IMG/VR virus record: IMGVR_UViG_3300037011_000065
Span: 1-37,191 of that record
Length of the DNA stretch: 37,191 nucleotides
Strand: one strand, 5' to 3'
Source of the DNA: a virus
Shown: one piece after another, positions 1 to 37,191 of the stretch
Numbering within the stretch: position 1 is the stretch's first letter
Layout of the letters: every line of letters starts with the position of its first letter
Made by a program: the position numbers and the translations under genes
The notes under the pieces: model-generated
The model's database searches: none
The model's input: the letters and a program-made list of their open reading frames with translations, nothing else
Told to the model about the DNA's origin: nothing

Positions 1-3
1 TCT

Positions 4-276
4 ATGTTACACCAAATTAATCAAAATGAAATGACAGACGCAGAAATGGATGACTATGAAAAGGCAACAAATTTGAAGCTGGCTAAGTTCCACCTTGGAA
101 AGAAGGTCAGTTTCGATGAGTACAATTTCCCAGGAGAAATGAAAGCCACTTATGAGGTAATTGATTATTCAACCTCAGGAGATGAGGTTTATCTAACGCT
201 GGTTAGTACTGTTACAGGGAACGCCATAGAAATCTTAATCACTTACGCAATAGCAGTTGGTGACTGGGAGGATTAG
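4..276 (+). CDS. Small hypothetical protein
   Basis: A 90-residue acidic soluble protein with no family I recognise. The frame is open back to the window edge, so the ATG at base 4 may not be the true start. It ends in TAG immediately followed by TGA (277-279), a tandem stop that matters for the TAG question raised by the SPFH gene. It is the first of a run of small + strand genes typical of phage early regions. Confidence 0.6.
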   Translation: MLHQINQNEMTDAEMDDYEKATNLKLAKFHLGKKVSFDEYNFPGEMKATYEVIDYSTSGDEVYLTLVSTVTGNAIEILITYAIAVGDWED

Positions 277-306
277 TGATGAGACAACCTAATTTAAAAC
301 AGATTA

Positions 307-453
307 ATGAGTGAAGAAAAAAAAGTAGAAGAAGGATTTTACTCACCAGGCTCAGTAAAGAAAGGTGATATAAGTTGCTTTGAATGTATTTGGATTGTCA
401 CAATGCAAATCATTGACAGCCCGGATCTAGAAATTGAATGGATCCTAAATTGA
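307..453 (+). CDS. Small hypothetical protein, 48 aa
   Basis: ATG at 307 opens a 48-residue frame ending in TGA. The protein starts MSEEKKVEEG and has a central CFEC pair. No family is recognised. It fills the space between two better supported small genes and has the A-rich start typical of this window. A short frame in AT-rich DNA could arise by chance, so support is moderate. Confidence 0.45.
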   Translation: MSEEKKVEEGFYSPGSVKKGDISCFECIWIVTMQIIDSPDLEIEWILN

Positions 454-538
454 CATCAAAAAATACCTAGGATGTCCTTTGTTATTCTCAAAAAATCAAC
501 GTAACTTGTAATATTGTAAAACGTTAAAAAATACAAGA

Positions 539-811
539 ATGAACGGAATCAAGATTGATCCAAGATTTAAAGGGGAATGGCACTACGAAATGTATCTTAT
601 TCCTATTTTAAGAAAGGAAGTTATGAGATATGTTTTTGAAATGAATTATGAAAGAGAGTTGAAAATTTTAATCGGTAGACTCTTTGATGCTGCAGTAGAT
701 AAAGAAAACATTATTCAAATCTACACACATACACCAAATGAGATAGTACATCATTTGTGTTATGGTACGCTTTACAAAATGTATAGAAATACATCAACAA
801 AGGTGTTTTGA
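539..811 (+). CDS. Small hypothetical protein
   Basis: A 90-residue protein with mixed charge and no membrane segment or recognisable motif. It follows an 85-base gap (454-538) that holds AT-rich sequence with a weak TTGTAATATTG element, possibly a promoter. The next gene starts 7 bases after its TGA. Function unknown. Confidence 0.6.
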   Translation: MNGIKIDPRFKGEWHYEMYLIPILRKEVMRYVFEMNYERELKILIGRLFDAAVDKENIIQIYTHTPNEIVHHLCYGTLYKMYRNTSTKVF

Positions 812-818
812 TTAACAA

Positions 819-1097
819 ATGAAAAAAGTACAATCAACAGTAGGTCTTCCTGCGGAAGCGTGGAAAGAACTAAAGAAAACCTATGTAGTCAACTTAGAGT
901 TTGACACCGTAGAGGTAATAGCCGACCCACAATTAGAAGGCGTCTTTGGGGTACAGGTTACGGTCTATGGAAAGAAAAAAGCCTTCTCAAAAAGAGAAAC
1001 TTTCCAACTCCTTTGGACAAATGACCAATGGAAACAATTTGATGAGGTGGAGTTCACAACCTGGCCTCCGACCTCAGGTACACTTCAATTCTTTTAA
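819..1097 (+). CDS. Small hypothetical protein
   Basis: A 92-residue protein with a beta-rich pattern (VEVIADPQLEGVFGVQVTVYG) and an aromatic C-terminus. No family is recognised. The stop TAA lies 6 bases before the next ATG, in the sequence TTTAATCAAAGATGG. The same TAATCAAA leader precedes several starts in this window. Confidence 0.6.
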   Translation: MKKVQSTVGLPAEAWKELKKTYVVNLEFDTVEVIADPQLEGVFGVQVTVYGKKKAFSKRETFQLLWTNDQWKQFDEVEFTTWPPTSGTLQFF

Positions 1098-1103
1098 TCA
1101 AAG

Positions 1104-1394
1104 ATGGAAAAACAGTTAACCAATGAGCAGATGCTTCGTAGGCTGATCAAGGAATTGAATCCGCTGGAAGCCTCTATCGTACGGGAAAGACTTGTAAAGA
1201 TAGCTGAAATGACTATGGAAGGGATTAAACAAAACCCCAAGGCGTATGATAATCCCATCTACGATCACTCGTATTACGAGTATGTGTGCAAACACATCTT
1301 TCGTGTAATTGGATTTGAAAAACACAAAGAACACCAAGATGGAACCAATGTCAGAAGAAATGAAAAAGGAACTCCAACTAAGAAAACAAAATGA
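1104..1394 (+). CDS. Small hypothetical protein
   Basis: A 96-residue protein, mostly helical, with a basic tail. The first 70 residues look like a folded alpha-helical domain (NEQMLRRLIKELNPLEASIVRERLVKIAEMT). The C-terminal 18 or so residues overlap the next gene in another frame and are low complexity. Function unknown. Confidence 0.65.
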   Translation: MEKQLTNEQMLRRLIKELNPLEASIVRERLVKIAEMTMEGIKQNPKAYDNPIYDHSYYEYVCKHIFRVIGFEKHKEHQDGTNVRRNEKGTPTKKTK

Positions 1395-1554
1395 GGAGAT
1401 CCACAATCGTATCCATGCCCAAAGGAGAACAAGATACCCAGAAAGAAAAAAGGATACCTATGTTTTACCCGAGGACTGGAAAGCAAAGGATTGGAAAAAT
1501 GCACTAAGAATCATTAAAGGAAGAAAACTTAAAAAGAAAGGAACCAAAAAATGA
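1339..1554 (+). CDS. Small basic hypothetical protein
   Basis: A 71-residue, strongly basic protein (C-terminus KGRKLKKKGTKK) that could bind nucleic acid; this is inference from charge only. A TTG start at 1309 would lengthen it, but ATG 1339 is preferred, with ATG 1348 as an alternative. It overlaps the preceding gene by 56 bases and the following gene by ATGA. Confidence 0.55.
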   Translation: MEPMSEEMKKELQLRKQNEEIHNRIHAQRRTRYPERKKDTYVLPEDWKAKDWKNALRIIKGRKLKKKGTKK

Positions 1555-1751
1555 AAAAGAAAAGGTACCGAATAATGGTATGGGGATCAAAGAATGACAC
1601 CTATGCTGTTATGGAATTAAATGCACGGGAATTAAAACTGATGCAAGCATTTGTTGAACAAGCAAACAAGAACACTGAAAAGTACAGACCAACATTACGG
1701 TGTCTGTACCTAAATGAAATAAAACCGTACGATCAATTCTTTCAATTCTAA
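1551..1751 (+). CDS. Small hypothetical protein
   Basis: A 66-residue protein beginning MKKKRYRIMVWGSKNDTYAV, with an alternating hydrophobic pattern that suggests a small alpha/beta fold. Its ATG overlaps the TGA of the upstream gene (ATGA), a sign of translational coupling. Function unknown. Confidence 0.6.
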   Translation: MKKKRYRIMVWGSKNDTYAVMELNARELKLMQAFVEQANKNTEKYRPTLRCLYLNEIKPYDQFFQF

Positions 1752-1768
1752 ATTTAAAACCTAAGAAG

Positions 1769-2095
1769 ATGACAAAAGAAGACATTAAGGAGTTGCAAGT
1801 ACTCCAAGAAAAAATTGAAAATTTCAACCGAGTGTTGGAAGCTGTTCAACAAGGAGAAGAAATGATAATCTCCTTTTACTATAAAGGTAGATCTGTTAAA
1901 ATACCCTTCGGAGATTGGGATGCTTTTGAGGGTGAAAAGGATACCCTACATTCTCATTGCCAAATGATGATGGAGGAAGTTGTAGAAGAGCTTATAAAGA
2001 AAAGGGACTCAATGGTCCTATGCGAAAAGAACGAAGAAACTGAAACCACTTATAAACCAACAGAAGTATGGATCTCACCAAAGAAAGAATCGTAA
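1769..2095 (+). CDS. Hypothetical protein with helical N-terminus
   Basis: A 108-residue acidic protein. Residues 1-30 form a likely coiled-coil helix (EDIKELQVLQEKIENFNRVLEAV), followed by a beta segment and a second helix (MMMEEVVEELIKKRDSM). The arrangement is common among small phage proteins, but I cannot assign a function. The next gene overlaps its last 28 bases. Confidence 0.6.
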   Translation: MTKEDIKELQVLQEKIENFNRVLEAVQQGEEMIISFYYKGRSVKIPFGDWDAFEGEKDTLHSHCQMMMEEVVEELIKKRDSMVLCEKNEETETTYKPTEVWISPKKES

Positions 2096-2397
2096 AAATT
2101 GCAAATGATTCATCAGATATTTATGAATGTCTGCTGAATCTTTACAAAGAAGTCTTACCCGTAGAATGGGATAAGATTGACAGCTTAAAACCATGGGGTG
2201 TACAGGTTAACCAATCCACATCCATGTTTATCCTTGCACAAATGCATAGAAGGTTCACCACCGAAGATGCATGGCCTGTAAACTCACTAATCCTTAACAA
2301 AGGGTTCTCATCACAACATGAAGACCTTAAGGATTGGGAGGTACGAATAACAGAAGATGCTTTTACTTTAAAAACAGAGAAAACCAATGAACAATGA
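2068..2397 (+). CDS. Hypothetical protein
   Basis: A 109-residue protein with a helical N-terminal half and an aromatic middle (KPWGVQVNQSTSMFILAQMHRRFTT). No membrane segment and no recognised family. It overlaps the upstream gene by 28 bases. Its stop lies inside the start region of a decayed paralogue of the gene at 2745-3071. Confidence 0.6.
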   Translation: MDLTKERIVKIANDSSDIYECLLNLYKEVLPVEWDKIDSLKPWGVQVNQSTSMFILAQMHRRFTTEDAWPVNSLILNKGFSSQHEDLKDWEVRITEDAFTLKTEKTNEQ

Positions 2398-2535
2398 AGC
2401 AAGACGAAAATCAAAGATGATTACCCAGGTTGGAATCATTGTAGAGGGCATGCCTGCCTCAATCTTTGGGGAGGTAATACTGGTGAGATAGAAATGAAAA
2501 AAGTATTCTTACCTTTGAAATTCTTAATGATTTAA
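2387..2535 (+). pseudogene. Frameshifted remnant, paralogue of the gene at 2745-3071
   Basis: From ATG 2387 the frame reads ITQVGIIVEG, matching ITQVGIVVSG in the gene at 2745. It then runs out of register and stops at TAG 2489-2491. Shifting by one base near 2447-2449 restores similarity: ACLNLWGGNTGEIEMKKVFLP against TLINMWGGGTGEITMRKTFIP. After that the frame stops at 2533-2535 and similarity fades. The simplest reading is a tandem duplication in which the upstream copy lost one base and its 3' half. A sequencing error would explain the shift but not the missing end. Confidence 0.6.
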
Positions 2536-2568
2536 ACAAATTACAAGTTACAATTAAAACCAAAAAAG

Positions 2569-2748
2569 ATGAACAGTTTAAAACAAGTTCTTATGAACAG
2601 AGACGGACTCACCTCTGCTGAAGCCGATGAGCAAATTCTTAATGCTCGCCGTGAGTTAATGCAAAGAATTGAGGATGGTGAAATGCCATTTGACTTTTGT
2701 GAAGAAGAATGGGGATTAGAACCAGATTACTTGGAGGACCTATTATGA
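2569..2748 (+). CDS. Small acidic conserved phage protein, 59 aa
   Basis: A 59-residue acidic protein with the pattern RDGLTSAEADEQI ... EDGE ... WGLEPDYLEDLL. From memory this resembles a widespread family of small phage proteins of unknown function that share an RDGL..EAD start and a GLEPDY end. Its TGA overlaps the next ATG (ATGA). It is supported by the motif and by the tight coupling. Confidence 0.7.
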   Translation: MNSLKQVLMNRDGLTSAEADEQILNARRELMQRIEDGEMPFDFCEEEWGLEPDYLEDLL

Positions 2749-3071
2749 AACCAAAAACAAAAACAATCACACAGGTTGGTATTGTTGTATCCGGTGAAAC
2801 CCTTATTAATATGTGGGGAGGCGGGACAGGAGAAATAACAATGAGGAAAACCTTTATCCCGAATGACAAAATCACAAAGGATAATATCCTTAGATGCGTA
2901 AATGACGGAGGCTTTGGTTGTGAATCAATAAAAAGAGCCTTTGTTGAGATCTATATAAAATATGATAATGGAAGTATGGAATTTGAAAGAGAATTTCTGG
3001 TGGACCATCCACTCCACACGAAACACTTCCTAGGATATGAGGAACTTTCAAAACAAGGTATTAAATATTAA
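2745..3071 (+). CDS. Hypothetical protein with an upstream decayed copy
   Basis: A 108-residue protein starting MKPKTKTITQVGIVVSG. An upstream ATG at 2709 is in frame, but 2745 is preferred because it overlaps the preceding stop as ATGA and because the paralogue at 2387 begins at the equivalent point. The central WGGGTGEI and the C-terminal HPLHTKHFLGYEEL segments look structured. Function unknown. Confidence 0.65.
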   Translation: MKPKTKTITQVGIVVSGETLINMWGGGTGEITMRKTFIPNDKITKDNILRCVNDGGFGCESIKRAFVEIYIKYDNGSMEFEREFLVDHPLHTKHFLGYEELSKQGIKY

Positions 3072-3086
3072 TCTAAAAAAAAGACA

Positions 3087-3323
3087 ATGAGTGAAGAACC
3101 GAGAAAAAAAGTAAGAATGACTCTCGTCGGGCTCGACGGGAACGCATACTTTTTGATGGGCTCCTTTAGTAAGGAAGCCCGTCGTCAGGGATGGACAAAA
3201 GAACAGATAGACAACGTCTTAACAGACTGTAGAAGTAGTGATTATGACCACCTGCTCTGTGTACTAATGGAAAACATAGAGGAACCAGATGGGGATGAAT
3301 ACGAAGAGGAAGATGATTGTTAA
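3087..3323 (+). CDS. Small conserved phage protein
   Basis: A 78-residue protein with the pattern GLDGNAYFLMGSFSKEARRQGWTKEQIDNVL ending in a DYDHLL segment and an acidic tail. From memory this matches a common phage family of unknown role (GLDGNAF.LMG.F...ARRQGW..EEI). It is the last gene before the promoter region at 3324-3432. Confidence 0.75.
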   Translation: MSEEPRKKVRMTLVGLDGNAYFLMGSFSKEARRQGWTKEQIDNVLTDCRSSDYDHLLCVLMENIEEPDGDEYEEEDDC

Positions 3324-3348
3324 TAACTCTAAATGAAGTTGTTAATAA
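3317..3348 (+). repeat. Direct repeat TTGTTAATAA, 22-base spacing
   Basis: TTGTTAATAA occurs at 3317-3326 and again at 3339-3348, 22 bases apart, just upstream of a Bacteroidota-type promoter. Repeats two helical turns apart are typical of an operator for a dimeric regulator. The first copy overlaps a stop codon, and the AT-rich context makes chance possible. Confidence 0.35.
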
Positions 3349-3363
3349 ATATTTTTAAAATTA

Positions 3364-3395
3364 TTTGTTTTCCAAATTAATTCGTTTTACATTTG
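3364..3395 (+). promoter_or_regulatory. Bacteroidota-type promoter TTTG-N20-TACATTTG
   Basis: TTTG at 3364-3367 and TACATTTG at 3388-3395 are separated by 20 bases, fitting the Bacteroidota consensus TTTG / TAnnTTTG with 19-21 base spacing. It is followed by TGTAATAT, so it also partly matches the TTTGTATAATAT motif found elsewhere in the window. It would drive the DUF932-like/SNF2/sigma operon starting at 3433. Confidence 0.55.
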
Positions 3396-3432
3396 TGTAA
3401 TATTTTTAATCGTTTAATCAAAACTTAAGAAA

Positions 3433-4605
3433 ATGGAAAGAACAAAGCAAACCGGTCTCAACGAACTGGTGGAGCAAAGAATTAAGCAGAAGTTATCTGC
3501 AGGTATGCTGAACGTTGAAAAAGCAACCACACGCCTTCAAGCCGAGGGCAAGATATCAAAAGACTTCATATTTGAGGTAGGTACGGAACGTAAAGGAACG
3601 TCCACCAACATTGACTTTTTTCCTGACGGACAAAGAGTAGGTGCCACATTCCACTTCCCTAAAAACAATCCTGACCCAGAAATGAGGGGACCAAAACAAT
3701 TTAACATCAACATGCACGGTATCCGTCAAGTTGCTGCGAAATTAAGTATTCCCTCCACGTACATCACAACCCTATTAATGGGGGAAGAGTGGCAAAAGAC
3801 TTTGGGGTATCAAATACTCAACGCCCACAACGGATGGACAAACAGAGATAAGGTACTTATAAGGTCTGTGGGTACAGAGGTCAGAGCATTTTTATCTGAC
3901 CAATACAGACGCCTAGACTCAGAAATGATCTTTGCTACACACATTGACGAGATTTACAAAAATGGTGGGCAGTTGTCCGACGGGTATATGGATGACACAC
4001 GGGTAATGGTTGAAAGTTTGTTACCCAAACCAATAGAAATACACACAGAATTGAACGGGATTGTTCTTGTTGCTTTCGGTACTAAAATGATTACATCCGA
4101 TTACGGTGACGGAGCGTTGGAATTGAAAAGTTTTGTTATGCAGGGTGTTTGTTTAAATGGTATGGTAAGGGAATCCATAAGAAGAATTGTCCACCTAGGA
4201 GGTAAACTACCTGGGGACATCAGCTTTTCAGAAGAAACTTACAAACTCGACAGCCTAACAACTGCAAGTGCAATACGTGACTTAACAAAGAAACTGTACA
4301 GTTCAGAGACAGTGAAGAATCGTATGTTAGAAATAAAAACTGCAAGTTCAACTCCCGCGGAGCCAGAGAATGTATTAAGGAATTTATTTCTGACCGGGAA
4401 ACTATTAAAAGGTGAGTCAGAAGACATCGGTAGATTACTTATGAGAAACAGTGCAAGGGATGGGATACAGGGTGAGGCTTCCATATGGAAAATCATGCAG
4501 GGTATTACACGTTACGCAAACAATGTAGACGTTGCTGAAAGAAGAAGAATGGAACTGCAGGAAATAGCAGGAGACATGGTAAAGAAATTAGGCTTTGAGA
4601 ATTAA
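3433..4605 (+). CDS. DUF932-like phage/plasmid protein
   Basis: A 390-residue soluble protein. The segment VGTEVRAFLSDQYRRLDS (about residues 145-162) and the later SFVMQGVCLNGMV fit the DUF932 / phage-plasmid-like protein family. Members often sit beside phage replication genes; their biochemical role is unsettled. It is the first gene after the promoter at 3364 and is followed after 3 bases by the SNF2 helicase. Its first residues MERTK recur in the RecA and RuvC genes. The family call is from memory of motifs; function is unknown. Confidence 0.7.
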   Translation: MERTKQTGLNELVEQRIKQKLSAGMLNVEKATTRLQAEGKISKDFIFEVGTERKGTSTNIDFFPDGQRVGATFHFPKNNPDPEMRGPKQFNINMHGIRQVAAKLSIPSTYITTLLMGEEWQKTLGYQILNAHNGWTNRDKVLIRSVGTEVRAFLSDQYRRLDSEMIFATHIDEIYKNGGQLSDGYMDDTRVMVESLLPKPIEIHTELNGIVLVAFGTKMITSDYGDGALELKSFVMQGVCLNGMVRESIRRIVHLGGKLPGDISFSEETYKLDSLTTASAIRDLTKKLYSSETVKNRMLEIKTASSTPAEPENVLRNLFLTGKLLKGESEDIGRLLMRNSARDGIQGEASIWKIMQGITRYANNVDVAERRRMELQEIAGDMVKKLGFEN

Positions 4606-4608
4606 TTA

Positions 4609-6255
4609 ATGGAAGCATCCACAAACAAACTTACAGCATCACTTGCTGTAGATGAAAAAGGGAACAGAGTCATATGGATCTCATTCCCCTATGATCTCGA
4701 CATTATATTCAAAATGAGAACCCTACCTAATAGGAAGTATCATGCTGAGTTCAAGTGTTGGAGCTCACCCATCTACGCCGATACAATTGATAGACTAAAA
4801 GAGTGGGGTTTCTTTATAGATGCCAATTTAACGAGGTACATTCAAAAGAGGGATGAAAAAGTATTTACTACGGAAAAGAAAAATACTGTCACTATTGAAG
4901 GAATTCCCGGGCTAAAAGGAAAACTATACCCCTTCCAAAAGAAGGGGGTAGCTTTCTTAGAAAGTCACAATGGTAGAGCGTTAATCGCTGATGAGATGGG
5001 ACTCGGTAAAACTGTGCAAGCATTAGCCTGGTTACAATTACACCCAGAAAAAAGACCTGTTATAATTGTGGTGCCCGCCTCAGTCAAACTTAATTGGACA
5101 AGGGAAGCATTGACATGGGTAAAAAATCCGAAGGTGGAAATACTGGCGGGGCAAACCCCCTGGAAACCCGAAGGTCAAATCATCATAATAAACTATGATA
5201 TCCTTACTTTAGATTGGGTAAGGGAGTTAAAGAAACTTCAGCCTCAGGTTTTAATTACTGATGAATGTCATTACTATAAAAGTAATACTGCTAAAAGAAC
5301 CAAGGCAATCAAACGTTTAGTGAAAGGCATCCCTCATGTAATTGCATTGTCAGGGACACCTATCCTTAACCGTCCTATTGAAGTTTACAATGCCGTAAAC
5401 ATTATCAATCCAGCATTATTCCCAGACTACTGGAGTTTTACTCAAAGGTATTGTAATAGAAGACACACAGGATTTGGATGGGATGTCTCAGGGCATTCAC
5501 ATGAGAAAGAATTACATGATTTACTAACGGAATCAATTATGCTAAGACGCCTAAAGGCTGACGTTTTGCCTGACTTGCCCTCTAAGGTACTTTCGTTTGT
5601 GCCGATAGTACTACATAATAAAAACGAATATAGGGCAGCAGAGGCCGACTTCATAGCCTTTATTCGACAAACCAAAGGGGTAGCGGCGGCAATAAGGGCA
5701 TCTAATGCTAAAGTACTTGCGGAAATAGAAGGGTTGAAGCAATTATGTGTGAAGGGTAAATTAAAAGAAGCTACCAATTGGATCCAGGACTTCCTAGATT
5801 CAAGCGATCAGAAATTAGTTGTCTTTGCTGTACACAGATTTGTTATTGATGAATTAATGTCAAAGTTTGGAGACATAGCAGTTAAGATAGATGGATCTGT
5901 ATCATTGTCCGACAGACAAAAGGCTGTAGATAATTTCCAACACAATGACAGGGTAAGAGTATTTATAGGGAACATCAAAGCCGCAGGTGTAGGGTTGACA
6001 CTGACCGCAGCAAGTAATGTAGCCTTTTTAGAATTACCCTGGACCCCAGGTGATCTTGTTCAAGCAGAAGACAGGGTACATAGAATAGGACAGAAAGGAA
6101 GTGTTACAATTTATTATCTACTTGCCATGGACACGATTGAGGAAAAGATTGCTAATCTATTAGATCTGAAAAGGAAAGTATTGGATACCGTCCTAGATGG
6201 TAAAGAAACTGATCAGGAATCATTGTTTAGTGAATTAATAAAAATGTATGAATAA
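4609..6255 (+). CDS. SNF2-family DNA helicase/translocase
   Basis: A 548-residue superfamily 2 ATPase. Visible motifs are Walker A DEMGLGKT (about 128-135), motif II DECH (about 218-221), motif III LSGTP, and the C-terminal GVGLTLTAASNVAF plus the arginine-finger segment QAEDRVHRIGQ. Residues 1-80 resemble the HARP-like domain that precedes the ATPase in SMARCAL1-type annealing helicases. In phages such enzymes remodel forks and recombination intermediates, much like T4 UvsW. All ATPase motifs are intact. It starts 3 bases after the DUF932-like gene and abuts the sigma-like gene. Confidence 0.93.
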   Translation: MEASTNKLTASLAVDEKGNRVIWISFPYDLDIIFKMRTLPNRKYHAEFKCWSSPIYADTIDRLKEWGFFIDANLTRYIQKRDEKVFTTEKKNTVTIEGIPGLKGKLYPFQKKGVAFLESHNGRALIADEMGLGKTVQALAWLQLHPEKRPVIIVVPASVKLNWTREALTWVKNPKVEILAGQTPWKPEGQIIIINYDILTLDWVRELKKLQPQVLITDECHYYKSNTAKRTKAIKRLVKGIPHVIALSGTPILNRPIEVYNAVNIINPALFPDYWSFTQRYCNRRHTGFGWDVSGHSHEKELHDLLTESIMLRRLKADVLPDLPSKVLSFVPIVLHNKNEYRAAEADFIAFIRQTKGVAAAIRASNAKVLAEIEGLKQLCVKGKLKEATNWIQDFLDSSDQKLVVFAVHRFVIDELMSKFGDIAVKIDGSVSLSDRQKAVDNFQHNDRVRVFIGNIKAAGVGLTLTAASNVAFLELPWTPGDLVQAEDRVHRIGQKGSVTIYYLLAMDTIEEKIANLLDLKRKVLDTVLDGKETDQESLFSELIKMYE

Positions 6256-6723
6256 ATGGAAAACATCAACCTATTAAGAAAAATTGCCTGGTCTTTCCAC
6301 AAAACAACTGGTATGGACTGGGATGACCTCTTCCAAGAGGCCGCCTATGCTTACTGTATAAGTATGGAAGACTACAAACCAGAGAAAGGAGCATTGTCAA
6401 CTCATGTATGGAGTTGTATTTTAAACCATTTGAGAAACTATTTAAAGGAAGAGATGAAACAACATGGACACCTAGAATATTATGAATCCCTGGAGTTAGC
6501 TCTACCAAATATGTCTACAAACCACCCAACCTTCTTAGACTCTTTAACTATGGATGCAAGAGAGATTGCCAAGTTAGTTTTTTCCACACCCAAAAAGTTT
6601 GTAGTCTTGAACATTGAGGAGGCAGAACAAAGAGTGATCAGAATTATGTTAAAAAATGGTTGGGATTGTAACCGGGTGGTGTCAGCGTTAATCAACTTGG
6701 AAACAGTTTGTTCAACAGAATGA
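6256..6723 (+). CDS. Sigma-70-like RNA polymerase factor
   Basis: A 155-residue protein whose N-terminal half fits sigma-70 region 2: DWDDLFQEAAYAYC (21-34), YKPEKGALSTHVWSCILNHLRNYLKEE (about 41-67). The C-terminal part (LKNGWDCNRVVSALINLE) is helical but a clear region 4 helix-turn-helix is not obvious. The size fits phage-encoded sigma factors that redirect host polymerase. A recurring TTTGTATAATATGT motif lies downstream of this gene in four intergenic or gene-end positions, the first directly after its stop. That pairing is inference. Confidence 0.72.
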   Translation: MENINLLRKIAWSFHKTTGMDWDDLFQEAAYAYCISMEDYKPEKGALSTHVWSCILNHLRNYLKEEMKQHGHLEYYESLELALPNMSTNHPTFLDSLTMDAREIAKLVFSTPKKFVVLNIEEAEQRVIRIMLKNGWDCNRVVSALINLETVCSTE

Positions 6724-6735
6724 TTTGTATAATAT
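6723..6735 (+). promoter_or_regulatory. TTTGTATAATAT promoter-like motif
   Basis: ATTTGTATAATAT begins at the last base of the sigma-like gene's stop codon, 25 bases before the ATG of the next gene (6760). It is one of four near-identical motifs in the window. No conserved -35 element is visible, so it resembles an extended -10 promoter. Confidence 0.5.
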
Positions 6736-6759
6736 AGTAATTAACTAAATTTTAAAATT

Positions 6760-6963
6760 ATGGAAGCAACAACCTTAAGAAAAGAAATCGAAAGACTGGT
6801 AATCTCCAGCAACAAAATCTTACGTGATACGGTATCAAGTATGGACATAATCATCCTACTCCGTAATTTACACCCAACTCTACGACCAGAGTTTGCCCGC
6901 AAATTAAAAACGGAAGGTGTTATCACCGAAAAACAAATGCTTGAATTTACGATTCAGAATTAA
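6760..6963 (+). CDS. Small helical hypothetical protein
   Basis: A 67-residue, mostly helical protein (TLRKEIERLVISSNKILRDTVSSMDIIILLRNL). No family is recognised. It follows the promoter-like motif at 6723 and its TAA overlaps the primase ATG (TAATG), so it is probably co-translated with the primase. Confidence 0.6.
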   Translation: MEATTLRKEIERLVISSNKILRDTVSSMDIIILLRNLHPTLRPEFARKLKTEGVITEKQMLEFTIQN

Positions 6964-7862
6964 TGGACATCGTTCAACTGTATCAAGACTATTCAGTTGA
7001 TCATATGACTGAGGGTCACAAACATTGCCGTCCAGGGTGGGTCAATACTCCCTGTCCCTTTTGTACTGGTAACGCAGGATATCATTTGGGATTTGAATTG
7101 GATGGGAATTACTATTACTGTTGGAGATGCGGTTGGCACCCTATCGTACCAACCCTCTCTAAACTGTTGAACGTCGGTACAACAGAAGTAAATAGGATAA
7201 TACAACCCTATGGATTACTTGTACCACGAGTAAAGGAAGCCACCGTTAAGGTAAGAATGAAAGCACACAGAATGCCTTCTAGCACAGGACCTTTGCAAAG
7301 AAATCATATAAAGTATCTTGAGTCAAGGAACTTTGATCCTAAACGTTTAGAACGTACATGGAATCTTGTAGGAACGGGCCCTGTGAGCCTACTTGACAGG
7401 CTCGATTATAAATTACGTATTATTATCCCTGTTTTGTGGGATTCTCAAGCAGTCACCTTTACAAGCCGTGATATCACGGATCGTCAGGCGTTACGTTATA
7501 GGGCTTGCCCAAAAGACAGAGAACTCATACATCATAAACATTTGTTATATGGAAAGCAAGAAGATTGGTTGCCTACTGGCATCTGTGTTGAAGGTCCTAC
7601 TGATGTGTGGCGTCTTGGTGTGTATAGCTTTTGCACTTTTGGTATTCAATACACTCATGAACAACTTAGGCTTATGGCGAAGACGTTCGAAAGAATAGCA
7701 GTTGTCTTTGATGATGATGTACAAGCCATAGTTCAAGCGAACAAACTGGTCGGAGAGTTAAAGTTCAGAGGTGTAGATGCATTCCGAGTCCCTATACCAG
7801 GGGACCCTGGAAGTATGGATCAAACAGAAGCAGATTATCTAATTAAAAACATAATCAAATGA
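6963..7862 (+). CDS. DNA primase, zinc ribbon plus Toprim
   Basis: A 299-residue protein. Its N-terminal zinc ribbon has CPFC (31-34) and CWRC (53-56), and a Toprim domain has the glutamate motif CVEGPTDV (about 207-214) and the aspartate motif VVFDDDVQA (about 247-255). This is the layout of compact phage primases of the DnaG/T7 type that make RNA primers for lagging-strand synthesis. It lacks a helicase domain; the helicase is separate at 10197. It overlaps both neighbours by 1-4 bases. Function is well supported by both metal-binding motifs. Confidence 0.88.
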   Translation: MDIVQLYQDYSVDHMTEGHKHCRPGWVNTPCPFCTGNAGYHLGFELDGNYYYCWRCGWHPIVPTLSKLLNVGTTEVNRIIQPYGLLVPRVKEATVKVRMKAHRMPSSTGPLQRNHIKYLESRNFDPKRLERTWNLVGTGPVSLLDRLDYKLRIIIPVLWDSQAVTFTSRDITDRQALRYRACPKDRELIHHKHLLYGKQEDWLPTGICVEGPTDVWRLGVYSFCTFGIQYTHEQLRLMAKTFERIAVVFDDDVQAIVQANKLVGELKFRGVDAFRVPIPGDPGSMDQTEADYLIKNIIK

Positions 7863-8164
7863 AAGAATTTAACCATTTACCAGAATTAATTACCTATTTA
7901 TGGGAAGAGGACATTGCAAAGAACAATACAAGAATTTATTTTGATCCATTTCCAAAACACTTTGATTTTGATCAGAATGAGAATCCTCCCAGTTACTATT
8001 GTTCAATGACTCCTGAAGATGAAATGAATGTTCCAACCTCGGCTTTATTACTTGGAATAGGATACCATGGCTTTGTAGAATTTTTAATTGAAAAATTCTT
8101 AGTTACCTATTATAAAGAACATAAGAAAGACGTAAAAGGAAATCAAATTAGTACTAAAAATTAG
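7859..8164 (+). CDS. Hypothetical protein ending in TAG
   Basis: A 101-residue acidic protein rich in aromatic residues; no family is recognised. It overlaps the primase stop by 4 bases. Its TAG stop (8162-8164) is in frame with the next gene, whose ATG lies four codons on, so TAG readthrough would give one 263-residue protein. The default reading is two genes. Confidence 0.6.
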   Translation: MKEFNHLPELITYLWEEDIAKNNTRIYFDPFPKHFDFDQNENPPSYYCSMTPEDEMNVPTSALLLGIGYHGFVEFLIEKFLVTYYKEHKKDVKGNQISTKN

Positions 8165-8176
8165 ATAATCATTAGT

Positions 8177-8653
8177 ATGAAAAGAATAATTAACACAGAT
8201 GTTGATGCTCTTGACCTAACAAGAAATTATCATCAGGACAATGATATGAAACCCAGAGGTCTATGGTATGCCATAAATTATGAATGGTTAGCATGGTGTC
8301 ATGGAAACATGGATCATTGGATAAAACCTAACAACTTCTCCATTGACATAAACATAGATAAGATGTTAGTCATCTCCTCACGGGAGGAAATGAATGCGAT
8401 GATTATAAAATACGAAATAAAGATGAGAGAATCCTGGGCAATCAAAACAATGGATTGGGAAAGAGTTACCAAGGATTATGCAGGAATAGAAATAAGAAAT
8501 TACTACTCATTAAGAGGGTCTTCCCCATTTGAACACCTTTGGGTAAGTGGATGGGACATCTCGAGTGGTTATATTTGGGATCTATCAATAATTAAAACCG
8601 TTAAGAATGAAAAAATTAAAAACAAAAACTATTTATGTATTGCTGGAGAATGA
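8177..8653 (+). CDS. Hypothetical protein
   Basis: A 158-residue protein rich in tryptophan and tyrosine (GLWYAINYEWLAWCHGNMDHWIKP near residues 33-56), with no membrane helix. The central NFSIDINIDKMLVISSREEM segment reads as beta strands. No family is recognised. It lies in frame downstream of the TAG of the preceding gene and overlaps the next by 47 bases. Confidence 0.65.
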   Translation: MKRIINTDVDALDLTRNYHQDNDMKPRGLWYAINYEWLAWCHGNMDHWIKPNNFSIDINIDKMLVISSREEMNAMIIKYEIKMRESWAIKTMDWERVTKDYAGIEIRNYYSLRGSSPFEHLWVSGWDISSGYIWDLSIIKTVKNEKIKNKNYLCIAGE

Positions 8654-8810
8654 CAAATGGACTAAGGAAAGTATCCCGTCCGAAGTCATGGAAGAAAAGG
8701 TAATTCAATTCCTGTTAAACTCAAAGTATGGGGACCAGGGATGGAGGACTTATAAAATTAGGGAATCAACTAAATCTAAAATCAATGGGAAAGAGACAAC
8801 TGCACATTAA
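8607..8810 (+). CDS. Small hypothetical protein
   Basis: A 67-residue basic protein (MKKLKTKTIYVLLENDKW start). No family is recognised. It overlaps the end of the upstream gene by 47 bases and the start of the next by 26, so one of these boundaries may be wrong; the N-terminal 50 residues look convincing as protein. Confidence 0.5.
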   Translation: MKKLKTKTIYVLLENDKWTKESIPSEVMEEKVIQFLLNSKYGDQGWRTYKIRESTKSKINGKETTAH

Positions 8811-8988
8811 ACATGAATGGAAAGTATCTAACGGCCTACAGAAAGGCAAGTTATCACCACACACCTGCATGAGATGTAAGTGTGAGAAGTTTTACTCCAC
8901 AGAGTTTGACCAAACGGTGTACGTTGACAGGTTTGGAAAACTGTTCTACCGAGCACCCGAATGTGTCTTACCTAATACAAAACTATGA
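8785..8988 (+). CDS. Small zinc-finger-like phage protein
   Basis: A 67-residue protein with HEWKVSNG, then HTCMRCKCEKF (a CxxC pair with a nearby His), and a later CVLPN. This resembles the small single-zinc-finger proteins often found in phage replication regions. An in-frame ATG at 8728 exists, but 8785 is preferred because it reduces overlap with the preceding gene. Function unknown. Confidence 0.6.
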   Translation: MGKRQLHIKHEWKVSNGLQKGKLSPHTCMRCKCEKFYSTEFDQTVYVDRFGKLFYRAPECVLPNTKL

Positions 8989-9428
8989 TGAAAGAAAATT
9001 TGCTAATCATTGCCTTATTCCTTCTATCTTTTACAGTAAAGGCACCAGAAGGACTCCAATACTTTATTCTATTGGAATTGTTACCCTTACACCCATACAA
9101 TATCCAAGATCCTCTATTACTTTCTTTCGTTAAAGTAGAAAGTGACTTCAAGGAGGATGCAGTAAATGAAGTCAGCGGGGCAAGAGGAATCCTACAGATA
9201 CTTCCTTGTATGATAGATGAAGTTAACAGGATTTTAAAGCTGAATAAATACACTTGGGATGATGCATTTAATGCTTTTAAAAGCATGGAAATATGGTACA
9301 TAATTCAACAGTATCACAATCCAGAATATGACATTGAAAAAGCCTGTAAGATATGGTTCGGAAAAGGGGTACAATATGATGGCTGTACTTGGGAAGATTA
9401 TCAACGCAAAGTTATGAATAATGGATGA
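8985..9428 (+). CDS. Secreted lytic transglycosylase-like (SLT) protein
   Basis: A 147-residue protein. Residues 1-20 form a signal-peptide-like segment (KENLLIIALFLLSFTVKA). The core LLSFVKVESDFKEDAVNE then SGARGILQI matches the SLT goose-lysozyme-like fold, with E52 as the likely catalytic acid and A-G-L-Q-type following motif. Such enzymes cleave peptidoglycan glycan strands without water. In a replication region it is more likely a secreted accessory or lysis enzyme than a virion protein. Its ATG overlaps the previous stop. It is followed by a promoter and terminator region, so it closes this operon. Confidence 0.72.
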   Translation: MMKENLLIIALFLLSFTVKAPEGLQYFILLELLPLHPYNIQDPLLLSFVKVESDFKEDAVNEVSGARGILQILPCMIDEVNRILKLNKYTWDDAFNAFKSMEIWYIIQQYHNPEYDIEKACKIWFGKGVQYDGCTWEDYQRKVMNNG

Positions 9429-9441
9429 TCCTATTTATTTA

Positions 9442-9463
9442 AAATGAAATTTGTATAATATGT
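9442..9463 (+). promoter_or_regulatory. TTTGTATAATATGT promoter-like motif, copy shared with 13034
   Basis: The 22 bases at 9442-9463 are identical to 13034-13055, both starting AAATGAA and ending TTTGTATAATATGT. This identity between two short intergenic spaces suggests a functional site. TATAAT lies at 9454-9459, so transcription would start near 9466. Confidence 0.6.
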
Positions 9464-9465
9464 AG

Positions 9466-9588
9466 GACATAAAAATGAATTCAAGTATGAAGTCGGTCAT
9501 AGAAATCAAAGATAACCCGTTTTCATTTTTCTTAGGTTGGGTAAGGAAGGAGAAGGTGCCGACTCACTGGAACCTTCCTTACTTTTTT
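9466..9588 (+). ncRNA. Possible leader or small RNA between promoter and terminator
   Basis: A promoter-like motif (TATAAT 9454-9459) and a strong intrinsic terminator (9541-9588) bracket about 120 bases just before the replication genes at 9601. A transcript here would be a short RNA or an attenuated leader. AGTCGG at 9491-9496 is complementary to CCGACT at 9559-9564 in the terminator loop, which could form a pseudoknot or an alternative fold. A 39-codon frame (9475-9594) also runs through it. No known RNA family is recognised. Confidence 0.35.
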
Positions 9589-9594
9589 ATCTAA
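9475..9594 (+). CDS. Possible 39-aa leader peptide
   Basis: ATG 9475 opens a 39-codon frame ending TAA 9592-9594, just downstream of the promoter-like motif. Its last codons read through the terminator hairpin, giving repeated aromatic residues (WNLPYFFI). It could be a leader peptide that links translation to termination, or a chance frame in a non-coding RNA. Confidence 0.3.
   Translation: MNSSMKSVIEIKDNPFSFFLGWVRKEKVPTHWNLPYFFI
9541..9588 (+). terminator. Intrinsic terminator
   Basis: GTAAGGAAGG (9541-9550) pairs perfectly with CCTTCCTTAC (9573-9582) across a 22-base loop and is followed by six T (9583-9588). This is the clearest rho-independent terminator in the window. It stands only 12 bases before the next gene start, so it may work as an attenuator. 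Confidence 0.72.
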
Positions 9595-9600
9595 TACATC

Positions 9601-10200
9601 ATGAGAAGAACTAAGTTTCCATTCCGCGATGACATCGTGACAATAAAACTTTTTGACAAAACTGATAATGCATTTTTTACATTCACTGTAAGGAAGGACG
9701 TTTGTCGCGTGGACGTGAAAACACGTGGAGACATATATAGTATTTTTAATGGGATATATAAGAAAAAGAATAAAAATATAACACAGGGAAGCGCAAGCGA
9801 ATTAAAGAAACAGAAGTTAGAGGAAAAAATCAAGCCGTTTTTACCTGTCTCGGAAACATTGTATGATATTGTGAGTAAACACCTTGACATAAAAATAAAT
9901 AAGAATCATATAAAAACCTGGGCCGTTGAGATAGAAAGATTAATGAGCATAGATAAGATTTCAATAAAAAGAATGGAAAAGGTTTTAGACTGGTATGAAA
10001 AAAATATAGGAGGACAATATGTACCAGTAATTCATGCTGGGCCTTCCTTTAGAAAGAAATTTGTTAGTTTAGAACAAGCCATGTTTAGATCACTTAGAAA
10101 AGAACCATCTAAGTTTGAATGGCATAATGATATTAAATATCGAAGAGGAGAGGATAATAGATTATATCACGCAAGAACAGGAACTTTATATAAACCATGA
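9601..10200 (+). CDS. Predicted replication protein / helicase loader
   Basis: A 199-residue basic protein. The middle (LYDIVSKHLDIKINKNHIKTWAVEIERLMSIDKISIKRMEKVLDWYEKN) has the helical pattern seen in phage replication-initiation and helicase-loading proteins such as DnaD/O-like domains, followed by FRKKFVSLEQAM. Its position directly before the helicase gene, overlapping it by ATGA, supports this role. No catalytic motif is visible. The role is inferred from context and a weak pattern; sequence identity with a known loader is not established. Confidence 0.55.
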   Translation: MRRTKFPFRDDIVTIKLFDKTDNAFFTFTVRKDVCRVDVKTRGDIYSIFNGIYKKKNKNITQGSASELKKQKLEEKIKPFLPVSETLYDIVSKHLDIKINKNHIKTWAVEIERLMSIDKISIKRMEKVLDWYEKNIGGQYVPVIHAGPSFRKKFVSLEQAMFRSLRKEPSKFEWHNDIKYRRGEDNRLYHARTGTLYKP

Positions 10201-11444
10201 TAGAAAGAAAAATTGTTATAGGATTAATTACTTCTACAGAGTTCTTGCGAGGGATCAAGGACATTTGGGAGTCAAAATTGTTAGAGTCAGATGTTGCTAG
10301 GCGTCTGTCAAATTGGTGTTGGGAGTACTATAACAAGTATGAAGAAGCACCTGGCAGAGAAATAGAAACTATTTTCTATAGCAAAATTAAAGACTCAACT
10401 TTCCCAAAGGCTATCGCAGAAGAGATTGAACAGGATATATTACCAGCGTTAAGTAAAGAATTTGAGATTACAGAATTCAACGTAGAATATGTTCTTGAAG
10501 AGGCTATTAAATATTTGAACGATAGACATCTTGCCCGTCACAATGAAGATGTTGAAGCCCTTCTTGCCGCAGGGAAAAGAGAGGAGGCAGAAAAGTTAGC
10601 CCTGTCATATAAACCTTTAGGTGGTAGTCAAATTAACATTGAGGATCATATACTTGATATTACACAAATTAGAGAATTAAGAATAACCCATCCAACAATG
10701 ATATTAAAACCCTGGTTAAGGGAAGGTCAGGTAACTATTTTGTATGGTAACTTTGGTACAGGTAAATCTTTGCTAACCTTGTTAATTGGATACTTGGTAG
10801 GGTTAAAAGATCCTACCAGCAAATATGCACAGATAGGAAGATGGCAGGTAAAAAATTCAACAGGTTGTCTTTATGTTGATGGGGAATTAGGTCTGGTGGA
10901 GATGGAAGAAAGATTAAAACAATATGAATGGTTAGGAGAACAGGCAGGACCAAGAAGAATACAAATATTTTCTTTGCCCGAGTATCAAGTTGCATCGGAA
11001 GATACATTTAACCTAGCATCAAGGGTTAATCAAATAAAAGTATTGCATTGGTTAAGAGAACATCCAAAATACAAATTGATTATATTGGATAGTGCAAGTA
11101 CTTTATTTGGATTAGAAGATGAGAATAGTAATTCAGAGTGGAGCAATAAAATTAATCCAATGCTGAGGGAACTTCGTGCAATGGGTATAGCCTGTTTACT
11201 TTTACATCACTCAGGGAAGGATGGTAGAAGAGGGTTAAGAGGAGCCTCTGCAATGGGTGCTATGGCTCATAATATTTACAGGATAACGGATCATGAAAAT
11301 AAAGATCAAGACGATGGGGAGGCTTGGTTTACTCTGTTTAAAGATAAGCAAAGAGCAGGCGGACTTTTATTCAGGACATTTTCAATACATTTTAGTCAGA
11401 CAGATAATAAAAGAGAAACGCATTGGGAAGTTACAGACAATTAA
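10197..11444 (+). CDS. Replicative helicase, RecA-fold (DnaB/RepA-like)
   Basis: A 415-residue protein. The N-terminal 140 residues are helical, as in DnaB N-domains. The RecA-like ATPase follows: Walker A GNFGTGKS (about 184-191), CLYVDGELG strand, Walker B LIILDSAS, and a DnaB/RepA-type LLLHHSGKDGRRGLRGASAM motif near residues 335-355. This fits hexameric 5'-3' helicases of the AAA_25/RepA group that unwind phage DNA with the primase. It is coupled to the putative loader upstream. It could instead be a RadA-like ATPase, but the operon context favours the replicative helicase. Confidence 0.85.
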   Translation: MIERKIVIGLITSTEFLRGIKDIWESKLLESDVARRLSNWCWEYYNKYEEAPGREIETIFYSKIKDSTFPKAIAEEIEQDILPALSKEFEITEFNVEYVLEEAIKYLNDRHLARHNEDVEALLAAGKREEAEKLALSYKPLGGSQINIEDHILDITQIRELRITHPTMILKPWLREGQVTILYGNFGTGKSLLTLLIGYLVGLKDPTSKYAQIGRWQVKNSTGCLYVDGELGLVEMEERLKQYEWLGEQAGPRRIQIFSLPEYQVASEDTFNLASRVNQIKVLHWLREHPKYKLIILDSASTLFGLEDENSNSEWSNKINPMLRELRAMGIACLLLHHSGKDGRRGLRGASAMGAMAHNIYRITDHENKDQDDGEAWFTLFKDKQRAGGLLFRTFSIHFSQTDNKRETHWEVTDN

Positions 11445-11456
11445 ATCAATTAAATT

Positions 11457-11642
11457 ATGGACAACACGAGAGGACAATTCGAACCAATTACTCAAACCAA
11501 ATTTGAGGAGCAGATGCAGAAACCAGAACCCTTAGTATTCCAGAAGGGAGAGATTATAGAAATACGCGGAAGTAGATTCCGAGTGATGGAAATCAGAGCA
11601 AATGGATCATTAAAGTTGAAACTATTACCAAAAATTAAGTAA
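11457..11642 (+). CDS. Small SH3-like phage protein
   Basis: A 61-residue protein whose second half, VFQKGEIIEIRGSRFRVMEIRANGSLKLKLLP, has the strand pattern of a small SH3-like barrel common in phage accessory proteins. No function is assigned. It follows the helicase and precedes the next gene by 2 bases. Confidence 0.65.
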   Translation: MDNTRGQFEPITQTKFEEQMQKPEPLVFQKGEIIEIRGSRFRVMEIRANGSLKLKLLPKIK

Positions 11643-11644
11643 CA

Positions 11645-11905
11645 ATGAAACACGCAAGACCAGATTACGATCAGATTCAAGATCCTGCAGGATTAATTCC
11701 TGAGGATGAACCAGTGTTCCTTTTACGGGGACAGGATGTATTAGCTCCAAAGTTATTGGATCGTTGGGCCAAGAAATTATTAGCCAAAGGAGGTAGTATT
11801 GAAATGGCTGATATTGTTTTTAAACACGCCGAAGCTATGTTAAGATGGCAGGCTACCCATAAAAAGAAAGTTCCAGATTTACCACAACTCCCTAAATCAG
11901 AATGA
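11645..11905 (+). CDS. Small conserved phage protein
   Basis: An 86-residue protein with the pattern DEPVFLLRGQDVLAPKLLDRWAKKLLAKGG ... AEAMLRWQ. From memory, similar small proteins of unknown function occur widely in phage genomes. It sits one base before queD, so it may be co-transcribed with the modification operon. Confidence 0.7.
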   Translation: MKHARPDYDQIQDPAGLIPEDEPVFLLRGQDVLAPKLLDRWAKKLLAKGGSIEMADIVFKHAEAMLRWQATHKKKVPDLPQLPKSE

Positions 11906-11906
11906 G

Positions 11907-12260
11907 ATGTTTAAAATTAGAAAAGAGTTTGCTTTCTCAGCAAGTCATTGCTTAGATCACTTACCTGAGGAACATCCATGTGCAAGGGTACATGGACACA
12001 ATTACGTGGTAACTATTGAATTATGGTCCTCACATTTAAATCAAAATGGGTTCGTTAAAGACTACCGTGAATTACAATCCATTAAGGATTTTATTGACAA
12101 TAAGTTGGATCATAGACATCTAAATGATGTTCTTCCTTGTATGCCAACGGCAGAACTTATAGCCTCACATCTATTCATCCTTTTTAGAAATGAATATCCA
12201 CAACTAATGGCAATTGAGGTGAGTGAAACACCTAAAACGTCTGCAAGGTATGAGCCCTAA
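11907..12260 (+). CDS. queD: QueD, 6-carboxy-tetrahydropterin synthase
   Basis: A 117-residue protein of the 6-pyruvoyl-tetrahydropterin synthase fold. It converts dihydroneopterin triphosphate to 6-carboxy-5,6,7,8-tetrahydropterin, the second step to preQ0. Visible are the zinc histidines in FSASHCL (H14) and VHGHNY (H29, H31), the catalytic C25 in PCARVHGH, LDHRHLND, PTAE, and the substrate-binding EVSETPKTSARYE. The length is normal for QueD. It overlaps queE by 11 bases and starts the 7-deazaguanine operon. Confidence 0.93.
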   Translation: MFKIRKEFAFSASHCLDHLPEEHPCARVHGHNYVVTIELWSSHLNQNGFVKDYRELQSIKDFIDNKLDHRHLNDVLPCMPTAELIASHLFILFRNEYPQLMAIEVSETPKTSARYEP

Positions 12261-13020
12261 GATCATCATTGAAGCCCTACCTAAGGATCAGTATATACCA
12301 ACCTACAAAGGGGGATTAGTATATCTAAATGTAGCAGAGTTTTACTTTGATACAATTCAAGGAGAAGGAATTTACACAGGATATCCTGCCGCGTTTCTCA
12401 GACTGCAGGATTGTACATTGAATTGTGTCTACTGTGATACTTCTTTAGTGTGGAAAAAAGGTAATCCTTACGCCACCCCGGATCTATTGGCTAAAATGAA
12501 TTCAACAGGTTTAGTAGATAAGTTACGTGCAGGACAGCATTTAGTTCTCACGGGTGGAAGTCCATTGAAACAACAACAAAAATTGATATTACTAATCAAT
12601 GAATTTATCTATCAGTTTGGATTTAAACCCTTCATAGAAATAGAGAACGAGTGTATTCTTATGCCAACACCTGAAATGATAGCCCTTGTAGATTGTTGGA
12701 ATAACTCTCCAAAGTTATCAGATTCAGGTATGCCTTTCAAAGTAAGGTATAATTCATTGGTACTTGGTACATTAGGAACCTTGAATAATTCATGGTTTAA
12801 GTTTGTTGTCACCTCAGAGGAAGATTGGGAGGAAATAAGTATGGACTTTATAGAGCCAGGATTTATTGAAAAAGATAGAATCATACTTATGCCCGAGGCG
12901 GCCACCCAGGCAGAACTGTTCTCTTTACAAGATAGGATAGTATCAATGGCAATACGGCATAACGTCCGTTACTCCACTAGGCTCCATATTGCGCTGTGGG
13001 ATAAAAAAATTGGGGTATAA
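12250..13020 (+). CDS. queE: QueE, 7-carboxy-7-deazaguanine synthase
   Basis: A 256-residue radical SAM enzyme that rearranges carboxy-tetrahydropterin to 7-carboxy-7-deazaguanine (CDG). It has FDTIQGEG (33-40), the cluster motif CTLNCVYC (C55, C59, C62, CX3CX2C) and VLTGGSP, all typical of QueE. ATG 12250 is preferred over an upstream in-frame ATG at 12223 because it leaves only an 11-base overlap with queD. The C-terminus RLHIALW resembles the QueE ending R.HK.iW with K replaced. Confidence 0.92.
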   Translation: MSPKIIIEALPKDQYIPTYKGGLVYLNVAEFYFDTIQGEGIYTGYPAAFLRLQDCTLNCVYCDTSLVWKKGNPYATPDLLAKMNSTGLVDKLRAGQHLVLTGGSPLKQQQKLILLINEFIYQFGFKPFIEIENECILMPTPEMIALVDCWNNSPKLSDSGMPFKVRYNSLVLGTLGTLNNSWFKFVVTSEEDWEEISMDFIEPGFIEKDRIILMPEAATQAELFSLQDRIVSMAIRHNVRYSTRLHIALWDKKIGV

Positions 13021-13033
13021 CGGGCGTGGAACC

Positions 13034-13055
13034 AAATGAAATTTGTATAATATGT
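13034..13055 (+). promoter_or_regulatory. TTTGTATAATATGT promoter-like motif, copy shared with 9442
   Basis: These 22 bases are identical to 9442-9463. TATAAT is at 13046-13051, about 45 bases upstream of the ATG at 13102. It would provide a separate promoter inside the modification operon, driving the acidic protein, folE and downstream genes. Confidence 0.6.
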
Positions 13056-13101
13056 CGTAATAGTTTTTAATAAATTTAGTATTAATCAAAATTTGAATGA
13101 A

Positions 13102-13782
13102 ATGGCTAATGAAAAGCAGTTGCGTAAAGCCGCAGCAGAGTTGAATGATGTCATGGGACTCGATCCCGATATCGACACCAAAGGAAGTGTCAAGGAATTG
13201 ACAGCAGGCATTGCCGAGGCAATCGACAAAATTGATCCCGACGATGAATTTACTGAGGCTACTCAGGCCGTGATTGATGAACTCACACCTAAGAAGAAAG
13301 GAAAGAAAGAAAAACCCGCTCCTGAACCGGAAGATGATGCCGATGATGATACCGACGATGATGCCGATGATGATGATGATGAGGATGATGAGGATGAAGA
13401 ACCGGCTCCGAAGAAGAAAGGTAAACCCGCACCCGCTCCCGTAAAGAAAGGGAAGGTACCTGTTAAGGATGATGAGGATGATGAGGATGATGAGGATGAT
13501 GAGGATGATGAGGAAGAAGCCCCGAAAAAGAAAAAAGCCGGTGGCCCTCCCAAAGGTGTGAAACCCAGTTTTAAGAAAGAGGGTTCGATGGCACAGTTCA
13601 TGGACGATACGGTCAAAGAGGGTGGAACCTGGGACGAGCTTCTTGCTACGATCGGCAAGGAGGCCAAGAAGAGGGGAGTCAAAACATCGCTGTCCACAAT
13701 CAAGGCACACGTTAAGTTTCGTGTCAGTAAGGATCCCAAATTCCTTGGTAAGTTAAAAATTACCGCTGATGGGGTTGAGTAA
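13102..13782 (+). CDS. Acidic/lysine-proline-rich low-complexity phage protein
   Basis: A 226-residue protein. Residues 1-60 form a helical domain ([18 protein letters not shown] ... [10 protein letters not shown]). The middle alternates Asp/Glu runs with Lys/Pro/Ala runs. The C-terminal 65 residues ([22 protein letters not shown] ... [11 protein letters not shown]) look like a small basic helical domain. Codons end in C or G more often than in neighbouring genes, and it has its own upstream motif at 13034, both fitting high expression. Role unknown; a nucleoid- or DNA-associated protein is possible. ATG 13102 is preferred over a TTG at 13093. Confidence 0.72.
13468..13512 (+). repeat. Five tandem copies of GATGATGAG
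   Basis: A perfect 9-base tandem array inside the acidic gene encodes five Asp-Asp-Glu units. It is prone to copy-number change and to assembly errors. Similar but less regular Asp/Glu runs occur in the SSB gene near 27150-27390. Confidence 0.85.
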
Positions 13783-14332
13783 GATCGAAATCATTACTCA
13801 AATTTTACAACACCTGGGGGAGGATCCAACCAGAGAAGGGTTAAAGGAAACTCCCCACCGTGTTGTGAAGTCTTGGAGTGAACTGTATGCTGGCTATGGA
13901 CAAGATCCGGCCAGCATATTTACGACTTTTACTGAGGTAGAAGGATACCAGCAAATTGTTATATTGAAAGATATTGAACTCTATTCGATGTGTGAACACC
14001 ATATGTTACCCTTCTTTGGAAAGGCTCATGTAGCGTATTTACCCAAGGGCAAGGTTGTTGGTATATCAAAACTTGCAAGAATCGTAGACATTTATGCTAG
14101 ACGTCTCCAAATACAGGAGAGGCTTGGACAACAAGTTACTTCTGCTTTAATGACATATCTAGAACCACAGGGTGCGGCTTGTATCATTGAAGCCAGCCAT
14201 ATGTGTATGCGTATGAGAGGTTGTTCTAAACAAAATTCAACAATGATTACTTCTTCTCTAAAGGGTGTCTTCCTAGAAGACGTTATGGTAAGATCAGAAT
14301 TACTTCAATTAATAAGTTTAAATGATGTATAA
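13769..14332 (+). CDS. folE: FolE, GTP cyclohydrolase I
   Basis: A 187-residue type I GTP cyclohydrolase, making dihydroneopterin triphosphate from GTP, the entry step to 7-deazaguanines. Motifs are complete: [14 protein letters not shown] (19-32), the zinc site CEHHMLPF (C75, H77/H78), [22 protein letters not shown] (98-119) and HMCMRMRG (H144, C146). Length is typical. It overlaps the acidic gene by 14 bases and the dehydrogenase gene by 11, tying it to the modification operon. Confidence 0.95.
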
Positions 14333-14948
14333 AGCACTGGTTACAGGAGCGTCCTCCGGTATTGGGTTAGCCATATATGAGGGACTCAAACAAGATGAAC
14401 AATTTAGTGAGGTACTTGGATTGAGTAGGCATGGCCCTGATTTATTTATAAATTTATCAATGCCTGTGCCCTGGACTGAACCTCTTATGAAAAAGGTGGA
14501 CTTACTGGTTAATTGTGCTGGGATCATGCCTCTCGATGGAGAGATGCCAATTATAATGGATGTCAACTTTTGGGGTACATACTGGATGATTATGAATTTA
14601 AAAAATTCTTTTACAAATGGAAGTTGCATAATAAACATAGCATCCGTATCTGGCTTAATCCCTGAACCAGACTTACCTGTGTATGCCGCATCAAAGGCGG
14701 CCGTAATCTCACTAACGAAAAGTCTTGCTAAAAAGTTTGCACCTGCTATTCGTGTGAACTGTATCAGCCCTGGTTTCTACAAAACAAATCTTGTGGAGGG
14801 AGATACTCCACAGTATTTAATTGATGAGATACCATTGGGCTATGAAGATTATCCTGAAAACCTTGTCCCCATTGTCAAAGTAATTTGGAATGCAGGGTAT
14901 ATGACGGGTGCTAATATTGTAATAGATGGAGGACTTAGTATATGTTAA
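14322..14948 (+). CDS. Short-chain dehydrogenase/reductase
   Basis: A 208-residue classical SDR. Visible are the NAD(P)-binding TGASSGIG (8-15), NCAG (64-67), the serine region INIASVSG (104-111) and the catalytic YAASK (Y121, K125), then a C-terminal [10 protein letters not shown]. All catalytic residues are present, so it should be an active oxidoreductase. Its substrate is unknown. It overlaps folE and the radical SAM gene, so a role in tailoring the 7-deazaguanine base or an attached sugar is likely but inferred. No QueF-type reductase is seen in the window. Confidence 0.9.
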
Positions 14949-15967
14949 ATTCATTAACTTATTTAACCAGAGGTTGTCCTCGGAATTGTGAATACTGTAA
15001 CCTACGAGACGCAAAAAATGTAGGTCAAAGGTTAACTATTGACGAATGGAAGACAGCCTTTCAGATATTAAAAGACGTAGGAATTAATTTTAACTTGATC
15101 TTAGGTAACGAAACATGGTTATTGGGGGGTTCCCTGCTAGATCTTATGAGGTCAAATCAAGTTCCTTATGCTCTTTACACCACTTGCCCAGAACCTTTGT
15201 TCAGTACGTACAGGGATGAATTCTTTGGCTCGGGTATAATTGACAATTTGTCCTGCGGTGTAGATTATGCCCCATTACCAGATATGTTTCAACCAACGGA
15301 TGATTCATACAAAAAGTCAATAGACGCTTTGAAAGGACTTGCTTGGCTCAGGGATCACTACCCAGACATGGATGCACAGGGTACTATTACCGTGCACAAA
15401 GGGAATCTAGAACAGTTACCAAATCTTGTAAACCTATTGACTTATATGAGGGTGTTCATTGGGATTAACTTTATTCATTGGAATAAGGACGGTCAGTATG
15501 ACTTCTTTCCATCCTATGATGAGATAGAACACCTCTTGTTTAAGAAGGAAGACTCAATGGAAGTAACAAAAATGATGTTTCAGTTGAGGGAAATAGAAGG
15601 GAACCTAATTCAAAATCCTGAGTTTATTATTCAACGTCCTTCTATATTAACACAGATGGGATGGCATTGTAAAGGTAATCCCTATGGAGGTCCTACCATT
15701 GATGCTGATGGACAACTGAGATGCTGTGGTTATCGGAGGGGTACGCATACTCCTGTCATGTCAATTTTTGACCTACCGGGTAATTGGGACATATGGAAAG
15801 ACTTGGTGTACAAAGACGCAATGGAATGCCCAGGCTGTGCTTGGTCTTACCCTTGGATGTATCACTATTGGGAAGCAACAGATCCTCGCATGGGAGAGAA
15901 GGTATTTGTCAAGCATGCAGGAAGACATATTTCAAAAGATAAATGGTCTAAAAGGAAAATAGAATGA
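14942..15967 (+). CDS. Radical SAM enzyme with C-terminal Cys-rich (SPASM-like) region
   Basis: A 341-residue protein. The N-terminal YLTRGCPRNCEYC has the CX3CX2C iron-sulfur motif (C12, C16, C19). The C-terminal third has further cysteines (WHCKGNPYGG, RCCGYRRG, ECPGCAW), suggesting auxiliary cluster ligands as in SPASM/twitch enzymes, and IDADGQLRCCG is typical of that region. It is distinct from QueE. Such enzymes perform radical C-H chemistry, rearrangements or methylthiolation. It sits between the SDR and a methyltransferase, overlapping both by 4-7 bases. The reaction is unknown. Confidence 0.85.
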   Translation: MLNSLTYLTRGCPRNCEYCNLRDAKNVGQRLTIDEWKTAFQILKDVGINFNLILGNETWLLGGSLLDLMRSNQVPYALYTTCPEPLFSTYRDEFFGSGIIDNLSCGVDYAPLPDMFQPTDDSYKKSIDALKGLAWLRDHYPDMDAQGTITVHKGNLEQLPNLVNLLTYMRVFIGINFIHWNKDGQYDFFPSYDEIEHLLFKKEDSMEVTKMMFQLREIEGNLIQNPEFIIQRPSILTQMGWHCKGNPYGGPTIDADGQLRCCGYRRGTHTPVMSIFDLPGNWDIWKDLVYKDAMECPGCAWSYPWMYHYWEATDPRMGEKVFVKHAGRHISKDKWSKRKIE

Positions 15968-16638
15968 AAAGTTTTAACGAAGGAAACATTCAATTGTTTA
16001 ATAAAACCATCTTAGACGATGCGTTTAATGACACTTACCAAAACGAAGACTTGTATAATGGTTATATCAGTGGTACTGTTCAGCTAAATAGATTACTGGA
16101 TAACAAAGACATACAAAGGATTCGTGATATAACTGATCCACGACAAGTTTTAAATGTGGGTGCAGGTCAGGCTAACTTAACCCTGTTTCCAAGACACACT
16201 CAGGTGGAGAATTTAGAACCTTGCCCACAAAGGAAGAAGGAAGGTACAATCGAAGGGTGGAGTGAAAACATTCCAAACAATGCTCACTCATATGATGTTA
16301 TAGTCTGTTGGGGTGTACTTTGCTTTGTAAGGGGATTACCTGAGACGATGATAGAATTTAATCGTGTCTTAAAACAGTATGGACACTTGGTTGTGGATAC
16401 AGTAACATATTCAACGATGGCACTTGCCCAGACAGTACACCCAGATAGTTTTGTAAGATGGGCAGGTCTGTTTGGATTTGAACTTGAGGAGAAAATTGAG
16501 TTCGGGGAGCATTACCATCAAAGGATGGGATACAGGTTTAAAAGAGTGGCAAACTTTGATCCTACAAGATTTCGTATGCCACAATGTGAAGGAAAAATTA
16601 ATAACTATCTGCCAGAAAGGGACTGGTTTATGAGGTAA
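15964..16638 (+). CDS. Class I SAM-dependent methyltransferase
   Basis: A 224-residue protein with a methyltransferase-11-like core: motif I VLNVGAGQA (about 62-70), IEGWSENIP, motif IV YDVIVCWGVLCFV, and EFNRVLKQYGHLVVDTV as motif VI. It has none of the target-recognition or NPPY motifs of DNA-base methylases. Within this operon it may methylate a small-molecule precursor, a base side chain or a sugar; that is inference. It overlaps the radical SAM gene by ATGA and abuts queC. Confidence 0.82.
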   Translation: MKSFNEGNIQLFNKTILDDAFNDTYQNEDLYNGYISGTVQLNRLLDNKDIQRIRDITDPRQVLNVGAGQANLTLFPRHTQVENLEPCPQRKKEGTIEGWSENIPNNAHSYDVIVCWGVLCFVRGLPETMIEFNRVLKQYGHLVVDTVTYSTMALAQTVHPDSFVRWAGLFGFELEEKIEFGEHYHQRMGYRFKRVANFDPTRFRMPQCEGKINNYLPERDWFMR

Positions 16639-16639
16639 C

Positions 16640-17203
16640 ATGATTGAACATAAAGTTATTCTATTATTAAGTGGAGGGCTTGATAGTACTCTATTGTTTA
16701 GGATGGCAAAGACTTTCCAGCTTCGTCCATATTGTATATTAATTGATTATAATCAAATACATAAACAGGAATTGGAGTTTGCCGTTGCTATCTGTAAAGA
16801 AGAAAACACTCCTTATCAAATTGTACATCTTGAAATAGATGTTGCATCTAAATTGACAACAGAAGATCTGTATGAAACAAAAGATGTACAACCTTACAAA
16901 GGGGTATCCCCATGGCACGTGCCAAGTAGAAATCTAATGTTTGTTGCAATAGCGGCAAGTATTGCTGAAAGTTTGAACGTAGATGAAATATGGTACGGAG
17001 CCAATTACGACGACCGAGAGAACCTATTCCCTGATTGTTATCAGGAGTGGGTATATGAGGTTAATAAACTATTAGAAATGAATGGGAGTAAGAAGATTAC
17101 TCTACGAGCTCCTCTCTTAGGCCTTAACAAAAAGGTGATAGAGTTTTTGTGTGATGTATTTAATGTAAATAAAACAAAAGTATTCAGCGGTTATGGACAA
17201 TGA
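16640..17203 (+). CDS. queC: QueC-like PP-loop enzyme lacking the C-terminal zinc cluster
   Basis: A 187-residue ATP pyrophosphatase. The PP-loop SGGLDST (11-17), VPSRNLMFVAIAASIAE and YPDC-equivalent FPDCYQEWV all match QueC, which converts CDG to the amide ADG and then to preQ0 using ATP and ammonia. E. coli QueC is about 231 residues and ends with a four-cysteine zinc site. This protein stops just before that point (FSGYGQ) and has no such cysteines. The downstream sequence in other frames does not supply them. It may stop at the amide, or use a different activated product. It overlaps the next gene by 11 bases. Confidence 0.85.
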   Translation: MIEHKVILLLSGGLDSTLLFRMAKTFQLRPYCILIDYNQIHKQELEFAVAICKEENTPYQIVHLEIDVASKLTTEDLYETKDVQPYKGVSPWHVPSRNLMFVAIAASIAESLNVDEIWYGANYDDRENLFPDCYQEWVYEVNKLLEMNGSKKITLRAPLLGLNKKVIEFLCDVFNVNKTKVFSGYGQ

Positions 17204-17567
17204 CAAAACTTTTACGAAATTAGTGGACAAGCAATACAGTCCACTGGTAATCAGAAAATATACGCATTGGGGTTTCCCAATCTATATAGGTTTGATTACG
17301 GACAATGATCTAAGCAACTTGGATGAGATATGTACCGAGTTTATTAAGACAAACATCGCAGACTGGGTGAATAATATTCAGAGTCTCAGAAACTTTGCGG
17401 GCAGGTTTTGTGATCACTTAAACCAAGTGTATGAGAAAACAGAAGGGGTAGCAGTTGTGTTATACGTTGACAAATGCTTTATCTCCTCTCTGTATGGAGA
17501 CTTTATGAACCACGAGTCCTGCAGGATCGAGTTCTACGGGTTGCTCAATATGAGTACAGGTGTATGA
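17193..17567 (+). CDS. Unknown protein in the modification operon
   Basis: A 124-residue soluble protein with no family I recognise. It has a tyrosine/tryptophan-rich start (YSPLVIRKYTHWGFPIYIGLI) and a C-terminal half with LYVDKCFISSLYGDFM. It overlaps queC by 11 bases and the PIG-L gene by ATGA, so it is probably translated with them. A role as a partner or a new tailoring factor in the DNA-modification pathway is plausible from position only. Confidence 0.7.
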   Translation: MDNDKTFTKLVDKQYSPLVIRKYTHWGFPIYIGLITDNDLSNLDEICTEFIKTNIADWVNNIQSLRNFAGRFCDHLNQVYEKTEGVAVVLYVDKCFISSLYGDFMNHESCRIEFYGLLNMSTGV

Positions 17568-18037
17568 AAAACTTTACAATCATAGCACCACACGCCGACG
17601 ACGAAATCATTGGTTGTTATGAACTGTTAGCCAGTGGTTTAGTCAAGTCAGTATTGTTCCCTGATAGAGTAACAATGGAAGAGGCTGAAGCTTCAAGTGA
17701 ACATTTTTTGTTTACAAGAGGTCTGATTGAGGACGAGGACTTTTATCGGTTCAATGAAAGAGTGTATGTCTTTCCAGACCCCTATTTCGAAGCCCATCCC
17801 AAACACAGGGAACTGGGTTCACTCGGAGAGGCTCTGCTTCGGCAAGACAGGCACGTAATTTTTTACAGTACTACAATGTCCGCGCCGTACATTCATGAGG
17901 TGTCACAGGCTGTAATCAAGCAGGTTTGCCTAAACAAGTTGTATCCTAAAAAGGCAAAGTTGTGGGAGTACGAACATAAGTACTTTCTCTTTGAAGGTTA
18001 TAATGAATGGATTGTAAAATGGGACGTCTCATTATAG
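17564..18037 (+). CDS. PIG-L/LmbE-family deacetylase
   Basis: A 157-residue protein starting MKNFTIIAPHADDEIIGC. The PHADDE (9-14) gives the His-Asp zinc ligands and catalytic Asp of the PIG-L family, and HPKH near residue 75 may supply another histidine. Family members remove acetyl groups from N-acetylglucosamine conjugates (GPI, mycothiol, bacillithiol). It is shorter than typical (about 220-250). ATG 17564 is preferred over 17474 because it overlaps the upstream stop as ATGA. It precedes a glycosyltransferase, suggesting the pair builds an amino sugar. It ends in TAG. Confidence 0.8.
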   Translation: MKNFTIIAPHADDEIIGCYELLASGLVKSVLFPDRVTMEEAEASSEHFLFTRGLIEDEDFYRFNERVYVFPDPYFEAHPKHRELGSLGEALLRQDRHVIFYSTTMSAPYIHEVSQAVIKQVCLNKLYPKKAKLWEYEHKYFLFEGYNEWIVKWDVSL

Positions 18038-18957
18038 TACCACAGTATCCCACCAAACTGAGATATCAGGAATGGTGGATTAACGAGTTCCAACGTCATT
18101 TTAATATTCTCTTTGGAGAGGTTGTCACTTTGGGGTACAGACCACTCGTAGAACAAAGAGCACAACAAGGATCATTTGCTCCAGGTAGGGAGGCTATCAA
18201 ATTTGAGACAGAGCAGATAAATGAGTTTATGGAAATGAAGTTACGGGACGATGACATCCTATTACTGAACGATTTAAGTTACCCAGGTTTGTTCGCCCAC
18301 GTACTGTTTCACAAACGCCCTAAGAAGTGCTTTGCTATTTGCCATGCTACAAGTAAAAACAGATTTGATATCTTTGCTGATGACAGGAAAATTAAATATC
18401 CTATTGAACGAAAGGTAGCAGAACTGTTCGACGACATATTTGTAGCCTCAGCATACCACGTACATAAGTTGGGATGGAAAAACCTTAGGATGTTTCCTTT
18501 CCCCTACCCACCATTTGAAGTAGATGTTCCCAATTCTTTTATTAGAGTATACCCCATAATAAGTGTTGCAAGGGATTCAAAACAAAAACGATCGGTAACA
18601 ATAGAGAAGGAGGTAGAAAGATCATTCAAATGTAAAATACTTCATCCCAAAGTTTTCTCTTGGAATGAATATTATTATGAAGCATTGGGAAGGAGTAAAG
18701 TTATGCTTATAACTGCAAAGGAAGAGACGTTTGGTTACCAAGTACTTGATGCCGTTTTAGCCGGTTGTATCCCTGTCGCCCCAAATCATTTTAGCTATCC
18801 CGAGTTGATTCCAAAAGAATATTTGTATAATAACTTAAACGAGTTATTTGACATACTAATCAAAGCACTTTCAGGTAGACTGCCAGTGCCGAAGTTGTTA
18901 ACTGAATCCAACTCTTTAAAGTTTTATCAATACTTAACAGAACATATGACAAAATGA
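18019..18957 (+). CDS. GT4-like glycosyltransferase
   Basis: A 312-residue protein starting MGRLIIVPQYPTKLRYQEWW. The C-terminal half has the retaining GT-B pattern KEETFGYQVLDAV (about 233-245) and then LAGCIPVAPNHF and SYPELIPKEYLYN. From memory this run resembles the C-terminus of GTDC1/QTMAN, the enzyme that mannosylates queuosine in tRNA; the motif also occurs in other GT4 enzymes. ATG 18019 is preferred over 18007. It overlaps the PIG-L gene by 19 bases and dpdA by ATGA. A role in glycosylating a DNA 7-deazaguanine is inferred. Confidence 0.8.
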   Translation: MGRLIIVPQYPTKLRYQEWWINEFQRHFNILFGEVVTLGYRPLVEQRAQQGSFAPGREAIKFETEQINEFMEMKLRDDDILLLNDLSYPGLFAHVLFHKRPKKCFAICHATSKNRFDIFADDRKIKYPIERKVAELFDDIFVASAYHVHKLGWKNLRMFPFPYPPFEVDVPNSFIRVYPIISVARDSKQKRSVTIEKEVERSFKCKILHPKVFSWNEYYYEALGRSKVMLITAKEETFGYQVLDAVLAGCIPVAPNHFSYPELIPKEYLYNNLNELFDILIKALSGRLPVPKLLTESNSLKFYQYLTEHMTK

Positions 18958-20042
18958 AAGCAAAGGTAATGTTAGACTCTGGTGCCTATACCGCACACAG
19001 AAAAGGAAAGCAGATCAATTTGGAGGCGTACGCTGAGTTTGTTAAAAAGTATCAATCCGAATTCTTTGCTTGTTTTAACCTGGACTCTATTGGCTCAGGT
19101 AAAGATGAACAAAAAGCAAAGTCAGTAGAAGGAGCAATTACAACCGCAGAACAAAGTTACCTTAATTGGAGGGAGTTGCAAAGCATGGGAGTAAATACCA
19201 TTCCTATTTATCACCTGGGAACAAATGTGCAATGGTTAAAAAAGTACCTAAAGGAAACTGATTATATAGCAATAGGTGCCATAGCAAACCTTAACACAAC
19301 GAAAAGGTTAATGGGGTTAAGTCATATTTGGAAAAACTATTTGACAAATGCAGACCAAACACCAAGGGTAAAGGTGCATGGGCTGGGGTTAACTGCTGTA
19401 GACATTATGATAAGGTATCCTTGGTACTCCGTTGACTCATTTACTCCTGTTATATCTGCGGTATGGGGAAGTATTCTTCTGCCTAAACTTGATAACAAAG
19501 GTGAACCTCACTTCTTTAACATGACAATTAACAAAGTTTCTGACCAGGGGGATCATAAGGATAATATGGAAAACAGTTATCTAAATGTCCCTGAAAGGAA
19601 CAAAAAGGTGAACCAACAAATGTTTGAAGATGAAGGGTTTGAGTTAGGAGAGATTGCCTACCAAGTAAAGAGGGATAGGAGAGGTAAAAAAGGAGAGCAG
19701 GAAAGGAAACCTCCAAAGCTACCTGGATTTGATTTAGTTAAACCTTCTAATCCTGACGTTCAAACATTGGCTAACAGTTGGGAGATTAGGATGAAGTGGA
19801 ACCTAATAATGTGGAATCACCTGCGGGAGAGGTTACCTGTTTACCCAAGGTCCTTCATAGACGTAGATGATGCTTGGGATGAGTGTGTAAACAATTATGC
19901 CAAGACAAATATGTTTATGGGTGTCTCCACTTTAACTCATTTGGAAATCTTTAGCATGATAAAACCGAAGTTAGACATATTAATCAGTTATGCCTATATG
20001 ACGGAAGGGATTCATAAGTCAATTAAAAACTATGTAAAATGA
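18954..20042 (+). CDS. dpdA: DpdA-type DNA guanine transglycosylase
   Basis: A 362-residue TGT-fold protein. LDSGAYTA (7-14) carries the aspartate equivalent of the TGT DSGGF active site, followed by FACFNLDSIG, YIAIGAIAN and KVHGLGLTAVD, with YPWYSVDS as in phage DpdA proteins. DpdA exchanges guanine in DNA for a 7-deazaguanine base. There is a charged insertion near residues 240-260 (RDRRGKKGEQERKPP). I cannot assign a DpdA subfamily by eye. Its presence with queD, queE, folE and queC strongly implies modified phage DNA. It overlaps both neighbours by ATGA. Confidence 0.87.
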   Translation: MKAKVMLDSGAYTAHRKGKQINLEAYAEFVKKYQSEFFACFNLDSIGSGKDEQKAKSVEGAITTAEQSYLNWRELQSMGVNTIPIYHLGTNVQWLKKYLKETDYIAIGAIANLNTTKRLMGLSHIWKNYLTNADQTPRVKVHGLGLTAVDIMIRYPWYSVDSFTPVISAVWGSILLPKLDNKGEPHFFNMTINKVSDQGDHKDNMENSYLNVPERNKKVNQQMFEDEGFELGEIAYQVKRDRRGKKGEQERKPPKLPGFDLVKPSNPDVQTLANSWEIRMKWNLIMWNHLRERLPVYPRSFIDVDDAWDECVNNYAKTNMFMGVSTLTHLEIFSMIKPKLDILISYAYMTEGIHKSIKNYVK

Positions 20043-20707
20043 AAAATCAAGGTCCTTCTCCTCTCCTTGAGGTGGAGAAGTCAAAAAGAATTACGAACTC
20101 AGGAACAGACACTCTACGTGATGATGTAGAAGGGTTTATGATTCCTGAGTTGAGAAAGTACGGGTACGATGGAAGGTTAGTCACAGCCGACGAAGTTAAT
20201 CAAAAACAAGCACGGAAAGACTACGAAGCTAATTCCAAAACACACCCAAGGGATATTTTGTTTCACAAAGCCTCAGGATTGTTTCTTGAGATTTGGAAAC
20301 AGGGTAGAACCACGCCCAAACTTGTTTTAAAACCTTTCGTAAGGGATTCAATAGCAGAGGTAGAAGGACTCCCCAGGTACAATTTAAACGCAAGAGTGGT
20401 AGAAGCTATGATGACCTACGCCAAGGATGCGGCTCGGGTAAAAGCAATTATGAGAGCCTTCTTTGCGTTGGATATGAGGTTCTTAATAATGACAAGGACA
20501 GGTCAGTTTTGGTTAGGTCCATTCCCCAGCATTAAAGATCACCAGTACTACTTAACCTATCGCAAGGATAAGAATGTATTGGATAGGGTAGCCGCCTTGT
20601 CTGAGGTAAAAATTGGAAAGTTTCACAGCATTAAAAAGGAACTGGCAAATGAGATAAAAGTGAATATGTATTACTTCAACAAAAATAATAAATATGATCG
20701 TAAATAA
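20039..20707 (+). CDS. Unknown protein after dpdA
   Basis: A 222-residue basic protein of no recognised family. Segments such as GYDGRLVTADEVNQKQARKD and FFALDMRFLIMTRTGQFWLGPF look like folded alpha/beta structure. It overlaps dpdA by ATGA and the sliding clamp gene by 14 bases. It may be the last member of the modification operon or the first of the replication block. The frequent Lys/Arg content suits DNA binding, which is only a guess. Confidence 0.7.
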   Translation: MKNQGPSPLLEVEKSKRITNSGTDTLRDDVEGFMIPELRKYGYDGRLVTADEVNQKQARKDYEANSKTHPRDILFHKASGLFLEIWKQGRTTPKLVLKPFVRDSIAEVEGLPRYNLNARVVEAMMTYAKDAARVKAIMRAFFALDMRFLIMTRTGQFWLGPFPSIKDHQYYLTYRKDKNVLDRVAALSEVKIGKFHSIKKELANEIKVNMYYFNKNNKYDRK

Positions 20708-21716
20708 AGAAGAGTTGCAAAAAGCCTTAGAAATTGTCAAGCCTGGGCTTGCCAACAAAGAGCAAATTGAACAGTCAACTTCCTTTGCTTTTATAAAAGG
20801 TAGAGTCATTACGTACAACGATGAGATAAGTATATCACATCCGGTACCTGGGCTGGAAGTTGAGGGGGCTATCTTGGCTGAGAATCTGTACAAATTTTTA
20901 ACCAAGATAAAAAAGGAAGAGATTACTCTTGAATTAGCAGGTAACGAAATACTCCTGACCTCAGAAAAGGCTAAGGCAGGTTTACTGTTACAAACTGAAA
21001 TCAAACTTCCTTTAGATGAAGAGGTGTCACAAAAAGGTAAATGGTATCCCTTACCAGTACATCTTGTTCCTGGACTTGCCTTTTGTATGACGGTTTGTTC
21101 AAGAGATATGAGTCGTCCTGTATTGACTTGTATCCATGTAAATAAAGCAGGATACCTTGAAGCCAGTGACAGTTACAGGATTGTCAGGTATCAGATTGAG
21201 GAAGAGATGCCAATAGAAACCTTCTTAATCCCTGCAATGGCTGCCGTAGAAGTGGTAAAATTAAAACCTGTTAAAATTACAGGTGGAAAAGGATGGGTTC
21301 ATTTTAAAAATGAAAATAATACCATACTGTCCTGTCGTATCTACGAAGAGAAATATCCTACCACGAAAGGGTTCTATACAAATGAGGGTGTAAGGGTGAT
21401 CCTACCAAAAACTACGGAAGAAATGTTGGCAAGGGCACAAGTGTTTTCAAAGAGGGAACACGTATTGGACGAATGGATTTCCGTTACTATTGAGAATCAT
21501 GTATTTAAGATAGAATCTAGATCTGATACAGGATGGTTTAATGAAACATCTAAGATCAAGTTTGAAGGGGATGTTATTAACTTTGACATTACACCTTACC
21601 TGTTAAAAGGAATACTGGCTGAGACAAGAGGTTTCAAATATACCTCGGATAAGCTAACCTTTGAAGGGGAACGCTGGTTATATGTATCAACTTTGAGACA
21701 AAGAAAAATCAAATGA
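20694..21716 (+). CDS. DNA sliding clamp (DnaN-like)
   Basis: A 340-residue protein with the beta-clamp pattern: CSRDMSRPVLTCIHVNKAGYLEASDSYRIVRYQIEEEM (about 138-178) corresponds to the start of the second clamp domain in DnaN (..RPVL.GI......L...ATD..RL). Length is near the usual 366 residues of DnaN. It would tether the polymerase and be loaded by the clamp loader at 24389. Overall divergence is strong, so the call rests on that segment, the length and the replisome context. Confidence 0.82.
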   Translation: MIVNKEELQKALEIVKPGLANKEQIEQSTSFAFIKGRVITYNDEISISHPVPGLEVEGAILAENLYKFLTKIKKEEITLELAGNEILLTSEKAKAGLLLQTEIKLPLDEEVSQKGKWYPLPVHLVPGLAFCMTVCSRDMSRPVLTCIHVNKAGYLEASDSYRIVRYQIEEEMPIETFLIPAMAAVEVVKLKPVKITGGKGWVHFKNENNTILSCRIYEEKYPTTKGFYTNEGVRVILPKTTEEMLARAQVFSKREHVLDEWISVTIENHVFKIESRSDTGWFNETSKIKFEGDVINFDITPYLLKGILAETRGFKYTSDKLTFEGERWLYVSTLRQRKIK

Positions 21717-22966
21717 TTGACGGATTTTTTACAAAGAAAGAAACGGAATCAAAATCCCGACCTGGGGGCAAGAAAGTCTCCTGTGTATCCTGTGGTCTGT
21801 ATAAAGATTGTACATCTCCAAAAATGAAACCGTATGGTAACTTTAAAAAGAAGATACTTAATATTGGTGAAGCACCTGGGGAAATAGAAGATCAGACTGG
21901 AAAACCTTTCCAAGGCAAAACAGGGAAGTTATTGCAGAGAACCTACAAAGAGTTAGGTATTGATTTATTTGAGGACTGCTTAAATATAAACGCGGTAAAT
22001 TGTCGCCCAGCTGATAGGCAAGGTCACAACAGAGCCCCTTCTAACGCAGAGGTCGATTGCTGTCGAAAGCAGGTATTTCAAATAATAGAGGAGTATAAGC
22101 CCATTTTAATAGTCCTCCTAGGTAATTCTGCCTTATACAGCCTGATTGGGCACAGGTGGCGTAAGGATCTTAATGGGATTGTAAAGTGGCGTGGGTTTCA
22201 GATACCTGACCAAGACTTTAAAACTTGGTTGTGTCCCGTATTTCATCCCAGCTATGTTGAACGAGCCCTTAATCCACCAACCTTTAGTAAAAGTTATTCA
22301 ACTGGCAACATTGAAGAACTTATATGGAAACAGGATTTGTGGCAAGCCTTTCGTTTAGTAAATGACAAAATACCATTTCCACATTATGTAGAACCTACTA
22401 TTGAGATTATTGAAAACCTTAATGTGTTAAAGAATATAAAATATGAAAGTGCATTTGACTACGAAACAACAGGCTTAAAACCTCATGCCACCGGGCATAG
22501 AATAGTTTGTGTATCAATCGCGGACTCTGAAAATCATGCCTACGTTTTTTTAATGCCAAAGACTAAAAAAGAAAGGCAACCTTTTATTGATTATTTAACA
22601 AATCCAAAACTAAAGAAGATTGCTCAAAATATGAAGTTTGAGCATACGTGGACTAAGATACGTTTAGGTGTTGAAGTAGAAGGGTGGGAATGGGATACAA
22701 TGTTGGCTACCCACGTGTTTGATAACCGACCTGGGATAACTGGTTTAAAATTTCAAGTTTATGTTCAGTTTGGAATAGTGGATTACACCAGCGAGGTAGA
22801 CTCCTATTTAGGTACAGACACCGTTGATGCTAATGCAATTAACCACATTTTAGAACTAATAAAGAAACCTGGGGGAACTGAAGCTTTATGTAAATACTGT
22901 GGACTTGACAGTATCTATGAATTAAGATTAGCAAACAGACAAAGACTAAACTTATTACCATTCTAA
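21713..22966 (+). CDS. Uracil-DNA glycosylase (family 4-like) fused to 3'-5' exonuclease
   Basis: A 417-residue fusion. Residues 1-210 are a UDG: cysteines C24, C27 and C33 fit an iron-sulfur cluster, GEAPGEIED (52-60) is motif A, PFQGKTG follows, and HPSYVERA is motif B. Residues 230-417 are a DEDDy exonuclease: FDYETTG (Exo I), IAQNMKFEHTW (Exo II, with E in place of the usual D) and YCGLD (Exo III). It overlaps the sliding clamp and ends at the polymerase start (TAATG), so the two genes form a split family A polymerase with a UDG cap. Confidence 0.88.
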   Translation: MIDGFFTKKETESKSRPGGKKVSCVSCGLYKDCTSPKMKPYGNFKKKILNIGEAPGEIEDQTGKPFQGKTGKLLQRTYKELGIDLFEDCLNINAVNCRPADRQGHNRAPSNAEVDCCRKQVFQIIEEYKPILIVLLGNSALYSLIGHRWRKDLNGIVKWRGFQIPDQDFKTWLCPVFHPSYVERALNPPTFSKSYSTGNIEELIWKQDLWQAFRLVNDKIPFPHYVEPTIEIIENLNVLKNIKYESAFDYETTGLKPHATGHRIVCVSIADSENHAYVFLMPKTKKERQPFIDYLTNPKLKKIAQNMKFEHTWTKIRLGVEVEGWEWDTMLATHVFDNRPGITGLKFQVYVQFGIVDYTSEVDSYLGTDTVDANAINHILELIKKPGGTEALCKYCGLDSIYELRLANRQRLNLLPF

Positions 22967-24369
22967 TGTATAATCCGAGAACAGAAGAGGCATATAGACT
23001 CCTACATGATGGAGTACTTGCAATGGCACACGCTGAACAACAAGGGCTTCGTGTGGACATGGAATATATTGAGATTCGTCGAAAACATATTGACAAGACA
23101 ATTCAAAAACTTGAAGATAAGTTTATGAGAACTAAGTTTTATAAGCATTGGTCTCATACCGTAATAGGTAAGGTTAATATCAATTCCAATACACAGTTGG
23201 CTAATTTCCTGTACCGAGTAAAAAAGATTAAGGTAGAAAAGGAAACTGTCTCAGGTCAAGGAGCGACGGATGATGAGGCATTAAGGCAAATGGGTATTCC
23301 AGAACTTGATGACCTATTAAGGATAAGAAAACTTAAAAAGGTTCGGGACACCTATTTGAAAGGGTTTGCCAGAGAACAAGTTGACGGATACCTTCATCCT
23401 TTCTTTAACCTACATTTGGTACGTACTTACAGATCCAGTTCTGACCATCCTAACTTCCAAAATATACCCAAGCGGGACGAGGAAGCAATGAATATTGTGA
23501 GAAGGTCATTGTTCCCACGTCCAGGGCATCAGTTGCTGGAGCTTGACTACTCTGGACTTGAAGTACGTATTGCTGCCTGTTATCATAAGGATAAGACAAT
23601 GTTACGTTACATAAAGGATCCTACCACAGATATGCACACAGATATGGCAGTACAAATCTTTCTCATTGATAAATTTGATAAAGATGTACCTGCTCATTAT
23701 GTTTTGAGACAGGCTGTTAAAAATGGTTTCGTATTTCCAGAGTTCTACGGGGATTATTATAAAAACTGTGCAATAAACATGGCTTGTTCATGGGGCAAGT
23801 TACCACAGGGTAAGTGGGATAAAGGAGAGGGAATAGAAATGCCTAATGGAACTCTTGCCGATCACTTTATAAGTAAAGGAATTAAATCAATAGACCATTT
23901 TATTGATCACGTACAAAAGATTGAGAAGGACTTCTGGGGTAAGAGATTTGCACAGTACGCCAAATGGAAAGAGAATTGGTATAAGGAGTATAAGAAAAAT
24001 GGTTACGTTTCATTACTTACAGGGTTTCAATGTAGTGGAGTTATGTCCAGGAATGACGTAATAAACTATCCAGTACAAGGTTCTGCTTTTCATTGTTTAT
24101 TATGGTCTTTTATTGAAATAGATAAAAGATTAGCCTCAAAGGGTATGGAAAGCAAGGTAGTAGGACAAATACATGATTCCATTTTGCTTGATATACACCC
24201 TGAGGAGTTGGAAGATGTAATTAAACTTGCGTACAAAGTAACCTGTAAGGATTTACCAAAAGCATGGGACTGGATAATTGTTCCTTTAGACGTAGAGATA
24301 GAACTTGCTCCCGTCGATAGTTCGTGGGCAGAAAAGGAAAAGTATGAATTCAAATATTTTTTTGTATAA
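22966..24369 (+). CDS. Family A DNA polymerase, polymerase domain
   Basis: A 467-residue polymerase domain. Motif A LDYSGLEVRIAA (about 193-204) carries the catalytic Asp. Motif B is RQAVKNGFVFPEFYG, one residue longer than the bacterial R...K..NFG..YG form. Motif C is GQIHDSILLD, with Ser where most Pol I enzymes have Glu. The Arg in VRTYRSSSDHPNFQNIPKRD matches the family A R-x-SS-PN-QNIP motif. The exonuclease is in the adjacent upstream gene. This is the main replicative polymerase of the phage. A promoter-like motif overlaps its 3' end. Confidence 0.93.
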   Translation: MYNPRTEEAYRLLHDGVLAMAHAEQQGLRVDMEYIEIRRKHIDKTIQKLEDKFMRTKFYKHWSHTVIGKVNINSNTQLANFLYRVKKIKVEKETVSGQGATDDEALRQMGIPELDDLLRIRKLKKVRDTYLKGFAREQVDGYLHPFFNLHLVRTYRSSSDHPNFQNIPKRDEEAMNIVRRSLFPRPGHQLLELDYSGLEVRIAACYHKDKTMLRYIKDPTTDMHTDMAVQIFLIDKFDKDVPAHYVLRQAVKNGFVFPEFYGDYYKNCAINMACSWGKLPQGKWDKGEGIEMPNGTLADHFISKGIKSIDHFIDHVQKIEKDFWGKRFAQYAKWKENWYKEYKKNGYVSLLTGFQCSGVMSRNDVINYPVQGSAFHCLLWSFIEIDKRLASKGMESKVVGQIHDSILLDIHPEELEDVIKLAYKVTCKDLPKAWDWIIVPLDVEIELAPVDSSWAEKEKYEFKYFFV

Positions 24370-24374
24370 TATGT
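24361..24374 (+). promoter_or_regulatory. TTTGTATAATATGT promoter-like motif
   Basis: TTTGTATAATATGT lies across the end of the polymerase gene, so that the TAA stop (24367-24369) is part of TATAAT, 15 bases upstream of the clamp-loader ATG. It matches the copies at 9450 and 13042 over 14 bases and is preceded by a T run rather than TGAAA. Confidence 0.5.
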
Positions 24375-24388
24375 AAAACATTTATAAA

Positions 24389-25303
24389 ATGTCACTATAT
24401 CAAAAATATAGACCTAGAACTTTGGAGAGACTCCGGGGGAATGCTGATCTTGTAAAAACCTTGAAAGGTTTACTTGAGAAGGGAAATAGCCCTCATTGTT
24501 TTTTATTCCATGGGCCCACTGGTTGTGGTAAAACAACCTTGGCAAGGATACTTGCTTATAAACTTGGTTGCTCAGGGATTGATGTCCGAGAAATTAATAC
24601 CGCAGATATGAGGGGTATTGATACGGTAAGGGACTTAATTCAAAAGAGTCAGTTTATGCCTGTTGAAAGTGCAGGTACCTTTTGGATTATAGATGAATGT
24701 CATAAGTTAACGAACGATGCACAGAATGCATTGCTCAAAATACTGGAGGACACACCTGAGCACGTTTATTTTGCTTTGTGTACCACCGATCCCCAGAAAT
24801 TGTTAACGACAATAAAAGGTAGGTGTAGTCAGTTCCAAGTTAAACCTTTGTCGGAAGATGACATGAGGGGTTTGCTCAGACACGTTGTTAAAAGAGAAGA
24901 GGATGAACTTGAAGATAATGTATATGATATAATTGTAAGGGACAGCATGGGGTTACCCAGGAATGCCTTACAGATACTTGAACAGGTTTTAAATGCACCA
25001 GTAGAGGACAGACCAACGGTTGCTGAGCATGCAGAATTTGAGTATGCCCAGGCTATTGAACTATGTAGAGCATTAATGAAAAAAGCACCTTGGAAAGTTG
25101 TAGCCTCAACTCTACGTGGGCTAAAAGAACAAGAGGCTGAGACTATTAGAAGGATTGTGCTTGGTTATTGTCAAGCTATATTATTAAGTGGTAAAGATGA
25201 GTATTTAGCTGGAGTGGTAATGGAGGAATTTATTAATCCATTCTATGACTCAGGTTTCCCACAGTTAGTTTATGCATGTTATTCAATTATAAAAACTAAA
25301 TGA
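24389..25303 (+). CDS. Clamp loader ATPase (DnaX/RFC-like)
   Basis: A 304-residue AAA+ protein. LYQKYRPRTLERLRGN at the N-terminus is the classic loader start. Walker A is GPTGCGKTT (42-50), Walker B is WIIDECHKL (about 98-106), sensor 1 is ALCTTDPQKLL, and IKGRCSQF is the SRC-like motif. It would load the sliding clamp at 20694. Only one loader subunit gene is seen, so it probably assembles as a homomer or with host subunits. It follows the promoter-like motif at 24361. Confidence 0.92.
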   Translation: MSLYQKYRPRTLERLRGNADLVKTLKGLLEKGNSPHCFLFHGPTGCGKTTLARILAYKLGCSGIDVREINTADMRGIDTVRDLIQKSQFMPVESAGTFWIIDECHKLTNDAQNALLKILEDTPEHVYFALCTTDPQKLLTTIKGRCSQFQVKPLSEDDMRGLLRHVVKREEDELEDNVYDIIVRDSMGLPRNALQILEQVLNAPVEDRPTVAEHAEFEYAQAIELCRALMKKAPWKVVASTLRGLKEQEAETIRRIVLGYCQAILLSGKDEYLAGVVMEEFINPFYDSGFPQLVYACYSIIKTK

Positions 25304-25304
25304 T

Positions 25305-25475
25305 ATGACAACGACAGATGTACAAATGAAATACAAAAGGGATACAGGTGAGAATCCAGAGTTTGGACCGGCCTGTGTTTATTCACGTGCTTATGTTGAA
25401 TGGCTACAGGAAGAATTAATAAAGGCACAAGAAGCATTGATTAAACTTAATGCTGAAAATTTCACATGCTCATGA
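25305..25475 (+). CDS. Small hypothetical protein, 56 aa
   Basis: ATG 25305, one base after the clamp-loader stop, opens a 56-residue frame ending TGA 25473-25475. The second half is a helix (YVEWLQEELIKAQEALIKLNAEN). No family is recognised. Position and helix support a real gene; it lies in otherwise empty sequence before 25518. Confidence 0.55.
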   Translation: MTTTDVQMKYKRDTGENPEFGPACVYSRAYVEWLQEELIKAQEALIKLNAENFTCS

Positions 25476-25517
25476 TTTATTAACAGGTTTACATCACTAA
25501 CATTTAACATTTCAATT

Positions 25518-25712
25518 ATGACAGTACAAAATGATGTATTAAAGTTTATTTGCACATCACAGTTGCGAATTAATGCTACGCAAGAACTTCTAGCAACCCT
25601 CTTATTAAAGGATAAAGCAATATCTGTGGAAACATATTCCACAATAGAACCCCTACTAAGAGTAAATGAAGAACAGATCAAAAAAATTATGGAAATATTA
25701 AATAAAATATGA
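25518..25712 (+). CDS. Small helical hypothetical protein
   Basis: A 64-residue helical protein (NDVLKFICTSQLRINATQELLATLLLKDK). No family is recognised. It follows a 42-base gap with no clear signal and is separated from the UvsY-like gene by one base, so it may be a small partner in recombination; this is a guess from position. Confidence 0.55.
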   Translation: MTVQNDVLKFICTSQLRINATQELLATLLLKDKAISVETYSTIEPLLRVNEEQIKKIMEILNKI

Positions 25713-25713
25713 T

Positions 25714-26205
25714 ATGGATCTTGACTACACGAGTGATATAATAATTGATGAAACTGCTCTCGATGTAGAGTGGTTAGAACAAGCCAACCTTGCAGTACGA
25801 TATGGCAGACATTGGGCTATTTGTAGGAAGAGGCTTACTGAGGCCGAGGAGAAAGTTAAAGTCATCCGGGCAGAGCTTATAGCAGAGGCAAATGCAGACC
25901 CTGTTAAATGCTGTAATAAGGAAAAGCCTAACGCGGCTGATATCGAAGCATATTACAGAATTTCCAAGAGGCATAAATTAGCGAAAGAGGAGTGGGTAAA
26001 AGCACAGTACAATCTCGACATGGCAGAAGTAGCCAAAAACGAAATCAGTTATACAAGAAAAGTAGCATTAGAAAACCTTGTACGTTTGCATGCTCAGCAA
26101 TACTTCGCAGGTCCTAAAATACCCAGAGACTTGACCAGAGAAAGAAGAGAAAACCAAAAGGAAGTTGACGCTGGCATAGCACAAAAAATGGTACGTAAAA
26201 GATGA
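25714..26205 (+). CDS. UvsY-like recombination mediator (predicted)
   Basis: A 163-residue, highly helical, charged protein starting DYTSDIIIDETALDVEWLEQ. This resembles the start of T4 UvsY (KDVFIDSTKLQYEA) and conserved phage relatives with ALENLVRLHAQQYFAGP near the C-terminus. UvsY helps load the UvsX recombinase onto SSB-covered DNA. Placement between the clamp loader and the SSB and RecA genes fits. The similarity is judged by eye and is moderate. Confidence 0.65.
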   Translation: MDLDYTSDIIIDETALDVEWLEQANLAVRYGRHWAICRKRLTEAEEKVKVIRAELIAEANADPVKCCNKEKPNAADIEAYYRISKRHKLAKEEWVKAQYNLDMAEVAKNEISYTRKVALENLVRLHAQQYFAGPKIPRDLTRERRENQKEVDAGIAQKMVRKR

Positions 26206-26209
26206 TATT

Positions 26210-26389
26210 ATGAAAGAGGTACTTATTACAGTATTATTCCTGGTCTTGCTATTGTCTGGTTCCTACCTATTTGGGAGGTACTTTGCTAAGGGATTCTTTA
26301 AGGAAATTGATTATAGATTAGGAAAAAAGTTCACTGAGTATATGAATAATAAAAACAAAGAAGAAAATGGCAACAAAGAAAAAAAGTAA
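26210..26389 (+). CDS. Small single-pass membrane protein, 59 aa
   Basis: A 59-residue protein with one strong N-terminal membrane helix (VLITVLFLVLLLSGSYLF) and a charged Lys/Glu/Asn-rich tail facing one side. It begins 4 bases after the UvsY-like gene and overlaps the SSB gene by 23 bases. No function is assigned; it could anchor or regulate, or act in lysis or superinfection control. Confidence 0.6.
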   Translation: MKEVLITVLFLVLLLSGSYLFGRYFAKGFFKEIDYRLGKKFTEYMNNKNKEENGNKEKK

Positions 26390-27536
26390 TTTCAGTTTTA
26401 AAGGACAAACGGCAAGTGATGCTCAAAGACAGCAGAAAGCCGCGTCATCCTATGGTTATCTAACCCTACCTAAGGGATTAAGTGTTTTCGCACCAGAACC
26501 AGGGGGCAAGGTTAAATTTGAAATCGTTCCCTATACTGTTACTGACCCTCATCATCCTGACAGGAATGAGGAAAACGGAACTGCAGTCAAAGGAAATCCC
26601 TGGTACAAGCGTCCTTTTAAACTCCACAGAAATGTAGGTAGTTCAAATGACGTTACTATCTGTCCTACTTCAATAGGTAAGAAATGCCCAATCTGTGAAT
26701 ACAGAACAAAGAAGATCAGAGCCCAGGCAGAGAAAGAGGAAACAGATGCTCTAAAGGCTTCATTCAGAAATCTTTACCTTGTTATACCAAAGGATCATAA
26801 GAAATTTGAGGAAGAGGTTCACTTGTTTGACATCAGCCAATACAACTTCCAGGCATTGTTAAATGAGGAATTGCAGGAAAACCCAGCAAACGAAAACTTC
26901 CCCAGTCTTGATGAGGGTAAAACATTAAGGGTAAGATTTGAATCAAAAACAATTGGAGGTAGTCAACCTTTTGCCCAGGCATCCCGTATTGACTTTGATG
27001 AGAGGGACGAGCAATATGAGTGGAGTATGTTGGACGATAATCCATCCTTAGATGACCTGTTAACTATACCCACGTATGATGAGTTGCATGCCAAGTTCTT
27101 CGAAGTCGATGATGAGGAGAAGGGTGGGAAAATAAAGAAGGTAAAGGACGATGATGATGAAGACGAGGACGAAGACGAGGACGATGAACCTAAGAAGAGT
27201 GTTCGTAGGAAACCTGTAAAAAAGGCTCCCGCAAAGGAAGAGGATGATGACGATGAGGATGATGACGATGATGACGATGATGAGGACGAACCACCAGCCC
27301 GTAAAAAGAAAACTTTACCAGCAAAGAAAAAGCCAGCAAAGGACGATGATGATGATGATGAGGATGATGAGGACGAGGATGATGAGCCTGTAAAAAAGAA
27401 ACCAAAGGGTAAAACAAAGGAAGGTGAATGTCCGTCAGGTTACAAGTTTGGTATTGATACCGAAAGGTATGAAGAATGTGCCGACTGTGAAGTCTGGGAT
27501 GAATGCTTAGAAGCAAAACGTAAAAGAAGGAAGTGA
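26367..27536 (+). CDS. Single-stranded DNA-binding protein, gp32-like
   Basis: A 389-residue protein. The core has TICPTSIGKKCPICEYRTKK (about 97-116), a Cys-rich zinc segment like that of T4 gp32, and FRNLYLVIPKDHKKFEEEVHLFDI. Residues 245-345 are long Asp/Glu runs broken by Lys/Pro blocks, far longer than the gp32 acidic tail. The C-terminus adds CPSGYKFGIDTERYEECADCEVWDEC, a second Cys cluster also seen in related phage SSBs. It would coat ssDNA and recruit the replisome. It lies between UvsY-like and RecA genes. Confidence 0.85.
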   Translation: MATKKKSNFSFKGQTASDAQRQQKAASSYGYLTLPKGLSVFAPEPGGKVKFEIVPYTVTDPHHPDRNEENGTAVKGNPWYKRPFKLHRNVGSSNDVTICPTSIGKKCPICEYRTKKIRAQAEKEETDALKASFRNLYLVIPKDHKKFEEEVHLFDISQYNFQALLNEELQENPANENFPSLDEGKTLRVRFESKTIGGSQPFAQASRIDFDERDEQYEWSMLDDNPSLDDLLTIPTYDELHAKFFEVDDEEKGGKIKKVKDDDDEDEDEDEDDEPKKSVRRKPVKKAPAKEEDDDDEDDDDDDDDEDEPPARKKKTLPAKKKPAKDDDDDDEDDEDEDDEPVKKKPKGKTKEGECPSGYKFGIDTERYEECADCEVWDECLEAKRKRRK

Positions 27537-27874
27537 TGGGAAAACTAAAATTAAGTGGTAAGGAAGAAACAAAACTTCTGGGGGTGCATTTGCCCCCAGA
27601 TATTTTTAATTATGTCTCCTTATATACCTTGGCAAAAGGTATTACCAAATCCAAACTATTTAAAGGATTTATTGATGTATGGATGGAAGAGGAGAAGGAG
27701 ACAGAGGCCTCTTTATTGGATGAACTTGTAGAACGCATCCAAACAGAATGGAGAAAGGAGAAGAAAACTCATCCCAGAGCAAACTTTGCAGTATGGTTGG
27801 ATGAGATTAAGAAGGAACTATCAAAAGGGCTTACTCCAAAACAAGTTAAACATATCTTAGCTAATTTTGAATAA
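27536..27874 (+). CDS. Ribbon-helix-helix-like small protein
   Basis: A 112-residue protein. LLGVHLPPDIFNYVSLYTLAKGITKSKLFKGFIDVWMEEE (about 15-54) has a strand followed by two helices, like a ribbon-helix-helix DNA-binding domain, and the C-terminal half is a charged helix. ATG 27536 overlaps the SSB stop (TGATG); a GTG at 27533 is less likely. Its TAA overlaps the RecA ATG (TAATG). It could regulate this operon or act with the recombinase. Confidence 0.6.
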   Translation: MGKLKLSGKEETKLLGVHLPPDIFNYVSLYTLAKGITKSKLFKGFIDVWMEEEKETEASLLDELVERIQTEWRKEKKTHPRANFAVWLDEIKKELSKGLTPKQVKHILANFE

Positions 27875-28941
27875 TGGAAAGAACGAAGAAACCAGCCACT
27901 GCGTTAAGTGAGCAAATGAAAAAGAAAGTCAATGGACCAGTTAGAACAAAGTTCAAAGAGTACAAAGGAAAGTTCCTTGGAAGAGGATATAATATCAGCA
28001 CAGGATCCACGTTGCTCGATTTGGCAATATCGGGAGGTAGAATACGTGGTGGAGGGTTGCCTGCCGGTATTCTCGTTGAAATATTTGGTCCAAGTGGTTC
28101 CGGTAAAACGGTATTACTATCTGAAATTGCGGGCAATGTTCAAGCACAAGGTGGACAAGTTATGTTTCATGATCCGGAGGCTCGCTTAAATCAGCAATTT
28201 GCCCAGATATTTGGATTGGAATTAAAGGAAGGGGATTATACCAGACCTGATACTGTACCTGAGGTATTTGAAGCCGTTCGTGGTTGGAAACCTAAAGGGA
28301 AAGAAGGAGCCGTCCATGGTATAATGGCAGACAGTCTTGCCGCCTTATCAACCGATATGGAAATGGATCCAAAGAAAGGGGATAAGATGGGGATGCGTAG
28401 ACCTAAAGAGTTCAGCGAGCAAACAAGGATTACCTGCCGAGAGTTAGCCAAAAAGGATTACCTTATGGTTTGTAGTAATCAAGTACGTGTGAATGTTGAT
28501 GCAGGAGACTGGGGAGAGAAGTATACCACACCTGGAGGGTTAGCAATTGGTTTCTATGCAAGTGTTAGGTTAATGACCAAGGTAAAGAAGAGAATTGTAA
28601 AGGAAGAAAAGTTCCGAGGCAAGGATATCAGCAGAATAATTGGAGTAGAAATAGAAGTATATGTCTATAAAAACTCAGTATGGAAACCTTTTAGATCCGC
28701 ACCTGTTACCATTATCTTTGACTATGGTATTGACGATATAAGGCAAAATTTACAATTTCTCAAAAACTTTTCCAAACAAAAAATATATACCATTGCTGGA
28801 GAAAATCTTAAAGCAAGTATGGCAGAGTCAATAGCAATGATTGAGGACAAAGGTCTGGAGGAAGCCTTAAAACAGGAAGTTATACTTCTATGGAATAAAA
28901 TTGAAATACAATTTGATAGTCATCGTAAACCTAAACATTAA
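27874..28941 (+). CDS. RecA/UvsX-family recombinase
   Basis: A 355-residue RecA-fold ATPase. ISTGSTLLDLAISGG leads to Walker A FGPSGSGKT (71-79), FHDPEARLNQQFA follows as the strand with the catalytic acid, IMADSLAAL is Walker B, and MVCSNQVRVNVD is the QV..N-type sensor with TPGG near the loop. The length matches RecA and T4 UvsX. It would drive strand exchange with UvsY-like and SSB partners encoded just upstream. Its first residues MERTK match those of two other genes. Confidence 0.93.
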   Translation: MERTKKPATALSEQMKKKVNGPVRTKFKEYKGKFLGRGYNISTGSTLLDLAISGGRIRGGGLPAGILVEIFGPSGSGKTVLLSEIAGNVQAQGGQVMFHDPEARLNQQFAQIFGLELKEGDYTRPDTVPEVFEAVRGWKPKGKEGAVHGIMADSLAALSTDMEMDPKKGDKMGMRRPKEFSEQTRITCRELAKKDYLMVCSNQVRVNVDAGDWGEKYTTPGGLAIGFYASVRLMTKVKKRIVKEEKFRGKDISRIIGVEIEVYVYKNSVWKPFRSAPVTIIFDYGIDDIRQNLQFLKNFSKQKIYTIAGENLKASMAESIAMIEDKGLEEALKQEVILLWNKIEIQFDSHRKPKH

Positions 28942-28944
28942 GAT

Positions 28945-29577
28945 ATGAACGACAAATATATGGAGTTAATGCACATACCGTACAAAGAAGCGTATCTTGC
29001 TTATAAAATATGGGATTCTCAAGAGGTACCTTATGCAGAAAGACAACCCCTTCTTATGCACCTTAGTTCACACCAACCTGTACTTATTCATATGCTAAAC
29101 ACCATGACAAAAGGTCCAGTACTGGAGGTTGGGGTGGGTAATCATAGTACCCCTATTATGCATTTAATTTGTGCAAACCAAAATAGAAAACTGTTAAGTG
29201 TAGAAACAGATGAGAGATGGTATTTATCATACAGACAGTTAAAATCAAAGTGGCATGATGTTGATCATGTAACAGAAGAGAAATTAATCAATGGTGATTA
29301 TCCTTTCTTTAAAAATAAGTTTGCTCTCGCCTTTATAGATGGTACTCGACTCTCCCGACAACCAATGATTGAACGTCTTGCTAATAAAGTTGATTACCTT
29401 ATAGTACATGATACGGAAGAGATTGTAGCAAAAAGAAAGTATGATGAGACCTCATATAATTATGACTTCTCTATGTTCAAGAATGTCTTCCACTTTAAAT
29501 GTATGTATCCTTGTACATCAGTTCTCACAAATTTGAATAGTATTAATTTGCAAGTATATGAATTTTTTAATCGTTAA
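28945..29577 (+). CDS. Methyltransferase-like protein
   Basis: A 210-residue protein with a Rossmann-type motif GPVLEVGVGNHSTPIMHL (about 56-73), LLSVETDERWY as the acidic second strand, and ALAFIDGTRLSRQ at the motif IV position. It fits class I SAM-dependent methyltransferases, but no nucleic-acid target motif is visible. It stands between RecA and RuvC, which may reflect a role on DNA or just gene order. Confidence 0.7.
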   Translation: MNDKYMELMHIPYKEAYLAYKIWDSQEVPYAERQPLLMHLSSHQPVLIHMLNTMTKGPVLEVGVGNHSTPIMHLICANQNRKLLSVETDERWYLSYRQLKSKWHDVDHVTEEKLINGDYPFFKNKFALAFIDGTRLSRQPMIERLANKVDYLIVHDTEEIVAKRKYDETSYNYDFSMFKNVFHFKCMYPCTSVLTNLNSINLQVYEFFNR

Positions 29578-29581
29578 AGCT

Positions 29582-29734
29582 ATGGGAAATTTATCAGGAA
29601 AAGCATTTTCAAGGGATGAATACATCTTTAAAAAGAAACATCCCATCAGATGGTGGTTCGTTAATAAACTAAGATCACTTGAAAGAAAATTTACAGGTGA
29701 TAAAAATCTCTACATTAGAAAAGATATAAAATGA
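29582..29734 (+). CDS. Small basic hypothetical protein, 50 aa
   Basis: A 50-residue, very basic protein (KKKHPIRWWFVNKLRSLERKF). ATG 29582 follows the upstream stop by 4 bases and its TGA overlaps the RuvC start as ATGA. No family is recognised. Coupling on both sides supports it; nucleic-acid binding is possible from charge. Confidence 0.6.
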   Translation: MGNLSGKAFSRDEYIFKKKHPIRWWFVNKLRSLERKFTGDKNLYIRKDIK

Positions 29735-30282
29735 TGGAAAGGACAAAACCAAGTGGTCGGGAGTTAATCATACTTACCAATGACCCAAGTATCACAGCCT
29801 GGGGCTTTGCTGTAATAAATAGCAAAAGTGAAATACTGGAAATGGGATGTATCAAAACGGCCCCTGAGCAAAAGAAACGCAGGATCAGAAAGTCTGATGA
29901 TACCACACGTAGGATTAGTGAGATTAACCAACGACTTATTGGCGTTATTAATGATTACCATGTCAATTATATGTTATCGGAATTGCCCCACGGTAGTCAA
30001 AATGCGTCTGCCGCAGTAATGATAGGAATCACAACAGGTATTGGTCAAACACTATCCGACACCCTTGAAATCCCAATCGAATGGTACTCAGAAAGTGATG
30101 CTAAGAAGGCTGTACTGCACAAGATGTCAGCAACAAAGACAGAAATGCTAAAGGCAATAGACAAGCTCTATACCGTACTTTGGACAAAAACCAAGTACAT
30201 TGATGAAGCAGTGGCAGATGCAATAGCCATACATTATGTAGCAAAACTTAATTCACCTACCCTCAAATTTATGAAAAGATGA
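29731..30282 (+). CDS. RuvC-like Holliday junction resolvase
   Basis: A 183-residue RNase H-fold nuclease. ILTNDPSITAWGFAVI carries the first catalytic Asp (D18), SELPHGSQNASAA the Glu (about E84), and IDEAVADAIAIHY the paired Asp residues (about 158 and 163). These four acidic residues match the RuvC active site, including the DA.A.A ending. It would cut four-way junctions made by RecA during replication and packaging. ATG 29731 or 29734 are both possible; 29734 gives the shared MERTK start. Confidence 0.85.
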   Translation: MMERTKPSGRELIILTNDPSITAWGFAVINSKSEILEMGCIKTAPEQKKRRIRKSDDTTRRISEINQRLIGVINDYHVNYMLSELPHGSQNASAAVMIGITTGIGQTLSDTLEIPIEWYSESDAKKAVLHKMSATKTEMLKAIDKLYTVLWTKTKYIDEAVADAIAIHYVAKLNSPTLKFMKR

Positions 30283-30599
30283 AGATTCAGACTAAAAGAA
30301 GGATAATTCGATGGGTGAAGAGATTATTACAATATACTGAACACAGTGATCCAAAACATAATTTCATTGTAATTGAAAAACACAGAATACAACGTGTGAG
30401 AAGTGAGCACACATTATCGGTAAGAGACAGGGCAATGGTTTCCGAAGAGCAAATCAAGTTTGGATTAAATATAAATATTATCAAATTACTTGAGCATCAG
30501 AAGTTTATTAAATATACGGAATATAAAGTAAAGAATGACCCAGTGATAAGAGTAAGAGCAGAACTTAATATTATTACTCAAGATGAAAACAGAGGATAA
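30279..30599 (+). CDS. Hypothetical basic protein
   Basis: A 106-residue basic protein (MKIQTKRRIIRWVKRLL start) with a beta-rich C-terminal half. No family is recognised. It overlaps RuvC by ATGA and the following gene by 17 bases, so it belongs to the recombination operon. Confidence 0.6.
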   Translation: MKIQTKRRIIRWVKRLLQYTEHSDPKHNFIVIEKHRIQRVRSEHTLSVRDRAMVSEEQIKFGLNINIIKLLEHQKFIKYTEYKVKNDPVIRVRAELNIITQDENRG

Positions 30600-30813
30600 A
30601 AAAAAATTTTCCGCAGAGTTATTTAAACTCTTAAATGAAGTTGGTAAGACAACTAACCCTATATCACAGTTATCTATGTTTTTTACCAGAATACCTGAGT
30701 TAATAGAAAAGGTATATGAGCAAGGTGTAAAAGATGGTAAAGAGATAGGATTTAAAGAAGGCTTCCAATTTGGTAGGAAACATTATAATTTAAGACTACT
30801 CAGAGATAACTGA
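30583..30813 (+). CDS. Small hypothetical protein
   Basis: A 76-residue protein, helical at first (KKKFSAELFKLLNEVG), then with a glycine-containing repeat-like segment (VYEQGVKDGKEIGFKEGFQFGRKHY) typical of FliH/YscL-like coiled helices. Function unknown. Its TGA lies one base before the SbcC N-half ATG. Confidence 0.6.
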   Translation: MKTEDKKKFSAELFKLLNEVGKTTNPISQLSMFFTRIPELIEKVYEQGVKDGKEIGFKEGFQFGRKHYNLRLLRDN

Positions 30814-30814
30814 T

Positions 30815-31735
30815 ATGTTAAGACACTTAAAAATACAAAACTTTCAAAGTCACAAGGACTCAGAATTAGAGTTTGTACCAGGTGTGAATGTTATTGTCGG
30901 TGAATCTGACAAGGGTAAATCCACCATTGTACGAGCTTTAAAATGGATTATTACTAATCGTCCTCAGGGTAACGATATAGTAAGTCATTGGGGAGGTGAC
31001 ACCATTGCAGAACTTGAGACTATGGAAGGACAGGTAATTACAAGATGCAAAAAGAAGAGTAAGGATCTTTATAAGCTAGGTGAAGCTGAATTTAAAGCCA
31101 TCAGGAGTGATGTCCCAAAGGAAATAGCTGATGCATTAAATATAACAGAAGTAAACCTTCAACAGCAATTGGACTCACATTTCCTACTGAGCAAAAGTTC
31201 TGGGGAGGTAGCCTCATATTTGAATAAGGTAAGTAAGTTAGATCAGATTGATTTAGGAACGCAAAACATCAACAGTTCCATAAGAACACTTACATCTACT
31301 ATCAAATACAAAAAGAAGGATCTTATCTCAGAAAGGCAAAAGCTGGAAAAGTTCGAGGGACTTGACTTTGTTGAAAGTAAAATTGAGGTGTTGGAAGAAT
31401 TGGAAGAGAGGGCTCGTATGCTTAGAAGCCAACGTACTTCGATTATGAATATGATTAACTCTATTGAATTAACATCAATAGAGGTCAGGAAGGTATCCCG
31501 GGTACTCACAGTCGAACGGAAGGTCGATGCCATATTACAGTTATACAAAACTAAAAGGAACTTGGAACAACGTAAAATGCTACTGTCAAAGGCGACATCT
31601 GACCTTGTACGTGTAAATGTATTACTAAAGGACAACGAGGCAAAGCACACGCGGTTGCTTGCCCAGTTTAAAGAAGTATTCCCAGAGGATTGTCCTTTGT
31701 GCGGAGCAGAGAAAAAATATCAAAAAATAAAGTAA
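30815..31735 (+). CDS. SbcC/Rad50-like ATPase, N-terminal half ending at the zinc hook
   Basis: A 306-residue protein. MLRHLKIQNFQSHKDSELEF is the typical SMC/Rad50 start, Walker A is GESDKGKST (29-37), and residues 140-285 are coiled coil. It ends DCPLCGAEKKYQKIK, so the CxxC of the zinc hook (C293, C296) stands at the very C-terminus. The signature motif and Walker B are missing here but occur in the separate gene at 34225-34848. The two would have to assemble into one Rad50-type subunit with the SbcD-like nuclease at 32120. Confidence 0.88.
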   Translation: MLRHLKIQNFQSHKDSELEFVPGVNVIVGESDKGKSTIVRALKWIITNRPQGNDIVSHWGGDTIAELETMEGQVITRCKKKSKDLYKLGEAEFKAIRSDVPKEIADALNITEVNLQQQLDSHFLLSKSSGEVASYLNKVSKLDQIDLGTQNINSSIRTLTSTIKYKKKDLISERQKLEKFEGLDFVESKIEVLEELEERARMLRSQRTSIMNMINSIELTSIEVRKVSRVLTVERKVDAILQLYKTKRNLEQRKMLLSKATSDLVRVNVLLKDNEAKHTRLLAQFKEVFPEDCPLCGAEKKYQKIK

Positions 31736-32154
31736 TGGCAACAATAAACGGCGACGGCGATTTTGGGGTAGGGTTGTGCAAAGCACTAAATCTTGACCCA
31801 AAGAAAACAAGGGATATCACAATCACTTGTAAAATAGATAAACCCGTAATGGTGTTCGTATCACAATACTTACAAGATACAGAAGTAGAAGGATTAACAA
31901 ACTTAATGAAAAAATATCACCTTGAGGAAGAACCTCTTATTAATACAAAAACACTTCATAAATGTGATAATATTGCTTGGAAACCAATAAGAGAAAGGTT
32001 TCATTTATCTTTGCGTAATGTAGCTAAAATGACAGGGCTTTCAATATCTACCATAAGCAGGATAGAACATGGTAAGGAATGTTATTTATCAAATGTAATA
32101 AAATTAAGTGACTTTTATAATGGAAAAAAAACCGACAGCAATATTAACAAGTGA
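31735..32154 (+). CDS. XRE-type helix-turn-helix protein
   Basis: A 139-residue protein. The N-terminal part (GDGDFGVGLCKALNLDPKK) resembles a domain common in small phage proteins. The C-terminal 45 residues are an XRE-type helix-turn-helix: LSLRNVAKMTGLSISTISRIEHGK. It is likely a transcriptional regulator. ATG 31735 is preferred over an upstream 31690 because it overlaps the SbcC stop (TAATG). It overlaps the nuclease gene by 35 bases. Confidence 0.75.
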   Translation: MATINGDGDFGVGLCKALNLDPKKTRDITITCKIDKPVMVFVSQYLQDTEVEGLTNLMKKYHLEEEPLINTKTLHKCDNIAWKPIRERFHLSLRNVAKMTGLSISTISRIEHGKECYLSNVIKLSDFYNGKKTDSNINK

Positions 32155-32992
32155 TTGGCATCTACGGGAAGATACACCAATATGTTATACCGGAGATTTC
32201 CAAATGGAACAATGGAAAAGTGTTGTCTTTGTAAGTGAATTACAACACAAATTTCAATGTCCTGTTCTTCATGCTGGAGACTTGTTTAATCATTGGAAAC
32301 CATCCCCTTGGTTACTTGCTCAAGCATTTGATTTATTACCCAAAGAATTTCATACTGTTTATGGTCAGCACGACTTACCTCAGCATAATTGGGAACTGAG
32401 AGGAAAGACGGGAATAAACTGTTTGCGTATAGCTAAAAGAATCAAAGTTTTATCTGAGGTACACTTTGGACAAGAACCTAACAAAGGAAGTTTATTCTTT
32501 CCAAACAGGGAACCTGATAGGCTTATACTGGTATGGCATCATTTAACTTATAATATCTTACCCCCATTCCCAGGAGCAACAGGTGGTAATGCTCCAGGCA
32601 TACTTAAAAAGTATTCCAAATTTGATCTTATCGTTACAGGAGATAATCATGATTCCTTTTCTGTAACATTGGATGACAAGTTACTTGTAAACCCTGGTCC
32701 TTTGACAAGACAGGATGCAGACCAAGAGGATTATAAACCAAGGGTTACCTTATGGTATGCAGATTCAAATACTATTAAATGGGTGTACCTGCCTATAGAA
32801 AAGGATGTTATTAGTCGTGAACATATAGAGGCAAAGAATGAAAGGGACAAAAGGTTTGTAGCCTTTATAAAAAGTTTGAACAAGGATTGGAAAGTAGGTA
32901 CATCATTTGAGGACAACTTAAAAGAGTTCTTTGCCAAGAATAAAACAGATGAATTTGTTAAGAAGATAGTATATGAAGCAATTGGAGTTTAA
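32120..32992 (+). CDS. SbcD/Mre11-like nuclease
   Basis: A 290-residue calcineurin-like metallophosphoesterase. Metal-binding motifs appear in order: LTSDWHL (D-x-H), HAGDLFNHW (GD), YGQHDLP (GNHD with N replaced by Q), VWHHLTY and TGDNHDSF. This is the Mre11/SbcD/T4 gp47 pattern, an ATP-dependent exonuclease with Rad50. It sits between the two halves of the Rad50-like protein. ATG 32120 is preferred over 32108. The C-terminal helix may be the Rad50-binding part. Confidence 0.88.
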   Translation: MEKKPTAILTSDWHLREDTPICYTGDFQMEQWKSVVFVSELQHKFQCPVLHAGDLFNHWKPSPWLLAQAFDLLPKEFHTVYGQHDLPQHNWELRGKTGINCLRIAKRIKVLSEVHFGQEPNKGSLFFPNREPDRLILVWHHLTYNILPPFPGATGGNAPGILKKYSKFDLIVTGDNHDSFSVTLDDKLLVNPGPLTRQDADQEDYKPRVTLWYADSNTIKWVYLPIEKDVISREHIEAKNERDKRFVAFIKSLNKDWKVGTSFEDNLKEFFAKNKTDEFVKKIVYEAIGV

Positions 32993-33008
32993 TCAAAACT
33001 AAAAAAAA

Positions 33009-33494
33009 ATGAAAACAATCACAGAAAAAATGAAAGTCCACGAAGAGTGGTACAAACTTGCAAATGAACAGGACATGAAAACTTTACCTAAGTTTTTAAA
33101 ACATCTTCTAAATGACTATGATCATGACTACGGTACAATTTGCCATGCCTTAACTGCTGGAGCAATAGCCACGTGTTGGGCTATGAACAAAGATGACAGA
33201 TCCGGTGGTATTACAGGCTTTCAAGCAGGAGCAATCATGTGGGAATTTATAAGGAACTGGATGCATGATAATAACAAATGTGGACTGAAGTTGTTAGAAT
33301 ATGACCATATGCTATATCCTCAGTATCAGTACTCGTTTGAAAAGACTATAAGTACTGACACTTGGATAGCATTACAAAAAAGGGCAAAGGAATTAATCAA
33401 AGAGAGTCCAAAAGCTCATCCTGACGTAAAGAAACATTGGAAACAAGTTGAGGAGGGTATTGTTCCATTTGAATACAAAATTAAAAATGACTGA
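33009..33494 (+). CDS. Conserved phage protein
   Basis: A 161-residue soluble protein with DYDHDYGTICHALTAGAIA, GGITGFQAGAIMWEFIRNWMH, YPQYQYSFEKTIS and AHPDVKKHW. From memory this matches a conserved phage family of unknown function with the same HDYGT.CHA and GITGFQAG motifs. It follows TAATCAAAACTAAAA, the leader type seen before several genes. It overlaps the next gene by 8 bases. Confidence 0.75.
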   Translation: MKTITEKMKVHEEWYKLANEQDMKTLPKFLKHLLNDYDHDYGTICHALTAGAIATCWAMNKDDRSGGITGFQAGAIMWEFIRNWMHDNNKCGLKLLEYDHMLYPQYQYSFEKTISTDTWIALQKRAKELIKESPKAHPDVKKHWKQVEEGIVPFEYKIKND

Positions 33495-33738
33495 GAAAGA
33501 ATTATTTGAACTAAAAGATGAGATCGAAGAGTCTCATAACAGGAGCCTAGAACTCAAAGGTGAACTTTCCTCAAAGAAGAAAAAGTTTAAGGAGGATTGG
33601 GGATTTGACTCAACCAAAGTGGCACGGGTAGAAATTGTTGCCATAGATAAAAAGCTGACCAAAGTTGATAAAGACATTCGAGAATTAAGTGAAGAGTTAG
33701 AAAAGGAGATGGAACAATGGAAAGAAGAACGTTCCTAA
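33487..33738 (+). CDS. Small coiled-coil protein between the Rad50 halves
   Basis: An 83-residue protein that is almost all charged helix (ELFELKDEIEESHNRSLELKGELSSKKKKF ... IDKKLTKVDKDIRELSEELEKEMEQW), predicted coiled coil. ATG 33487 overlaps the previous stop; ATG 33448 is less likely. It lies between the two parts of the Rad50-like protein and could pair with their coiled coils, which is inference. Confidence 0.6.
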   Translation: MTEKELFELKDEIEESHNRSLELKGELSSKKKKFKEDWGFDSTKVARVEIVAIDKKLTKVDKDIRELSEELEKEMEQWKEERS

Positions 33739-34385
33739 AGAATATTTTTGGTGCGGCCATAGTAACGGCAATGCCAGCGATTGTGGTAAAGGAAATTGAG
33801 AAATTTGCTCCCCCAGAGTCCTTAACATCACCAATTATATCACCACCTATAGAAGTAGAGTGGGCTGATAAAGTTTGTTACCTATTTGATGATCAAGGAT
33901 TAATAGGTGGTAGTACAATGTTCCATATGGAAATGAAAAGACCATTTATTGATGTTTCCCACGATATGGGATATAGAGAATATATATCAGGACCTTGGGA
34001 GTGGAATATTGCAGTAGAAAGAATGAGGTGGATTGATCATAAAAGAGGATTAGATTATTTCTATGAAAACAAACCTTTTAAAATTGCTATGAAGGAAGGT
34101 GAATACAAACTATTTGGGGAGGTTTACTTGACTGAATGTGCTCTGACCTGTCCTCAATATGACGAGATAGAGGAGGACATTGTATTACAAGGAACAGGTG
34201 CCTTAATATTTGAAACTAAAGTAGATGCAAACGAAAGACTTAAGGAACTATTTGGAGAGACTGAAAGGGAAAAGATCTCAGGTGCTCTCGAACGTGAACT
34301 CTTTGCGGGAGGACATAAGACAAAGCCGAAAGGCCTTAACGAAGCACGAATTGGCAAGGGAAATCATCCGAGAAGTAGGAATTAA
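33717..34385 (+). CDS. Tat-signal protein of unknown function
   Basis: A 222-residue protein. It starts MERRTFLKNIFGAAIVTAMPAIV without the final residues being in doubt: RRTFLK matches the twin-arginine consensus RRxFLK, followed by a hydrophobic stretch. It should be exported folded. The mature part (KVCYLFDDQGLIGGSTMF, GPWEWNIAVERMRW) is not recognised. Its last 54 codons overlap the Rad50 C-half gene in another frame (34225-34385). A folded, cofactor-containing exported protein would be unusual in a phage. Confidence 0.65.
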   Translation: MERRTFLKNIFGAAIVTAMPAIVVKEIEKFAPPESLTSPIISPPIEVEWADKVCYLFDDQGLIGGSTMFHMEMKRPFIDVSHDMGYREYISGPWEWNIAVERMRWIDHKRGLDYFYENKPFKIAMKEGEYKLFGEVYLTECALTCPQYDEIEEDIVLQGTGALIFETKVDANERLKELFGETEREKISGALERELFAGGHKTKPKGLNEARIGKGNHPRSRN

Positions 34386-34848
34386 AACGCAACAGCAATT
34401 ACAGTTCCATATATCGGATATGACATCACTTGCCTTGGAGTCCGTCTTTGCAGAACCTTATGAACTCAAGGTAGATTTTGTGCAGCGACGAAACAAAACG
34501 GAATGTGATTTGCTCTTTATCAGGGAAGGCATAGACATTGATCCACTTACGGCTTCAGGGGTCGGAGCAGTGGACGTCGCTGCATTTGCCTTGAGGCTAT
34601 GCGCTTGGAGTATGAATAGACCTAGAACAAGGAATGTACAATTACTTGATGAACCTTTTAAACATCTAAAAGGTATTGAAGATAATCGAAGGGTATTAAA
34701 GATGGTAAATGAATTGTCAAAGCAGTTAAAAATCCAAGTAATTATGGTAAGTGATGAAAGGATACCACGTGAGGACATCATTGAATCATCACAACGAGTA
34801 TTTGAAGTAACAAAACGAAGAGGAATTTCTAAAGTCAAAGTTTTATAG
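34225..34848 (+). CDS. SbcC/Rad50-like ATPase, C-terminal half
   Basis: A 207-residue protein with the second half of a Rad50-type ATPase. Residues 1-50 are coiled coil; then REVGIKTQQQLQFHISDMTSLAL, the ABC signature region ASGVGAVDVAAFALRL (about 110-125) and Walker B VQLLDEPFKHL (about 137-147). It lacks Walker A, which is in the gene at 30815. Together the halves give about 513 residues, close to T4 gp46. It starts inside the Tat-signal gene. It ends TAG followed at once by TAA. Confidence 0.85.
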   Translation: MQTKDLRNYLERLKGKRSQVLSNVNSLREDIRQSRKALTKHELAREIIREVGIKTQQQLQFHISDMTSLALESVFAEPYELKVDFVQRRNKTECDLLFIREGIDIDPLTASGVGAVDVAAFALRLCAWSMNRPRTRNVQLLDEPFKHLKGIEDNRRVLKMVNELSKQLKIQVIMVSDERIPREDIIESSQRVFEVTKRRGISKVKVL

Positions 34849-34870
34849 TAATTATTTAAATCATTAAATT

Positions 34871-35320
34871 ATGGGGACATCAGGAGACAGAAACATTCAT
34901 TTAAGACATTTGACAAACTCCACTTTAGGTGAGTTTGAGATTGTGGAAACTACATGGGTAAGTACCCAGAACGAACTTGGTACCAAAGAAGAGCACCGAG
35001 AAGATGCAATAGTATTTACAGGCGATATTCTTGAATGCAAAGCCTATTTGGATTTATTAAAAAGACGGTTGGATACAAAGAAAACAAAAATGAAAGAAGA
35101 AGACAAAATTATTTTAACGGCTGGAAAGATGTGGGCTCGTCTTGGATTAGGGCTTTTACTCCTAATTGGAGTCTATGGGGTTCTTGCTCCTATGTTATTC
35201 AGTAACTCTGAATCAGACTTTGGAGTGATATTAGGAATGGTGGTAACTTGGGCCGCTCCATTCTTATACATTTGGATTTTATGGCCTGTACTTAAATATA
35301 CCCGTAATCATATGTTTTAA
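34871..35320 (+). CDS. Membrane protein with two predicted helices
   Basis: A 149-residue protein. Residues 1-80 are soluble with mixed charge. Two hydrophobic helices follow (LGLGLLLLIGVYGVLAPMLF and VILGMVVTWAAPFLYIWILW). No family is recognised. It precedes an SPFH-type lipoprotein gene, so both may act at the host envelope. Confidence 0.65.
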   Translation: MGTSGDRNIHLRHLTNSTLGEFEIVETTWVSTQNELGTKEEHREDAIVFTGDILECKAYLDLLKRRLDTKKTKMKEEDKIILTAGKMWARLGLGLLLLIGVYGVLAPMLFSNSESDFGVILGMVVTWAAPFLYIWILWPVLKYTRNHMF

Positions 35321-35330
35321 AAAAAGTAAA

Positions 35331-36185
35331 ATGAAAAGAGTAACATTAATCAGTATGTTTTTAATTGCTATGGTAGGATTAACCTCTTGCTTTCAGCACG
35401 TGGAACCCCGAAGAGTGGGTATCAAGGTAAAGACAATGGGTAATAATAAAGGTGTTCAGCCCGTAACATTACCCGTCGGCCGGTATTAGATAGGAGCTTT
35501 TTGGAAACTCTATACCTATCCTACAAACATTCACATCTATCCATTTACCGCAGGTAAGGATGAAGGAAGTGAAACAAATGAAGAAATGAGATTCCAAGAC
35601 AAGGATGGTTTACAGTTAGGTTGTGATGTAGCAGTTTCCGCACAAGTTGATCCAGCACTGGTTCCAGTTACATTCCAGACTTATGGTGGTGATATGGAAA
35701 CCATTATTAAAAGTTATGTGAAACAGGATTTACAGAGTGGATTTATAGCCTATGCCAGTACACATCAAGCCGTTGAGTTATACTCAGATAAAAAGATGGA
35801 AATGCTTGCCTTTGTTAATAAAGCCGTATCAGATAAATTCAAACCTACAGGTGTTATGATAACAGATGTGGCGTACAAGAGTGATATACGTTTACCAGAC
35901 AATGTAAGGGAATCCATAAATGAAAAAATCAAAGCTACACAGATCGCATTACAGAAAGAGCAAGAAGTTATGCAAGCAGAAGCTGACGCCAAAAAGACAG
36001 TGGCAAAGGCTGAAGGAGACTCAAAAGCAATTCTCATGATGGCTAAAGCACAGGCTCAGGCCAATGAATTGTTATCTAATTCCATAACAGGCTCCCTTGT
36101 AAATTATGAGTTGGCTAAAAAATGGAATGGTGTAACACCTATTTACTCAGGACAAGGATCAGTATTACCTCCATTATTTAAGTGA
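35331..36185 (+). CDS. SPFH/band 7-like lipoprotein with an in-frame TAG
   Basis: From ATG 35331 the frame starts MKRVTLISMFLIAMVGLTSC, a lipoprotein signal with C20 as the lipidated cysteine. It runs 52 codons to TAG (35487-35489), then stays open in the same frame for 231 codons to TGA. The downstream part has the band 7 pattern (VEPRRVGIKVKTMG before the TAG, QLGCDVAVSAQVDP after) and the long Ala/Glu-rich helix (QKEQEVMQAEADAKKTVAKA). So the TAG splits one conserved domain. It is either read through or recoded, or it is a nonsense mutation or an error. Translation could also restart at ATG 35586. Confidence 0.72.
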
Positions 36186-36219
36186 TGTGGTTAGTGATTT
36201 GGGTATATATATATTGATG

Positions 36220-36247
36220 AGCCTACTGGTATTTGTGCCAGTAGGCT
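36220..36247 (+). other. Perfect 9-base inverted repeat hairpin
   Basis: GCCTACTGG (36221-36229) pairs perfectly with CCAGTAGGC (36238-36246) across an 8-base loop, and the flanking A/T adds a tenth pair. It lies in the 110-base gap after the SPFH gene. There is no T run, so it is not a standard intrinsic terminator. It may stabilise the transcript end or bind a protein. Confidence 0.55.
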
Positions 36248-36295
36248 GTCCAATTAGGAATATTAAGAGAAATACAAAGTAAATATCTCAAAGCC

Positions 36296-36529
36296 ATGAA
36301 AAGAGAACAGATCATTGAGATCCTATCTAAGCATTGGAATTATGAAGATTACAATGTCACATTCAAGAGTATTGCTGATCAAATTATTGCCCTTGAACAG
36401 TTGGATTTTAGCCGGAAAATATTTATATATTTTGCAAAAGATAAAACATATGAACAGACAGCGAGAGACTGGAATGGGTCTGGTGAGATGACTATTGATT
36501 ACTGGAATTTAATAAAAGCAAAGTTATGA
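36296..36529 (+). CDS. Small hypothetical protein
   Basis: A 77-residue protein with a helical first half (REQIIEILSKHWNYEDYN) and an aromatic second half. No family is recognised. Its TGA overlaps the next ATG (ATGA). Confidence 0.6.
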   Translation: MKREQIIEILSKHWNYEDYNVTFKSIADQIIALEQLDFSRKIFIYFAKDKTYEQTARDWNGSGEMTIDYWNLIKAKL

Positions 36530-37191
36530 AAACAAAAATCACATACAGAGACTTGGTAGCAATGAAACCATGCTATCATCCCAAGGAGATAGGAATTAAA
36601 AGTAATTATTCTGCTACTATTACTGAATTTATAAAAGAATATCGGGATAAAGTAAAAAACAAAGAGGACATAAGTTGGGTTTTATGCCGTAATGATTATA
36701 TGTCAAATAAAGATTTACGATTATTCGCTGTATGGTGTGCAAGGGAGGCGTTGAAACTTATACCTAACCCTGATGCAAGAAGTGTTAATGCCTGTGATGT
36801 GGCTGAAAGATATGCAAATGGAGATGCTACCCTCGAAGAGTTGATTGCTGCTTGGGATGCTGCTGGGGCTGCTAGGTCTGCTGCTAGGGATGCTGCTAGG
36901 GATGCTGCTAGGGATGCTGCTTGGTCTGCTGCTAGGGCTGCTGCTTGGGATGCTGCTGGGGCTGCTGCTTGGGCTGCTGCTAGGGCTGCTAGGTCTGCTA
37001 GGTCTGCTGCTAGGGATGCTGCTGGGGCTGCTAGGGCTGCTGCTTGGTCTGCTGCTTGGGCTGCTGCTTGGGATGCTGCTGGGGCTGCTGCTTGGGCTGC
37101 TGCTAGGGATGCTGCTTGGTCTGCTGCTAGGGCTGCTGCTTGGTCTGCTGCTTGGGATGCTGCTGGGGCTGCTGCTTGGGCTGCTGCTAGG
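36526..37191 (+). CDS. Ala/Trp/Arg repeat protein, truncated by window end
   Basis: ATG 36526 opens a frame still open at the window edge (222 codons visible). Residues 1-105 are a folded domain (ISWVLCRNDYMSNKDLRLFAVWCAREALKLI then DARSVNACDVAERYANGDATLEELIAAW), like the helical immunity-type domain found before such repeats in many phages and bacteria. From about residue 108 the sequence is almost only Ala with Trp, Arg, Gly, Ser or Asp every fourth position. It has no stop here. It may form one long helix. Function unknown. Confidence 0.7.
   Translation, partial: MKTKITYRDLVAMKPCYHPKEIGIKSNYSATITEFIKEYRDKVKNKEDISWVLCRNDYMSNKDLRLFAVWCAREALKLIPNPDARSVNACDVAERYANGDATLEELIAAWDAAGAARSAARDAARDAARDAAWSAARAAAWDAAGAAAWAAARAARSARSAARDAAGAARAAAWSAAWAAAWDAAGAAAWAAARDAAWSAARAAAWSAAWDAAGAAAWAAAR
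36846..37191 (+). repeat. Degenerate 12-base tandem repeat GCTGCTNGGNNT
   Basis: From 36846 to the window end, units of GCT GCT, then TGG/AGG/GGG, then GAT/GCT/TCT repeat with occasional shortened units. Variation is concentrated at the first base of the NGG codon and in the fourth codon. The array has at least 25 units and continues beyond the window, so its real length is unknown and could be assembly-limited. Confidence 0.85.

Follow-up and report, generated by a model that had tools for sequence, protein, structure and literature searches.

Does this phage place in its DNA one of the simple 7-deazaguanines, or a larger, sugar-bearing derivative? The question is raised by the window (the whole analysed stretch of 37,191 bases, a single IMG/VR virus record), where genes of 7-deazaguanine synthesis and insertion at positions 11907–20707 are interleaved with several further enzymes, all encoded on the plus strand. 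To our knowledge, the 7-deazaguanines of phages described so far carry small groups at C7. We argue that this phage probably makes a glycosylated, perhaps amino-sugar-bearing, 7-deazaguanine that is installed in DNA by DpdA.

Organization of the Operon

The locus comprises, in this order, queD, queE, a gene for an acidic protein, folE, and genes for an SDR oxidoreductase, a radical SAM enzyme (rSAM), a class I methyltransferase (MT), a shortened QueC (QueCv), a T-fold protein of 124 residues (X124), a PIG-L-type de-N-acetylase and a GT4-like glycosyltransferase (GT), followed by dpdA and a gene for a 222-residue protein (Y222). From the acidic gene and folE to the clamp gene at 20694, neighboring genes overlap or abut, with intergenic gaps of −31 to +1 nt. 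The replication genes that directly follow the operon encode a clamp, a UDG-exonuclease, DNA polymerase A, and a clamp loader. The likely start codons are at 12250 for QueE (the earliest possible GTG being at 12223), 17564 for PIG-L and 18019 for GT. The initial annotation had listed the que genes, a dpdA-type gene and the embedded enzymes, and had described the neighbors from folE to dpdA as overlapping or abutting; family and profile matches bear out the former, and the measured gaps the latter.

Between queE and folE lies a gene absent from that list, encoding an acidic low-complexity protein (13102–13782), whose position is kept in relatives (homologues in L002, L003, L007, L008, L009, L013, and L019) and which matches no specific family among the profiles scanned.

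The 7-Deazaguanine Core

FolE, QueD, and QueE form the established pathway from GTP to 7-carboxy-7-deazaguanine (CDG), and DpdA is the installer of 7-deazaguanines in DNA. All three CDG-synthesis genes are present in the window according to family matches: QueD (6-carboxytetrahydropterin synthase, 11907–12260; PF01242, 4.5e-29; TIGR03367, 1.9e-24, slightly under its cut-off), QueE (CDG synthase, a radical SAM protein, 12250–13020; phrog_2076, 1.1e-41), and FolE (GTP cyclohydrolase I, 13769–14332; PF01227, 1.6e-73). The DNA-guanine transglycosylase DpdA (18954–20042; phrog_887, 3e-43) contains the catalytic motifs DSGAY and SVDS, with both Asp residues invariant in 11 homologues. These families and the Asp motifs support the original proposal of 7-deazaguanine synthesis followed by DpdA insertion, and this pathway almost certainly operates in the phage.

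Conservation of the Tailoring Genes

Relatives of the operon were collected by scanning viral contigs with DpdA, GT, rSAM, X124, and PIG-L, supplemented by a genome scan, which yielded 11 distinct loci with full coverage (the window, L002, L003, L007, L008, L009, L013, L019, L044, L061, and L069; the near-identical L012 and L014–L017 were merged into L013). FolE, rSAM, X124, PIG-L, GT, and DpdA are found in all of them, and QueCv in ten, the exception being L009, where a full canonical zinc QueC takes its place. The constant tailoring core thus consists of rSAM, QueC or QueCv, X124, PIG-L, and GT. The different gene order of L061 and L069 speaks for conservation of the set itself, beyond one inherited layout. 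Since the set is conserved across many diverged loci, chance grouping is excluded, and the operon is confirmed as real. The expectation that the extra genes co-occur with dpdA in relatives holds for rSAM, X124, PIG-L, and GT, but not for SDR (seven out of 11 loci) and this MT (five out of 11), which were therefore rejected as core parts; L007 has a methyltransferase of another kind.

In a sister group of six contigs (L011, L018, L060, L062, L063, L068), PIG-L and GT occur together in different surroundings, with X124 near in three (L018, L062, L068), QueE downstream in four (L011, L060, L063, L068), a divergent DpdA-like protein downstream of QueE in two (L011, L068), and rSAM elsewhere on the contig in three. 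A 58.8-kb fragment, G014, has X124, PIG-L, GT, and rSAM; QueC, QueD, and DpdA were not found on it.

Predicted Functions of the Tailoring Proteins

Pfam scans of the single window proteins reached neither PIG-L (PF02585, scanned with the ORF containing it) nor GT, and hence both were identified by profiles built from homologues. The profile of PIG-L (17564–18037) leads to PIG-L deacetylases, with diacetylchitobiose deacetylase at E = 0.004, and the motifs HxDD and HPxH (HADDE and HPKH in the window) are invariant in an alignment of 11 sequences; among more distant operon-associated relatives, L068 and L071 yielded no HPxH, and Xanthomonas phage X1 has HSQH. The profile of GT (18019–18957, GT-B) leads to the GT group 1 structure 5i45 (E = 0.0018), and its homologue in Pseudomonas phage PAC2 is annotated as GT family 4. 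The weakness of the profile links of GT to solved structures counts against a glycosylated product.

QueCv (16640–17203; PF06508, 4.9e-30) retains the motifs SGGLDS, YNQIHKQE, VPSRN, and FPDC, corresponding to the canonical QueC set (SGGxDS, YxQxHxxE, VPxRN, and YPDC in PF06508 cluster 1) with Y replaced by F in YPDC. The ATP/CDG motifs have been defined, and in part tested by mutagenesis, in Escherichia coli QueC, and the Y131F mutant of that protein retains partial activity (PMC13329287). The zinc motif C(x)8CxxCxxC is absent from QueCv in all 13 proteins considered (the window and 12 homologues) and was seen by the same check in the controls, namely, QueC of L009, Gat-QueC of PhiXhv, and the L004 control; QueCv ends at the tyrosine preceding the zinc knuckle. 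Among PDB profiles, QueCv matches QueC (3e-27) and then Cap9 (4.5e-10), which joins CDG to a protein amine and not to ammonia (PMC13279940), and hence provides a precedent for an amine-ligating QueC. Judging by the retained motifs, QueCv may use ATP to activate CDG at its carboxylate, with an amide as the product.

By sequence, X124 (17193–17567) has no match in PDB or Pfam, and it is placed by predicted fold. Its AF2 model (pLDDT 83) has the topology beta-beta-alpha-alpha-beta-beta-alpha, and Foldseek matches it to GTP cyclohydrolase I (E = 2.6e-4, probability 1.00), ranked over QueF, and to urate oxidase and dihydroneopterin aldolase, all of them T-folds; a BFVD fold search gave a weak QueD match only. 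A profile alignment with FolE from the same loci, of low probability and based on few sequences, extends over the full length and leaves the FolE zinc ligands gapped out. Residues D103, H107, and C110 are conserved in an alignment of X124 homologues, in which the catalytic Cys/Asp pair of QueF was not identified. X124 is thus predicted to be a GTP cyclohydrolase I fold without its zinc ligands, and may bind the deazapurine as an enzyme or chaperone. A protein search in cultured phages gave no match for X124.

The twitch-type rSAM (14942–15967; PF04055, 8.7e-6, under cut-off) carries the cysteine motifs CxxxCxxC at residues 12–19, CX13GX4C at 243–262, and CxxC at 296–299, with the four auxiliary cysteines invariant in 10 homologues, and matches SkfB at 1.9e-5. 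The folds nearest to its AF2 model (pLDDT 84) by Foldseek are MoaA, SuiB, PqqE, and BlsE, and these leave its reaction unfixed. The archaeosine enzyme RaSEA was considered and rejected, as NCBIfam gave no match; a protein search for rSAM in cultured phages gave none either. Of the less constant proteins, SDR (14322–14948) and MT (15964–16638) are assigned by PF00106 (3.7e-27) and PF13489 (1.9e-8), respectively; Y222 (20039–20707), coupled to dpdA, has clear homologues in L002 and L003 only and matches none of the family profiles.

The Glycosyltransferase Family in Cultured Phages

At the DNA level, the operon has no match in cultured phages, and a tblastn search with the window GT finds PhiXhv-12-like phages only. 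There, Gat-QueC is followed by PIG-L (PF02585 passes for this gene, at 3.5e-7) and GT directly after it, with QueD and a DpdA-like protein elsewhere in the genome. The possibility that PhiXhv-12 has no DpdA was rejected: phrog_887 found none, but at 216.5–218.2 kb the genome encodes a TGT-like protein that has the motifs DSGGFQ and CTCPIC.

Further members of the family were obtained by stepwise searches and a GT profile, which matches the PhiXhv-12, X1, ACP17, PAC2, and Phosso proteins at 1e-12 to 1e-27. In Xanthomonas phage X1 the GT gene is accompanied by FolE, a PAPS-reductase-like protein, PIG-L, DpdA, and QueE; in Acidovorax phage ACP17, by QueD, FolE, DpdA, and QueE; in Pseudomonas PA5oct-like phages (PAC2, MIJ3), DpdA abuts GT, with QueE present; in Sinorhizobium phage Phosso, FolE and QueE are found, and a DpdA near GT was not identified. 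Synechococcus phage BUCT-ZZ01, the sole new match of the X1 GT, served as a held-out test, and has QueE, QueD, FolE, and a DpdA close by. Hence, the same GT family stands among 7-deazaguanine genes in six further groups of cultured phages, mostly adjoining dpdA. We estimate that, even if the presence of these genes in each phage is taken as given, a random GT would lie within five genes of them in all six groups with a probability below about 1e-6, a rough figure for which independence of the groups is not fully proved. The DpdA proteins of GT-bearing loci are split over families (phrog_887, phrog_10773, or none), so that GT has not simply been co-inherited with one dpdA. PIG-L accompanies GT in two of the six groups; a profile search turned up no PIG-L in the loci of ACP17, PAC2, Phosso, and BUCT-ZZ01, and deacetylation is therefore not general.

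The initial annotation had proposed a larger, perhaps amino-sugar-bearing 7-deazaguanine. Its sugar has strong comparative support from the GT family in these six groups, and we regard glycosylation of the 7-deazaguanine as well supported by comparison between genomes, while the single pointer to an amino sugar is PIG-L.

Proposed Pathway and Alternatives

In the pathway we favor, FolE, QueD, and QueE would convert GTP to CDG, and QueCv would activate the CDG carboxylate with ATP and form an amide. GT would transfer a sugar from a nucleotide sugar onto the 7-deazaguanine, or onto a group later joined to it, and PIG-L would, in this clade, remove N-acetyl to leave a free amine; these two roles are proposed because of the families of the proteins and their fixed company with dpdA. 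Further tailoring of the sugar-bearing group may be due to rSAM and, where present, SDR and MT, with X124 possibly binding the deazapurine. DpdA, given the function of its family, would then swap the modified base for guanine in phage DNA, and the sugar-bearing base, by analogy with known 7-deazaguanine phages, may shield this DNA from host nucleases. The canonical QueC in L009 and the gene content of G014 count against this pathway.

Two variants differ in the order of these steps. The sugar could be added on DNA after DpdA insertion, in the manner of T4 glucosyltransferases acting on hydroxymethylcytosine, an order that seems possible though somewhat improbable: GT adjoins dpdA, or is separated from it by a single small gene, in the window clade, PAC2/MIJ3, ACP17, X1, and BUCT-ZZ01, but no DNA-binding domain is recognized in GT or PIG-L, and the twitch-type radical SAM enzymes that we know of act on small molecules or peptides.

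An unlikely variant resembles mycothiol synthesis, with GT (as MshA/BshA) making a GlcNAc conjugate, PIG-L (as MshB/BshB) freeing its amine, QueCv (in the MshC role, with Cap9 chemistry) joining CDG to it by an amide, and DpdA inserting the conjugate. It draws support from the company that GT and PIG-L keep, in ten out of 11 loci, with an enzyme activating carboxylates at the expense of ATP, and it agrees with the QueC CDG/ATP motifs kept in QueCv (PMC13329287), with Cap9 being its next profile match after QueC, and with the coupling of CDG by Cap9 to an amine rather than ammonia (PMC13279940). However, Cap9 keeps the zinc that QueCv lacks, and Gat-QueC of PhiXhv-12 has an ammonia-channelling design; the canonical QueC of L009 and several GT phages in which QueC or PIG-L was not found at the locus count against this order as a general rule.

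Finally, it is improbable that a simple known base (CDG, ADG, or preQ0) is installed and that GT, PIG-L, rSAM, and SDR perform glycan, envelope, or thiol chemistry, even though known bases are made by FolE, QueD, QueE, QueC, and DpdA without further help, neither SDR nor MT is constant, and weak PIG-L relatives in viral contigs L072, L073, and L076 sit in other surroundings. Against it, seven phage groups, whose DpdA proteins belong to different families, have GT in the midst of que/dpdA genes, and rSAM, X124, PIG-L, and GT never part from FolE and DpdA in the 11 covered loci.

Thus, a 7-deazaguanine glycosylated by GT and installed by DpdA remains our preferred product. If so, host enzymes attacking the sugar-bearing base are to be predicted, and the pairing of GT with dpdA is a simple genomic marker, which could denote that phage genomes in which 7-deazaguanine bears a sugar form a widespread class. 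The marker is present in cultured phages (PA5oct/MIJ3-like, ACP17, X1, PhiXhv, Phosso, and BUCT-ZZ01), and hence is open to mass spectrometry now. Two proteins of the operon, QueCv without its zinc motif and X124 with its predicted T-fold, also offer new enzymology.

Comparison With Known Systems

New here are the GT family accompanying 7-deazaguanine genes in six further cultured groups, the zinc-less QueC, and X124 with its predicted GTP cyclohydrolase I fold. No report of glycosylated 7-deazaguanine in DNA, or of dpdA paired with GT, was found in a literature search that was not exhaustive and excluded Cui et al. (2023, NAR), on phage derivatives, and non-open papers; none of the DNA-modification terms looked for occurs in the MIJ3 genome paper.

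The closest known system is the FolE-QueD-QueE-QueC-DpdA modification of phages 9g, CAjan, and Rosebush, with which the window shares the CDG-forming genes and, in the same operon, a DpdA carrying both catalytic Asp motifs. It differs by the addition of GT, PIG-L, the twitch rSAM, and X124, and by a QueC without zinc; the 2019 paper on phages of this type does not mention glycosyl groups.

Mycothiol and bacillithiol synthesis (MshA-MshB-MshC, BshA-BshB-BshC) likewise pairs a GT4-like enzyme with PIG-L, possibly followed by ATP-dependent acylation of the freed amine, but the similarity of GT to BshA is weak (0.04), MshC and BshC are absent, and the window genes sit with dpdA. Cap9 of type IV CBASS is also a short QueC with CDG/ATP motifs kept (profile E = 4.5e-10), but has zinc cysteines, absent from QueCv, and a CD-NTase partner, none of which was recognized among the operon proteins by family scans. 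X124, being small and part of a deazaguanine pathway, resembles through its predicted T-fold the QueF-Like archaeosine synthase and GTP cyclohydrolase I, and lacks the zinc ligands of the latter.

The T4 alpha- and beta-glucosyltransferases, compared here by proposed role only, provide the likeness of a phage GT decorating a DNA base, which in T4 is hydroxymethylcytosine and in the window would be 7-deazaguanine. If our reading is true, a sugar at C7 would constitute a new class of DNA hypermodification, a purine parallel to glucosylated cytosine.

Accessory Genes and a Possible Host Group

The sole match outside virus collections, operon locus L044, is a contig of 12 kb that was assigned to a Halanaerobiales MAG and holds the whole operon; it may give a clue to the host group, or it may be a phage placed in the wrong bin. 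At operon locus L002, visual inspection identified two further genes: a Nudix-like one (8549–8962) between dpdA and the gene for the 222-aa protein Y222, and, among the polymerase genes, another of radical SAM-like type (11907–12719), the second such gene at this locus. Operon locus L061 has an extra glycosyltransferase-like gene (11023–11814), of GT2 type as judged by eye, between the radical SAM gene and dpdA. At the right end of the window's record, positions 36798–37185 are occupied by 12-base tandem repeats.

In PhiXhv-12 (L004), a run of acyltransferase-type genes (7276–12441), including a leucyl/phenylalanyl-tRNA transferase and a double GNAT, immediately precedes the Gat-QueC, PIG-L, and glycosyltransferase genes; the amine freed by PIG-L could be the target for acylation by their products.

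The cultured-phage loci L048 (13642–14013), L049 (7916–8299), L050 (7006–7383), L051 (5375–5758), and L094 (9647–10009) share one small conserved protein, which by eye looks QueD-like, and whose X1 copy is phrog_17812. A guanine/xanthine phosphoribosyltransferase gene adjoins queE in PAC2 (L050, 8189–8623), MIJ3 (L095, 8208–8642), and BUCT-ZZ01 (L094, 5102–5563), and its product might convert a deazaguanine base to the nucleotide in these phages.

Follow-up and report, generated by a model that had tools for sequence, protein, structure and literature searches.

The window, i.e., the whole stretch of DNA analysed here, is a single IMG/VR virus record of 37,191 bases that carries the following genes:

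11907-12260, + strand: QueD, 6-carboxytetrahydropterin synthase (TIGR03367, E 1.9e-24, 85.9 bits vs a cut-off of 89.25)
12223-13020, + strand: QueE, 7-carboxy-7-deazaguanine synthase (TIGR04349, E 8e-19, below the curated cut-off)
13093-13782: acidic ORF
13769-14332, + strand: FolE, GTP cyclohydrolase I (NF006825, E 1.3e-76, 256 bits, over the cut-off of 174)
14322-14948, + strand: short-chain dehydrogenase (SDR), an optional member (PF00106, E 3.7e-27)
14942-15967, + strand: radical SAM protein with CxxxCxxC (PF04055, E 8.7e-6, below the cut-off)
15964-16638, + strand: SAM-dependent methyltransferase-like protein, an optional member (PF13489, E 1.9e-8)
16640-17203, + strand: QueC-like enzyme without the C-terminal zinc motif, 187 aa (PF06508, E 4.9e-30, over the cut-off)
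17193-17567, + strand: small T-fold protein, 124 aa, the most conserved member of the core (AlphaFold-type model and VIA)
17564-18037, + strand: PIG-L/LmbE-type de-N-acetylase (PIG-L), 157 aa (PF02585 family matches and metal motifs)
18019-18957, + strand: GT-B/GT4-like glycosyltransferase (GT), 312 aa (Pfam, family alignment, model and fold matches)
18954-20042, + strand: DpdA, DNA guanine transglycosylase, 362 aa (phrog_887 'queuine tRNA-ribosyltransferase', E 3e-43)

From the acidic ORF at 13093 to a clamp-like ORF beginning at 20694 (13093-21716), each gene overlaps its neighbour or lies one base away from it, a tight packing of operon genes that is typical of translational coupling. With DpdA in addition to FolE, QueD and QueE, the operon qualifies, as judged from sequence, as a predicted 7-deazaguanine DNA modification cluster. 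DpdA was found by phrog_887 in the window and in records G001 and G002, whereas the only trace from the Pfam TGT model in 19 records was a sub-threshold match in PhiXhv-12, the other 18 giving none; the silence of the Pfam model is meaningless, because phrog_887 finds DpdA where that model does not. Matches to QueF (PF14489) in 9 of the 19 records were not accepted as QueF: in seven of the nine (the window, G001, G002, G004, G005, G006 and W04) their coordinates fall inside folE, and we therefore regard them, leaving W05 and W06 aside, as a T-fold cross-hit. The radical SAM protein possesses extra conserved cysteines near its C-terminus, and C12, C16, C19, C243, C261, C262, C296 and C299 are invariant in all three aligned rows.

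The preliminary description of this DNA had singled out a glycosyltransferase gene whose last four bases are shared with dpdA, and the coordinates agree with this (GT stop codon at 18955-18957, dpdA ATG at 18954); the three stretches that it had quoted, KEETFGYQVLDAV, LAGCIPVAPNHF and SYPELIPKEYLYN, all lie within the + strand ORF. On its other side, the gene overlaps the preceding PIG-L gene by 19 bases. The longest version of the ORF runs from 18007 (316 aa), and an in-frame ATG at 18019 gives 312 aa; because the homologues begin at the position that corresponds to the latter (MSRLILVPQYP in L003, MRLIVVPQYP in L022), this start is likelier than the one 12 bases upstream. The ORF is a real protein and not a chance ORF, since relatives with 40-59% identity are encoded at 14 viral-contig loci and since the genes of 13093-21716 are packed as described above. 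These relatives were recovered with alignments as queries, the single window sequence having yielded none among the viral contigs. A 4.1 kb fecal record (MT839637, E 0.5) was dropped as a candidate relative at chance level.

That the gene encodes a glycosyltransferase is borne out by Pfam matches at the level of the family and by a model that matches GT4 structures over its whole length. Taken alone, the window GT reached E 0.0034 and 17.4 bits with Glycos_transf_1 (PF00534), below the cut-off of 26.4, and 7 of 13 family members matched PF00534 at E<=0.1 (best 8e-12). Its sole NCBIfam match, a weak one, was to the BshA model TIGR03999 (E 0.041), for which it scores 12.8 bits, below the equivalog cut-off of 273.7. 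In the AlphaFold2 model (10 sequences, mean pLDDT 83.5), a two-Rossmann GT-B fold of the GT4 kind is predicted over the full length, and Foldseek returned 106 matches at E<=0.001. The top VIA row was a BshA structure containing UDP and malate (3mbo_B, Z 19.9, rmsd 3.8, 285 aligned, about 15% identity); within one Z unit of it stood a cyanobacterial glucosyltransferase (19.8) and other BshA entries (19.3 and 19.2). Tetrahydrobiopterin glucosyltransferase reached Z 19.0 (9v0l) and 18.8 (5zes) at 13% identity, 2jjm, a GT4 of B. anthracis, and four more BshA entries stand within the first 15 rows, and MshA (Z 17.5), PimA and TarM lie about 2.4 Z units under the top. Given this tie of GT4 enzymes within one Z unit, the fold fixes the class of the GT and not its donor sugar. 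The preliminary description had held that a nearest kinship with cell-wall or lipid glycosyltransferases would speak against it; the fold comparison is headed instead by BshA, cyanobacterial glucosyltransferases and tetrahydrobiopterin glucosyltransferase. None of the 10 aligned rows deviates at H109, R185, Q189 or K190, and positions 236 and 244 are acidic in all of them, so that the GT conserves both the R-x4-K and the EX7E-type motif known from GT4 enzymes.

The gene directly upstream encodes a PIG-L-like protein. With PF02585, the window sequence alone gave E 0.054 and 14.4 bits, below the cut-off of 28.2, a value exceeded by the PIG-L proteins of L028's record and of PhiXhv-12, and at E<=1 the model matched all nine family members (best 3.1e-7). 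The metal motifs (A/S)PHxDDE and HPxH (HxxH) are present in 9 of 9 rows. A PDB profile search with the family returned four sequences at E 0.037-0.13. Two are diacetylchitobiose deacetylases (E 0.058 and 0.063); the others, among them PH0499, are uncharacterised. PIG-L relatives are rare in phages: among 50,697 phage records, the window protein matched that of Xanthomonas phage X1 (E 5e-9) and two Escherichia phage rows, which were dropped because their E values of 0.8-0.9 are at chance level, and the PhiXhv-12 protein matched its own four-record group only. Both in X1 and in PhiXhv-12, the PIG-L gene lies beside the GT-family gene or one gene away.

On account of its C-terminal motif, the GT had been likened to the queuosine tRNA mannosyltransferase QTMAN (GTDC1). 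The C-terminal run YPE..P..YLY resembles the one that the preliminary description ascribes to QTMAN, and both would combine a GT4-type C-terminal domain with a 7-deazaguanine theme. The motif, however, falls inside the Glycos_transf_1 region, which is common to GT4 enzymes, and QTMAN_N (PF12038) was found in none of the 13 family members at E<=0.1. A search with the same model in L029's genome and in 14 control genomes gave no match. QueA (PF02547) was absent from all 19 records, some of which are possibly fragments, whereas the control matched in 9 of 14 genomes; this suggests that the cyclopentene diol of queuosine is not made. In the excerpted text of PMC12518689, the allylic 3-hydroxyl of the queuosine cyclopentene is the site at which QTMAN attaches alpha-mannose; this acceptor would need QueA, whose absence counts against a QTMAN-like role. 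No QTMAN structure stood among the best 50 VIA rows listed for the model, which excludes nothing. A mannosylation of queuosine-type 7-deazaguanine that takes place in DNA and not in tRNA would have the GT4 fold and the 7-deazaguanine context in its favour, but it would leave the adjoining de-N-acetylase without sense, and we consider it highly improbable; the kinship with QTMAN thus finds no support in the missing QTMAN_N, the missing QueA or the shared GT4 region. The other part of the original proposal, an action on 7-deazaguanine in (or for) DNA, is retained as the likeliest use, because the family is tied to 7-deazaguanine DNA-modification genes. The sugar is another matter, as the PIG-L and T-fold genes directly upstream, which had been overlooked, point to an N-acetylated sugar and its subsequent de-acetylation, not to mannose.

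We therefore favour, with a probability of roughly 0.58, a reading by analogy in which the GT would add GlcNAc or another N-acetylated sugar to 7-deazaguanine and PIG-L would remove the acetyl group, giving an amino-sugar 7-deazaguanine in phage DNA. According to the excerpted text of PMC4360819, BshA makes GlcNAc-malate, which is de-acetylated by BshB, and MshA and MshB proceed likewise; sugar transfer followed by release of the amine would be the likeliest order in the phage as well. The likeness consists in a soluble GT4-type enzyme coupled to a PIG-L/LmbE-type de-N-acetylase, with BshA as the nearest fold row, and the difference in the purpose, which is thiol synthesis in these pairs, whereas the phage GT stands in a DNA-modification context. 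The lack of a free alcohol in carboxy-, amido- and cyano-7-deazaguanine counts against a direct transfer by the GT.

The small T-fold protein, encoded just before PIG-L, was modelled with a pLDDT of 82.3 and the order beta-beta-alpha-alpha-beta-beta-alpha; by VIA it matched GTP cyclohydrolase I (7alc_B, Z 13.6, 97 aligned, rmsd 1.7) and a QueF-like archaeosine synthase (Z 10.2). The zinc ligands of GTP cyclohydrolase I are C-x2-H and a later C; inspected by eye on the alignment, without structural superposition, the CEHH zinc stretch of FolE has no counterpart in any of nine T-fold rows, and for this reason the protein may act by altering the side group of 7-deazaguanine. Its profile found nothing useful in the PDB and no match at E<=0.1 among the 50,697 phage records. 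A small protein of the X1 type (phrog_17812) was considered as a member of the T-fold family, which hhalign does not support (1.1%).

The alignment search led to the 14 viral-contig loci (L015-L028) and to one further locus (L029) on a contig of a Woesearchaeota MAG, which carries phage-like genes and a DNA polymerase. As L015 and L016 lie on the same contigs as L002 and L003, and L022-L027 represent nearly the same stretch, the set amounts, together with the window, to 11 distinct contigs. Among the loci L015-L029, the GT was present in 15 of 15, PIG-L in 14, the T-fold protein in 13 and a DpdA of the window type in 12; the misses of PIG-L and T-fold are explained by contigs that begin inside the GT (L020) or inside PIG-L (L021). 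A divergent DpdA is encoded downstream in L021 and L029 (phrog_887, E 1.6e-6 and 1.9e-6), in the latter at a distance of 5.3 kb, and L028 possesses the core trio and a relative of the radical SAM protein, with no DpdA found in the parts read. T-fold, PIG-L and GT follow each other in this order in all nine distinct contigs that reach far enough upstream, mostly next to dpdA, with an extra short ORF between T-fold and PIG-L in the L022 group. The SDR had no match in L015, L016, L017, L028 and L029, and the methyltransferase none in L017, L019, L028 and L029 (L020 and L021 start too late for either); because these two are missing in several loci, T-fold, PIG-L and GT form the constant core. Two loci from the DpdA search (L013 and L014) had no match to GT, PIG-L or T-fold.

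The QueC-like enzyme stops short of the cysteine cluster in all six rows, and hence the canonical QueC zinc motif C(x)8CxxCxxC is missing in 6 of 6; the zinc motif and the nucleotide and substrate motifs of canonical QueC are defined in the excerpted text of PMC13329287. The rows keep SGGxDS, YxQxHxxE and VPxRN (VPARN or VPGRN), i.e., most of the nucleotide and substrate motifs, and show FPDC (FADC in L022) at the position of the canonical YPDC. According to the same excerpts (PMC13329287), carboxy-deazaguanine is ligated to amines of proteins by two relatives of QueC, Cap9 and QatC, and this, together with the retained ATP and substrate motifs, the lost zinc motif and an amine-generating PIG-L nearby, raises the question whether the joint product of GT and PIG-L is a free amino-sugar conjugate that the zinc-less QueC-like enzyme links as an amide to 7-carboxy-7-deazaguanine before insertion by DpdA. 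We think this unlikely: L028 and L029 have the trio but no QueC match of the window type in the stretches searched, the QueC match of L019 is remote (25%) and lies outside the usual position, and the reported Cap9 and QatC retain the zinc motif. We correspondingly doubt a borrowing of thiol-cofactor chemistry in which the amine of glucosamine would be joined in an amide by the QueC relative and DpdA would insert the base with its cationic sugar in place of guanine. A transfer of the sugar by the GT to the 7-deazaguanine itself remains our preferred reading.

A distant branch of the GT in named phages bears on this reading. The two branches are one family (hhalign 99.7%, E 5.2e-26, 286 columns) and have in common an N-terminal P...RY...W stretch in most rows. 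The X1 GT matched 16 of the 50,697 phage records, which fall into five groups: X1, ACP17 (two records), Phosso, BUCT-ZZ01 and eleven PA5oct-type Pseudomonas phages. In phages of Xanthomonas, Acidovorax, Sinorhizobium, Synechococcus and Pseudomonas, the distant-branch GT lies in 7-deazaguanine clusters; with one record read per group, it is clustered with QueE in five of five groups and with FolE in X1, ACP17, Phosso and BUCT-ZZ01, and a Tgt-like protein adjoins it or is one gene off in X1, ACP17, PAC2 and BUCT-ZZ01. GT, PIG-L (E 5.9e-23 by profile) and transglycosylase stand close together in X1, whereas PIG-L was not detected, by Pfam and by the family profile, in Phosso, ACP17, PAC2 and BUCT-ZZ01, all of which have the GT; de-acetylation would therefore be optional in the wider family. 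PhiXhv-12 shows a row of a Gat-QueC fusion, PIG-L, GT and a Gfo/Idh-type oxidoreductase, its PIG-L being matched by Pfam (E 3.5e-7) and not by the PIG-L family profile; QueD is encoded elsewhere, and the sole trace of a possible transglycosylase is phrog_10773 (E 0.0017). Three near-identical records also carry its GT and PIG-L.

This distribution helps to judge two uses of the GT outside 7-deazaguanine chemistry. GT4 enzymes are common in envelope synthesis and phages, as is generally known, carry serotype-converting glycosyltransferases, so the target of the GT might be a protein or else the host envelope, the latter for receptor masking or superinfection exclusion, with an accidental place in the operon; since the GT sits repeatedly inside 7-deazaguanine clusters of unrelated phages and overlaps dpdA, and since no clear relatives were found in other phage contexts, we regard this as very unlikely. 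We give a still more remote chance to a glycosylation of hydroxymethylpyrimidine independent of deazaguanine: hydroxymethylcytosine glucosyltransferases of phages are well known and 5 of 18 records contain a gene of the thymidylate-synthase family, but the window, G001, G002, G004-G007 and G010-G012 (records possibly fragments) have no such gene, and the linkage of the GT is to deazaguanine genes.

The fold, the intact motifs, the order of the genes and their association with 7-deazaguanine genes and DpdA in many phages are the observed part of the amino-sugar reading; donor sugar, acceptor atom, substrate (free base or DNA), sequence of steps and protection are its proposed part, for which the following route can be envisaged. 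FolE, QueD and QueE would make 7-carboxy-7-deazaguanine, whose C7 group may be modified by the QueC-like and T-fold proteins and by the optional radical SAM, methyltransferase and SDR proteins, and DpdA would exchange the modified base into DNA. The GT, a putative soluble and retaining-type GT4 enzyme, would be the partner of the de-N-acetylase whose gene directly precedes its own; it would move GlcNAc (or another N-acetylated sugar) from a UDP-sugar to an acceptor atom of the 7-deazaguanine, most likely once DpdA has inserted the base, although adjacency to DpdA does not decide between DNA and the free base as the substrate. Removal of the acetyl group by PIG-L would leave a positively charged 7-deazaguanine, and this cationic base may shield the phage DNA from restriction, which is likely in so far as other 7-deazaguanines are known to protect phage DNA (PMC6884629); a text search of that paper turned up neither glycosyl nor sugar, deacetylase or PIG-L.

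The operon resembles phage 7-deazaguanine systems in its DpdA, FolE, QueD and QueE and its relative of QueC, and it differs from them by the added T-fold/PIG-L/GT cassette and by the missing zinc motif of that relative. Eight 7-deazaguanine derivatives, none with a sugar, are said to have been reported by Cui et al. in 2023, and our searches of the openly licensed (CC0/CC BY/CC BY-SA) literature brought up no account of a sugar-bearing 7-deazaguanine in DNA. The tetrahydrobiopterin alpha-glucosyltransferase of cyanobacteria (BGluT) shares the GT4 fold and uses a pterin, chemically near deazaguanine, as acceptor, but it has no de-acetylase partner, and we know of no DNA context for it. The alpha- and beta-glucosyltransferases of phage T4, like other phage DNA glucosyltransferases, act on 5-hydroxymethylcytosine. 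Like these enzymes (PMC13216743, excerpted text), the phage GT would place a sugar on phage DNA, whereas its base would be 7-deazaguanine and its sugar de-acetylated.

The amino-sugar reading is open to a direct test, since GT, PIG-L and transglycosylase occur close together in a named phage, Xanthomonas phage X1. The cassette offers candidate DNA-glycosylating enzymes and a candidate new reaction of the QueC type. If the reading is true, phage DNA would hold a glycosylated, de-acetylated and thus cationic 7-deazaguanine, and the hypermodification of phage bases would be linked to the logic of GlcNAc transfer and de-acetylation that is found in bacillithiol and mycothiol.

The cassette that runs from the radical SAM gene through the T-fold, PIG-L and glycosyltransferase (GT) genes looks like a module that was gained or lost en bloc, because it is absent as a whole between FolE and DpdA at L013, a locus from a relative of the window phage (replication proteins 48-69% identical). 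At L013 3-1205, FolE is followed by a divergent DpdA (26%) after at most ~170 bases, a gap too short to hold the cassette. L029, a contig assigned to a Woesearchaeota MAG, combines the T-fold/PIG-L/GT trio and a divergent DpdA with phage-like genes and a DNA polymerase; it is probably a virus from the same sample as the MAG, its host being uncertain.

Two further ORFs lie next to the operon genes of the window:
13093-13782, ORF of acidic, low-complexity composition, lying between QueE and FolE
20039-20707, conserved ORF immediately 3' of dpdA, overlapping it by 4 bases

Most relatives keep the acidic ORF at the same position. The second ORF gave zero matches in a Pfam search and has relatives in L015 (the contig of L002), L016 (the contig of L003) and L017. 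The zinc-binding cysteine cluster is missing from the QueC relative in all six aligned rows (window 16640-17203, L002, L003, L017, L018 and L022), the proteins stopping just short of it, and this QueC relative may not be a preQ0 synthase.

A second small protein, phrog_17812, was found alongside the distant GT branch:
L004 18642-19013
L008 11618-12001
L009 13024-13407
L010 13141-13518
L011 11695-12057

It occurs in 26 of the 50,697 phage records searched, and is present too in phages of Cellulophaga, Vibrio, Aeromonas, Rhizobium and Chryseobacterium. Cui et al. 2023 reportedly have a decarboxylase, DpdL, and we wonder whether the phrog_17812 protein is perhaps this enzyme.

Clusters or gene rows of other phages contain additional genes:
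L010 14324-14758, phosphoribosyltransferase gene beside QueE, Pseudomonas PAC2 cluster
L011 7150-7611, phosphoribosyltransferase gene beside QueE, Synechococcus BUCT-ZZ01 cluster
L005 4276-13533, gene row of Xanthomonas phage PhiXhv-12 with a Gat-QueC fusion, PIG-L, GT, a Gfo/Idh oxidoreductase and further genes

The PhiXhv-12 row also includes an annotated leucyl/phenylalanyl-tRNA-protein transferase and several hypothetical proteins, some of which look acetyltransferase-like; its product is possibly an amino sugar with further acylation. In Stenotrophomonas phage Ps15, the queuosine gene cluster spans ORF135 (FolE) to ORF141 (QueE), and ORF137, which lies inside it, is named myo-inositol-1-phosphate synthase (PMC9025141), a further hint that deazaguanine clusters can involve decoration by sugar- or inositol-like groups.
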